DNA from: Venturia oleaginea
Taxonomy: Eukaryota; Ascomycota; Dothideomycetes; Venturiales; Venturiaceae
DNA length: 64,000 bases
Reading direction: 5' to 3'
NCBI GenBank assembly: GCA_013176395.1
Contig: JABMLP010000010.1
Span: forward strand, 930,001-994,000
Shown in pieces: positions 1 to 64,000 of the stretch. Position 1 is the first letter of the stretch. The number at the start of each line of letters is the position of its first letter. The notes below the pieces were generated by a model that was not told the DNA's origin, ran no database searches, and saw only the letters and a program-made list of their open reading frames with translations. The translations under genes were made by a program, and so were the position numbers.

Positions 1-3000
1 CACGAGAGCCACCATCCATTCCCGATCATTGGGCGCCCGCACATAACATATAAACAACACTCCTCAACACATCTATCATTGCCGGTCTCATGGAGGAGAA
101 ACTCGCGAGCGTTCAAACCTACAGCGAAGTCAAACTTCCTTCACCCAGTGTGAAGTCTAAGCTGTAGTCTCAAATCGAGCGCTCCATATAGTTCTTCCTA
201 TCAATCAGACTCTCTTCGCGAGCGCTCTTCTCTTCTTCTTCTTGACCTGAGTGTTTTGCGAATTCTTGAACACGCTCTACATGATTGCGGCCCAGTCTAC
301 GACGACGGTGAGCCACGTATAGGACCTCCTTTTGACGGGTCCATGTGGCAGCGCTGAACTGGTCCACTACCCCGGCACCGTGATAAGTTGTAGGCGTGCT
401 CGAATCCTTGACGTGGTATGAGCTCAACTCTTTTGTGACCTGATCAACATATCCCCACTCGGACGCGGCAGGCAGCTATGCATCTGGTAGGAAGTGAATA
501 CCACATTTTCAACCATAGGCTTACTCGCAAGAAGACCTTCTCAGGCAAAACTTCAGATCATTGGGACGCTACCTTCCAACCAAGATGTGACTCTAGGCAG
601 TGTTCCAAAAGCCCATTCATCTTGACTGTCTTTCGCAATACAACTCTCAAGAGCTCGATGGCCTCTTTATCTGATGGAAGTTGGGTACATCCGCAAAAGG
701 CATGGGCGTAAGGTGAAAAGCGATGATATAGCGTCGAATGAGGCAGCAGATTCAAGCCTTTTCAACATCAATCAGTACACTGTCCTCACCCTGGTCAGTC
801 TAGGTTATCAGTGTGAAAAGTGAGCGCCTACGTCATAGGAGATCTGGGTGCGTCGACTTTCAACCACCGTTCGTCTCACATGGACAGGGTGAAATCGAGG
901 TAACAGACTACAACTTATAGTCTCGAACAAAAGGATTCCCGGTTATGAAAAGATACTTCCCTGGTCATCTGGAGGAATGCGCACCGCACAAGCTCACATC
1001 CAAATAGTGACATACCTAGACAGATTAGTACAATAATAGAGGGTGATATTGAAAAAAGAATTCATCTCCATGCAAGCTTCCCTGGCAAACGCCGTCGTCA
1101 CCACACCAAACGCGTCTCGTTACTCGTGATCCATTCCCAGCAACAACTCCAAAACACCTCCACCGCCGAAAAGCTGGTCCATGTTTTCCGGAGTTGTTCT
1201 CCTTGTGAGGATTCTTCTAGCCCCGCGTCTCTGCTAGTGATCGCACGATCGAGCGATCTTGTCATGGCTGATGAGTTTGGCTGGACGATGTCGCAGTGGG
1301 TGACCGTCTGCCAGCGACGCGCTTCGTGGCATACCGTTCGGTGCGAAAGAAGTCTGCGTCGCCGTTGCTATCGTGGCGACCCAAATAGGTCGGATTGATC
1401 ATTGGGGATTCAAAGTAATATTGTCAGGGTAACCTTAATAGAGAGTGTACATTTCTCATTCCTGGGAAAATTGGTAGTTAAGGCGTAATGTTAAAAACAA
1501 GGCTGTCTTAACTATCCACCGGGTTGAATCCAAGGCCACTCTTCACCCACGATGTCATCTAGATAAGCATCCGACGTCGCCCCCTACTGTAACACTATAT
1601 TCCGGCCAAAGTCGTTCACAGCCCTGTCCTTGTAATGTTCCTAACATCGCTCGAACAAATAGCAACTAAACTATAAAAAGTGTAGCCACCACTACTCCAA
1701 GCCATGCAGTGACCTTTTCCAAGGACAGGGACAGCTCATCTTTGACCAGATTATACTACTATGTATGGTATCCTCTCCCGCCACACATGCTCCCTCCACC
1801 CCAGTCATGTTCCGGCATTCGGCATCGCCCATCGCAGGAAAATCACCTGGTCCAGCCCAAGTCCCGAGGAGAAATCCCAGAGCCAACCTCAAAACCTCCA
1901 ACGCACACCCGCCGAAAACCAATCACAGAAACCGATGACGTTCTACCATGATACCAACACCAACCTCTCCAACAACCCCATCTAACATCCCTACCCCCCA
2001 TGCCCGTTTCATATAAAGGCAGCATCCAAAAGCACATAGAACACTCGGCGCCCTTGCAGACCCAATCCTGGAGTTCGTCCACCTCCGCGCCACCCAACGG
2101 CCGTCCCAAAGACCACAAGGGTGGAAAGTGGAAAGTGGAGAATGCGAACAAACGACAGGGCTACATCAGGCCCGAACATGAGAAAAAGAGGTGTTGGATG
2201 ACGTCGACGAAGAAAACCTTGGTTCCAGGCAGATTGATTGCTTTGATATCGTCATTGTGTGGCTTGGCGGTGTGGTATACGGGGTGCATGCCGTGGGTGG
2301 ACCGGGGAGCCGAATGTTTTTGCCATCTCGGCGTGTGAGTTGGATGCGCAATCATGTACGGAGTGAGACGGAGACCGGATGGGCACCAGAGTAACTATTC
2401 GTTGACGCAGGTAACTGTACCGTAAAGGCGGCAACGGGTAGCAGAAATGGAACCATGAGAGTTCATAGATAGAATCCGTGGACGATTAAGGAGAAGAAAG
2501 ACGTCATTACCATGGCGTTCAGCGCATCCAATGTTGTGAGAAGAGCAAATTGGAACGAAAGTTGGGAACTGAAGAAATTGGGACATGATTAGGATTTGTC
2601 TACTGCTCAACATGCCCAGCGAGCGACATCCGCGCCGCATTTTCGACGCCTATCCAAACAGTTCCGCCAAGATACTCGTACCGATAACTCCGTAACACCA
2701 GTGGACAATTGCCTTCGCGATTAACGAAGGGGGTAATCCGAGTCAAAACAAGCAGGCAAATGCTCCCCTGTGATTGAAAACGCCGATTGTGGTGCCTCTA
2801 TTTCCATATCGCTATACAGAAATGATTCAATAACTCCTCAGACCTGTGGCTTTATAAAAATAATATGTGGTTGTAAAAAGGTGCCGCAAGAATGTTAGAC
2901 TGGTGTATGGAAGAGACCGCCCGAGACAGAAGGGTGTGTAGGCTATGCAGATGACATCATGTCGGCCGTGAAGCTCATCAAAATGCTCGTGTTGCTCAAT

Positions 3001-3086
3001 GTCGTTGTTTGGGTCCTCTTGGTCCGACGTTGGAGCCATTGAATTGACCGTAATTGGTCGCAACGATGTGGTGCAATGGAGTAAGA
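1..3086. other. Intergenic, no supported gene
   Basis: I see no gene here. Open frames on both strands are short, mutually overlapping and without recognisable domains. There is no recognisable transposon end, tRNA or tandem array. Confidence 0.5.
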
Positions 3087-3730
3087 TTACTTCGCGCGCC
3101 CTTTACCCTTGCCTTTCAATGCGCCAACCGACGTAATTTTGCTCGTTTGCATAAGTTCACCAATGTATCTGGTTGAACAGGTAAGCCGTTGACATCATGT
3201 GCGAGGAGACGTGGCAAAACATACGATTGGAGAAAAGCGTTGCCGCCTTCAAGTTTCTCGTGTTCAGCTTTTACAGAATCCACCCGCTCGCATAAGGATA
3301 GCAGACTTGCTTGTAGCTGTTTCGCTTGTCTGATTGCTATTAGTATGAATGGTTGTGGTGAGGAAGGTTGATAGACGTACTCAATCATGGCTTGTTTCGC
3401 GCCTGCTTCTAATCTGTCCACCTCTTCACTGCTCCTTCGCGGGCTCATCGTCCGAGCATCGCCTTCGTCGTACTCTTCGTCGTACTCGTCGACTTCGACT
3501 TTGGTGTCGCTTGGTACGATGATGGTCCCGCTTGACTTCCTAGTATGTAGTGTAGGTCTCGGCATTTTCTTTGAGACACCCTCAGCCTCGCTCGTGGATC
3601 CTGATCGAGAGGAGCCTGTGGAGTTGAAGTGCTCGTCGGAATGAAGTGATGGGCGACCGTCAAAATGTTGAGCTGCTGGATGTGGCATCGACGAAGTAGG
3701 AGAGTCCTCTTGTGATGATGTTGGCGACAT
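3087..3730 (-). CDS. SCOC-family short coiled-coil protein (3 exons)
   Basis: Likely 178 aa. Two introns are visible: 3380-3330 (51 nt, GTACGT...CAG) and 3224-3169 (56 nt, GTATGT...CAG). Splicing gives a low-complexity, acidic N-terminal half, rich in Ser/Thr with a DEYDEEYDEGD stretch, then a C-terminal coiled coil. That coiled coil contains QASLLSLCERVDSVKAEHEK and ends QSYIGELMQTSKI followed by a basic GKGKGRAK tail. The coiled coil, the LQSYI block and the basic tail match the SCOCO (DUF2205) family. In animals these proteins bind Golgi Arl GTPases and act in autophagy; the fungal role here is inferred only. The start at MSPTSS was chosen because the upstream frame is unlike a protein and the junctions are phased from this Met. 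Intron 1 is a multiple of three and has no stop, so retention would insert 17 residues. Confidence 0.8.
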
Positions 3731-4283
3731 GGTCGATGCAATGGTGTGTGAGTTGGTTGTTCTCAGTGTCGCAGCAGGCTGGGACAGAGCCGCAAGCAAA
3801 GAGACAAAACTTGGGAGAAAGATGAACGGGCTGACAATATGAAGAAATGGTAGCAGAACGCGCGCCAGATACCCGAAGCGGGTCAAGAGGGTTCGGGTGC
3901 AACCAAGCTGGGATGCGTGGAAGGTAGTGGTATCACGTACTTGGACGCTAAACGTGGAGCACAAAAGTGTGGACCCTTGGGAGGATATCACTGTTTTGAC
4001 AAGTGCAAACAACTTGGCCCGAAAATTAATTGACAAGCAGGAGGCCTGGTGATTTGCGAAGGAGAAGAAGGATTGCCGGAATGGAGAGGTGCGATTCGTC
4101 GAGGCGAAAGTCGAGTGGCCGTGGATTGATGAGCAATGGGTAACCTTGTTGGAAGAAGGCACGACTGAGCAAGAGGTGATCGTCGTTGCAAGGAACCGGA
4201 AGCAGGGCAGTGACAAGGCTGCGACAGCGGCAACAAATTGGCTCTTGTCCGTCGACGGAAGGGTGCGGTAGTGCGCAGTGGGA

Positions 4284-4402
4284 GGGAGCAGCAGTCGGTC
4301 GATGCAGAGGGAGCAGCAGTCGGTGGGAGCAGCAGTCGGTCGACGCAAAGGGAGCAGCAGTCGGGCGACGCAAAGGGAGCAGCAGTCGGGCGACGCAAAG
4401 GG
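4284..4402. repeat. 25-bp minisatellite, about 4.6 units
   Basis: Tandem units of the form GGGAGCAGCAGTCGGTCGAC plus GCAAA repeat five times. The second unit is truncated to 16 bp and the last three are nearly identical. The array lies about 550 bp upstream of the SCOC-family start codon. Confidence 0.85.
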
Positions 4403-4566
4403 GAAGATGCAGTAATATTCGTGGGGCCTCCTAAAAGCCGCAGGGTGGGGACGGAGGACAGCAGCAGACGTTTCTCAAGAGGAGAGGGTGACTGGGTGAG
4501 ATGAGATGGGCGTGAATGGAGTGCTGGTCCCCGTTCTTTTGATGGAAGCAGTTGCTTTGCCTCTCC

Positions 4567-4690
4567 TGGTTGGCCTGCTGTTGGCCTGTTGTTGGCCTGT
4601 TGTTGGCCTGTGGTTTGCCTCTTTTTCTTGCCTGTGGTTTGCCTCTTGCTTGCCTCTTGCTTGCCTTGTGCTCGCCTCTGCTCGCCTCAG
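4567..4690. repeat. Imperfect TTGGCCTG / TTGCCTC low-complexity array
   Basis: Short words (TTGGCCTG, then TTGCCTCT) repeat imperfectly for about 120 bp, with a strong purine/pyrimidine strand bias. No coding sense is visible. Confidence 0.7.
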
Positions 4691-4943
4691 CCTCCGTAAC
4701 AGGCTTGACCCTTTTGAATTTTTGAATGGACCATGGACGACCTTCTCGAAGGAGATCGCCAATAGACCGACGATCATGTTACAAAGAGAGGTCGGCACCC
4801 GCCAGCCATGACGTTGGTGCTCAATTTTTGAATTCGTTTTCCCGACAATCGCTTTCTTGCTTGGCAGAGGACCCGCCCGGCATCATTCCATCCCACCTCT
4901 CAGCCTGTCAGATCGCACCATAATCTGAAACTCATCGTGGCCG

Positions 4944-5050
4944 CCCAGCCCTCACATGACATCCAACCGTCTAGCTCTCACTTGACATCCAACCATCTAG
5001 CCCTCCCTTGACATCCAACCGCCCAGCCCTCACTTGACATCCATCCGCCA
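4944..5050. repeat. 26-bp tandem repeat, about 4 units
   Basis: Four diverged copies of a unit with core TTGACATCCAACCG followed by CCCAGCCCTCAC. It is one of three distinct short tandem arrays within 800 bp. Confidence 0.8.
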
Positions 5051-7837
5051 CTTTCATGATATTCCCTCTCGCAGTAGCCGCGGATCATACGCTGTGGAAT
5101 TGCCCAGTTGCGCCCATAGCCGTTGGACGTTGGGTCGAACATTCTTCTCGCTCCAGCCTTCTGCCTGCCCACTGTTGATCTCTACATACCCGACTTTTAT
5201 TTCAATTCAGTGCAATCCGCCGCGTCGCCTGTGGGAGGATTCCCGGTCGCCGACTCCTTGACCGCATAACTGTTGATCTTCATGAGATGATTGGGGACAG
5301 GGAAAAGAGCGCATTTCCTGATGACACACGAGGGACGAGGTTCCTCGCGGACCCTTAAAACGCGTGATGGCAGGAGGCGCCATCATGCATGGAAGCAAGG
5401 AGTTCCAAAGCGGAACAACGTGGGAATTAATTACTCTATCTCCCTCCGCTTAACCCCCATCTTTTCGACGTGACACACGGGGACCTCTCCTAACTCCATC
5501 TTTGATTCTTATTGTTATATCACGTAGATACTTTGGCCGTTTTCCCACGGCATCATGCTCCCTGGAATACTTGGTTCCATCATTTGTCTCCCGGACTCCC
5601 GAAGACAAGACGTCTCATGAGCACGAGGATCCTCGTCCACGGCCAACACCCCGTGTCAAAGGCTTTTCTGAGCATTACAATCAACCCAGATCATATGACG
5701 ATCGACGTTGGCTCCTCCGGTGCCCAATAGACCCTGCATCCTCCGCCTGGGGGGCACAAACGATGCTTGTTCAACAGTAGGGGAGGTGAAAAGAGGTCTG
5801 TGTTCATGCTCGTCATGTATGACTCTCTCCATGCAACCCTCAGCAGTACAGATTCATCGACATGCAATGACACCCGCGATCTCAAACAGCAGTAGATGAT
5901 CCAGTCATGTCATGGCCCAATAATGTAAAGCAAGTCTCAGCAGATGACTAGACATCTACACAAGTGGCAAGTATCGTGAGGGGCAATCATCAACGAGACT
6001 CCACCACGTCGCTTGCAAGAATCTCACCATCTTACCCAATCATGCCCCAGTCTCATCACAATCGTTCTCCCACGTCACCGAATTGAGGTAAACCGTCTCC
6101 AAGAATGAGACATGTCGCATCTCACATTCTCAAGACGGTGAAACGTGGGAGTCTTTCCGTCGACCTCAAATTTTCACGACTACCCCGATAGTGGAAACGT
6201 GGCGGTCAACAAAAAGCAAGGAAGTCTAATGGATCGTGAGTTTTCACCACACGTTAGCCATCCTCACTAATTCTAACGAAACAACGTCGGAACTGCTACA
6301 CGCGGCACCCCAATATGTAGTACAAGGTCATGGAACCGCTTTCCGCTTCTTACTATTGATCCCATGTATGGTCCCTACAGCGGGATCGTCAACTTATGTC
6401 CCTCCAACCAACAGCTGACAACAATATATTGATTTTACTCAAGACGAAAATGGTTTTACAAGTCTGCCAAAAACTTTAATATTAGTCCTGGATCGAAAGC
6501 TTTTCTTATCATGTGTGGTTTCGATTTTGTGAAATTGAGAGTGAGAAAATTTAGCGGGCGGTCTTGTGCGTGCCAAAAAAATTATTCATAAAGCTTCAGT
6601 TTTGCGAGAATCCTGCGCCTGTTTTCAGTCCATCATATTGAAACCTATCAGCCATTTCACGCCTCTAGCTCACATGGCATCACAATTGTAACTGAGGAAG
6701 GGCAGCACAATTTCACAATACCATGCTATCAAGCCACGTTAAATCGGATCATCACATCCGCATATATCCTGCACGCCAGCCACATATCTGCCTCGAGACA
6801 AGGTGTCTGTCGAAAGCGAGAAAACCTGTAAAAGATCTCAAACCTAAAATTTATGATCCGGCACGAACGGCCCGAGAAACGAAGCAGATCGTCCTGCTTT
6901 GAGCTCAATTCTCAACGGTTATCTCTTCCAGTCGGTCCGACAACATGCATATTCCATGGACTTCATAGCTCAGGTATTCCTGACTTAACATCTAGGCTCC
7001 GCTTCTTCGGCTGTCACCCAAATCAACTCTAAGGGATGATTACTTCATACTGCATATGTGTCAATGGGTTACAAATCATCCTTCTCGTCCGTCCCAAATT
7101 TTCAGTAACGATTCGAGATTCTCTTGTCACTCAAATTTCCGTCGACTCGGCGGTTACATTCCAGTTCTCAGCTAGGAAGATCACGGTCGGAGTCTCCCTT
7201 GAGCTTTGGGGTGGACGACTCCAGTAGAGACGGAAGGCCTCAAAGAGCGTATACTTGCTGGCATCAGAGAGAACAGTAATGCATTAAGGAAGACTGGGTT
7301 GGCTGACATTTTATAGGCCTCACCGATCGCTCTAGTGGTTGACAAAGCCATCAGATTGAACGGAAGGTTTGTAGGTTCTAAGAATCGGGCAAGTCGACAC
7401 GGTAAAGTTGGAGACTGGCATCAATAAAAGAGCTTGAAAAGCACCAAGGTTTCTGGAAATTGAACTTCAACTTTGCTACTATTTTAGTTTCCATTCCAAC
7501 TGTAGCCATGCTACTTCGCCGCACGCACCAGCTGGAATGAGTAATCTGTCGTCTTCCTCACCATGCTATTGAATCTCCTAGTAATAGCGGAGGCATGTTC
7601 GTCTGGTTTCTATAAAAGAGTTTACGCTAGCATTTCATTCCACCGAAATCGCACGGTCACCTGCCTGCACTACACAGTAAGTGCTTACTCTGCCACAATA
7701 GCAAAATCATCCAGGCCGTCTGAGAGCTTCACATCATCCCGACCGCAAATCCTACGCCAGAAATGCATCCTCACTCCAATATCTGAAGCCTCTAAACCAC
7801 AGAAAAGAACCGAAAGATAATGTCCGACCACCCCATC
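5051..7837. other. Intergenic, no supported gene
   Basis: No gene is supported. The stretch is noncoding by eye, apart from the inverted repeat at 6067-6151. Confidence 0.45.
6067..6151. repeat. Nested imperfect inverted repeat (hairpin)
   Basis: Outer arms CTCCCACGT and ACGTGGGAG pair exactly. Inner arms 6092-6114 and 6118-6139 share ACCGTCT..AAGAATG..GACATG with a few mismatches and a spacer of about 3 nt. It could be a small MITE-like relic or a chance palindrome. No flanking duplication was identified. Confidence 0.4.
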
Positions 7838-8520
7838 AACTGTAAATTCCACATGACCAACTTGCCATACCGTCGCTGAAACAACGCTCCAGAACACAAC
7901 CGCCCGGAAGCCCAAAATCCCGGTCTCGTCACCCTGCTTGGTGACCCTACTCTCCCATCGTCAATCCTTCCCACCCTACACCTCAAAGGCTATCGACATC
8001 AGCCGTGGAATCGGCGTCGTCACCTCCAAGATTACAACGCCCTTCCCTGAAGTCAATGTCATCGTTCCAGATATATGGCACGTACCTGGCGATAAAGCTG
8101 ACAATGTCGAATTCGCGCAGTGTGATACCAAGACTCTCGCGGGCGATCATTCCAAAGAGACAGAAGAACATGCCACATTCGACTTGGACGTCGTCTCCTC
8201 GAGGATGCTACTACGGATCTGACCGCTTACACGAAGACGCGTTTCTCGCTCTGAAAACCAGGTCGTCACTTTGAAAATCGGGAAATGGTTTCACACTGGC
8301 ACGCACTCTCCCGCGGCGGCACAACGGGCTCAAATGAAACCAGAAGCCGAGATCTCGACATGGTGGGATTGGTTGGGCGGCACGTTGCCCATCGCAAAAA
8401 CAAAGTCTATTGATCTTCTAGTTGCGGAGAAGATGGAAGGAAGACGTTCTTGTAAACGCCAGCTTCATAGATATTGCGGTGGAGAGGTTGACACGGATCG
8501 TGGATGTGGAGTTTTGATGG
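7838..8520 (+). pseudogene. Decayed SAM-dependent methyltransferase (UbiE/LaeA-like)
   Basis: The coding signal is split over several frames. One frame (7938-8222) reads AIDISRGIGVVTSKITTPFP..VNVIVPD..DNVEFAQCD..TLAG..FDLDVV, which is the SAM-binding region of a class I methyltransferase. Family members normally have DIGxGxG at the first motif, so SRG looks degenerate. The next frame continues TAYTKTRFSL, a TGA, then KPGRHFE, matching the family block with LLKPGG. Further on, WWDWL..KTKSIDLLVAEKM and then NASFIDIAVERLTRI appear in yet other frames, like the C-terminal part of such enzymes. At least three frameshifts and one stop break it, and I see no intron that would repair them. Specific substrate unknown. 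Confidence 0.5.
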
Positions 8521-10663
<2,143 letters not shown>

Positions 10664-11456
10664 TTTAATCGATTTCTGAATGGTTATGTTAGTGGAAAGT
10701 TCAAGTTTTATGGATGTGTTGATGATTGTTGTCGTCGGGAGGCACCAGACGGCAGAACCCTGTATTTCAATAATGCGCTTCGTCACAGCCCAATGGCAGC
10801 CACCCTGTGTGAATGCGGTCCGTTCCGAACTGTGGTTGAAATCGGAGGCGCAAGGAATGAAGAATCGTGACGCAGACGCAAACAACTGGCGCTTCACATG
10901 CTGTAGAGGGGTGGTCAAGACGGTTGGGATATCGTGATTAGGAGGAGGGGGTCAGTCGGCAGCAAAAATGGCACAGCCTCAACTAATGGCGAATTTCCAT
11001 TCCCAATGGCGCCTGATGGGGATTCTCGACGTGATTGCGATGATTTGGGCGCGGTGGAGAGGCGGGTGGATTCATGGTGGTCCTCTCTCATTCTCCGTGG
11101 TGGGTTGAGAATAGGATGACGAAAGTGAAGGGGGTTTACCTTTTGGAGTGTCTTGATCGTCTGATGTGGACAGAGAGGTGCTGTAACGAGTCGGGATTCG
11201 TGAGCAGATAGGACGAGTGGGCAATCTGGTGGTTGTTGTTTCGGTTTAGGGGCGTGTAGATGTGCTGTTGTTGTTGATCGCTCGTAGAGTGTTGATGTGC
11301 AAGTGGGTGTTAAGCCTGAGTACTGAGGCGTCACTTCCTGGCCCATCCCCATCGTATGATCACATAGGAAACGACCCTTCACCATCAACTGCACTCCATC
11401 GTCCAACGATCCTCCGTCAAACTCTACTCAATCCAGAACTCACCATCACAAACACC
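10664..11456. promoter_or_regulatory. Divergent promoter region, 14-3-3 / ATPase inhibitor
   Basis: About 790 bp separate the two start codons, so the region must hold both promoters and 5' UTRs. The interval 10680-10930, next to the 14-3-3 start, may contain a 5' UTR intron. I could not place one with certainty. Confidence 0.45.
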
Positions 11457-11932
11457 ATGCTTCGCACACAGATTGTCAAGGCCTCCATGCCATTAATTGT
11501 CCGCCGAACCTTCACCTACACGCCAAGGATCATGGCCGCTGGAGATACTGGTTCTGGTTTCTCAAGACCAGGTGGAGAGGCTTCCGGGTAACTCACTTTC
11601 CTCGTTGGCACCTGCCAATGAACTCTGACTGATTGGCAGTGATGCTTTTACCAAGCGCGAGAAGGGTAGCGAGGACATGTGGATTCGTCAGGAAGAGCAA
11701 GCCAAGTAAGCTCCATTGAGACTCCCAACAAGCTTGAAAAGACTAACCATAGCAACTCAAGGCTTAGGGCTCTCTCTCTGAAGGTTGCCAACGCACAGAA
11801 GCACATGGAAGAGCTCCAAGGCTACATGTACGATAGCCCCGCTTCACCATCCAAGTTCATCAGAGCTATACTGACCTCACTTCTAGCAAGGACCTCACCA
11901 AGAATGAGGGTGGAAAGGGGGAGGGAAAGTAA
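11457..11932 (+). CDS. INH1: Mitochondrial F1F0-ATPase inhibitor IF1 (4 exons)
   Basis: IF1 binds F1 at low matrix pH and blocks ATP hydrolysis by ATP synthase running in reverse. Four exons joined over introns 11588-11639 (52 nt), 11706-11761 (56 nt) and 11828-11886 (59 nt) encode 102 aa. The first 25 or so residues (MLRTQIVKASMPLIVRRTFT) form a basic, hydroxylated mitochondrial presequence. The core GDTGSGFSRPGGEASGDAFT, then KREKGSEDMWIRQEEQAKLR, is the IF1 inhibitory segment, and a C-terminal coiled coil (VANAQKHMEELQGYIKDLTK) follows. It ends GGKGEGK. Unspliced, the frame runs into stops, which supports the introns. Length and order fit the family. Confidence 0.93.
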
Positions 11933-13460
11933 AAGAATTGTAATTATCGCTGAGAGAAGTTAGGCTGCTTGCAAGCTTTGGGGGAGCTGTCGCGGCTGTC
12001 ACTTTCAGATTGACTTTTGACGGCCATGCATATAACAGCAAGTACTTTTCATATTCAAGCGTTTCGGATGTACCAGAATACTTTACTCTACTCTGTAAAT
12101 ACTCAATCGAGCAGGATACCTTATCCCATCTTAACCATGCCGTCGACTCTCCGGACACCACCCGATCTCACCAGATACCGTTATGTCATGACACATTCTT
12201 ACAAGTAATAGAGGATTTTGGAAGTGGCCATATGGTCAGATCAGTGCGAAATGGACAACTATTTCATGGGCATCCATTGATAGTAAGGCAGTTGCTTTAG
12301 CGAAAATGGCATCGGTATTTTGAAGTTGACAAGGACTTTCAATAGAGTTAACACGTTTTCAGGCCAGATTTTTGCTACCATATTTTACTATTCTACCCAT
12401 GGCTCTGCCCGTCGATAGTATCCCGTTGGCTCACCTTCTATCCTTGTTCTGCTGCCTGTTCGAGATCAATTTGGTAGTCTCGTGAAAAGAGGATGTCGGG
12501 CACATTGGCGATACCTTTTGCAGGCTCGGAACACCTTTTCCGGGAAAACTCGAGCACTTGTGCGTCTTGTCTCAGTTGTGGAATCTGTTTCGTCTGTCTA
12601 TCTCAAATTGGTGTGTAACAATGCTTGTTATGAGCAATTCTCGTTTGCGCTTCAAAATGCTTTGAAGAAAACTCGTTTAAGCAGTAGACGACGAATCGTG
12701 ATGACGGGGTACACGATCTTCATTGCAACGCTATGTCGCCATGAGACAGTTCCATGCTTTTTTTCAGCTTTCCACCTGGCTTCAATCTAGACATGAAGAT
12801 ATTGAGGCTAGTTGTAGGGGAGAGAAGTTCCCTTCCAATTCCTGTAGTTACTACACAGAGCCACGCATAGTCTATACTTCATCTATCTGGCTATTACGTG
12901 AAGTTGGACTCAAGACTGATATTGCAGAAGATCTGGGCAGGATACAATATCAAATTGACGAGAAAGCGATTGACATCGAGTCTAGCCTGAAGCGTCCTAT
13001 TCTGTTCCAGAGATTGGTTCGAAGTCGGAGGCATGAATAAATAGCCTGTTTGCAGAACCCTCGGATGGGGTGATGCAAAGAGGCCGAGATGTATATCGAA
13101 CTTGCGCTACCGCTTGCAGACCATATTGAAGCAAGACAAGATATTGGCGCTTCCAGAAGAGATTTCTTGACTGGGAATTTCTTTCAGTATGGACTAAAGA
13201 GGCATCTTAACCCTTCGTCAAGGGAAGTAACACCATACCAAACATATACGTCGCAAATGATTGAGGGCCAATGAAATTTGATACCTCGAAATTGCCGGCC
13301 TCAATGTATCTTCTCGAGAACACAACCGTTACCCTTCTGCTTCGGGAAAAGTCGCATCGCAAAGCAATCACGCTCCGCCTCTGTCAAAAAGCTGTACCAA
13401 CATTCATGGCCTTCGAAAATTGCCACGGGATTTGAGCGACCAACGTTGGGTTACATAGTA
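11933..13460. other. Intergenic, no supported gene
   Basis: Several short open frames lie here, none with a recognisable domain or a consistent exon structure. The stretch ends at the TA target site of the next transposon. Confidence 0.45.
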
Positions 13461-15304
13461 GAGTGTGGACCCCAGATATGACCCAACCCCAGATATGACC
13501 CACGAAAATCCTCCAAAGCGCATGCTAAACGCGTTATCCCCACCAATGCCTTCAAAATCATCCAAAAAATCGCCGGATTACGAAGTTCAACTATCAAAGG
13601 CTATTTATGCACTACAAAATAAAGACTTTTCGTCTATTAGGGCTGCTGCAAAGTTCTTTCAAGTTGATAACAAAACACTACAGCGCAGGCTGAACGGCGG
13701 CTTGACGAACTCTACCAGCCACGAAATGACCCAAATTCTTACCATCGCGGAAGAAGATACTCTTGTACGCTGGATTAAGCGATACACAAATACTGGAACT
13801 CATATTACCAACCCGTTGCTCAAAGAGCTCGCAATTCATATTCGACACGCACGCGTCACATCTTATCCTACCTACCACCCCACGCTTCACTATCAACGAT
13901 AAATGGATCCAGCGCTTTCAAAAAAGACATCCTGAGATAGCAGGAGTATATGCTCGTCAGCTAGAGCATGTACGCAACGAGGGGGTAACATATGAGCATG
14001 TAAAACGCTGGTTTGACGCAGTCGGAGAGATGCTCCAGGAGCATAAGTACGATCCTGCGCATATGTGGAATATGGATGAGGCTGGATTTGGTATTGGCGA
14101 AGAGCAGGCGTTGAAAGTGCTTGTACACCTCGACAGTACACAGAAGTACAAGGTGATCGGAGGCAAACAGGAGTGGGTAACAGTGATTGAGTGCATCAAT
14201 GCCGCAGGCGAAGCGCTGGCGCCGCTCCTGATATTCAAAGGCCAGGACGTTAATACGCGATGGATCAATGAATCATCACCTCTGGGATGGCACTTTGCAA
14301 CAAGCAAGAATGGCTGGACCTCGAATAACCTTGGGTTGGCGTGGTTAATCAATGTTTTCGACCCTCTTACCCGCGAGAAGGCTGCAGGTCGCCAGCGTTT
14401 ATTTGTCGCGGATGGCCATGGAAGTCATATCCAGGGCGATTTTATTGCCTACTGCATGGAGCATAATATTGATCTCCTAATTATGCCTCCTCACTGCTCA
14501 CATATACTACAACCGCTTGATGTAGGCGTGTTTGCGGCGTTTAAACGGGCCCATACTATCGAAACGCATGCGATCTCCCGGCTCAGTTCACAGCGCATCC
14601 CACGCTCAGAATGGATTGAATTACTCTCTCGTGCACGCGAAAGGGCTATGAGCAAGGAAAATATCCTTAGTGGATGGCGTGGCACCGGCTTATGGCCTGC
14701 GCTTCCTATGCGAGTACTCAGAGGGCTTCCGAAAGACTCACCTATACCGGCTCCACAACCAATTACACCACGCGCAATAACTACTCTCGATCTCTCTTTA
14801 CTACAGAGCTCCCCTCCAGAAGTAGTTGAACTATCAAAATCAAATAAAAAGTTCATAGAGTCGTTGCGCGAGTGCCATGCCGTTGTTTCGCCGGTACGGC
14901 GCTATGCAGAGCGTATGACACGCCTATGCGACTCTCAAAATGCAACCATTGCAATTCAAGCTAAACAAATAGCTGAGCAATCCGAACTTTTGCGGAAGCG
15001 AAAGAAGGCTAAAAAGGGTAAAAGAGTTCGATTAGAGGGTGTTGCGGTCCATTCGACTACGGAAGTGTTGCGTATAGCCCGCGAGGAGGAGGCGCGCGTT
15101 GAAGCAAAAAAGCCACGGGGGCGCCAACGCAAAGTTATTATAGTTGAGACTAGTTCGGAGGAGCAAGATGAGGATTCTGAGGATTTATTAGGTAGTTTTA
15201 TTAAAACGCCAGTGGCACGTGGGCGGCGCGCAGTGTTCTCACATGTCGAGGTTTGATTTTCGTGGGTCATATCTGGGGTTGGGTCATATCTGGGGTCCAC
15301 ACTC
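13461..15304 (+). mobile_element. pogo/Fot-like DNA transposon 1 (1,844 bp)
   Basis: A complete element with 50-bp terminal inverted repeats identical over their whole length (13461-13510 and 15255-15304). It is flanked by the TA duplication typical of Tc1/mariner-pogo insertions (13459-13460 and 15305-15306). Each repeat contains the 16-bp word CCCCAGATATGACCCA twice at 17-bp spacing. A single transposase fills the interior, and its stop codon TGA lies at the inner edge of the right repeat. Identical repeats and few lesions imply recent insertion. Confidence 0.95.
13495..15256 (+). pseudogene. pogo-like transposase with one frameshift
   Basis: A DDE transposase that would bind the element ends and cut and paste it. 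The N-terminal part (13495 to about 13855) holds a psq-type helix-turn-helix (YEVQLSKAIYALQNKDFSSI..AAAKFFQV) and the start of a CENP-B-like HTH. The rest (about 13856-15256) is one frame over. It has PRFTINDKWIQRFQKRHPEI, then the catalytic blocks NMDEAGFG, LFVADGHGSH and ILQPLDVGVF. The last two catalytic aspartates are 35 residues apart (DD35D). A Lys-rich tail follows. The frame changes by +1 near 13840-13870 in CACGCACGCGTCAC, a slippery-looking repeat, and no GT-AG intron fits. The first ATG lies inside the left terminal repeat. It is either a single-lesion pseudogene or, less likely, a programmed frameshift. Confidence 0.88.
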
Positions 15305-15306
15305 TA

Positions 15307-16119
15307 TCAAAAGAAAGTTGCTAGAAGTCGATTGCGCTTATTGAGTGTCTGTTATGAGTACACTAAGCACTCCGATACTAAAGTTGCGAGTTTCTACTCC
15401 CAAAAGCTCAGCCTCTCCTGACCAGTGTTGCTGGCGTAGTGGATCCATCGCTACAATTCTTGGGTGACTATTGAGGTACTGCGAACCATGATGCGTGCTT
15501 ACTTCCCCCTGGATTGGCCACGAACTCAACGACCTCTATGTCGATTGGAGAGAGCTATATTTGAGTCCAAGTACTGGAAGGTTGACAGCCATATTACTGT
15601 GATACAAGCCTGTTCACTTCTATCCTCAGATGTTGATAACTCGAAACAGTAGGTAAACAATCCCCCATCGCGTGCGCCGAAAGCCACACAATATATGTCT
15701 CCCGCTTCTGAATACCCGTCTGCTTTGGAAAAGAACATTGAGGATGATGCTTCCTGCGTTTCGCGAAATGTACTTGAAGACCTCAGTTGGTACGGCAGGG
15801 TCCTTCTCGAACCCACAAGCTTTCAAATCGCCTCGAACGACTCCCTTGGCGTGGTTTGACCTCGCTGATCTCACGATGTTGACTCTCTTATAGAATGTTG
15901 ACTCTCTTATAGAGAAAATAAACAATCATATCAAGCGTACGATCCAGCATCTCGACGATTCCCAAGATAACAGCAACAAACGCGTTCAAGCCAGGCAAAC
16001 ATGACAACAATGGTCACACGCCCCCTCAGATCTTTGTTCTTCACGACCTCCTTCACTTCTCCTCATTCACCACAACAGCAACTCCTCTCACTCCACCTCA
16101 ACTCACCACAACCGCAAAG
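15307..16119. other. Intergenic / 5' flank
   Basis: No supported gene. The last 120 bp are C/T/A-rich (CACCACAACAGCAACTCC), which looks like the 5' UTR of the next gene. Confidence 0.4.
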
Positions 16120-16989
16120 ATGCCTCCATACGTCGCAAACCCACCACTCCCACCAGGCCAACGCACAAGCATCGTCCCATTCAAGGGCAAGTACTTCTGC
16201 TGCGCCGACGTCGCTTTCACCGGCCTCGAGTGCATAGAAAAAACCAGAGACGGCAACTCCCCAGACCCTGCCCCAATCATGAACATCACTGGCGACTCCA
16301 CCACCTCAACAGCCAACCTCCTCCACTTCTTCAGATGGGCTATTCTCTACTTCGACGGCACACCACCACTCCAGAGCGCCTTCGAGATGAACATTAACAC
16401 CAAGACTTGGTTCATCCAGGTCAAGCAACTCAAGTCCGGTCTCGAGCGCTACTTCTTTCCTGAGTTGGGCTCAACACCAATCTCCCAATTGAAATACTCG
16501 TTCCTCGAAGTCACGAAGCAGGACCTCACCTTCCCGAGCAAGAAGATCCAGAAGTGTGCGCACCTTGCCGTCATGTGCTGCTATCCGCGTAAGAAATTCA
16601 AGTTGGGTGAAGATTGTCCAGAGGAGAAGAAACCAATCACCATGCGCAAGGGACGAGCATTCCAAGTCAGTATCTGGAAGCGAGAGGACATAGTCATCGA
16701 TGCCTTGTTTGAGGAGCTGAAGATCGCCGAGGAAAAGAAGAACAAGGGCAAGGGCAAAGCCAAGGTCGAGTGTGTCGTTCTCCAAGATCAAATTTCCGAT
16801 TCATCAGATGAAGCTAACGATGAAGGACGGCTGATGAACCTCAAGGCTGTGTCTGAGATGTTGAAGGTGAGCGTGGAGGATCAGAAGGAGAAGGCAAATA
16901 AGCAGTTGCAGACCTACATGGAGAAGGAGGCTAAGTTTGAGGCTAGGGCTAAGAAAAGCCAAGAGAACATGAAGGGCAAGGAGAATTGA
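16120..16989 (+). CDS. Hypothetical protein with C-terminal coiled coil
   Basis: A single-exon frame of 289 aa that I do not recognise. The N-terminal two thirds look globular (PGQRTSIVPFKGKYFCCADV, LLHFFRWAILYFDG, KTWFIQVKQLKSGLERYFFP). From about residue 215 it is highly charged (EEKKNKGKGKAK, then DSSDEANDEGR). The last 55 residues form a Lys/Glu coiled coil. There is no signal peptide or membrane segment. An MPPYVAN start preceded by a CA-rich leader supports the chosen ATG. The good codon structure argues for a real gene; no function can be assigned. Confidence 0.6.
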   Translation: MPPYVANPPLPPGQRTSIVPFKGKYFCCADVAFTGLECIEKTRDGNSPDPAPIMNITGDSTTSTANLLHFFRWAILYFDGTPPLQSAFEMNINTKTWFIQVKQLKSGLERYFFPELGSTPISQLKYSFLEVTKQDLTFPSKKIQKCAHLAVMCCYPRKKFKLGEDCPEEKKPITMRKGRAFQVSIWKREDIVIDALFEELKIAEEKKNKGKGKAKVECVVLQDQISDSSDEANDEGRLMNLKAVSEMLKVSVEDQKEKANKQLQTYMEKEAKFEARAKKSQENMKGKEN

Positions 16990-17414
16990 ATGAGCTCGAA
17001 AATATTCTCGCACATGGCGCATGGAAATGGAAACATTTACGGCTTCGAACTGCTTTAAGCGGATCCGAGTGGTCTTGAAGTGGCGTCCTAAAGAATGAGT
17101 AATAGTCACAATACCACACCATGCACATTGCACAGCTTTCCTCCTTCTCCCTTCGTGGATATGTCACTAATGTCCAAGCTCTTGAAGTTGTACTTACCTA
17201 CCAGTTGCTATAACGAAAGGGAAATGGTCAATTTAATGGAGTGGTAGCAAAAATCCCGTAAAGAAGAAATCGGAATGTCGCCAGGAATTTATCAATCTCT
17301 TTCTGGATGTGAACATGCTATGCCTTGTTACACACGCCGAGAAATTAATGTCTATCATCTGTATCGTCTTTGTCTACCGTCTGTCGTCCAGTAATCATCA
17401 TCTAGGGTACGTGC

Positions 17415-18658
17415 TCACATTCTATCTTTCCATCTCCATATCGACCACCAACAAGGCACTTCCTGCAGCTCATTGCCCACAGCACCCCAATCATCGTACC
17501 CAATCTCTTCACCCTGTTCCAGCACTTCCAGTCCTAGTGCCGCCAACTTCTGCCGCAAATCGTCCCTTTCCTTCTCATAACCATGGCCTTCCCTCAGCGG
17601 TATCTCCAAAATGAGCCTCGCCTCTGGACTGCGCTCCAGCCACGGAGTGACAGCATTGACAAGCAACGCTGGGTGTTCGGCCGAGTACATGCAGTCTGCA
17701 GCAAGGATGATCGGGAATGGGTCATGGGAAGCGAAAACGTTTGTGCCAATTGACGAAGAGCCATCGACGAGTTTTGGGCTCGCCCAGTCAAGGACAGCCG
17801 ATGTGGCAGAACCACCTTCAGACTCGATGATATCTAGATTCTGTGACACATTCCTTGCGAGGTTGCCTTCAATTTCTGGCAGATCTGTCAACAACACATC
17901 CGCCTTCAGCACTGCCGCAGCTGCCATCCCCACGAGTCCTGTGCCAGAACCGAGCTCTAATACCCGAAATTGTCCATTTCTGGGAGGCGGCAGATCCAAA
18001 CTGCACAGCCTCTTTGCTAGCATGTACGAAGACGCCCATGTCTTGAAGCCAAGATGATCTTCGGTAAGTGACGGCTCGTGCAATGATATTTCAACATGTC
18101 CGGTGTGTGTAGGAATTGTGAAGGTCCTTGAGATCGCTGGCATGCCTGTTCTCCCAGATCGTTCTGCGAGCCTCAGACTGGCTTGGTCCCATATCTCTTC
18201 TCTTTCTGCCTCTTCCTTGATCCACTTAAGCTCATTCGAGACAATCGATGTCAAGTATTTTGGTATCCCCTCTGACGATGAATGCCTTCTTTCATGTGTA
18301 TGTTTGAGTCCCCTATCCTGATCATCCCATGGAAGCGGTTGCAGAGAGAGTAGTGAGAGCGCGTGGAGTAGGTCTTTGGCAGAAGGCTTGGTATGTAGGT
18401 GCGGGAGATCAAATACTATCGTAGTTTTAGCGGAGGTCCAATGAACGGAGGAATCTGGCGACTACCATGCAGAGGTTCCTGCGCAGGTTCGACTGCATCA
18501 GGCAGCGCGTGCGGCATCTGGCTGGGTTCCAGTATAGATTGAAGGTCGTAGTGGGAATCGAGAACTTTATCGTTGAAAGCGGTGTGGTACAAAAGAACCC
18601 TAAGTCTCGCCCGTAAAAAAGCCGATTGGCCGGAGCCCGGCTTACCCAAAATGGTCAT
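17415..18658 (-). CDS. EFM2/Rrg1-like protein-lysine methyltransferase (2 exons)
   Basis: A cytosolic methyltransferase of family 16 (FAM86/EFM2). Yeast Efm2 methylates elongation factors EF2 and EF3, and the target here is inferred from that. Exon 1 (18658-18466) and exon 2 (18415-17415) join over a 50-nt intron with GTAGTC donor, a CTAAAAC branch-like site and ATAG acceptor, giving 397 aa. Exon 2 begins VFDLPHLHTKPSAKDLLHAL. It contains GIPKYLTSIVSNELKWI, LRLAERSGRTGMPAISRTF, LHEPSLTEDHLGFKTWASSY, the SAM-binding FRVLELGSGTGLVG and the post-I LLTDLPEI block. The start at MTILGKPGSGQ is my choice because an upstream in-frame Met (18727) overlaps the VPS28 coding end. The gap to the VPS28 stop is only 43 bp, in the same direction. 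Confidence 0.82.
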
Positions 18659-18701
18659 ATTTGGAGTTGCAGGGCCTTCCAGCACAGGAGTCAAAGTAGT
18701 A

Positions 18702-19532
18702 TTAGAGCATTCTCTTGAAGCCGTCATAAGCCTGTTGTATGTCGAATTGGAAGTCTCGAGCCTCTTCGTCATCCAATTTGTCAGATGCTCGCATCTGATT
18801 GAGCTTGATGAGCCATTTAACAATTTCTCCCTTGCTGTCGAATTCCTGGTCCGTGACTTTGTTCGCGTTCTGTATGACATCGACGAGAAGCGGATGTAGC
18901 ATATCCTTTTCCACGTATCCGATTTTGATAGCGTCAAATAACGTGATAAAGGACTCCGTGGCAGCTATGACTAGGCCAGTAGCGGCCTCTGAACCCTGAG
19001 CAGTAGACTGGCGTGAGCTGCCCTGTTCTACAGTAGCTGGGAGTCCAACTCGTAATCGTTCTCGAGCTCGGGGGCATTCCATCTGCAGAATGCGTGAGTA
19101 GATATTCCAAAATATAGGCGTTCTTGCATCGATTTTCCGCATTACATACCTTCCAAACACGCATGAAGGTCTCCAAGTCCCCAAATTCCTGCGAGACAGT
19201 CTCATCTTGCAAATTCGATTTGTATTGCTTGAGTAGTCTATTGCATGTGTCTGTGTATTCTGATTCTGAGATAGAATCTTTGAGATAGGCCTTTTCAAGA
19301 GCATCAAGGGTTATGATTATGCTGTAGACCTCGGCAAGGGAGTCGTAGAGTTCTCGTTCGGCATTGTTGGATGAGAGCTTGACTTCCTGTTGAAGTGAAG
19401 GTCAGCTGGAGTTGTGTGTGCCAGGTCCTCAGACAAGATGCATACTTCGTCGAGGTTGATTGTACTTGACAGCGACGAGGGGGTATACGAGTAGGGAGTC
19501 GGCGCGTAGGCCAACTGTCTTTGGGCATACAT
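18702..19532 (-). CDS. VPS28: ESCRT-I subunit Vps28 (3 exons)
   Basis: Vps28 joins Vps23 and Vps37 in ESCRT-I, and its C-terminal bundle recruits ESCRT-II during multivesicular-body sorting at endosomes. Introns 19445-19387 (59 nt) and 19149-19083 (67 nt) give 234 aa, close to the yeast protein. After a short Tyr/Ser/Pro leader (MYAQRQLAYAPTPYSY) comes the N-terminal core with ELYDSLAEVYSIIITLDALE, LKDSISESEYTDTCNRLL and QYKS. The C-terminal four-helix domain has ATESFITLFDAIKIG, MLHPLLVDVIQNANKV, KGEIVKWLIKLNQMRASDKL and the terminal FDIQQAYDGFKRML. Both halves match the family throughout. Confidence 0.95.
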
Positions 19533-19713
19533 TGGGGGTATTATCGTATTATCGTATTTGAAGACTGCCAGAAGAGAGAGCTTCAGCGGGGGAGCTTGAG
19601 AGGGCGGAGGCTCTTTCGGAGCCAAGCGAAATCGATTCCAGGGTCCTTGCTATCTTTTTTTCTCTAGAAGACAAATACAGCGACAACTCCAATTCACATT
19701 GCAACCAACCATC
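19533..19713. promoter_or_regulatory. Short divergent promoter, VPS28 / NOC2
   Basis: Only 181 bp separate the start codons of two divergently transcribed essential-type genes, so both promoters and 5' UTRs must fit here. No TATA box is obvious. Confidence 0.55.
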
Positions 19714-22116
19714 ATGGGGAAAACTAAATCGACAAAGCATTTCGAGAAGAATCTTCTCAAGGACACCCTCAAGCGAAGAAAGGAGGGCGCCAAAATCAAG
19801 CAGCGACACCAGGTCAAGGAAAAGCTGAAGGCCAGAAAGGCTCGCGACAATGAGAGGGAAGATGCCGAACCCGCAAAGCCGGAAAAGAAAGACATCGCCG
19901 GTGAACAGTTCAAGAATATGAGCGTCGACGAATTCTTCCAGGGTGGATTTGAGGTTCCCGAAGAAATGAACCCGAAGAAGAAGAAGAGCAAGAAATCAAA
20001 GGATGCGCCCACGACCACTGGCAAGCGGAAGCGGACTGAGGCCAAGGAAGAGACTGCTAGCGACGACGAAAGTTCAGAAGACGACATTGAGGAGTTCCCC
20101 GTCGACGCCAGTGGTTCAGAGGCCGATTCAGAATCAGACGAGGAAGATTATGAGAAGACCTTGGAGGCTCTCAAGACGAACGATCCCAAACTCTACGCAC
20201 AACTACAAAAGGATGATGAGGCATTATTCAACAATGACTTCAAGGAAGTCGAAGATTTGAGTGAGGCCGAGGAAGAGGAAAGCCCAAAGAAGAAGCGCAA
20301 AGCCAGCAAGAAATCGAAAGCAGAGCCAGAGCCCGAGGAGTCAGAAGATGAGCTCGAGGGAGATGGCAACGAGGTTACAAAGGCTATGGTCGAAAAGTGG
20401 GATAAGGCAATGGCTGAGCAGCACTCCCTACGGGCCATGAAGGAGGTTGTTCTTGCGTTCAGAGCAGCAGCGCATCTAAACGAAGAAGATGGGAAGCAGT
20501 ATAAATACTCCGTTTCAAATCCAGATGGTAATAAAGCAGGAATTCGATCAACAGTTCATTGCTAATGACGAGCAGTTTACCACAAGCTTATCAAAATCTC
20601 ATTAGAGCATGTCCCCAAAGTTCTTGAGCACCATCTACCACCGAAGAAGCACCCCAATGGCAAGATGTAGGTTGCTTGAAATATATCAAAGATGATGTAC
20701 TAATACAGACCTAGCTCCCTCGCCACCGACTCGAAAAAGTATCGTACCTTGACGCCTCTCCTCAAATCGCACATCACCTCAGTCCACCATTTACTCGACA
20801 ACCTCTCAGATGCAGCTACTCTTGGCCTTACACTCAAATCCATCGTCCCACTCTTACCTTATATTCTCTCCTTCAAGAAGGTTGTGCGCGATGTGGTTAA
20901 GACAGTTGTTGTTCTCTGGTCCTCTTCAAGCAGCATTGAAGCTACTAGAATTATGGCGTTCCTCATCCTGCGACAACTTGCCGTAATTGGCGACCCAGGA
21001 ATCAAAGAATCGGTGCTAAAATCGACATATCAAGGCTTCGTAAAAGGAGCTCGAAACACAACGGTCCACACTATCAAAGGCATAAATTTGATGAAGAATT
21101 CGGCAGCAGAACTGTGGGGTTTGGATTCCAATGTTGGATACGCCACTGGATTTACGTTCATTCGACAACTCGCAATACATCTTCGAACGAGCATAACGCA
21201 GCCTACAAAGGACTCCTACAAGGCAGTGTACAATTGGCAATATGTGCACAGTCTTGATTTCTGGTCTCGAATTCTGTCCGAGCATTGTGCGTCCTTGAAA
21301 GAGGCAGAATCTGGCAAGGAGAGCCCTCTTAGACCCCTAATTTACCCTACCGTGCAAGTGACCATAGGAGCATTACGCTTGATCCCTACCTCACAATACT
21401 TTCCACTCCGATTCCAGCTCATCCGCTCACTACTGAGACTGAGTCGCGCAACGACGACCTACATTCCACTCGCACCCGCTCTTTACGAAGTCCTAACTTC
21501 CGCCGAAATGAAGAAGTCACCCAAGAACAGCACACTGAAACCTCTCGATTTCGCAACGAATATCAGGGCGCCAAAGCTGTATCTGAAAACCCGAATATAC
21601 CAAGACGGCCTTGGCGAGCAAGTCGTCGAACTACTTAGCGAATTCTTCGTCCTGTGGTGCAAGAACATTGCATTCCCAGAGTTGGCGCTTCCGGTCGTGG
21701 TGATGCTAAAACGATGGATCAAAGATGCGTCGCAAGAGAAAACCGGTAACCGAAACGGAAAGGTCAATGCGGCCATGAAATTAATTGTGCAAAAGCTTGA
21801 GGCAAATTCTAGATTTGTTGAGGAGAAGAGAGCGAAGGTTGAGTTTGCGCCCAGGAACAGAGCTGGCGTGGAAGGCTTCTTGAAAGAGCTTGAGTGGGAG
21901 AAGACACCTCTGGGTGCTTTTGTGACTGGGCAGAGAAAGAGCAGGGCGGACAAGGAGAAGGTTTTGGAAGATGGTCGACGCGCTGAAGAGCGAAAGAGAT
22001 TGGAAAGGAAGGCGAAGGTTAGTGACGAGAAATTGGAGGAGGGAGGTGGAGGCGTAGTGGATGCTCAAAGTGAAGACGAAGATGAAGACGAGGAGGATGA
22101 GGATGAGAGCGATTAG
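19714..22116 (+). CDS. NOC2: Noc2 nucleolar complex protein (3 exons)
   Basis: Noc2 forms complexes with Noc1 and then Noc3 that mature pre-60S particles in the nucleolus and escort them to the nucleoplasm. Introns 20528-20575 (48 nt) and 20667-20708 (42 nt, with a TACTAAT branch site) give 770 aa. The N-terminal 210 residues are very basic and acidic (MGKTKSTKHFEKNLLKDTLK, KKKKSKKSKD, DDESSEDDIEEF), as in yeast Noc2. The core carries VYHKLIKISLEHVPKVLEHH, NSAAELWGLDSNVGYATGF, FIRQLAIHLRTSI and YNWQYVHSLDFWSRIL, all hallmarks of the family. The C-terminus is an acidic DEDEDEEDEDESD tail. An upstream TTG in frame was rejected, because MGKTKS is the conserved start. Confidence 0.95.
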
Positions 22117-22414
22117 ATGTTTCCCGATTGTTAAGTTTTATGGTATATCACGGCAAGGAGTCTTGCTAATGGATGAGTATTCAATGCATCAAATTCATTC
22201 CCAATGCTGAATTCCATAGATACGGCGGCTATGAGAACCAAGTAAGTATAGCTCGATTGATGAGAGTTCAGTCTCCAGTCGAATCGACTCATTCAGTTAG
22301 GAAACACTCACCTGAAAGTCACTTATACCGACCATTTCTCCGCAACTCTACATTCAATTTCAATCACTAAATTCACATCTCTGGATACTTCCTACCCTCC
22401 CACGTAAACTTCCT

Positions 22415-23533
22415 CTACCCAGCAGCCGCCCTCCTCTCTTTCTCCTGCCTCGCCCTCCTCTCCCCAATTTCGAAAACCAAATCCCTCCTAGCACCCTGCG
22501 CAACGATCAAAGCCCTCCTCTCTATAAAATCCTCCTCGCTATCATGGACACTGACCCTGTCCCTTCCAACACTCGTAGGAAGTCGTTTTAGACGAGCGTA
22601 GATGAGGGTGAGGACTTCTTCGCGGGTGAGGATGTCGATGGAGTCGGTGGGATGGGGCCAGTGGGAGCGGAAGTGGTGGATTACCATGGCGTTGAAGGTT
22701 GTGGCGAAGGTTGGGCTGATTTTTGGTGGGAGAGGAGCGTTTGGGTTGGTGGTTGTGGTGTCTGGGGATGGGGGGTCTGTGGCTTCTGTTGAGGTTGTGC
22801 TTGGGGTCAAGAAGGTGCAGCCTGAGCTCTGCGATGGCGATGATGGGGGGCTTTTGTGGAGAGAATCGGTGGATTTCCTAAGAGCTGGGCGTTTTTCGTT
22901 GGTATGGTGCGCTAGCGAGGAGAGCTCGATGCGAGGTTTTGTGATTGGCTGTATTTCTTGGAGCTCTGCGGCGAGCTGTGGGTGCTTGTCTATCCAAGAT
23001 GCATGTTGAGCCCGAGGTGAGGGTGTGAAAAATAATTCCTTTTTCGGTTCTGGCTGCTTCGTTGACTTCACTATGCTGATCAATGGAGAAAGTTGAACAG
23101 AAGGTACCTTGGAGGGACTAACCCAACCGTGAGGTCTATAGCTGGCATGTTCTTGATACTGACGATCCAGCTCATAATCGGTAGGACTTGGTACTTGTCG
23201 AGGGGACGGACTCTGCTGAGTAGGTGAGACTTGCCGCCTCGGCTGACGGCTGAGACGATTCCTGGGGTTTCTGTTGTCAACTACACCTTGGTGAACTCCT
23301 ATAATCAAACTATATCATATTGCAGAAAGAGCTTGCTTACGTTCTTGCTGTCGAGGAGCATCATGATGATGGTGAGATCTTGCAGGTTTGTCTCGACTTA
23401 TCCACTCTCTGGAGGCTAGTGCAGGTACGGCATCTAGCCTGGAGCTGCTTGAGTTTATTGTGCTATCATCTGAACTAGTCGTGCTCTTTGGACGGTGGGA
23501 AGAGCCCACAACGTTAGAGAAGGTAAAGCACAT
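22415..23533 (-). CDS. Hypothetical proline/serine-rich protein (2 exons)
   Basis: Not recognised. Exon 1 (23533-23341) and exon 2 (23298-22415) join over a 42-nt intron (GTAAGC...ATAG) to give 358 aa. The first 250 residues are disordered and rich in Ser, Pro and Arg, with a His4 run. The last 100 are better ordered: TFNAMVIHHFRSHWPHPTDS, REEVLTLIYARLKRLPTSVG, then a charged helical tail ending RRARQEKERRAAAG. No membrane segment or signal peptide is visible. A possible further intron near 23104 (GTACCT) was considered, but every acceptor tried broke the frame. Confidence 0.55.
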
Positions 23534-24530
23534 TTTCGCGTTTGGCAGGGGAACATTGAGAGTATGGCAACTGGTTTGTATGTGAAATATCTAGACGAGA
23601 GAACCAGCCACGACGCTGCTTGCCGTGAGTTTGCATTGATATTTTCCAAGAAGTTTGGATGGAATGCACCTTCGCCGGGATGATAGAGTAAAAATGTTTG
23701 GATTTTTTGAAGCCGCAGCTTGCTTCTAGACGTATCTGCCGGATAGCTGCAAAGACGGTGAAAGACGAATAAGGAACGATGTGACATAAGAGAACATTGG
23801 CAAATGAGACCATTAAAGACATGCTTGTAGTGTCTTGGATATATAAGATAAGACATCAGGGGTGAAAGGAATTGGAGTCGCAAATTCTACGATTGAACCA
23901 GGAGAACTGCTCGACAATGACGAAGGCTCATCTTTCATGGCGGTTCCTGCAGGCAGGCGAACTGCGAGACAAGGGCGGAGATATTCAAGTCGCCCACCAA
24001 CATAACCTCTATTTCCTGATATTGGAGGGACCGTTGCTGATCCGATGACTGTTGCTCGTTACTCCGCTTTTGAAATGAGGGCGCAGTAATGACTTCAACC
24101 AAGGGCTCTGATCCTTTGACTGGATAGTCGCAATTGGAGTCTCCAAATATCGATGTCGATATTGATTGATCATTCTATGGAAATTGTCGAAACTAAGACT
24201 GTCAGAAGATTCGAAAAGATGAACGCGAGTTATAGGCCTTTGTTAAACATCGGCTACGCCTTGGTTGAATTTCCTAGGAGGATCAGATTGTGGCCGGCTC
24301 ATCTATATTTCGGAAAGAATGAGAGGCTTCAAGACTCCAGTAGTAAGCATACATAATCTGTTTGATTCAACCGTTTTTTGTTGTATGGCGAGATGTATAC
24401 CAAAAACGCCAGGTGTAGTACCGATAGAGGGGTGTATATCAGTTCACACACCCAACCATAGATTAATTGTTGGCGCGGTTGCAGCAGGAACACAGCACGA
24501 AAACATATGCGCCTAAAAGATTCGGTGAGC
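23534..24530. other. Intergenic, no supported gene
   Basis: No gene is supported between the hypothetical gene and the tRNA. Frames are short and overlapping. Confidence 0.45.
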
Positions 24531-24535
24531 AAAAA
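24531..24535 (-). terminator. RNA polymerase III T-run terminator
   Basis: On the minus strand a run of five T follows 12 nt after the tRNA discriminator base, preceded by TTTC. This fits a Pol III terminator. Confidence 0.75.
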
Positions 24536-24583
24536 GAAATGACCATTTGATCGCGCCCGGGCTCGATCCAGGGACCTTCAGTG

Positions 24584-24614
24584 ATCAACGCAAGCTCGCC
24601 CAGCAGACGGTTTA
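24584..24614 (-). other. Canonical tRNA intron, 31 nt, at 37/38
   Basis: Interrupts the anticodon loop immediately 3' of position 37, the standard site cut by the tRNA splicing endonuclease. Excision restores a 7-nt loop with anticodon TAC. Confidence 0.85.
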
Positions 24615-24641
24615 TGTAAGACTGACGTGATAACCAACTAC

Positions 24642-24693
24642 CTGAACGGATATTAGCGAGTGATGGCGATTCGGTAGAGTAGGGATCACTTAC
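24642..24693 (-). other. 52-nt spliceosomal-type insert in the tRNA D-arm
   Basis: Starts GTAAGTGATCC and ends TTCAG, with GCTAATAT about 12 nt before the end, so donor, branch site and acceptor all match this genome's mRNA introns (42-67 nt). Exact removal joins TGGT to GTAGTTGGTTATCAC and restores the D-arm. The trinucleotide GTA occurs at both edges, so the precise boundary could shift by up to 3 nt. Confidence 0.75.
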
Positions 24694-24704
24694 ACCACGC
24701 GACC

Positions 24705-26855
24705 AATTAATTGGCGATGGAAGTTCATTACGCTTGGAGTTGTATATGTTAGTTCGTTAAATTAATATTCAGTGTACGGTGGGCTTGACTTATTAAAATC
24801 AATGTTATTGGTCCCGAGTGCAAGGGTCGACTGCCAGATTGAGCTGCCGGCCGTTTTCCCTCATTCTTTTTCGGTTTGGGACTGCAAGTGGTACACTCTT
24901 GTTTTGGTGCTCGACAACTACGAATGCGGGAAGTGTCACAGTTACAAGATCTCACACGAAATTCAAATCTGAAGCGTCCCCTCTTTCGGTAGTTCATTAC
25001 TTATCATATAATAGGCTTTCCAGAATCAGGTACGCCTTGTCAAGCGGCGGTACAGGGTCCATATCATCCGTGATAATGTGCAGAATGAAGAGTCCGACTT
25101 CGTTCAAAGCATGGTAACGAGTTGCTGTCCCGAAACTTGCAACTTTGGTACGCATGCCTGTAATCCTGGTCACCTGGGGGAGATGCAGGCGAGCTGTCAG
25201 TTCCCAAAATTTGGTCAATCACCTTCAAACGATCCGTGGTATGGATGTCCAAGGTTCCACGCTGTTGGTCGACCGTCAACAAACGTAGGCATCCTCTGGG
25301 ATGATTTCGTGAAGTTGACCAATTTAAACCCATTTTCCAACAGACGGAAAACGGGGTTATACACAAAGAATAGCATGATCGATCGTGTCTGTGTGTATAG
25401 TCCCTGGATTATCACAAGCTGGTATATAGGCACAAGATGTCCACGGGCTCGGTCCACCTTACCTGAGGGTTGCGGGTGCATATATGCACCCGTCCTGGTG
25501 TCATTTCGCAGAGGTCGTAAGTTGTTGGTGGATGGACTTTTCGCACTGGACGCCGTTCGGAGGCGATGGGTACCACTCGTATCAAGACTGTGTGCATGGC
25601 TACCTTGAGTATGTCAATGGATCCGGTTTGCGTGACGTGGTCGGTCAGCCACACGTTTGTGCAGGCAGATTTTTCCGTCGCCTGCATCCGCCAGCGTTTG
25701 TCGTTTTTCGTGGTCCCGAGAGAGGCGGTGATGTTGTTGGTACCATGCAACATGCCAGTGCTGCTGAAACTCCTGCGCTGGTAGGTTGACGATGTCAAAT
25801 CAAAGGGTCAGACGCAGTTGATTCGGTCGGCAGGGAGAGGCAAAACGCAGCATCGAGGCCTATATTCTCCCTCACCGACTCTCCCTTGGTCTGCTAGTAA
25901 TCGGCAGTGCATGCAGCCTTTCATCTATGGATCTCTTTGACTGGTGGATGCCGCAGTACATCCTCCTCGGCTTTCCGCTGCCATTTATCGGTCCCCTAAA
26001 TTCAATCCGCGTCCACACAATCCAGAACCCTTGCCTTGTGGTGATTGAGGACGATGGGGCGCTTGGGCATGGGGCAGAATGAATAATATGTTGAAATAGC
26101 AAAGCACACCTCGTCGATTTTCCAGCTTTTCCCGTCGCCCTCTGCACTCTTCAATACATACTACTGCTGCATTCTCCCAGCCCGTGGCTATCCTACACCA
26201 CGTCGTCCTGACCACCAACCCTTCGCTTTGTTTACAAGAGCAGATCAGATCCCCACGGCCCACTCCTCAATCTACGCTGTCCTGAATCTTGCAGTGTCTT
26301 CCCAGCCAATATTGCAACTAGCTCGCCGAGCCGGTGCATCGAGACCTGTACTGCTGCCACAAGTTTCTTTTGCAGCCGCAATAATATAACCCCTGAGTAC
26401 CCACTGCAGTCCCTTTACCATACAGCGGCCGTCGTCCCTCGACACGACCGAGTACTAGGCCTCTGTCCGCCCGTGCTTGCACCTCACCTTTGCTCCTGCC
26501 TCAGTTACAATTCTCAAACGCACCTGCTCTGTTTATCTCCCACAACCTCGAGCACAGCCAGGTCCCCTCCGCACTTCCTCCAACACACGGCCGAAGAAAC
26601 AGAGTCTCAACCTTGGAACAGACTCAAGACACCGCACACTCAACACACTGCACACCCAACACACTGCACATCCAACACACCACACGTGGACCACCTACAG
26701 CGCCTGAACCTTGGCTGCCTCCAAACCCGGGCTTTGATCCGCAGAGTACAAATACTCATTGCCCTGCTGCAATCCGCGCGCGGCAGTTGTCATATCCAAT
26801 CCGCCGTTCAACATACCAACCTCGTTGTTCGCTCCTCCTTCTCACTACCGCCAAC
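24705..26855. other. Intergenic, no supported gene
   Basis: Overlapping frames of up to 176 codons exist on both strands near 25.1-25.8 kb, but none shows a domain or a consistent exon model. A short ACACTGCACACCCA-type tandem repeat (26641-26683) lies in what is probably the 5' UTR of the next gene. Confidence 0.4.
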
Positions 26856-27803
26856 ATGCGCCGCGAACACACCGTAGCCACTACCGTGTACAATCACCTC
26901 TTCCCCAATCCAACTGCCAATGATCCGCCAGATTTTGCGACCCACCTGGCCAAGCACCTAGTGGCCGAGGTACGCATCGAGACGCAGCGCTTTTACGGTG
27001 GATTGGAAACCGTGGAAGCACGCTACCCAGGACTCAACTACTTTTACGCACCGCATCGGAAGCGACTTGGTCGTTTCCCTCATCATGCCAGACTCTTCCG
27101 TGCATTCGACGACATGGGATTGACCGAGCATGAAATCAGCATGCTGTGTAGATGGGAAGGCACGCTATGGGCAAGACAGCGATACGAAAAAGACGAGGGA
27201 ATCAAGGTCGTTGATACGACGTGCGCAGAAATCGGCCCATGGGTGGACAGGAGGCGAGTGCACAAGAGAGGACGAAGAAGCAGTCCACGCGGAATCAAGG
27301 TCAAGACAGACATTGAAGTTGAGATTGAGGACGTGGGAATGGGACGGACTCTGAGCAGAGATGGAATAAGGTCCTCCACGCCAATGCCTTCGCTCAGCTA
27401 TACAAGACCATTACACATTCATTCTCGCACTGTCGAGATGACCGACGCGGAATCAGCAGCTTCGGTCCAAGCAGGATCTTCAACCGATGACAGCGACTCC
27501 GAAATCGAAGGTGCTGGCATCCCTTCGAATCAACTCCTTATCGCCGCTGCCGCACAACGAGACTTCCACCACAGTCATATGCTGATGGACCGCGCTATGC
27601 CGCTAGATCCAGCGTACGAGCAATACTTGAAAGAGCAGGCAGAGCGAGGAGAGATTGCTTTTAGTGGTGGTAATGTCTCGTCTGGTGTGCGCGCAGCTGC
27701 ATTGCAATCCGCCTACGAGAGCTCCATGTCAGCATCTCCTTCACCCGCTCCCGCAAGCAACGGTCTACAACCTGCTCCGCCCACAACAACCGTTCACCAA
27801 TGA
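26856..27803 (+). CDS. Conserved hypothetical fungal protein
   Basis: A single exon of 315 aa. The N-terminal half is compact: HTVATTVYNHLFPNP, FATHLAKHLVAEVRIETQRF, GLETVEARYPGLNYFYAPHR, then LFRAFDDMGLTEHEISMLCR and WEGTLWARQRYEKD. This arrangement resembles uncharacterised Pezizomycotina proteins, which is recall rather than a search. The C-terminal half is low complexity and acidic (STDDSDSEIEGAG) with Ala/Ser/Pro at the end. The frame is open a further 122 codons upstream, but that stretch is CA/CT-rich leader. ATG 26856, preceded by CCAAC, is the better start. Confidence 0.65.
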   Translation: MRREHTVATTVYNHLFPNPTANDPPDFATHLAKHLVAEVRIETQRFYGGLETVEARYPGLNYFYAPHRKRLGRFPHHARLFRAFDDMGLTEHEISMLCRWEGTLWARQRYEKDEGIKVVDTTCAEIGPWVDRRRVHKRGRRSSPRGIKVKTDIEVEIEDVGMGRTLSRDGIRSSTPMPSLSYTRPLHIHSRTVEMTDAESAASVQAGSSTDDSDSEIEGAGIPSNQLLIAAAAQRDFHHSHMLMDRAMPLDPAYEQYLKEQAERGEIAFSGGNVSSGVRAAALQSAYESSMSASPSPAPASNGLQPAPPTTTVHQ

Positions 27804-29414
27804 ATTCCAAGCACAATTTCTTTCATATCCCGGTATTACATTTCGCACGCATCAAGATACCTTAATCGGCAAGCAGGCGTTTAGCGGTACAGGCATTCAT
27901 CAAATTCACGGAGTGGGAGTAATCGGTTTTGCCCAGCACAGTACCCCCATCCAGCACGTACATTTTCCTCAATTTTCTCTTTTCTCAACTTTCTGAAGCG
28001 TTTGGGTGGATTCGCAATGGCATGGTATGCGGCATCTTTGCGGATTTTCTTGATTCAAACCTTTTACCTCGTTGCTTGCTTGTAGATAGATATATTTAAG
28101 CTACCCGCTTTTCTGGTTCTTGATTTTAGGTTTTGTAGGTTTTGCAGGTTCTAGGTGGAAAAGACCATAGCTTCTTCAGCTATGGCAGGCATGATCTTGA
28201 GCGATGTAATATTTTGGGCGGCATAATACCTATTGCCGGATGCATGAGGAGAGAAATGAAGATTTGTATTCAAAACACGATGCGCCTTGTTTGGACTTGT
28301 GATCAAGATGAGCAGTCTTCATGATTCGGAATCTTGAGTCCTTGGGTGTTTCTTGTGGGTTCTGATTGATGTTGAAACTAAACATCTCGCGACATCTACT
28401 CTTCCGGACGAGCATTGTACATCTCTTAGTGATCTTCTCTGATCGACAAGCATACCAACATGAATAACGACAGCCGCGCGATACAAGGCAGCCTTCAGAC
28501 TAGAGAACGAACTCATGAATTGAATCATTCTAATCACCAGGAGTTTGTCGCCATTGGTAGTTCACTTACAGTCACTTATCGGATTGAGTCGATTCGCAGC
28601 GGGCACCGATCAACGAGATCGCTGTGGTACCTATGTGGGCCATGGCATCTAGCCAAGAGCGACAGGAAAGCGAGGTATGAGCAGCAGGGAAGTATGAGGC
28701 ACTTGTGAAGAAAACGGTGGGACACGTGCTTTTCAATTGCTAGATTGGTTGGGCGCTCAGCTCTTTCTTATTCTCTGGCAGTGACGATCAAACCATCAAG
28801 AGTGGTATTTCTTAGCCACCCGTCTACATCATCTTTTCAATACCTTCCTTGCGTACAATATGGGTCCATTGCCAGGTGGGTTTGCTTGATCTTGCTCTTT
28901 GACAGTATCTTCACATTCGCGGCCAAAGGCAGGTAAGCTGATATCTCGGTGCTATATCCACTCTGCATTTCCGTGTTTAGAGTATATCCAGTGTATTTCC
29001 TACCATCACTATCTCAAAGTCAGCACATTGTGTTCTCGAAAGAACGATCGGCATGAAATGTAGAGGAGGGATTAACTTACGGCATCCTCCCTCGTCCCAA
29101 CAGTGAACAAACTATACACGTAAGCATTCTGAAAATTTACAGTTTCGAAAGGCGATCTTGACAAGCCCCTTTAACGTTCGGTGCAGTACCAGCACAAAGT
29201 GTGTAAGAACTGAAGATAGAGTAAAGACAAGTACTTTGAATAACGATATCACTAGAATTGATGATCCGCAATCCTCACGCCATCTTTCACTTCTCGGATC
29301 GCACTTCGCAATGATGCCAAGTGAGATCGCTGGGGAAGTGGCTTTTTGTGAAGGGCTGGGATGCTTTGATGCGGGGTTGGTATTATTGCCGACCCTAAAT
29401 CTCATTAGCCCGAG
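27804..29414. other. Intergenic, possible 3' part of GH55 relic
   Basis: No intact gene. The minus-strand frame at 29112-29405 directly continues the glucanase relic (LGLMRFRVGNN resembles a GH55 HFRVGG block) but then loses homology. Confidence 0.35.
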
Positions 29415-30148
29415 CTATAAGAAAGATACGAAACGAATTGACTTGATGATAGCCTGTGGATTCTGCTCATTCGAAAACTTCGGACCATATTCTATTACCT
29501 GTGACCAGCCCTCACCGACTATCTTTGTTCCGGCGAAAGCAAAACTCGTGTCTGCGACGGCATAAACACCAGCTGGGAAAAACACCACGTATCCCTTGTA
29601 TACATCCAGCATTTTGTTGATCCTGGCTGATTGATCTCCACTTCCGTCGTTGTTGACATCAAGACTAGCCACTTGGATGATCTTGCCGACGGTCTCATAC
29701 TTTGGCTTCGACCTTTCAAAACCAGTGCCATCCGAGGCCTTCAACACAGCCGGAACTCTCGTGCTAGAGTTCAATAGGCCTACCTTGGATTTGGATTTAG
29801 TGACTGCACTGCTGCGATCGAGAACTTGATTACCCATCGCCCAAGTATCAATATGAGACGTTGTAGATAAAAGCGGAGCATTTACCCCTTCATAGCGTAT
29901 TGTGGACATGTTTTTGTGTATATAATTCTTACTTCGCGAGTCGGTGATGAGATTCATGACCTTTAGATTTTCAATTTTCAATCACGATATTAGATATACC
30001 CGACAATGGATTGCCCTGCTTCAAGACGATACCAGCGTCTTCGAGGTTTACCATCTGAGAATCTACAAACTCTTCGTTAGCATCAACTTGTTGACCGGAA
30101 TGAAAAGAATCAACCAACCAATAAGTGATATCAGTCCAATGCCTTGAT
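29415..30148 (-). pseudogene. GH55 exo-beta-1,3-glucanase relic
   Basis: GH55 enzymes are secreted exo-1,3-beta-glucanases with two right-handed beta-helix domains. This piece covers only the link and the start of the second domain: RYEGVNAPLLSTTSHIDTWA, then GTGFERSKPKYETVGKIIQV, DVNNDGSGDQSARINKML, GYVVFFPAGVYAV, GTKIVGEGWSQVI and FSNEQNPQ. Upstream, NLEDAGIVLKQGNPLSGISN continues the first domain one frame away. The two are separated by a tandem ATTGAAA duplication (near 29970) that shifts the frame. The signal peptide and most of domain 1 are missing, and the downstream part is unrecognisable. The relic ends beside a pogo-like element. Confidence 0.7.
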
Positions 30149-30150
30149 TA

Positions 30151-31258
30151 ACGTGTTTCACCATTCACTTGGCCACCCCAACCACTAAATCTCAAGTCAT
30201 CGTGCGATAAACCTCCCACCAATACAGCTTTTATTAAAAGAATTCTAAGAACACATTCTTTACGTATTTGGGCATCGATTAATCTTATGACCTTGAATAC
30301 CGCAGCCACTACATGTTGGTAATGCTCGCTGTCGTACGACGACTTCCTGATCTTGAACACTATCTCTAGAGCTATTTTCGCATCCCTCGACCAAGAACTG
30401 ACCCTGTTGAGCTTGTAAAACGCCTCCATATGCAATATATCGTCTAAGATACTGTTGCTTCTGTTTTCGTCGTTGGTTCTCTGTACGAAGCTTCCTATTC
30501 TCTTCTGCAAGTATTACTGCTGAATTCATCGCGACTTGATATCCTTTGATGAGTTAACCAATTGCTTGACTACTTGGGCTCTGAGATTGGCGATGAAGAA
30601 GATTTCGGACGAGCTGAGCCTGCTGCTCAAGCTGAGCTATCGTACGAGGAGTTTCTGACGTCCACTGTGGCGCTACTCCATGGGGTGTACCTGGTGGTGA
30701 GGGCGTCTCTTCAACACGCTGAAACCACGCGTTGATTGTCGCTGGATCTTCGCATTTTGCACGCTGTGAATGGAATTTACGATTCCACTTCGTACAAAGC
30801 TCCGGCTGAGCGTTGATGAAGCGGGATACCCAGTTCTTCCCGACTAATGACGGTGGAGGATTCGTACCGCGTTTTTCGAGTAAAGCGTTTGCCATTCGTC
30901 GTACGTCGATAATTTGGGGCGGAAATCCTCGTCGATCAAGGTCTAGGATCCACTGAACCAGAGCCTGCTCTTCATGTATTTGTAACTTTCTCTTTTGGTG
31001 GTTAGATTCGCTTCGTGGTTTACCACCTTGAAGACGAGACTGAAGTGTAGATCGAGGAATATCGTACGACGCTGAGATTTGACGTTGACTTAAATTTGGA
31101 TTCGTTTGAAAGCTCTGCTTCGCAAGAAGTAATCTAGCCTCTTTGCAAGCCGATCCGGGGGTTGGTGTTGACATTATCGCGATAATTGTACGAAGGGATT
31201 AGACTTTTTGGTTGGATGGCCAAGTGAGTGGGGTGGCCAAGTGAGTGGTAAAACACGT
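30151..31258 (-). mobile_element. pogo-like element 2, internally deleted (1,108 bp)
   Basis: Terminal inverted repeats start ACGTGTTT at both ends, and both are flanked by TA (30149-30150 and 31259-31260). The outer 34 bp match with a few substitutions (TTTCACCATTCACTTGGCC against TTTTACCACTCACTTGGCC). The right repeat carries two copies of CCACTCACTTGGCCACC at 17-bp spacing. In the left repeat the second copy has decayed. The interior encodes only the ends of a transposase. Confidence 0.88.
30260..31174 (-). pseudogene. DDE-less pogo transposase derivative with zinc knuckle
   Basis: One frame runs from MSTPTPGSACKEARLLLAKQ through a psq-type HTH (LSQRQISASYDIPRSTLQSR) and a CENP-B HTH (HEEQALVQWILDLDRRGFPP, then LVGKNWVSRFINAQPEL). 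At INAWFQRVEE the whole catalytic domain is missing, and the sequence jumps to TPSPPGTPHGVAPQWTSETP. A single TAA then interrupts the frame. After it, IKGYQVAMNSAVILAEENRK continues in the same frame to a C-terminal CCHC knuckle (CSGCGIQGHKINRC). The stop is one C-to-T change from CAA (Gln). The remnant keeps the DNA-binding half and the knuckle but cannot catalyse transposition. Confidence 0.85.
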
Positions 31259-31260
31259 TA

Positions 31261-31743
31261 CCACCCGCGTTGTAATTCGTCATCTTGATTCCAACTTTGC
31301 CAGATGGAAGAGACTGGTTGCTCGAATGAGGATGATGGCATATACTAGCAGGATCCGTTTCTCATATGGACTTGGTGTACGAGAATATCCCGCCTCGCAA
31401 AGCAGCTATGCATGGTGTATGGTATGATGTCCCAGAGCCGCTTGACTTCCAGGAGCGGCACGGACTTTGAATCTGAAGGATGAGATGGATAGTAAGAGAG
31501 TATCAGAGTCCTTCGCGTCGGCTTGCGGATGGACTTATCTACAGTCCCAATAAGACACGGCAGGGATGGAATCATCCACGACTTGGGAATCCAAAACCAT
31601 CTAGAAGGAGTTGAAAGAGAGCAATGGAGAGCGGAGTTCAATCGACATCTCCCCACTTATATAGCATGTGCACGATCCATTCTACGTGTCTCGCCTTCAG
31701 AACGCGCCGACAGAAAATCAACAACCAGCAACACCAAGGTACA
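31261..31743. other. Intergenic, 5' flank of NNF1
   Basis: No gene is supported. No continuation of the GH55 relic was found on this side of the transposon. Confidence 0.4.
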
Positions 31744-32460
31744 ATGGCTACCTCCCGATCTCCTTCTCCTGCCGGGCCACCTCCACAGGAATCTGCACCA
31801 GGAATTCGCGCAACTGCTCTCCAAAAGACTTTTGACGGTGCTCTGAAGGCCACTCTCTCTAAATGCTCATACGAAAACTTCGCATCCTGTTTTCCCACAA
31901 CGGCGACATACAGACCTGAAACCCTGGAAGGGTTTTGGAAAGACTTCACTGGAAGGTTGGGACAAGTTTGCAAAGTGAATTGCCCCTCCCAGCTCCTCGC
32001 ATGTCATTTGCGCCACAGTATTTACTGACCCTTGCTGTAGTCAGAATTCGAAACAATACTCTCAGATCGTTCCGTCGTGCCCTCTTTGAACTCCCTCGAT
32101 CGTCTAGTCAACGAAGCCAAAGCCCGGAAAGCAGAGGCGGCATCCAAAGCGCCTGACGGAAAGGCTGTACCTCTAATACCACCGCATACTCTGCCAGCAT
32201 CAGATCTCCTGAACGCCCATCTATCGCCGTTCTTGGTCGATCAACAGACTGCGCTCAGTAGTGCGTTGAAAACGATTCAAACGAGCAATCAGACGTTGGT
32301 CGCTACTATCACAAGTCAAAGAGCAGAGATGGAGGCTCTTGTAGCTGGACTAGAAGCTGTGGTCAGAGATCTGGAGAAGAGCGCGGACATGCTTCAGGGC
32401 GATGACGTGCAGGGCTTGAGCGGCGATGTGAGGATGGTCGAGGAAGAGCTGGCAGAGTAA
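31744..32460 (+). CDS. NNF1: Kinetochore MIND-complex subunit Nnf1 (2 exons)
   Basis: Nnf1 is one of four subunits of the MIND/Mis12 complex that links centromeric chromatin to the Ndc80 complex. Exon 1 (31744-31974) and exon 2 (32041-32460) join over a 66-nt intron (GTGAAT...TGTAG), giving 216 aa. Family features are ALQKTFDGALKATLSKCSYE, FASCFPTTATYRPETLEGFW, SEFETILSDRSVVPSLNSLD, then RLVNEAKARK, PPHTLPASDLLNAHLSPFL and a C-terminal coiled coil (TSQRAEMEALVAGLEAVVRD). Length and order fit fungal Nnf1. The first 20 residues are Pro/Ser-rich and presumably disordered. Confidence 0.88.
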
Positions 32461-32685
32461 GTAGTCTTCTCGACAGGGCCTCATTCAAAAACCAAAGCGA
32501 CCATGCGTGCATGCATAGGCGACAACTTCCGTCGAAGAAGAAGATTACAGGGGAAATTATCTCCCTACGCACACGAAGCAATATCTTGACGCCGAAGGGT
32601 TTGAATAAGAGCCTGAGTGGCAGCAATAGCTCAACCTGGAAAGACCATGATATCATGCGGCTTTACTTGGCTTCCCTTCACGCCC

Positions 32686-32763
32686 CCCTGGACCTTCTTA
32701 GGCTAAAAGGTGGATGCCATTTACTACTGCCACAAGCAGATTGCCAGCTTGAACCTTGAAATC
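32686..32763 (+). pseudogene. Possible relic of a CSC1/PHM7-type channel gene
   Basis: The frame reads WTFLG, a stop (TAA), then KVDAIYYCHKQIASLNLEIE. This resembles the cytosolic segment of CSC1/RSN1-type channels, where G-K-KVD-I is followed by a helix with LN-EIE. No transmembrane part is visible on either side, and the sequence after it is unlike the family. The assignment rests on about 25 residues and could be chance. Confidence 0.25.
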
Positions 32764-33361
32764 GAAAAAGTTCCACTGCCAACCATCGATCGTCCAGTCG
32801 AAGACACCGCCAGTCAGCCACCGGTCGTTGACAAAACCGAGCAGACCGCTTGGGAATCTGTCATCGTGGAAGACGTTGCCAACCTTTGGCTTATACCATC
32901 GCAACTCACTTGAAATCGAACAAGATCAAAGCGAACCTTAAAAGTTTCCTCTGATGAACTCAGCATTTATCCAGCTCAACAGCCAAGTTACGTTGCACAT
33001 GGATATGTACATGTCAGGTAGAGACTGCAGATGAGAGATGCAGGTTCACGCACGTGTTGCAGAACCAAGGAAACGTGGATGTAAGGAAGGAAGATCGTAT
33101 CATAGTGAACCAAGGAGAAAACGAGACTGCATAATGGTCTATGTACCTGCATAGAAGCAAGGATGGAATATTCTAAAAAAGAGAGCATGGGAGTGGGTCG
33201 TGACGTGGATAACTTCGCTTGTACAGAGGAGCATACACGATGTTGCCAAAGCCTTAGACCAAGTTCGTCCCCAAGCTTTAGAGGACTCGCCTTCAGGTAG
33301 CTGTCCAGGCACCTCCTGCTCCAGAGAATCTCAAAAGTAAGAGACATCGCATAGCAAGACG

Positions 33362-33574
33362 GCATGCCAGATCTTGATCAGTAGTCACCAAGAATTCGAG
33401 ACCTGCAGCTCGTTGGCTGTTCAGAGAATATACACAGAAAGCGTAGAAAAGTACGTCGATCTTTTCTTCCATTTGAGCAATTGCATGCCAGATCTTGATC
33501 AGCAGTCACCAAGAATTCGAGACCTGAAGCTCGTCGAGTGTTCAGAGAATATACACAGAAAATATAGAAAAGTA
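33362..33574. repeat. Direct duplication of a 92-bp segment
   Basis: Two copies (33362-33453 and 33483-33574) starting GCATGCCAGATCTTGATCAG and ending AGAAAAGTA are about 90% identical and 121 bp apart. Short frames reading through them are not convincing genes. Confidence 0.85.
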
Positions 33575-33717
33575 GGAAACAAACAAGTAGGAGTACAGTT
33601 TGCTCGCTCATAGAGCACATAGGGGTATCTAGCTATCTAAAGCAAGGAACAAAGGGAGAAGAGAAATCCGTCTTAGAGAGGGTAGCGAGTAGAGAGCCTT
33701 CGCGTTCCATCCATTCC

Positions 33718-33752
33718 TTTCCTATCCTATCCTATCCTATCCTATCCTATTC
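33718..33752. repeat. TCCTA pentanucleotide microsatellite
   Basis: About six to seven consecutive TCCTA units, followed by degenerate TTCCATTTCATCC, in the 3' flank of the PH-domain gene. Confidence 0.9.
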
Positions 33753-33912
33753 CATTTCATCCCGAGCCAATCCATTCATTCCGATCCATTCATACAATCA
33801 TTAACGATCCAACTGAAATACCCTCCATTGCCGCGCTCCCAAAGAAAAAAACTCCGTGCTAATTCCAACTACATACATAATCCAAAAAGTGGCGTCCTCC
33901 CCTCTTTCTCTC

Positions 33913-35544
33913 TCAAACAACGAGTGGAGCAGCATAAGCAGCAACAGTAATCTGATGAGCGTGATCACCATGCCCTAACTTAATCGGCCGAACAATTTTC
34001 CTCACAGAAAGGAAGATGGCCTTGCCTTTCCCCTTTGCGCCAGACGCGGTTCCCGATTCTTCAGTCGTAGTTTTGGTTCTGGTTATTTCGCCACCTGTAG
34101 CCGTGCTGTGTAAGCTATGTCCGTCATGATCGGCGTGTTCCTCCTCCTCCTCCACCTCCGCAGAAGCAGTTGTCCACTGACTGTTTCCCGTGACACCACG
34201 ATCAAATATTGGGCGGGTTGTCATGTCTTCGTCGTCGAGGACGGAGGCGAGGGTGGTCTTGGCGCTTTCTTTGGTGGCATCGTATCGGGGTGGTAAGAGA
34301 TGGAAGGGTACGAGGGCCTCTCTCTTGACATCAATTTGGTAGCGGTGGCCACTTTGGAAGATGATAGGCGACGCGCGTGATGAAGAGGCTAGCAGGATAG
34401 GAGCACAGCGGCGTCGAAAGCGACAGAGAGCATTTGAGGTCATCTGCGCTCGCTCCGGTACTGTCTTCGGATTGTACTGAGAGCTTTGCCGGAGAGAGGT
34501 TGAAGAAGTCTGGTGTCGTGCTGAGTTTGGCCCGGGTGTCGATCCTTCGCCGTCCTCGCGTACGTCGGCCGGGTCCAGGTCTTCCGCATCCTCGTGAGCG
34601 GCCTCGCCCTGTCCCTGCATTTCGCTCCGTAATTCACTACCGCTTGTGATTGTGCGCTCCAAGTTAGCGCCATTGAATGAGGAGTCGTCGGCCAAGTGCG
34701 GATATAGTCTTCGGAAAAGCCTCTGCTGTTGTGCGATCAGTCTGGCCTCCAGCTCTTCATTGGTTACTGGGCGACTTCTTTCCAAGGCGCCTTCTTCAAT
34801 TTGCCTTTGACGGCGCGATCTTCTGGGGAGACTCCTATACCGTGGCTCACTGCGATCCTCGAGTGGTTGCGAGATGTCGATGGCAGCACCGATTAGTTCT
34901 ACCCAGTCGAGCAAGTTTTCTTGAGTATCTGAGCAGAGGAGTATTGTTTCTTCTTCAATCCGAAGGCGTAATACGTATTCCCTTGATGGGTCAAACAAAT
35001 GAGGATCTGTATGCCACAATTTCTTCTGGGCAGCCTTTGGCATCACTTTGGCGAAGAGGGATTTGGGGACGATTTCACGACCATCGTGATCCACCGCAAG
35101 GCCAACTTCGGCATGTTGAAGGCTGTAGATTCTGAGTAGCCGGCCTTGAATAGCAGATCCCGATCGAAATGCACGGTTTGACTTCATACGGTAGATGCTG
35201 AGCTGAGTCCCACAGAGGACGGCATATACCGAGTGCCAATGCTTGTCGAGTGACTCCAAAAAGGGTGTCGAGAGTTCGGTTTTCAATGCTAGGTTTCCTT
35301 CAAATTGGAGGGTACATTGGTAGCTGGGTAATGCTTCAGAGACCGGGAGGGTAGGGGCGCTCCTAGTCGATCCGAGACGTCTTTGAGGTGAGGTTGCGAG
35401 ATGGTAGCTAGGAGGTGCAGATTCGGCAATGGAAGCTAGAGCGTGGGTGTGAAAGGTGTTGTGATAGCCAAAGGTTTGGATCTTCCCCGAGGCTGAGAGC
35501 ACCTCGGACGTGGTAGGAGTGTTAGATGTAGCAGTAGTAGCCAT
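33913..35544 (-). CDS. PH-domain protein, unknown role
   Basis: A single exon of 543 aa. Residues about 75-225 form a pleckstrin-homology-like domain: CTLQFEGNLALKTELSTPFL, HWHSVYAVLCGTQLSIYRMK, the basic RSGSAIQGRLLRIYSLQHAE, YVLRLRIEEETILLCSDTQE and the closing helix LLDWVELIGAAIDISQPLE with its conserved Trp. Such domains bind phosphoinositides or small GTPases at membranes; which applies here is unknown. The rest is low complexity: a charged RRSRRQRQIEE region, an acidic EVEEEEEHADHD stretch and a basic C-terminus. No second domain or membrane anchor is seen. MATTATSN starts after a stop-rich 5' leader. Confidence 0.8.
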   Translation of the reverse strand: MATTATSNTPTTSEVLSASGKIQTFGYHNTFHTHALASIAESAPPSYHLATSPQRRLGSTRSAPTLPVSEALPSYQCTLQFEGNLALKTELSTPFLESLDKHWHSVYAVLCGTQLSIYRMKSNRAFRSGSAIQGRLLRIYSLQHAEVGLAVDHDGREIVPKSLFAKVMPKAAQKKLWHTDPHLFDPSREYVLRLRIEEETILLCSDTQENLLDWVELIGAAIDISQPLEDRSEPRYRSLPRRSRRQRQIEEGALERSRPVTNEELEARLIAQQQRLFRRLYPHLADDSSFNGANLERTITSGSELRSEMQGQGEAAHEDAEDLDPADVREDGEGSTPGPNSARHQTSSTSLRQSSQYNPKTVPERAQMTSNALCRFRRRCAPILLASSSRASPIIFQSGHRYQIDVKREALVPFHLLPPRYDATKESAKTTLASVLDDEDMTTRPIFDRGVTGNSQWTTASAEVEEEEEHADHDGHSLHSTATGGEITRTKTTTEESGTASGAKGKGKAIFLSVRKIVRPIKLGHGDHAHQITVAAYAAPLVV

Positions 35545-37566
35545 AGTGTCGGCTCAGGCAGTGAGAGATGGTAGGAGATGATGCAGCGAACGAAAGTGAA
35601 GTTCGCTCGAGCAGTGGGAGAGATGAGAGAGGATTTTGTTGTCCAGGTCCAGACTCTGTGGTGAGGGGCGTCGCGGCGAGTAAGTTGGATATCCGCAGGT
35701 CGTGTGGCTGCATTCGTTCAGCACGCTTGCAGACGCATGTCGACCTAGTTGAAGTATCGTGACGGTTGTTTTGGGAGTGTCTGAAAATAGAAGAAATGGA
35801 ACTCGTGTTTGGATAGTCGGGAAGGGGGGGGCGTGAACTGTTCTTCCTTACGGTTCGGAGTGACTGCTTGTCGGGCTTCCGGTTCAGAGTGACTTCTTGC
35901 TGGACATTCCTGGCTTGGGGAAGGAGGCGTGCATTCTGCAAAGGGGCAGGGCTCACCTAAATCTTTTCCTGCGGTGCACTGGATGGCGATGGGCAGCATG
36001 GGCTGATGCTGATGCATGGTCACTGGCCTCCCGCATTCGCAGCTAGTTTCAATCATGGTTCTCCTCGCGCCGTCAGTGAAGAGACGGTGACAAGACGTGT
36101 TCGCCGAATACGCTAGGAGGAGGCCCTGAGACAGATGGCACTAGCCGTACTACCCACATCTGTCCCCCTTCCCGCTCCCAAGGCCTTTCCCATATGCTCT
36201 GGACCGTCGAGTCGGACGCGATGCGTAAGACGACGCGAACATGCAATACGCCGACTGACTCACAGCCGGCTGAGGTAATTGTTAGCAAAGCCGACGGATG
36301 CTTGGACTCCGTGCCTCTCATGCATTCGAGTCGAGTCTTCCTTGCTACCATCTCCTGACATGCCCACCCAAACACCGTGTTTGTGCCGTCGTATCACACG
36401 GATGTGAAGATTCTATCGCCTCATGATCAGACGCATCTGTTGAGCCACTCCAACACGTGAGCCATGATCCCGGTGCCCGACACAAACCCTAGAATATGGG
36501 CCACGAAGAGTCTTGACCTCTTGGGTCTCGTCCATCGTCGCCAGCATTAATCGTGTGAGACTGTGAGGCTGTGAGCTGGGGCCGTGCCAGCCCCGCCGTA
36601 GAATATTGGTCCTGAATCACGCTCGGAACTTGACATGGACAAACCGTGACACTTCTCAGTCCCGCCAAGAGAGACCAGCTCACTTACGAGTATCGATGCT
36701 GATAATCATTTTACCTTAGTCGTTCCGTCCACTCCGTTCGTGTCTTATTCTCCGCTTTCTCTACACGGATGCTCGGATTTTCAGCCCGACATTTATCGAC
36801 ATTTATTGCCAAACAGCTATGATGCCTTCAATTTTCTTCCGTGTTCATTCTTCAGCAGACTCAGTCCGATCACGTTGCACTCGCTTTCTCGCAAATAGAT
36901 GAATTTAACATTTTGGTCTGCAGCTTCTATGAATGGACAAACTTGGACCGCAGAGCCTCATGTGAGGCGTTGCATGTGGGTCTCGTTGAGTCGTATTCAC
37001 ACGCTTTACAATTACTACTGCGTGTTTTACCTCCTCCAGGATCAACTTCAACTCGATTCAGCCTTGCTCTTCCATCAGCATTTCCCGCTCGGTACTTGGC
37101 AAAAGAGGCTCCCACCAAGCTATTGCCAAATCATTCAAGAGTGAAAGTATGCCATTTGATCGCAAGTATAAGGACAAGCCGAGCCATGACATGAGCAAGA
37201 CTCTACTATCATCGAGTCCAAATATTTATGTGTATCTTGCCTCGCTTTGCCAATCTTGGTTTGAACGGAATATTCTACTATCTCATTTTCAATTGATATC
37301 GGGAAACAATTCTAGACGCAACAGCGTCTTCGACAGGGTACTTACATTTGGAAGACACAGGATCGACGGCCTCGCTGTGGTATTGTGCTTGCAGAAAAGA
37401 CGTGGACACTTTGCGTTTTTCGATACTAGTCTCGCCGGTGACAAATATAGCCGCCGTATGCACCGGCCTTCCTCAAACCACCCCCCTTTACTAGCAAATC
37501 TTGCTCTAATCTCTTTAAATTTCTTATATCTACTTAAACTCGTGCTGCTCAAGCTATCTCTAAAAG
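35545..37566. other. Intergenic, 5' flank of PH gene, no further gene
   Basis: The first 400 bp probably include the 5' UTR of the PH-domain gene. Beyond that, frames are short and unconvincing. Confidence 0.4.
37381..37414 (+). repeat. 34-bp dispersed repeat, copy 1
   Basis: TATTGTGCTTGCAGAAAAGA and the following 14 bases match, in reverse complement and without mismatch, the segment at 42965-42998. No longer flanking homology was seen. Confidence 0.85.
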
Positions 37567-37622
37567 TGTTACGGATACTGTCACGTGTAACTTTTAGTGA
37601 CATGTATGGCGTGTTTCCTTTA

Positions 37623-39461
37623 ACGTAATCCACCATCAAGCGGTACACACCATCGAGCGGTACACATCACCGAGCGGTACACATTCTCGTATCGTCATCA
37701 ATTACTCTATTATGCACCAATATTCCTATCTATATTTCTGACAGTTGATTGCAAAATGGTCACCACTGCGACAAATAAATCAAGTAATTACAATATTCTC
37801 CTCTTCATTTGGTGGTTCTTCCTCAATATAAGGCTCTTGATCAACCTGGTTACTGCTGATAACCGAAGCTTCTTTAGAAAGTTAAAGTAAGCTTGAGCCC
37901 TCTGCAACAGTTAAAGCGCTTGATTGACTAATACATCTCCTTTTTAGTTGCCTCTTTTCGCTTCTGCCTCTCATTTGCAGCCCTTAATTTCTCATTTTCC
38001 GCAGCTAGTAAAGCGGCGCCTTGCATCGCGATCTGGCAGCCCTTGACAAGCTGATTAAGGGCCTGATCTGTTGGTGTTGGTGGACTTTTTGAACGTCTCT
38101 TAAGATAGCCTTTGATTATAGCTACCTGCAGCTCTAACTGGGTTAGATTCTGAGGTGTTTCTGGTTGCCATTGCTCTTGTTTGCGGCCAAGGGCGCTGTA
38201 GGGGTAGATGGCCTAATCTGGATGGTTGAAAGTACCTGATCTGGATCAAAAGGTACGAGACCGGCAGCAGTGAAGCTGCGTTGAATATTGCTTAGTGTGA
38301 GGGCACTAATTCGAGCAATTTTAAAGGCGTGAAGGAACTCAATTTTGTCGATATGATTTATGCCGAGCCTCATATATTCCGAGACTTGGTGGCCATAGGT
38401 ACGCTTGAGGACCGAAAAACAACCAATTTCGAGAGGTTGAAGAAGATGTGATGAATGCGGTGGCATACAAAGAGTAATAATCATCCGGTCTGCACAAAAT
38501 TGATCAAATTCTGGCGTTGCGTGGCTGCCGTGGCCATCCAGAATTAGTAGTCGATAACTACCAACCTTTCTTGCAGCTGTATTTGGCTCGAAAACCTCTT
38601 TTAACCAATGTAATCCAAGCTTGTCATTAGTCCATCCATTTGTACTCAAAGCGATTGTCCAATCAGGCGGTAGATTGTTGTTTTCGTACCAAGATGATAT
38701 ATGTACCTTGCCTTTGAAGATCACCATCGGCGGGAGGCTCCAACCCAGCGCATTGATCGATTCGATTGCCGTAACCCATTCGCGATCGCCAGGCTGTAAT
38801 TGAGGTGGTCTGCCACGCCTATCTGAGGCAGTAACTACCCGTGAGGTACTTGCAAGGTCCATTGCAAAGCCAGTTTCGTCGAAGTTGTAGATATCGTTAT
38901 TGAGGATGCCGTATTTAGCGATTGTGTTTTGTACAAGCCGAAACCAGGCCCCAATAAGGGCTGGATCTTCGCATCTTGCCCTTTGATTATCGTAGCTGCG
39001 TGAATATCGCGATTGAGGCTAGGGCGGCGGTTGATGTATCGCTGAGGCCAATTGACACCGATTTTGCAATCTGAGCCTACACGCTGCTCGAGTACGATTT
39101 TTGCCGCATCGCGTACCCCAGTAACGGTCAATGGATAACCTCTTTCATCCATAGATAGTATCCAATGCTCAACGACCTCCTCTTCCGTATCCGTAAGCTT
39201 TTGGCAATTTGGGCGCGAATCGACGCGTGAAGCGCGTCCGCGAAGGCGGGAGGCAAGGGAAGTAAATGGGACAGAATAGGCATCAGCGGCCTTTCGAATA
39301 CTTGGAAAATGGCCTTTCAAATAAGCCTCATGAGCAAGGAGTAGTTGACCCTCTTTCTGGGCCTTTGTATTGACTAGTTGTGGTGGCATTGTGGGTTAAT
39401 CGATGAGGATACGAAAATGTGTACCGCTCGGTGGTGTGTACCGCTCGATGGTGGATTACGC
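37623..39461 (-). mobile_element. pogo-like DNA transposon 3 (about 1.84 kb)
   Basis: Terminal inverted repeats begin ACGTAATCCACCATC (left) and GCGTAATCCACCATC (right), flanked by TA at 37621-37622 and 39462-39463. The left repeat contains three copies of a 17-bp motif (core GAGCGGTACACA), the right only two. The repeats end in TTCGTATC or TCTCGTATC. The interior holds a degraded transposase on the minus strand. Confidence 0.88.
37928..39389 (-). pseudogene. pogo/Fot-like transposase with two frameshifts
   Basis: It begins MPPQLVNTKAQKEGQLLLAH, with a psq HTH (FPSIRKAADAYSVPFTSLAS) and a CENP-B HTH (EEEVVEHWILSMDERGYPLT). The frame shifts near 39005-39015 and continues as YDNQRARCEDPALIGAWFRL, then NDIYNFDETGFAMDLASTSR, which carries the first catalytic Asp. 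LLILDGHGSH gives the second. In the third block, LQPLEIGCFSVLKR, Glu replaces the Asp usual in this family (35 residues from the second). A further frameshift near 38165 leads to ETPQNLTQLELQVAIIKGYL and a C-terminal coiled coil ending at 37928. There is no zinc knuckle. It is non-functional as it stands. Confidence 0.87.
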
Positions 39462-39861
39462 TATGATTGGTAAGTTGTTACACGGGATCGGGAGGATCAC
39501 ATGAACGCTCGAGCCTTGGCAAAGCGAGCGCCACGAGCGCAGGATTTCTTAGGAGATGGATCTCTATATATAGGATGAGACACTGAGGGAGTAGAGTCTC
39601 GTCCATAATATAGGAAATCCTCCCATAAGGCTCGAAGCCTAATGCGTGAGCCAGATGGCTCATGGCTCAGAGGTTGGCTCTTGAGCTGACCTGATATGGC
39701 TCATGACCTGAGCCTTGAGCCAGCACGTGATCCCTAGGATCCTGTGCGACATTCAACCAATCATAAAGACACAGACTGGTGCGCATTTGAAAGCATACAA
39801 GTGTAGTCAAATGCGACCGAATACCATTGAATACGTGTCCACGTGACAGTATCCGTAACAT

Positions 39862-40590
39862 AGTAGAACGCCTTAATTACTAAAAATATTTCGCTTATTA
39901 GACTAGATAGGTATCTAAAGACCTTACTAAAAGACGTTTTAAGTAGGTAAAGGTGTTACAGATCACCTCAAGGCTGAAGAGCAGGAAGGCAGGACTCTCA
40001 AAGAATGATTGGATGATAAGAAGTTATTGCTAGGACTGATAATGGAGGGGAATCCTTCGAGCACACAGGATGAGACTGGTGCGACGGAGTCAGTCCTAAA
40101 GGAGAATAGTACGTGCAGGAGTCACGTGATACTCCCACAATTTCCACAGGTCTTGGCAAGGCTTACAGGTGTGGGAAGTGAAAAACAGCACACACAGCGA
40201 AAACTCAATTTTTGGAATTTACAGAAGTATCATCTAAAGATCATCAAAACACCTCTGCCAGTGGCCGCTCCGGCCTCTAGAGGCCATCGCGCGTCCCTCA
40301 GCGTCGATGAGATATCTCTAGAGTCGCCGTCGCGGCCACGGCAGAGCAAGCAGACGAATACATGAGCAAGCTACACGAACGATGCGTCCACCAAAGACAA
40401 CAGCAACCATCTAGTCACTATCTCCCGGCTAGTCCATCACCCCAGATGACACTGCAACGCTCCGAGTCGACGAGTCACTGCTAGAACGGCAATACCTTCA
40501 ACACAACTCAAACACCAGACGCCCGGTGCGCAACAATCGGCACCACACACCACTGCAACGACTAGACAACCTCTCCCAACGTCTTGGCAA
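39862..40590. other. Repeat-rich intergenic DNA
   Basis: No gene is seen. AT-rich patches (39862-39960) alternate with GC-richer sequence. The last 150 bp resemble a diverged partial copy of the tandem unit that follows. Confidence 0.45.
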
Positions 40591-41285
40591 ACCGTCCTGC
40601 TACAAGCTGTTGCCCAGAGCCTTGAGCCTCTCCCCAAACTGTTGCCTCCCAGTTATGGCATTGGCAAGAGTAGGTGCGCGACACAGTAAGTAGTAAGGAC
40701 GCATAGAAGGAGCCTATTGGCGGCAAATCCCCTCCCTGTAAGCTAGCAGACGTAGCCTTGAGCCTCTCCCCAGACTGTTGCGTCCCAGTTATGGCATTGG
40801 CAAGAGTAGGTGCGCGATATAGCAAGCAGGGAGAGCGACTAGCAGCAGATAGGCTCCGACTATAAGACGACAGGTCTACAACACAATCGGTGCGACACGA
40901 TACGGCAGCTGCTAGAGAACCTCATCTACTATCGTCTCCGCAAACCGTCCTGCTGCAAGCTGATGTCCAGAGCCTTGAGCCTCTCCCCAAACTGTTGCCT
41001 CCCAGTTATGGCATTGGCAAGAGTAGGTGCGCAACACAGTAAGCAGTAAGGACGTATAGAAGGAGCTTATTGGCGGCAAATCCCCTTCCTACAAGCCAGC
41101 AGACGTAGCCTTGAGCCTCTCCCCAGACTGTTGCGTCCCAGTTATGGCATTGGCAAGAGTAGGAGCGCGATATAGCAAGTAGGGAGAGCGACTAGCAGCA
41201 GGTAGGCTCCGACTATAAGACGGCAGGTCTATAGCACGATCGGCGCCATACAATACGGCAGCTACCAGACAGCCTCGTCCACGGG
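40591..41285. repeat. 353-bp tandem duplication with internal subrepeats
   Basis: Two adjacent units of about 353 and 342 bp begin at 40591 and 40944 (ACCGTCCTGC). Each unit contains two copies, about 138 bp apart, of a segment starting AGCCTTGAGCCTCTCCCCA and continuing through CAGTTATGGCATTGGCAAGA. The segment therefore occurs four times. The two types alternate (CAAACTGTTGCC and CAGACTGTTGCG), which shows that the pair arose first and was then duplicated as a block. No coding sense. Confidence 0.9.
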
Positions 41286-42567
41286 CATACCCGGAGTATC
41301 ACACCCAAGCAGCGAAATCACGACTACGATGGTTACTATTGTCTCCAGCATCACACAACCAAATACACCGCCGCATAGGAATCTGGTGCAAGGCAACTTT
41401 CACAAGCAGAAACATACTTAGGGAACCCATTGGCCTTGAGGGATAAGGCGAAACAGATAGACAAAGCTGAGCATTAGAGGGAGACTGTAGGTAGAAGGAT
41501 AGCGAAACACGAGGCATTGCCTCTTGAGTCTACATAGCACAGATATACTAGCAGAATATCCAGTATCTACAAGAGCCAGCGGGCATTTGGAGATACTGGT
41601 TAAGGGAAAAGAGGGAGGACGGAGGGGACAGCTGGTCTTGTTTCAGTGAACGGGGCGAAGTGGGGCGCGGTGGATTATATAATCTATCACGTGTCGGCTG
41701 TCTGATGAAGTCCTCCTAACCGGACATAGCTGCCTGATTAAGCGGCTGCAACCGAGTAGGATAAAATCAATCAATCAATCAATCAGGTGTGGGAAGTGTG
41801 GGAAAAGGCCAAGAGGTGTGGGAATACACCTTGGCACCCAGAACCAGAAGGGTATATAGAGAGGACGTTGGACGGACTTTCCTTTCTCTCTTCGTGGTTA
41901 TCTCATGTTATGTTTCTCACATAGGAACTTCTTCTGTTATGGACATGGCCCATGGTTGGTATAGGCTAAGAGCCTAAGCCTGATTGAGCCTAGTATAGAG
42001 ACAGAACCTCATTGAGGTTCTCTGTTTGTAGATACCTTCACTCCTTAACTGAATCTAAACAATCTTTGGCTACGAGTATGCTGCGTCTTTCCAGCTACCG
42101 TCCCGTAATATCTTCAACCTACTACAGTAACGACCATTTACTTAGATACAATCAAGCACAAGTCATATGCACACGAAGCAAGCCCATCCCCAACCTTCAT
42201 ACTAACCGACAAGCGTTCAGGATTGATCTGAGGATCAAATCGGTTAGACGACAATTGAATCGGGAGATACATCGGACGGCTAGGATCTAGTGAGCCTCCA
42301 AAGAACCTGAGCAAGGGAAGGTACTTAAGGTAAGTACTTCCAGACTGATATTGCCCTTACCCCAAACCCGCGGACCAGAACAAGAGAACACAGGTGTCAA
42401 GAAGGTCTTGACATAATCAACTGTGTTGAGAAACGAGTTCCCCGTAACAGGTACTCCCTCTACTGTTCTATATAATAATATCTAGATCTTCTTCCTCTTT
42501 CCTTATGTAGTTAGGTGGATAGTAGTAATCTTTTAGTAATATTTATTACACATTATATAAGCATCAC

Positions 42568-42711
42568 GAGAACCCGCACTGGTGGGAGACGGGGCGGGTT
42601 ATGTAGAATCTATAACCCGCCCCAACCCGTCTCCCCCCGACCCGTTAACGGGGCGGGTTGAAGACCTCAAAACCCGCCCTGATCCGCCCCGTTGGGGACC
42701 CTAGATATTAC
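42568..42711. mobile_element. hAT-like transposon terminus (single end)
   Basis: Read on the minus strand it starts CTAGGGTCCCCAACGGGGCG, like hAT-type ends with GGTCCCCAA. It is packed with subterminal CGGGT/ACCCG words in both orientations. A perfect 12-bp hairpin (GGGGCGGGTTAT / ATAACCCGCCCC) sits at 42592-42624. No partner end or transposase is in the window. Confidence 0.45.
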
Positions 42712-42964
42712 CACAAATTCCGAAATGGGAGGCCCGTGCAGACGGCCGCTATATTTGTCAACCGCGAGCTAGTCTAGCAGTCTGTAGCTTAGCTATTGCC
42801 ATAGAATATCAGATACCCTTACCTAAATAGCATCTCGGTTTCAATATTCCTTCCGCGTAGGGACCTAAGCACGGCCGTACTCAAAAACACGCTTGCCTGG
42901 ATCAGATCTGCGCCTACGAAAAAAATCGAAGAGAGTCAAGACTCAAGAGACCTTGCGAATTTCT

Positions 42965-42998
42965 GCAAAGTGTCCACGTCTTTTCTGCAAGCACAATA
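42965..42998 (-). repeat. 34-bp dispersed repeat, copy 2
   Basis: The exact reverse complement of 37381-37414. Confidence 0.85.
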
Positions 42999-44311
42999 CT
43001 ACCTTCGGAGGTAGGTACCAATGCCATTTCGTTTACGGGACATTCCTTCCGACTCTTCGGCAACTAATCCACCTGTCAACCCTCTCCTCTAATAGAACAA
43101 GAAGATGCGGTCCTCTTCTCTGTAATACTCACAGTTTTACCAATATTCTTACACAGCCGTGCAGAGCAAGCTCGCGAATATACGTATTCCACATTCAAAT
43201 AACTGCGATTTGTCGTGCGCATCCATGACTCTCATTACATCCAAACATTGAGCAATATACTCACTCATGGAGTAAACAGTTTTGTTCCAAGGTTTCTAAC
43301 AAAAGGCAAATGGTATGCGTTGTTTTCGAAGGTCAGTCACGAGGATTGGGAAGTTGTAAACGTCGACGTCGCTTTTGAAGACACTCCCTGCTACGACCAG
43401 ATCATTGCTTCACTATTTCTTGTTGATCAGGTGATTTTGTGAAAGAAAAATTCATCTGTTGATAGGGAGGTTCGAGAAATTATGCACCAGATATTTTGAA
43501 CTAGTTAAATTCGGTGTACGGTGCTATCACAAAGTCCATTGGAGCGATGAGTTGATAAGGGGATTGTGCAACTAACATCTGCACTTACGAAACAACCATC
43601 ATCATCCTCCAGCATTTCGAAATGGGAGGACAGGTCAGAATCCGACGATAGAAACAACGATCGGAATTGCCCTCAAACTGGCAGGCAGCTTACCTACCTG
43701 CCAACATATACCCCAAGAAAAACAACTCAAACCCTCCCAAACTAGTGCCAACAAATACATCCCACGTAAAAGGCACCCTCCACCAATCATTTTTCATAAA
43801 TCATTTCGCAAGCCAAGTCCCACGTCTAGCGAAAAGCCCTATACACTATAAACACAACACTAGCATCCTCCCATCACCCACTGTTTCGACAAGTTTCGAG
43901 GCAAACATCATTATCAAACTCGATCCAAACATTATGATTGCCTTTTTATGCGTGCGTTCGCGACTGAGTTGTCTTGTAGGGCTTTGTCGGATATTGACAT
44001 TGGGCTGACGTGTGTTTGTATGTAACTTCTTGTGTGGTTTCAAATGGAAACGTGAAGCAAAACGAAACGCCGTCGGCAGTCGGAGAATTTCGTCAAGACG
44101 GCTCGTTGCTTTTTCGAGGTGCGTATATGGTTGCGTGTGTAACCTGTCGGGATTTGGAGGGGATTTGTTGTTGCTATTGTTCGTTGTCTATCTATCCCTT
44201 TCGCTTTGGTGCAGCTCCTGGAGAGACCATCAATTATCAACTTCAGCCTTTTTCTGCATTGCTATCTTTCAATACAGAACCAAGAAAACGTCATCGTTGG
44301 AAGCGATTGAA

Positions 44312-44749
44312 ATGCGTCCCCATATCCCTTTCTTCTCCACAACCCTCATCATCACCGCCCTCGCCCAAAATAACGTCGCCACACTCGCCCTACAAAGTCC
44401 ATCCCCACCAACAACCGCAGTCGTCGACATAACAGTCACCCAAACAATAGAGATATCAGACTACCCCACCGACGCAACAGGCCTGATATACGACACCAGT
44501 CCCGTAAAGTCGATTACAGCTGGAGGCACTCCCATGGCAATACCAACAAGCGTATTCATCACAGCACCATCTAACTCGACGAGACCGACGACTGCGACGG
44601 CATTGGCTGGGAATGGTGTCGCAAACAAGACGGGTGTGGCGGCTCCGTCAGCGACGACGAAGAGCTTGGGGATTGCTCTTGATGTGAGGATTTCGCCAAT
44701 GTGGCAGGCGCTTCTGGGTGTGGCAATTATTGCTGTGGTGTTGTGCTAG
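44312..44749 (+). CDS. Small secreted, probably GPI-anchored protein
   Basis: A single exon of 145 aa. The N-terminus (MRPHIPFFSTTLIITALAQ) is a plausible signal peptide with cleavage after Ala-Leu-Ala. The middle is rich in Thr, Ser, Ala and Pro (SPSPPTTAVVDITVTQTIEI, then ATALAGNG) and likely O-glycosylated. The last 16 residues (WQALLGVAIIAVVLC) are a hydrophobic tail with no cytoplasmic extension, as in GPI-attachment signals. This would place it in the cell wall or plasma membrane. No family is recognised. The frame is open 100 codons upstream, but that part has no conserved look and ATG 44312 alone gives a signal peptide. Confidence 0.65.
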   Translation: MRPHIPFFSTTLIITALAQNNVATLALQSPSPPTTAVVDITVTQTIEISDYPTDATGLIYDTSPVKSITAGGTPMAIPTSVFITAPSNSTRPTTATALAGNGVANKTGVAAPSATTKSLGIALDVRISPMWQALLGVAIIAVVLC

Positions 44750-44924
44750 CTGATGCCTTATGGGTGGAGGAACTGGATCTCTGGTATACCCATGTTTTGC
44801 ATTGACGTTCTGCATTGGCGTTCTGTATTGACGGCGTGGCTGCTGGAAATTCGTTTGGCGTACATGAAGGACAGATCCATAGATCTGGGTAGAACGTGTG
44901 TGAAATCAATTTTCACTTGCTTGT

Positions 44925-47090
44925 TCACTCTGAATCGTCGAAGCGTGGTCCTTCCGCAGCACCGAAACTTTCTGCTGGCGAGGGACTACGATTCCATTCC
45001 TGGTCAACCTCAGAAGGTGGAATATCTTGTTTATCCCATGCTGGCTCAAACCCCAAAAATGGTTGCGCCTCCTCCATCTCGCCAGGCGAATGCTCCTCGT
45101 GCCGTTTTCTGAAGGGTATGTCCATATCGTAGAGGGTTCCTAGATCAGTCGTTGTTTGAGAGCGTCTACGCTTATTTCCATTGGAGATGTTGACGACGCT
45201 CCACCCTTGCCTGCCCCTGACAGCCTCTGATGCGTCTTTTTCCGATTCAACAGGGTCGATTTCCACGTCGTGAGTATGAATGATTTGGGGGTTCGAGATC
45301 CAGGATAATGAAAGCCCTTCCTCAACCGTTGATTGGTCGTCCTCGCTTTCCACAGCCTCATCCTCAGACGTTCCGCCCTCGTCCATTTCCCAATCCGCAC
45401 GCCGTTCTGTCCATGCTCTCCAATCTGCGAACGATGATGTGCCCTGCTCAATTGTGGGGATAGCCTTGGGGGTCTTGGCTTCCACAACGTCCGACAAACT
45501 GGCACCACTCGGTGCTTTTTTGCCAAGTAAATCCCACATCTGCTGTTCCTGCTGTCGACTGGTTTTCAAGTCCAGAAGGTCAAGATATTGATCATATGGA
45601 TCGTCATCCTGCTCATGGCCCAGAACTGCCGGCAACTCATCGAAGCTCTCATAGTTCGATTCGCTGTCACCATCCGGGGAATTTGACCGTTCCAGACTCG
45701 CTGCTGTGTCAATGTGGAGTATGTCTTCAACTTCGGAGTGGTTGATCCTTCCTTCGTGTCGGAGATATCTTTCCGCCTCTTCCGCAGTGACTTGGCGAAT
45801 TTTTGATTTGTTGCCTGTGTCAGCTTGGTAGAGCCATTCTACTTTATGCCGGCGTGGGAGAGTGGCCCAATGTTCAAAGGAGTTCCTTTTCAGACTGAGT
45901 ATTTCTAGTGCCACAAGGACGTCTCTTCTTTCCACACGTGGATCGCCTGCGAGTGGGCGCTCGATGTTGTCCTTTGTTCGTAATCGGGACATTGCCTGAA
46001 AGAGAGCGGCGTGCATTATCCGTTTGGTGAGCATTACAGCCACTCTGTGGAAATCGTCAAAGGCAGTACGAAAGATTGCAGGACTCTCTTCTGCCCTGCT
46101 CAACTTGCTATATGACTTTTCTGGCTTCCCAGGATCTTGAAAAGAGCGCCAATCCCAATCCGAGTCTTTCGAATTCATGAAAACCTTTTCAGATAGTTCG
46201 ATGAAATTCGGAAGGTTCAGGAGGTCAGCTGCTGGAACCGGGCTGAATACGTCTGTTGATCCCGATCTACTCGTGTTTCTGTTCGCCTTCATTGGAGAAG
46301 AGACCTCTGCAGAATCACCTTGAGAGCTGCTACCGCTCTCTGCATGGTTTGTAGACGTAGCTCCTTCATCATCTTCATCATCCTCATGATCATCAAGTGC
46401 CATTGTGACCTCATCTGCTATGTCCTTGTCTAGAAGCCAAAATTCTCCGTGGGTTTTGTGCTCTTGCTTTGCCTCCCAAGTGAATTGGTACCATGCGAGT
46501 GCATCTGCGCATGTATCCAATTCTTCGAGACATTCGTCGCTGATTTCGATCGCAGCATGCATTTCATCGCTGGCGGTCTTGAGTCCTCCATGCTCGCTTT
46601 TTGCGTGTTGCAACAATTTTCCTTGCATAAAGTCAAGATAGGCTCTCACCTCCTGCTCGGACTTGTTGTTGAGGCTAGAAGTAATCCGAAGCAGATCGTC
46701 CCGTCCATAGCGAGCGATAGCACGGAAAAATATTCTCTTTTCATCTGTTGTCCAGTTTGTTCCACCAAGATCGGATGGTGGAAGATTTAGCATAGGATTC
46801 AGAATATCCAGGTCGTCGTCCACGGCAATGTGTCCAGCCTCTGAGATGGTAGTGTTCAGGAGTTTCCGATAATTGTCATTGTAGCAGCCCTTGAGACGGA
46901 TGTATTTGCGTAGATTGGATTTCGAGGATTTCGAGTGCAGCGTCGATGCTGAGGATTCTTCGGCAGATTCTTCATGTTTTGGATACCTCTCAACGCTGGT
47001 AGTCCTGGGCTTCCGACGTGGAGTGGCTTTGGGAACATACTCGGATCCGTCTGAGAAATTTTCTTCGTCGCCGCGCTTTCCTAAATCCAT
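44925..47090 (-). CDS. RRN5: Rrn5-like UAF subunit of RNA polymerase I
   Basis: In yeast Rrn5 belongs to the upstream activation factor that commits rDNA promoters to RNA polymerase I. The single exon encodes 721 aa. An acidic and Ser-rich leader precedes LRKYIRLKGCYNDNYRKLLN. A SANT/Myb-like domain follows at about residues 110-155 (NWTTDEKRIFFRAIARYGRD, then KSEQEVRAYLDFM). Next come CADALAWYQFTWEAKQEHKT and a long acidic region. Further blocks are RVAVMLTKRIMHAALFQAMS, RRDVLVALEILSLKRNSFEH and a disordered, acidic C-terminus. The SANT plus the following helices is the arrangement I know from fungal Rrn5 proteins. The 721-aa length exceeds yeast Rrn5, as is usual in filamentous fungi. It is divergent from IRC3. 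Confidence 0.75.
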   Translation of the reverse strand: MDLGKRGDEENFSDGSEYVPKATPRRKPRTTSVERYPKHEESAEESSASTLHSKSSKSNLRKYIRLKGCYNDNYRKLLNTTISEAGHIAVDDDLDILNPMLNLPPSDLGGTNWTTDEKRIFFRAIARYGRDDLLRITSSLNNKSEQEVRAYLDFMQGKLLQHAKSEHGGLKTASDEMHAAIEISDECLEELDTCADALAWYQFTWEAKQEHKTHGEFWLLDKDIADEVTMALDDHEDDEDDEGATSTNHAESGSSSQGDSAEVSSPMKANRNTSRSGSTDVFSPVPAADLLNLPNFIELSEKVFMNSKDSDWDWRSFQDPGKPEKSYSKLSRAEESPAIFRTAFDDFHRVAVMLTKRIMHAALFQAMSRLRTKDNIERPLAGDPRVERRDVLVALEILSLKRNSFEHWATLPRRHKVEWLYQADTGNKSKIRQVTAEEAERYLRHEGRINHSEVEDILHIDTAASLERSNSPDGDSESNYESFDELPAVLGHEQDDDPYDQYLDLLDLKTSRQQEQQMWDLLGKKAPSGASLSDVVEAKTPKAIPTIEQGTSSFADWRAWTERRADWEMDEGGTSEDEAVESEDDQSTVEEGLSLSWISNPQIIHTHDVEIDPVESEKDASEAVRGRQGWSVVNISNGNKRRRSQTTTDLGTLYDMDIPFRKRHEEHSPGEMEEAQPFLGFEPAWDKQDIPPSEVDQEWNRSPSPAESFGAAEGPRFDDSE

Positions 47091-47379
47091 GATGCAGTTC
47101 TTTCAGGGGCTCCATGTGTAGAACTGATATACAACTGTGTAGACGTTTTGTGGGAAGTGTTGTATCTGACGAAAAAGTTTGGTTGGTCGAAAAGTTTTTG
47201 GAGAAGCCGAATCGCCAAGTCTCGTGAGAAGGCGTTGATAGGCTTGGAAACTGTCTGAATTGCTGTGCTTACTTCTCTCATACCCATCATTCAATCCAGA
47301 AGATGTGTCTATGAGCGATTGATTCTATCCATTTCTCGACACGTTCAAGCGATGCAAACGACAACCTGAAGCGACTCTC
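47091..47379. promoter_or_regulatory. Divergent promoter, RRN5 / IRC3
   Basis: 289 bp between two divergent start codons. No TATA box is obvious. Confidence 0.5.
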
Positions 47380-49466
47380 ATGCTCCTCAGTCAACTTTCT
47401 TTACGGCGATTGCAGCTCTCAGTCCACGCCTCGCGCCGAACACCACCTTGGAGAGCATCTATACAATGGACGCGACACGCGTCTGCAGCAGCAGCAGTAT
47501 CACCAGCGATCCGCGACCAGGGCTACCACATCCAGCTTCGTCCTTATCAAGAGGAGTCGATTCAAGCTGTACTCTCGAGTCTTGAGAAGGGACACAAAAG
47601 GCTTGGACTTTCGCTAGCTACAGGGAGTGGCAAGACAGTATGTACTTTGTCATTTCGATATGAGGAACCATGGCTAATGACTGTGCAGGTCATCTTCACC
47701 CAATTAATCGATCGCGTCCCTCCCCGAAATGCCGCGGCAAACCAGACTTTGATACTGGCCCATCGCCAGGAATTGGTGGACCAGGCATATCGCCATTGTG
47801 CCCTTGCATACCCGGATAAGCGCATTGAAATTGAGCTAGGAAAGTCTCATGCGAGTGGAGCCGCCGAAATCACTGTTGCATCCATGCAGAGTATAACCTC
47901 CAGAGACCGCATACAGAAATATGATCCTAGTGCGTTCAAATTGGTCCTGGTGGATGAAGCGCATCATATAGTGGCTCCCAAGTACCTAGACATCCTGGAG
48001 CATTTTGGACTTAGAACACTGCAGGATAATTCTCCTGCTCTCGTAGGAGTGTCAGCAACAATGTCAAGATTCGATGGCCTGAAGCTGGGGACCGCCCTGG
48101 ATCACATTGTTTACCATAAGTATGTCCGCACTTCAACAGCGTTGTGATGGCATTGTGACTGACAATCTCAAGGGACTACATTGAAATGATCAACGAGAAA
48201 TGGCTTACCGATGTCATTTTCACCACTGTAGCTATTCAAGCCGACCTCTCCAAAGTCAAAAGCAAAGCTGGCGGGGACTTTCAAACAGCTGCATTGTCCA
48301 GGGCTGTCAATACGCCTGAGAACAATGAAGCCACTTTTCTAGCCTGGAAAGAACGTGCTGGAGATCGCAAGGCAACACTCGTCTTCTGCGTCGATGTCCA
48401 ACATATTCACGACTTGACAAACACTTTCCGACGTCACGGCGTTGAGTCCCACTTTGTTACAGGTGAAAGTACCGCTAAATCACGCAGTGACATACTTGAT
48501 GCTTTCAAGCGTGGCGAGTATCCAGTTCTGCTGAATTGTGGTGTGTTTACGGAAGGCACAGATATTCCTTCTGTCGACTGCGTCGTGCTTGCTCGCCCAA
48601 CGAAATCACGAAATCTACTTGTGCAAATGATTGGAAGAGGTGTTCGACTACATCCTGGTAAGGAGAATTGCCACATCATAGACATGGTGTCAACATTGAA
48701 AGTGGGCGTGGTATCAACGCCTACGCTCTTCGGTCTAGATCCCAATGAACTTATTCAAAATGCGAGCATCGACGACTTGAAAAAACTGCTGGAGCAAAAG
48801 ACAGAAGAAGCAAAATTGGCACCAGCACCATCACAAGGTCGAGGTTTTGCAGGAAGCCTCGCCTTTACAGACTACGAGTCTCTCAGTGACCTGATCGAGG
48901 ACATGACTGGGGAGCTACACATTCGCGCAATCAGTCCATTCGCCTGGGTGCAAGTGAGCGACACACGCTACATCTTAACCACAAACAGTGGTAATTACCT
49001 TAGCATTGAAGAGACTGACAACTCTGACGAGCCGTTTCGCGTGGACTACACCGCCAGATTACCGGCACCACTCATCAAGAAGAGTCCATTCATGCGGCCT
49101 CGCAATATTGCGACCGCAAACTCGTTTCAAGACGCAGTGCATGCGGCAGACAGGTTCGCCTCCGAGGTCTTCAACTACATTTTCATTTCGAAAATGCAAG
49201 GCTGGAGACGTGGGCCAGCATCACCATCTCAACTCGAATACTTGAACAAGATTCGGGACAAAGATAATCTATTGGAGGCTGATGATATCACGAAAGGGCA
49301 AGCAGGCGATATGATTACGAAGCTCAAATTTGGGGCAAAGGGGAGGTTCAATAAGTTGGACGCCAGCAGACAGAAGATTCTGAAGGAACAGAGGACGTTG
49401 GAGAAGAAACTGGCTGATCTCAAGGTTCGTGAGAACGTCACTGTTGGGCCGATTGGGGATACCTAG
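47380..49466 (+). CDS. IRC3: Mitochondrial DNA helicase Irc3 (3 exons)
   Basis: Irc3 is a superfamily 2 branch-migration helicase needed for mitochondrial DNA stability in yeast. Introns 47638-47688 (51 nt) and 48120-48172 (53 nt) give 660 aa. The first 40 residues are Arg/Ser/Ala-rich with no acidic residues ([20 protein letters not shown]), a typical mitochondrial presequence. The helicase motifs follow in order: Q-like [12 protein letters not shown], Walker A LATGSGKT (about residue 80), [11 protein letters not shown], the DEAH box VLVDEAHH (about 174), [44 protein letters not shown] and [13 protein letters not shown]. Intron 1 directly follows the Walker A Thr, is a multiple of three and contains no stop. 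The C-terminal 200 residues match no catalytic motif. Confidence 0.9.
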
Positions 49467-50253
49467 TCTTTTCGAATACCGAAATCGATCAGTTTCCGAG
49501 ATCTTCTGTCAAACTCAAAGTTCTCTTGCCGTAATAGGTTCTAACTTGCTGAACCCGCTATGCTATACACACTGCCGTCGCAATGACAACAGACAACCAC
49601 AACTGTCTCTTCAGATCATACCCGCTCGAGCCTGGGGATAATAGCAATCGTGCGATATAATAGTAGTCTGTCAAGTCAAGATCCGTATCGATAAAGTTCT
49701 GGCCATGCTCTTTCTTAATATTGCCACAAGTTCATCGACATCGATCGTGATTTGCAGACGGGCATGAATTGATGATAACACTGTGCAACCATTCAACTCT
49801 TCACAATTGGTTCGCCAGCAAACTCAATACACAAGAATCCGTCGATCAAAACTTTCTCCATTCATCAACACCTGAATTCTCCTTTTGAACCTCGCTAGGA
49901 TAGCGTTCCCGGATGCTATTCAAGCTATCTCTTCTTGGATTACAGCGTATACTATTTCCCACGCTGAAATTTTGCGGGCCAAGGGGTCCCAGCCTCATGA
50001 TCGAAATCTTCCCTGTCTGCTATCTTGTCACGACTGATCGGATAAATTTCAGGCGGATATTCGGGCGGAATGTCCTCCAAATCCGAACCACAGTCGGCGT
50101 CCAGCTCTGATTCGTTGGGGGCTGAGACTTCATCCAAAGCTGCCTTTGAAGCCGGGTCCTGATCCGAAGTTGACTCTGCGTTGGAGTCCATAGGCTTATC
50201 CGAGGGCCACGGAAGACCTGCATGAACTTGGATCAGCTACTGGAATGAACATC
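49467..50253. other. Intergenic with a doubtful small ORF
   Basis: A minus-strand frame at 49952-50191 (79 aa, MDSNAESTSDQDPASKAALD, then SDLEDIPPEYPPEIYP) is acidic and protein-like. It could be a small gene or part of the bHLH transcript. I found no splice pair that joins it. Otherwise noncoding. Confidence 0.35.
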
Positions 50254-50583
50254 TTAGTTCATGTTCGATTTCCCCAATGGACTGTTGATTCCTTCTTCGG
50301 GTGGATCCAAATTTGGAATTTCAAGGTCCGATGTGTCGATGCCGGCGGCCTGGAGTTGCCGCACGTTATCTTTGTATTCAGCGATCTGCTGCTTCATGAA
50401 TTCGATGGTTGCGTTGAGAACCAGACTTTCGCTGCGACCCTGACCTTCCATTCCAGGCACAGTGTTGGCGAGACGGTCGAAACCCTCCCGTATGGCTTGA
50501 CGTCGTTTCTGTTCGGAGGCAATGTGGTTGTTCTTCTTTTCCTGCTCGGTGAGGCGCGGCTTGTCTTTGGATGGGGAAGACAT
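50254..50583 (-). CDS. INO4-like bHLH transcription factor
   Basis: A 109-aa single-exon protein dominated by a basic helix-loop-helix domain. The basic region KKNNHIASEQKRRQAIREGF carries the His and Glu of E-box binders. It is followed by helix 1 (DRLANTVPGM), a short loop (EGQGRSESLV) and helix 2 (NATIEFMKQQIAEYKDNVRQ). In yeast, Ino4 dimerises with Ino2 on phospholipid gene promoters; that role here is inference. The start MSSPSKDKPRLTEQEKK matches the compact fungal type. An in-frame Met 30 nt upstream (50613) is possible but the intervening residues look like leader. The protein ends soon after the domain, so it needs a partner for activation. Confidence 0.82.
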   Translation of the reverse strand: MSSPSKDKPRLTEQEKKNNHIASEQKRRQAIREGFDRLANTVPGMEGQGRSESLVLNATIEFMKQQIAEYKDNVRQLQAAGIDTSDLEIPNLDPPEEGINSPLGKSNMN

Positions 50584-51303
50584 GGTGCGTGGTAGGCTGG
50601 AGAATGCTGGCAAGGTATGTGAGAGCCAGGAGGTTAAGAATGACGGGAGATTTGAATATGGTGGGATCTAGAGAGAGCTTCTTTCTTTCCTCTGCGGTTT
50701 TATAATGCGGGGAGGAGCAATGTGGAGGAGGTGACTCAAGTTCGGAAGAGAGGCTCCAACTGGAAGTGATGTCTTTTCTCATCATCTTTGCATCCATTTG
50801 CGAAAGGCGTTCGCGCATAGACGCCAACATGTGATTGTTATGGCTTTGAACTGTAATTTGCTTGCAAGGCCAAAGGAGGTTTCACATTGCCAGCACGGAC
50901 ATGTCCATGCAGGCAACCTGGAGATCGTCACCGTCCTTGGCGCCTCTGGTCAGCGCTGCAGAACTCCCTGACAACAGGAGTCGTGATGGTCTCGAAGTTG
51001 ATAGCAATTCAGCCTCGTCCACAAGTGCCCGCGTAGCCATCATACTGCCTGGAACCCCCATACCCATACTCACGACACGTACCCTCACGTCCTCAAAGCC
51101 ATCCCCGCCCAAACACACTAGACAGGCCCACTCCTTGTTTTAGTAACTGCCCAATCTCCAGTACGACGAATTTACAACATCCGAGAAGACGCTTAGGGAC
51201 ATCTGGGGATTTTGTTTGCTGCCTTTTTCTGGCTGCGTCGTGGGTGTCATGTCGCATTTAGCACCACTACATAAGAGTCCTCGCTGAAGAAACACCCCTC
51301 CCA
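50584..51303. other. Divergent intergenic region, bHLH / Ync13
   Basis: 720 bp between divergent starts, probably holding both promoters. Short open frames here have no domain. Confidence 0.4.
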
Positions 51304-54300
51304 ATGTCGCTACACTCTTCCCGCTCTCGAGGGAACAAATCGAGAGTCAACAGCATTGTCCGCGAAGGCCGTGTCCGCAGAGAATCCTCCTACACACGCA
51401 AGAAGGTTGTCGGTCGCGAAGATGCCTACCTCTATGCCCTCCGAGTGGCCTACCTGTCCTACCTCCTCCAACCACGGGCGAAGCGTGTGCAACATGTCGC
51501 TGCTCCGAAGCCAGTCATACGCTCCTCGACCTCTACCATGGACCTCATGAAGGATTTCTCCCTGATCCGGGACTCGAAAAGTACAAAGTTTCCGCATGCC
51601 TTTATGGGCTCCTTGGACAAGAGGATCACAGGTGTGCTCATTGGGAAAGAGAAGTTGCCGGAATATAACGATTCCCTTGTCAAACGTACCTTTGGATATT
51701 TTTTGAACGAGTTCAAGAACCCGGCATTTCGCAAGAACATGGAAAAGGACCGAAGAGTGGAAGATCTTTTGTTGATCTTCTATTCGAGTGCCACGAAAGA
51801 ATTGCAGAAGGGCAAGGCTCCGGACGACGACAGCTGGAAGTTCATGGTTGACCGGCATGTTGCACTTTTCATACGTTTGATCAGCTCTATCCTGAAGGAC
51901 CACGACTGGGCGAAAGAGAGGCCTGAGCTGGCGAACAGATTAGCAACGATGGAGAAAAAGCTTCTTGTACACGATCACGATCTCTCGGCGGAATCCACGC
52001 GGAACGGAGGAGCGGGTGGATACTCCGTAGAGGTCGAAATCCCACTCAGCCACGAAGTGAAAGACATGCCCTTGGCCTTGGTCGTTTCGCGAATTTTCAA
52101 CATTCCGTATGGACAGGTACAAGAGGATATCAACAAGAACATGTCCCAGTGGACGGAGAGGGCAGCGCTACAGGATTTGAAGATGTACCAGACGAGCTTG
52201 AGCATGAACACTCGGAAGACTCTCAACAGCGAGGATTTTGATACTGAGGAAGCATACGAAGCATGGAAGAAGTCGGAGGCCCCTGACATCTCTCAAATGA
52301 TGCTTGCCATCGTGCAATCGAATATGGAGCTTGCGAAAAGCACACCAGGCACCAGTCTTCCTCAGTTCAAGGCTCAGGGTGAACCCACAGGCAAAGATTC
52401 GGGCTACTCGGAGATGTCAAGAAAACTTTCGGACCAGGCAGAAAACTCATATGTCATTGATCAGCCTGTTGATATGAGCGGATTCCCGCTCGGGCACGAG
52501 ACAGTTCAGCGAGATGAGCTTGAGTCCTTTGTTTTTATACCCCCAGATCCACGTGCATACTATCGTGCGGTTTTGAAGGTTGCCCTTACTCACGATATGC
52601 AGGACAGTGAACTTCAGGCTCCGGAGGAAGGTTCGGGCATCAAATTGCTTTCCAAACAGTCAACAGAGCTGCTCACGGAAATTGCATTGCGCTGGCGAGT
52701 GCCGCAATTTTCGAGGCCGGTCCTGTTTCTCGACGTCGTCCGGGAGTTGTACCAGAGCCAGGAGATCGATCTCAATATTCTGGATGCTGCTTTCACCTAT
52801 GTGAAAGAGCCGCCAGTCGAAGTCAAGAAAAACAACAGAAAGAGCATGATGGTGCAGGAGACCGCCTTCGACTGGCACAAGTGGACAGTCACGGATTATG
52901 CCCTGTACCAACAAGCCCTTGCTGCAATACACGATTCATTACAACGGGATCTTTTTGAACTCATGTTGCGATGCTACGAGAAGAAACGACCACCGATTGA
53001 ACGCATCATGCTGGTGCTGGAAGAACACATCTACAGCGACGAACTCTTCCCGAAAGGCCCAGAAGATCTCGACGAGTACACTGCACAACTCGAAGAGAGT
53101 CTCAAAGAAAAGGCCGCAGAGATCTATCGCGACTTGCTTGCTAAGAATATCCCCGAAAGCGCCGACCAGTGGGAATTCTTCCACGTCATGCAGCTTGGGA
53201 AAGACGTCGTCAGTTTGGCTGAAAGGATACAGAAGAGATATCGAAAGTCGCCAGCAGTGATGGGCGTCAATCCATTGATGATTCTTATCGGTGAGGTTCT
53301 ACCTTCGTATGCTGCCGATGCGAGAGATTTGGTTGAGCGCATCATGGCGGTCGCGAAAGAAAAAGGCGAGGAGGTTCCGCAGCAAGATGGATTTGACCTT
53401 TACAAAGAACTTGTGGAAATGCGTCGGGTTCACGCTGAAGTCTTGCCTGACGTGCCTTTTGCGTTCCATATTGAAGGGTTACTTCAAGAATTTGTCTGGC
53501 GCTGGATTGAGCAGACCAATGCGATGATCACCGGCTGGGTCGAGAATGCCGTGAAGCAGGATACTTTCGCCACCCAGGCCCAAAATGGCAATGGTACTAT
53601 CGATGAAATGAGGCACAGCGTTTCCATCATTGATATCTTCCGGTCTTTCAACCAGTCCATTGATCAGATAGTACAGCTAAACTGGGACGACGATTTTCAG
53701 TATGCTAAGTTCATGACTGCTTTGTCCAAAGCAATTGGATCTGGCATAGCTAGATACTGTGAGCTGTTGGAGCAGAAGTTCTCCAAAGAGCTTGAAACTT
53801 TGACACCGGAGCAAGAAGCTGCTGCTCAGCAAACCCGCCAGGAACGATGGATGCAGTTTGCAAAGGATACTTGGGCAAATCAGGACAAGATGGAGCCTTT
53901 CCAGTTTTTGCCAGAGGTAAGCTCCCCCGATCAGAAGTGGGAATGGGATATTATGCTAACTGATTGCAGTCACTGGTCAAGTTGAATAACATCGAATATG
54001 CCATGCAACAGCTGGATAAGCTTGAAAAGGACATCAATGTTGATGCGTGCGCCGCGGTCATCCAGAAGAATGAGCCACCTCCTCTTCAGCGCCAGCGCAG
54101 GATCGAGAAGTACGTCTTTACCATCAAGATCATTGAGGCGGAAGATCTCAAAGCCTGTGATATGAATGGTCTAAGCGACCCTTACGTCGTTCTTGGTGAC
54201 GAATACCAAAAGCGACTGGCCAAGACTCGTGTCATTTACAAGAACTTGAACCCACGATGGGACGAGACGGTGGATATCCTTACTACGGGACCTTTGAACA

Positions 54301-55583
54301 TCATTGCAACTATTTGGGACTGGGACACGCTCGGCGACCACGATTGTGTTGGTCGTACATCCTTGAAATTAGATCCTTCGCATTTCCGTGATTACCTTCC
54401 CCGAGAGTACTGGCTGGACCTCGATACTCAGGGTAGACTACTTCTACGAGTTAGTATGGAAGGCGAGAGGGACGATATACAGTTCTACTTTGGCAAAGCC
54501 TTCCGACATCTGAAAAGGGCAGAGCGAGATATGACCCGCAAGATTACAGATAAGGTGAGAAGATATGCGCACATGACCCAAGTGCACTACTGACCTAAGA
54601 CCAGCTCTCGGCCTTCATTCACCATATTCTCTCGCCCCAACGACTTCGGAGCTTATTGTCTAAACCTATCACGATGCAAGCTGTCACTGGCGCACTTTCT
54701 TACTTCCAGAAGAATCGAGCTGCGCCTATCGCACCGCAGGGTCCATCCCAGATGGACATCACGAACGCTCTGAAACCTCTTTTCACTTATTTTGATGAAA
54801 ACTTTGCGATAATGAAAGAAACTTTGACGGACACGTCTATGATAATGGTAATGACAAGGCTGTGGAAGGAAGTTCTCTTGACCATTGAATCCCTTCTTGT
54901 CCCACCACTTTCCGACAAGCCTTCACTCCAGAGATCATTGACACGACAGGAACTCGATATTGTTTTCAAGTGGCTCCAGGTGAGTACAATTCTTATTCTA
55001 GTTGCAACCATGAGGCTAACCCGTATTCAAGCTCCTGTTTGATTTCTTCCACGCGGTAGATGAAGAGACGGGCGTGGCAAATGGAGTACCTATAGACGTG
55101 CTTAAATCTCCAAAGTATCACGAGTTGCAAAATCTCAACTTCTTCTACTTTGAAGACACCGAAGACCTGATTCGTACATCGGAGACAATGGCGTCTGCAA
55201 CACATGCTCGTCAACAGGAATTGCAGGCACGTTCCAATCGGTTTAGTGCTCCTCCTGTAATGGGCTCGGGCGGTCATGCTTTCGGGGGTGCTGCAGGTCT
55301 GGTTGGTCTGCCTACTCGGCGGCACAAGACCATTATGTTGAGTCACAACCTGGGCACGATGAAGCAAGCTAAAGAAGAGAAGCGAAAGCAAGCCCAAGCC
55401 GAGCCCAGTGACGATATGATTCTTCGAATTCTTCGAATGCGGCCAGAGGCAGAACGTTATCTCAAAGACAGGAGCCGACAAAAGGAGCGTCTTGCTGCAG
55501 CGGCTGCCGCTGAGATGATTGTTCGACAGAGTCTAGCTGGAGGAGGAGCTGGAAAGATGGCAGGAATCTTGCCGAAGAGATAA
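51304..55583 (+). CDS. Ync13-like Munc13/UNC-13 family protein (4 exons)
   Basis: Fission yeast Ync13 acts at the plasma membrane in exocytosis/endocytosis balance during cytokinesis; that role is inferred here. Introns 53917-53969 (53 nt), 54555-54604 (50 nt) and 54980-55031 (52 nt) all preserve frame, giving 1,374 aa. The basic N-terminus has YALRVAYLSYLLQPRAKRVQ. A long helical region (about residues 430-870) carries MUN-type blocks such as RDLFELMLRCYEKKRPPIER, EFVWRWIEQTNAMITGWVEN and FRSFNQSIDQIVQLNWDDDF. A C2 domain follows at about 915-1010 (YVFTIKIIEAEDLKACDMNG, SDPYVVL, IWDWDTLGDHDCVGR). It has several Ca-binding Asp positions. A second helical MHD2-like part and an Ala-rich tail (MKQAKEEKRKQ...MAGILPKR) end the protein. 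MSLHSSRSR is the first Met after a stop. Confidence 0.9.
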
Positions 55584-56563
55584 TGCCGTATCTTTGTCTT
55601 TACAGCGATTAGCCAGGAATCTACTTGCACAATGATTGTATGTGGTGGATCGCATTTTCCTCTATATTTTTAGATGGAGGAAGGCGCAAGGAGCAGCGCA
55701 CATCAAGCACTGGGGGAGTACACAGTAATAGGAGCTGTATTTGGTGTATAATAGTCCCAATTTTGAGCGATATGGAGCTATGGATGGGTATGGGTAGTAC
55801 TGGGGACCAGGGGCTGGGCATAGGGTCTCTCTGCAGCGTGCATAGCCCATCGATGGCTGATCTTAATGCCAGACACGTTCTGACTAATGTTAGCGTTTGT
55901 GCATAGACTAGACGGCCCAACCACAACGTCCGAGAATAACTCATGACCACAAGCGCGGATTCGTAGAGATGCTGCCATAGTACGATTTCTGATGCTGGCA
56001 ACGAAGGGCGCTTTGGAACGGTGGGACTTGTCCACGCACATAAGATGGTATGGTGAATTTGTCTCGTGAGATGGGGAGATAGCATCCTTGTCGTTGGCAT
56101 GTGAAGGCGAGGTTGAAACAGCCGCAACGCACGCAGAAGGCAGTGGTATTTTACATTTATCTATGCATAACGGAGATGACCTTGCAGGCTTGTGAGCATG
56201 AGATGCACTAAGCCTTGGGCTATAAAAACAGAATTCTGAGCCAATAGCGTGGGCGATAGCTGCGGCCAACCGAGGAACTTTGCAACCCCAGATTTTCTTT
56301 AGATTCTTTCCTCCCGGAGCGACGATGCGCTTGTTTGCCTCGACCGATGCTAGTTCCATCTTGAATCCAAGCTACTCTGGAGATCAATATCGCGGCCGAG
56401 GCGTATACATGGCTGATTCACGTGGGAAAAACCGAAAACTGCTAGTATCACTGTTGTCAATCTTAAAGCTCTCAGTCCGCCCCTGGAGTCTCGAGCATCT
56501 TCATTCGACCCCAACTCTCTCTTTGCGCTTTCGTTTTCTCTTTGCCCTTCAAGGCCTGCTATC
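55584..56563. other. Intergenic between Ync13 and the monooxygenase
   Basis: No gene is supported. Short frames on the minus strand (55.6-56.4 kb) overlap each other and show no domain. Confidence 0.4.
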
Positions 56564-58045
56564 ATGAACGGGTACTCCGAAAAGCCTGCTGACTTTGATG
56601 TCATCATCATTGGTGCTGGAATCAGTGGCATCAGTTCCGCCTACCGCGTTCAAACTCAATGCCCGCCAGGCACCACCTATACCATTCTTGAGGGACGTGG
56701 ACAGCTAGGAGGAACATGGGACTTCTTCAAATACCCGGGTCTGCGGTCTGACTCCGATCTGCACACTTTCGGTTTTGCCTGGAGGCCATGGGGGCAAGCA
56801 AAGGCCATTGCGCCAGCATCTATGATCTTGGACTATCTCAACAAGTGCGTCTCAGAGACGGGCATCGATGAGAATATCAAGTACAACCACAAGGTTTCAG
56901 CGGCCCAATGGAGTTCCGAGACATGCAAATGGACTTTGCATGTCGAAGAGAATGGTTTCCAATCCACCATGACCGCGCGTTGGATAATTCTGGGCACGGG
57001 TTACTACAATTACGACGAGCCCATGGAGGCTCCTATTCCAGGACTCGACACCTTCAAGGGTCAGGTCGTCCACCCACAATTCTGGCCAGAGCATCTAGAT
57101 TACTCGAATAAGAAGATGGTCATTATCGGTAGCGGAGCAACAGCAATCACCATTCTGCCTGTGGTAGCACGATCCGCAAAGCATGTTACTATGTTGCAAA
57201 GATCACCTGGTTACGTGATGAGTTTGCCATCCCAGGACCATATCAGTAAACTTTACCATTGGTTTCTCCCCAGCTCCTGGGCTTTCAAGGTCGACCGAGT
57301 TCGCGCCATGTTGGTGGGGTACTTCTTCTTTTACCTTTGCCGAAGTTATCCCAAGATTGGACGTGGTATACTGGAGAAGCTCACCAAGATACAACTCCCA
57401 GCAAATATTCCCTACGATCCACATTTCGTTCCCGCTTACAATCCTTGGGAGCAGCGTCTCTGCGTTTCCCCCGATGGCGACTATTTCAAGGCCTTCCGAA
57501 GTGGAAAGGCAGACATCGCCACCGGCCACATCAAGACGATTACCGACCGAGAAATCATCCTCAAATCCGGGGAAAAGCTCTCGGACATCGACATCATCGT
57601 CACAGCCACTGGTCTAAAGCTCCATCTCGCCGGTGGAATCAAATTCACTGTCGACGGCAAACCTCTCAACATCCCGGACAAGTTCCTCTGGAAGGGCGTG
57701 ATGTTGCAAGATATGCCCAATGCCGCCGTTGTAATCGGCTACACCAACGCTTCATGGACGCTCGGTGCAGACGCCACAGCGCAACTCCTAACGCGCCTGA
57801 TGAACCACATGCACGCCAATGGCTACAAAGCCGCCATCCCTCGCGCGGAAAACCCAAACATGAAAACAGCACCGATGCTCAACCTCAACTCAACATACAT
57901 CTCCACGGCCATCAGCGCGATGCCAAAGACGGGCAGCGAGGGACAGTGGAAGCCGAGAACGAATTACTTCACTGATATCAGCGAGGCGAAGAAGGGAGAT
58001 ATCACGACGAGCTTGGAGTTTTTGAAGGGAGAGAGTGAGCAATGA
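56564..58045 (+). CDS. Flavin monooxygenase, Baeyer-Villiger type
   Basis: A 493-aa single-exon class B flavoprotein monooxygenase, using FAD and NADPH. The FAD Rossmann motif is FDVIIIGAGISGISSAYR (residues 11-28). It is followed by LGGTWDFFKYPGLRSDSDLH, which resembles the GG-W-YPG block of Baeyer-Villiger enzymes. The signature FKGQVVHPQFWP (about 163-174) matches FxGxxxHxxxWP. The NADPH Rossmann motif VIIGSGATAI follows at about 187. The ATG motif near the C-terminal half is DIIVTATGL. Together these favour a BVMO like bacterial EtaA/MymA over a simple FMO. The substrate is unknown: no secondary-metabolite genes sit beside it, so no cluster is suggested. The start is supported by the Rossmann position and a CT-rich leader. 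Confidence 0.87.
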   Translation: MNGYSEKPADFDVIIIGAGISGISSAYRVQTQCPPGTTYTILEGRGQLGGTWDFFKYPGLRSDSDLHTFGFAWRPWGQAKAIAPASMILDYLNKCVSETGIDENIKYNHKVSAAQWSSETCKWTLHVEENGFQSTMTARWIILGTGYYNYDEPMEAPIPGLDTFKGQVVHPQFWPEHLDYSNKKMVIIGSGATAITILPVVARSAKHVTMLQRSPGYVMSLPSQDHISKLYHWFLPSSWAFKVDRVRAMLVGYFFFYLCRSYPKIGRGILEKLTKIQLPANIPYDPHFVPAYNPWEQRLCVSPDGDYFKAFRSGKADIATGHIKTITDREIILKSGEKLSDIDIIVTATGLKLHLAGGIKFTVDGKPLNIPDKFLWKGVMLQDMPNAAVVIGYTNASWTLGADATAQLLTRLMNHMHANGYKAAIPRAENPNMKTAPMLNLNSTYISTAISAMPKTGSEGQWKPRTNYFTDISEAKKGDITTSLEFLKGESEQ

Positions 58046-60777
58046 CGGCGCGCGAGTGCTGGGAGGGTGGCGAGCCAGGCAACAGGGAATCCGAGGTTGT
58101 AGGATATTGTAGGCAATTTCTTTTCTCTGAATAGAATTGCGATGTTGCGGTATGCCGGATTTGTACAATAGGCATTGTTTGGCATGGACTCAAGGCGCTC
58201 ATTTATAGAAATAGAATGGAAGATGGCTGGCATGGTGAAAGGGAGTGATGGAGATTCTTACTCGATATACTTGTACTATTTACTTGTACTATTCCTTACT
58301 TTTCTTTCTGTCGGTCTTCATTTCATGGATATTTTGGGCGGCAGATTTTTGAATGTATGTAACCTGTTTGACGTTATGAAAGTTGACGTACATAGATTTC
58401 GAAGACAACCATGGGGCAAGTATAACAGACCAAACATGTCACTTGGCTGGTTCAAGATCAACCATGTCTTCTTTGGATGTGGCGTTTGGAAAAAGATGGT
58501 CGTGAACAATCTCCGTTGTTTCTCGCAAGGAAGGTTCGCTGGTCTAAAGCGATCAATTTGTTCGCCTTCGGGCACTCGTCACCGCGCGGTGGCTCCTTCC
58601 TTCTGGCCTTTGGTGTTATTCTTCCAAATGTAGGGAAAGAACGGGGCACATGTTACCAGAGCCAGGATCAGTCGTTGCCATTCATGAACAAAGTGTCTTT
58701 TGATCTCGTGGGAAATGTAGAGATTGATCGTGTGGAAGAATGTAGTGTAGTGGGACTTAGTTGGTTCTATACGTCCCTTAATGCTGGTGAGTGCGGGCAC
58801 CAGTCTGATCCACGCATTCCGTGTTATTCGTATTCCATGAGAGTAGGAAGGGCAGGGTTTCATGAATAACTATAGCAGCGTTAGTGCGGAATAGGACTCA
58901 CGAAGGCGGTATCGGGGTTGGAAGAACACCTCAACTAAAACATCTCTATCACTGGACAGAAATTATACCAAGCTGTCTGCTACGTACATGAAAGCGATGC
59001 TTGCATGAGAATAGCCGCTGGTTCATTTATGCATGATCTTTCCGTCGTAGATCTATCCCTCTTCACTGCCGCGCTTGCAAAGTGTGAAGACTTTTGCCAT
59101 GGTTTTTGGACGACAACGGAATTAACGAGGTAGTGATGAAATGGAGCCGAGTGGGACTTGAGATGAGATGGGGGATGTTCTGGATCTGTGAAGAGGTAGT
59201 GATCAAGCGACAGGTCGAACGGAAGATGTCGGCTCTGCTTGATTGATTTGATGTCAACAACTTTCTCTAGACGTTGAAGATCAATATTGCCAGTAAATCT
59301 ACAAATATCAGGTCCGTGTTTGTTGTCATGGCGAGGCGAGGCCACTTTCTATCTTCCATGGAATTGGATGGGGACATGGCGTGATCGTGATTGAAAGAAG
59401 TATTGGAAAGGGGATAAAGATGAAGAGTCGAACAAGTTGAATAAGTCAAAGGATATAGCCCAAACCCCGGAGTTCTTCAGGGAGCACAAACGATCATTCT
59501 ATTCCCCGCCGACCTTCTCACCAAATCGACATCGGAACCTCAGACACCTCAAAACACATCCACAAAACAAATTGGTTTTCCGTCTCCGTACTCCTCGCCC
59601 ATTGAAGCCCAGCAAGCGCTACATTTTTTTCTCACCGCCAAGTACAAGCCACTGGATTCTTTTTAGTGTGTACACCTTACATGGATATCAAAACGCCGTA
59701 TATGCTGTGTAGAACCTCGCGATCAGGAGATAGCTCCGGAACCATTCATCTCCTAGAAGAGGACCGGGGGACTGGGTTTGGGGGCGATCGAAGTAGTTTG
59801 TATCTATCAGGTGCAAAGCGGGCACAGGGCTTGGTAGCTGCAATGTGTTAGCCAAACAGCGTACGCAGGGTTCTCATTGTACCTCCCTCAACAATCTTTG
59901 AAAGAGGCAATTTATACCAACGACGCCTCCTTTCTAACCTACGCAAAGATCCCACCAGTTTGACGCCCTTTGTTCTTATTGCCATAGAATCACGTCCATG
60001 GCTGGGTAGCTGCATACAAAGTGGGCCAAGGCCTCATGGGCTCACCGTAGCCTCAATCTCCCACTAGTATTCCAAAGATCTTCTCGCGTTTACAAATGCA
60101 GCGGTCCGAGTTCCCCAGCTACCACAGCATCAATTAGCGTTGACGGAGAACCCGACATTCCAGCCCTCGCCCATGTAGCCAAGCATTGCTTGTCAGCCAG
60201 TAACCAATGAATCCATTCCCTCATCGAAATAAAGCAGGCTCCTAGAGCCAGCGCCATATCCCTGGGTTACTTGTTACCACATGTAAGGCATCGGGCGATC
60301 GTGACTCTGTACCACTTATATCCTGATGGCCTCAAGGCGACCTCGCAAGCGGAACCCGACCTCCGGTGACCATGGCACAGGTATATCGGACGATGTGAAA
60401 ATAAAAGGCAGAGGTATTTGTTTTCGTTGAGCTCTCATGTTCTCTTTGCTTGCATAAAGAAAGCGGAAGATCTCTTGAGTAACTTTTCGAAACTAGTGTA
60501 GAGAATTGTTTCTCAAAGCAATACGCGATACCATAGTATCCAGTAGTCGTATATCAAGCCGTAAGACGCCTTACAAAGACGTCCAACAGTTCAGTCCATC
60601 CTAAGAAATGCCCACTTGATTCCACCAAAATTTGCAAAGGTTCATTATTTTTTTGCTGAGTTGCATCCACAGAAGTTTGGGTAAGAATTTGCTAAGTCGT
60701 ACGCTCGATTGCCGAAAGAAGAGTGGGGACCTGTTGTTCATATACAACGGGTCGTGGAAGCGGTCAATTCCATAGCA
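58046..60777. other. Intergenic, no supported gene
   Basis: 2.7 kb without a credible gene. Frames of up to 152 codons exist on both strands, but none shows a recognisable fold, membrane pattern or splice structure. No transposon ends were recognised. Confidence 0.45.
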
Positions 60778-61096
60778 CTAGGCTTTCTTCGCTGTGGACT
60801 GGACCGGCGGCTTAGGAGGAGGCAGCGGCATAGGAGGCGGCGGCTTAGGAGGCTCACAGGCGGCGCAGCCGACACAGTATTCAGCGACAATGCCCATCCC
60901 CTTGCAATATGCGCAGGTCTTCCTTTTAAACCTGGTGAGAGGTCAGTACTTTGGCTCAAATAGACTATGCTGGTAGTTTCTACCCCTCGCCGGTGGGATG
61001 CCCTGCGCATTTTGGACAGGTGTAAAGAATGCTCCCATCGACACAGGAATTTCCTGGTAGTTACGGTGGTGAGGGTGGGTCCGGTGCGGTAGACAT
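60778..61096 (-). pseudogene. Cys-rich mini-gene with early in-frame stop
   Basis: Two blocks join over a clean 52-nt intron (60983-60932, GTAGAA...CCAG). Exon 1 gives MSTAPDPPSPP, a TAA (61063-61061), then LPGNSCVDGSILYTCPKCAG. After the intron come FKRKTCAYCKGMGIVAEYCV, GCAACE, a long Pro-rich run (PPKPPPPMPLPPPKPP) and VQSTAKKA. The paired CPKC, CAYC and CVGC motifs suggest a small zinc-binding protein. The TAA blocks the reading frame at codon 12 and no intron removes it cleanly. The stop could be a CAA-to-TAA mutation. Alternatively the true first exon may lie elsewhere. The family is not identified. Confidence 0.45.
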
Positions 61097-63551
61097 GAAG
61101 TTGACGATGAAAGTCTTGGTTGAGGAGGGTAGAGTCAAGGTTGACTTGTTGAAAGAGCTTGTAAGTGAATGATGAAGAATAAGTATTATTGGTGATAGTG
61201 GAATGAGATGAGCGTATTGAAAACTATCTGAAGTATGGTAAACCGAGAGGATGAGGATGAAGTTTCGAACGCTCTTGATGAATCGGGGACGTGATGAGTT
61301 ATTTATGCTTGAACGAAGGAAGCTCGAGTTACTCACAAAAACATCCGCTCGTAGCGCTTTCGCGAGTCTGCCTCCCTACAAAGTCCCATAGTCTCAGTGC
61401 CACCAATCATGTCTGCTGATCAATCATCATGATCGTCGTGGCATGAAATTTGTGGTTGAACGGATGTTCATGCTGACGATGTGCCCTGCATTTATCCATT
61501 CATCCGATGAATAGGGTCAAGATGAAGGGCACAGCCAGGAGGTCATCCATCCAATGAGCCTAAATAGTCGTAAAAAACAGAGGGGACTTTCTCGTGAGAT
61601 ACTAGATAATAGGAGTGATAAAAATACGATCGAGACAAATTAGCCACCCTGAAGAATGTACGTAAATATATTCCGTCACAATGAGCAGCAGATCGCCCCG
61701 TCATCGTGCCCCTCTAACACCCTGGGGAAATACTTCGTGCGACCTTGTCACCTTCCAGCAACTAAAGGCGTGATAGAGTAGAATAATGCGCCTGGAGCTC
61801 AACTTGGTGGTTCGGGCCGATGTTGACAGAGACGCTAAGCTCAAACGTGTTTACCGTACGAACTTCGGGAGGAGAACTCTCCCTTTTTACAGAATCTCTT
61901 ATGATAAAATTTCTACCAATTCGATTTAGATAATTTCTATACCATTAGATAGGTCGTACTTAAAGCTATCTTTCTATATTTGATAATACAAAATCTAGAC
62001 ATACTTAGGAGGAAGCATCTTTTTATAAGAAAGTTCGCTTCCTAGGATAAAAAGGTCGCCTCCGGAATAGAAAGTTCGTTATCTAGGATAGGATATTCAC
62101 CTCTAAAACCTTAAAAGAGAATTACAAATTTTGGAATGAAAAGAAGAGAAGCTCTTTACCTTTCTTTAGAATACTCTCCTCTTTTTTTTCCGTAGAAATC
62201 TTTTAATATTTCAGAGTCTTTCTCTTCTCTCTTATTTTGTAGATAGGTAGAAAAGTACTCGCCAGGAGTCCCCAGAAACGACGCTAACTGGGAGGCGAAC
62301 TTCGCCTCCGTAGTCAATCTCGGAAAAAGTTAGACGCACAAGGCTTTGGGTTACAAGCACGGAGCCCAGCATTCCGTTGAAAGGGGTCAGAAAAGCTCCA
62401 AGGTCCTGTCGGATTTCTTTCCAGGCTGATAATATAGAGCAGCGCATTCGTTTCTGGCTCGATTCAAGGGAACACAAAGCTGGGCTAATTGACTCGCGGT
62501 AAGAACGAGTGCCGGGTGAGACGCGAAGGGAATAACGTTTCCAGTAACTCGACAATGCTCCCGTGACTGATTGATGCTGTAGGCAGCTGTCTGCTCTTTC
62601 AGAACAGCATGCATACCCAGTCGGAACGATGATGGATATTTTTGGAAAGAAAGACAGCGAACATGTTCGTAGAGCTGACAAACCATTGCTCTTCAAAACA
62701 CCATTTTCACATGTACTGGTTAGCTTCGGTCCATTTCTCAGAGATGGTTATATACTCACTTACAAGCTGCAATGGTACCCGGATTCTGATGTTGTTGAGA
62801 AAAATGGTAAACGAGATGCTCGGGTTCTCATTAACATGGAAATTCGTGCTGGCTAGGAAGCAGAGCTAGACGGATGATATTCTGTCCAGGTGCAATGCAG
62901 AGCGCGCTCGTTCACCAACGCAAACTTGTGCTAGCATTGCCGATGAGCAGAGCCAGCGTAGCTTTGTGGTGCAAGGACGAGGGATTTCCTGGTTACTGAC
63001 GCAACCATGCTCTGAGGTCTCAATCAAATTCGCAGATCCACGTATAAGAGTGCTAAAAGGATATGAATGGACACGAGAATGAGGGTGTGGATGTTTCCGC
63101 GGCTCGTAGCATACAGGACGCATCTGTTTGGATTGATTTCCAAGCTTGTCAAACAGACGAGGGAAGAGTGAAAGCGCCAGATAAAGATCCTTCAGGGAAC
63201 GACACCCGTTCTCGACTTGTATGTGTATATCCTTCCGTGCAACATGCACATAGCCTTCTTGTCCGGGCAAGCATGGTATTTGGATTAAATGATACACCGC
63301 GTGTCAGTTAGTTTACCCTTCTGGCATGCTTCCGCTGTTAAATATGTTAGCGGAAACTTTTTCAGAGGCTGAGACTCGTTATGGCGTTTGCTTCAGGATA
63401 GGCTCTCTCTCTCTCTATTGACCAAGCAAACGAAGTGAGCGTGGCAATTGCAATATAAAGAACGCGTTCACCAGATTACATCACGCCTGTGCGATGGTGG
63501 GTTAAGGATACTGATTGCTCTCTATTTTCAGGTGTGTGTACTTTTCAATTA
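61097..63551. other. Intergenic, AT-rich patch, no supported gene
   Basis: No gene. From 61890 to 62230 the DNA is markedly AT-rich and repeats short words such as CTAGGATA and GAAAGTTCG, probably old transposon debris. A CT dinucleotide run lies near 63403-63418. Confidence 0.4.
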
Positions 63552-64000
63552 ACGTATTCGATCACCCAACCCGTCAGATCACCCGACCGGTCAAAATTTC
63601 TTGGCACGACCATCTTATATTACGACTCTTCAATTTCATCGCTATTAACGATAGGTTCTAAGTCCGTCGTGCTGCTATCTGATTCAGAAGATATCTCGAT
63701 ATATTTTTTACAAGTTCGCGCATTATGCCCAGTTGCGCCGCAGTTCCCACAGCGCCGTTGAGTTGGTCGGGCTGTTTCTTGATCACCACTACCACGAGCC
63801 TTCTTCGATCCCTGAGGCGCTACAGACGCCTCTGCAGCTACCTGCGCTGCTGCAGTCTCATACTCTATAGTACATATCTGTCACCTCACACAGCCGGGGC
63901 GCAAATCCTCGCGAATCGAGGTCGAGGATATATCGGACAAGCGTTTGCTCTTCGGTAAGGGTAAGTTTCCGACCGTTTGGTGGTCTTTCGAGGATAAATG
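63552..64000 (-). mobile_element. pogo-like element 4, cut by window end
   Basis: After a TA (63550-63551) the left end reads ACGTATTCGATCACCC. It contains two 17-bp repeats (GATCACCCAACCCGTCA and GATCACCCGACCGGTCA). The interior, on the minus strand, encodes transposase ends. The other terminus lies beyond the window. Confidence 0.8.
63620..63998 (-). pseudogene. Transposase remnant: CENP-B HTH joined to zinc knuckle
   Basis: From the window end inward it reads RPPNGRKLTLTEEQTLVRYI, then LDLDSRGFAPRLCEV, the start of a CENP-B HTH. The catalytic domain is missing. After a frame break comes EYETAAAQVAAEASVAPQGS, a basic stretch and a CCHC knuckle CGNCGATGHNARTC, then an acidic tail ending in EIEES and a stop. 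The deletion resembles the one in element 2 although the sequences differ. The N-terminus is outside the window. Confidence 0.75.

Follow-up and report, generated by a model that had tools for sequence, protein, structure and literature searches.

A spliceosomal-type intron in the D-arm of a Venturia oleaginea tRNA-Val(TAC) gene, one of a probable genome-wide set in nuclear tRNA genes

The 64-kb stretch of DNA analysed here (the window) comes from Venturia oleaginea, a member of a genus that belongs to the Dothideomycetes, and carries on its minus strand a tRNA-Val(TAC) gene whose three exons are separated by introns of two different kinds. Its features, in window coordinates, are as follows.

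24548..24704, minus strand: the whole tRNA-Val(TAC) gene of 157 nt (sequence; ARAGORN with the insert present and with it removed)
24694..24704, minus strand: exon 1 (positions 1-11), which pairs with the 3' acceptor strand and is the same in the insert-free paralogues L010 and L013
24642..24693, minus strand: 52-nt D-arm intron of spliceosomal type, GTAAGT...GCTAAT...TTCAG (sequence; ARAGORN; Val(AAC) paralogues)
24688..24693, minus strand: 5' splice site GTAAGT (sequence)
24652..24657, minus strand: branch-site motif GCTAAT; its branch A, position 24653, lies 11 nt from the 3' end of the intron (sequence)
24642..24646, minus strand: 3' splice site TTCAG (sequence)
24615..24641, minus strand: exon 2, the remainder of the D-arm and the anticodon TAC (ARAGORN)
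24584..24614, minus strand: ordinary anticodon-loop (37/38) intron, 31 nt (ARAGORN; counterparts of 26-27 nt in insert-free Val(AAC) paralogues)
24548..24583, minus strand: exon 3, the 3' half of the anticodon arm, variable loop, T-arm, 3' acceptor strand and A73 (ARAGORN)
24559..24569, minus strand (C2:954559-954569): B-box-like GGATCGAGCCC, uninterrupted (B-box pattern search)
24531..24535, minus strand: T5 run, a candidate Pol III terminator 12 nt past the gene (sequence)

An earlier note on this DNA had described a 52-nt D-arm insert with GTAAGT, GCTAAT and TTCAG and a 31-nt intron at 37/38; every element of the insert is found on the minus strand, and the second intron is present at 24614-24584. 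ARAGORN reports no tRNA in the whole 64-kb window and none in the unspliced 157-nt gene, and with the 52 nt deleted it calls tRNA-Val(TAC) with a 31-nt anticodon-loop intron. The note's statement that the tRNA folds well after removal agrees with this, the program accepting this tRNA only with the insert out, and excision of both introns leaves a mature tRNA of 74 nt. At E<=1, scanning the window with Rfam brings up no tRNA, the sole entry being a weak snoRNA match elsewhere, and no match of the insert to group I, group II or any other family. The presence of a D-arm insert together with a 37/38 intron in this gene is confirmed. Because GTA stands at both its edges, the insert slides by 3 nt and can be read in four equivalent registers, of which GT..AG is one; these ends are beyond chance, since the paralogues and the genome-wide catalogue described below show the same ends. 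Elsewhere in the window, open frames at 13462-15256 (+), 38143-39395 (-) and 30554-31198 (-) resemble by eye DDE transposases with a helix-turn-helix, amounting to three copies or fragments within one window.

A genome search with the focal locus returns five places, itself included. Three of these (L010, L012 and L013) are tRNA-Val(AAC) genes with an uninterrupted D-arm and 37/38 introns of 26-27 nt. In another tRNA-Val(AAC) gene, L011 on contig C1, precisely the focal site is occupied by a 55-nt insert that reads GTAAGT..ATTAAT..TAG and is otherwise unrelated in sequence to the focal insert. That a second insert should share the base and the ends of the first and differ inside is, on this comparison of sequences, no accident. 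Random decay, which the earlier note had expected to show as varying ends, is not what these two loci look like, the edges of the two inserts being identical. The note had also proposed a search for a tRNA-Val(TAC) gene without the insert, and one is present in our reading of L043 (C16:554125), whose D-arm is free of any insert and whose anticodon loop holds a 24-nt intron; the Thr(TGT) label that ARAGORN gives this locus follows from a differently placed intron.

To place the focal gene in the 46-Mb assembly (61 contigs), tRNA loci were gathered with the Rfam tRNA model, B-box patterns and exon queries, and were then fetched. The resulting catalogue counts 35 nuclear tRNA genes as interrupted, by 45 inserts in total, and spans 12 amino acids. 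Inserts occur in Ser(AGA), Ser(GCT), Ser(TGA), Gly(CCC), Gly(TCC), Gly(GCC), Pro and Val(AAC) loci, in Arg(TCT), Arg(CCG), Leu(AAG), Leu(CAG), Leu(CAA) and Leu(TAG) loci, and in Lys, Met, Glu, Ile, Ala and His loci; Cys, Trp, Tyr and some other isotypes are absent from the catalogue. The fetched loci also contain 59 insert-free nuclear tRNA genes (ARAGORN; one or two may be false), such that 35 of some 94 genes, about a third, are interrupted in a sample biased by searches aimed partly at interrupted genes and by a first-look step in which 40 of 92 candidates were scored. Isotype labels are based on similarity to paralogues and on reading by eye. Three further loci were left out as degenerate (L240, Pro; L251, Gly-TCC; L181, Leu-TAA), as were L131 (C7:1014060) and the plus strand of L082, odd tRNA-like stretches whose T-arm and acceptor are intact and whose anticodon arm is unreadable. 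L246, L250 and L173 are doubtful and were kept, L246 and L250 having a degenerate look.

The inserts fall in the D-arm or D-loop (22 of 45), the 5' side of the T-stem (17), the T-loop (3) and the anticodon stem (3). Most genes (26) have a single insert, eight have two and one has three, the last being L194, a Leu(AAG) gene that has a 37/38 intron as well. In a tRNA-Gly(GCC) gene (L249, C2:164650-164900) two D-arm inserts leave between them a 4-nt exon, TGGT. Comparison with an empty site can fix the boundaries unambiguously: in Gly(TCC), L157 reads GGGGTTATCATT where L171 reads GGGGTT, 55 nt of insert and ATCATT. With a ceiling of 300 nt on anticodon-loop introns, ARAGORN recognises 9 of the 35 genes in their interrupted form and 33 after insert removal, L250 and L173 failing, so that a cloverleaf after intron removal is found for the focal gene and for 33/35 of the catalogue; random removals of equal lengths give a tRNA call in 378 of 1400 trials. 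The amino acid called differs from our label in three of the 33 (L237, L221 and L245), where the 37/38 intron is placed differently.

Several other features were seen at the fetched loci. ARAGORN places very short anticodon-loop introns of 6-10 nt in L035, L036, L052, L037, L038 and L051, and in L227, a Lys paralogue, the intron there is about 46 nt long. At L224 (C23:763701-764006) a second, partial copy of the 3' part of Leu(TAG) sits immediately downstream of the gene and has its own GT..AG-like insert, a local duplication. L058 (C19:646119) and L059 (C60:820614) are near-identical tRNA-like stretches, one at a contig end, that resemble by eye an organellar or bacterial-type tRNA-Ile(GAT), and L030 and L031 repeat an AT-rich tRNA-Arg(TCG) in inverted orientation on the 18,945-base contig C58, perhaps part of a mitochondrial genome or a linear plasmid. 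A dispersed repeat with a B-box-like GGTTCGAGCCC is represented by L062, L063 and L067, two copies facing each other in L063.

All 45 inserts have GT..AG ends in a register that we chose among equivalents, and the probability of this by chance, with the sliding of registers allowed for, is ~10^-97, a rough figure that treats the inserts as independent. Their 5' splice sites follow the consensus GTRNGT, with A at +3 in 36, G at +5 in 40 and T at +6 in 29 of the 45. All inserts except L126-D and L248, 43 in number, have a YTRAY motif whose distance from the end is 5-20 nt (10-12 nt in 34 of them), compared with a mean of 8.3 and a maximum of 19 in 2000 shuffles of the interiors; the stricter CTRAY at 8-14 nt is present in 35 of 45, against a shuffle mean of 1.6 and a maximum of 7. 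For comparison, four mRNA introns were located in the window by protein alignment.

53917..53969, plus strand: mRNA intron, 53 nt (alignment to Venturia nashicola protein P0001)
54555..54604, plus strand: mRNA intron, 50 nt (alignment to a Venturia protein)
54980..55031, plus strand: mRNA intron, 52 nt (alignment to a Venturia protein)
48120..48172, plus strand: mRNA intron, 53 nt, in an IRC3-like helicase gene (alignment to P0123 and P0124)

All four are GT..AG introns that carry CTAAC or CTGAC close to their 3' end, and share size and signals with the inserts, which are 47-89 nt long with a median of 52 nt, against 50-53 nt in the mRNA introns; the note's statement that the focal signals sit where those of mRNA introns do agrees with this. 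Among the window's proteins, the UNC13-like one is 95% identical to that of V. nashicola, with the next named matches including Tothia and Verruconis, and the IRC3-like helicase is 88% identical to its best match, 85% to V. effusa and 83% to V. nashicola. Judging from the sequences, we conclude with a probability of roughly 0.86 that the inserts are U2-type spliceosomal introns in tRNA genes, forming one genome-wide set that includes the focal insert.

The positions of the inserts would also suit atypical tRNA introns of the kind found in Cyanidioschyzon merolae and nucleomorphs, which form a bulge-helix-bulge and are cut by the tRNA splicing endonuclease. They resemble the sites of the C. merolae tRNA-Ile(UAU) introns, given as 12/13, 37/38 and 53/54 in the available part of PMC9602550, and the available part of PMC4090602 describes D- and T-arm introns in nucleomorphs, those of Guillardia theta that are non-canonical measuring 3-24 nt. 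One insert, in the Met gene L237, takes the strict bulge-helix-bulge (hBHBh') fold in register, but it is the only one of the 45 that does, and the focal insert does not; with the register left free the fold is available to 4/45 (8.9%) versus 38/900 shuffles (4.2%), a small excess in small numbers. The strict test is weak, in that 39 of 40 of the genome's own 37/38-type introns fail it too, and a relaxed eukaryotic recognition is compatible with these counts. A bulge-helix-bulge leaves the GT..AG ends and the branch motif at a fixed distance unexplained, and we regard this origin of the inserts as most improbable.

A run of at least four T, a candidate Pol III terminator, is present within 60 nt downstream of 31 of the 35 genes, compared with 20% of random 60-mers from the window; eight of the 35 have fewer than 20 nt available downstream, and all eight are positive. 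The inserts worsen the match to the A box in 9/35 genes and to the B box in 5/35, where random placement would do so for 10% (A box) and 8% (B box) per insert, and in the focal gene the A box loses one match (one mismatch). A first impression that the inserts spare the promoter is not upheld by these counts. The B box is no worse in 15 of the 17 genes with T-stem inserts, in part a built-in effect of an intron end in AG followed by an exon that opens with G or GG. Inserts in the T-loop, three in all, break the B box, and no run of at least four T is seen in the 35-60 nt readable downstream of them; these three genes may be dead. Within the inserts themselves T runs are depleted, with T>=5 in 0/45 (shuffle mean 3.2) and T>=4 in 4/45 (p 0.007). 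This was set aside as evidence, since none of 10 mRNA-intron-like candidates in the window has such runs either and the depletion is therefore not specific to tRNA inserts; some of the 10 may be false, the reversed control yielding four.

Exons and inserts of the interrupted genes differ in conservation. In 16 of 27 pairs of interrupted genes of the same isotype, exon identity (first 33 plus last 38 nt of the spliced gene) is 0.92-1.00; the other 11 pairs are those with L194 (0.72-0.74), those with L250 (0.76-0.81) and those within Ser(AGA) (0.86-0.89). Identity between inserts in 32 comparisons is 0.40-0.62 against a null mean of 0.48 and a 95% point of 0.56, which only three comparisons exceed (the Met pair, 0.60; L069/L133 D, 0.62; L133/L238 D, 0.59); inserts were paired by their order within the gene, and some Ser(GCT) comparisons thus join different sites. 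L252 and L253 illustrate the pattern, with an exon identity of 1.00 and inserts at the same two sites that are 0.53 and 0.48 identical. The gene anatomy, the splice signals and their constancy over diverging interiors are observed directly, as is the presence or absence of inserts among paralogues. Near-identical exons, drifting interiors and steady splice signals suggest working introns in working genes; gene conversion confined to the exons is an alternative and less simple account of the exon identity.

The same data bear on whether the interrupted copies are instead dead genes, intron or intron-like DNA having landed in dispensable tRNA copies whose unspliced or mis-spliced transcripts are degraded. 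Some interrupted copies are degenerate, among them the three T-loop genes with a broken B box and no run of at least four T, and several isotypes, such as Val, Met, Lys, Ala and His, also have insert-free copies, as do Ser(AGA), Ser(GCT), Gly, Leu(CAA) and Leu(TAG). Against this, splice ends are intact in all 45 inserts, and high exon identity in 16/27 pairs with inserts near the null suggests that selection or conversion acts on the exons while the inserts are present. Moreover, every known Leu(AAG) (5/5), Leu(CAG) (2/2) and Arg(TCT) (2/2) gene carries inserts, and no insert-free gene of these three kinds was found in a non-exhaustive exon search for Leu, Pro, Gly(CCC), Arg and Ile (16 candidates, all scored). 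That search missed the known interrupted Leu genes L151 and L194, which marks it as non-exhaustive; an empty copy would be easier to find than an interrupted one because it would give a longer match to the exon query. Taken together, these points make it very unlikely that the interrupted genes are dead as a class. If a full census upholds the pattern, the cell would be unable to make its Leu(AAG), Leu(CAG) and Arg(TCT) tRNAs without removing inserts.

As to where such introns come from, the earlier note had offered two readings, that a Pol III transcript serves as a spliceosome substrate or that an intron-like element landed here recently. The first has the support of the sequence, genome-wide. 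The second does not: a genome search with 27 inserts (26 of the final 45 and that of the later-dropped L181) gives self matches only for 27/27, with 22/22 candidates scored, and an introner-like or mobile-intron origin is for this reason unsupported, there being no multi-copy family among the 27. Common descent of inserts at the same site was also considered and set aside, with a mean z of 0.60 in 77 same-site pairs of the same family versus 0.58 in 139 other pairs; since the two groups are alike, insert ancestry is unreadable from the sequence. The two Met inserts have a z of 3.5, and one unrelated pair has 3.6.

Seven U6 places turned up in the genome, six of them with one or two clean introns of spliceosomal type at several different positions.

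C12:1178041, C36:59791, C2:1121956, C23:188433, C16:523955, C34:504658 and C12:932486: U6 genes L138-L144

Six of the seven give a normal-looking U6 after removal of seven introns in all. Six of these introns are GT..AG and have CTAAY at 10-12 nt; the other is GC..AG and has no YTRAY in its last 25 nt. The seventh, L140, is without a clean 3' end, seems to be a damaged copy and was left out of the collection. U6 is a Pol III transcript, and the cell must therefore already splice one, its U6 genes carrying introns. Reverse splicing has been suspected in Pol III small RNAs since U6 introns were found. Combining these lines, we somewhat favour a reading in which essential tRNAs need the spliceosome, all Leu(AAG), Leu(CAG) and Arg(TCT) genes found being interrupted; in which up to three inserts and a 37/38 intron would put two unrelated machines to work on one Pol III precursor; and in which introns are still being gained in tRNA and U6 genes, possibly by reverse splicing.

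For the focal gene we propose that Pol III would transcribe from the internal promoter up to the T run, giving a pre-tRNA that would hold both the D-arm spliceosomal intron and the ordinary 37/38 intron. The spliceosome would recognise GTAAGT, GCTAAT and CAG and join position 11 to position 12, and we infer a corresponding removal for the other inserts. The cloverleaf would form only afterwards, at which point the tRNA splicing endonuclease would presumably cut out the 37/38 intron and ligase join the halves.

tRNA introns and spliceosomal introns have so far been treated as separate worlds with separate machines. If the proposed pathway is right, pre-tRNAs are spliceosome substrates, two splicing pathways are ordered on one RNA, and tRNA finders miss genes interrupted in this way. 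Intron gain would become testable as well, in that conserved tRNA bodies locate insertion sites with a precision of a few bases and the genome often has a paralogue with the site empty. Searches of open-access papers, a scope that takes in little of the subscription journals, turned up no account of tRNA genes with spliceosomal introns, and one may exist elsewhere. Within the papers covered nuclear tRNA genes are without precedent as hosts of spliceosomal introns, although spliceosomal introns of small RNA genes are already known.

The closest comparisons are with other introns of tRNA genes and with spliceosomal introns of other non-coding RNA genes. Canonical eukaryotic tRNA introns lie at 37/38, and the focal gene has one of these too (31 nt); they are removed by endonuclease and ligase, whereas the D-arm insert has spliceosomal signals. 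Spliceosomal introns in ascomycete rRNA genes were reportedly described by Bhattacharya et al. in 2000 (cited in PMC2586383); these likewise interrupt a non-coding RNA gene, the host there being rRNA and here tRNA. According to the part of PMC8450103 available, no more than one intron occurs per eukaryotic tRNA gene, and for tRNA the literature consulted also speaks of introns of archaeal type. The tRNA introns of C. merolae and nucleomorphs are similar to the inserts in their D- and T-arm sites and in occurring several per gene (available parts of PMC9602550 and PMC4090602). However, C. merolae introns have bulge-helix-bulge junctions according to the former, while 44/45 inserts here lack the strict in-register fold, and the Guillardia nucleomorph introns of 3-24 nt described in the latter contrast with inserts of 47-89 nt that are GT..AG and mostly have a branch motif. 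Introner-like elements, linked to spliceosomal intron gain in Dothideomycetes in the part of PMC4457414 available, are multi-copy, unlike the 27 inserts searched, which have no similar copies; a term search of that paper finds no mention of tRNA or Venturia. The nearest relatives in kind are the U2-type introns of fungal U6 snRNA and U3 snoRNA genes, the latter with intron-bearing and intron-free paralogues, and the available part of PMC5832005 (2017) names U3 and U6 as the sole small structured RNAs in which interruption by an intron was known to be frequent. As in those genes, the inserts here are probably introns of U2 type, sit in small structured RNA genes and are present in some paralogues and absent from others; the hosts differ in being tRNA genes, with up to three introns in addition to the 37/38 intron (L194).
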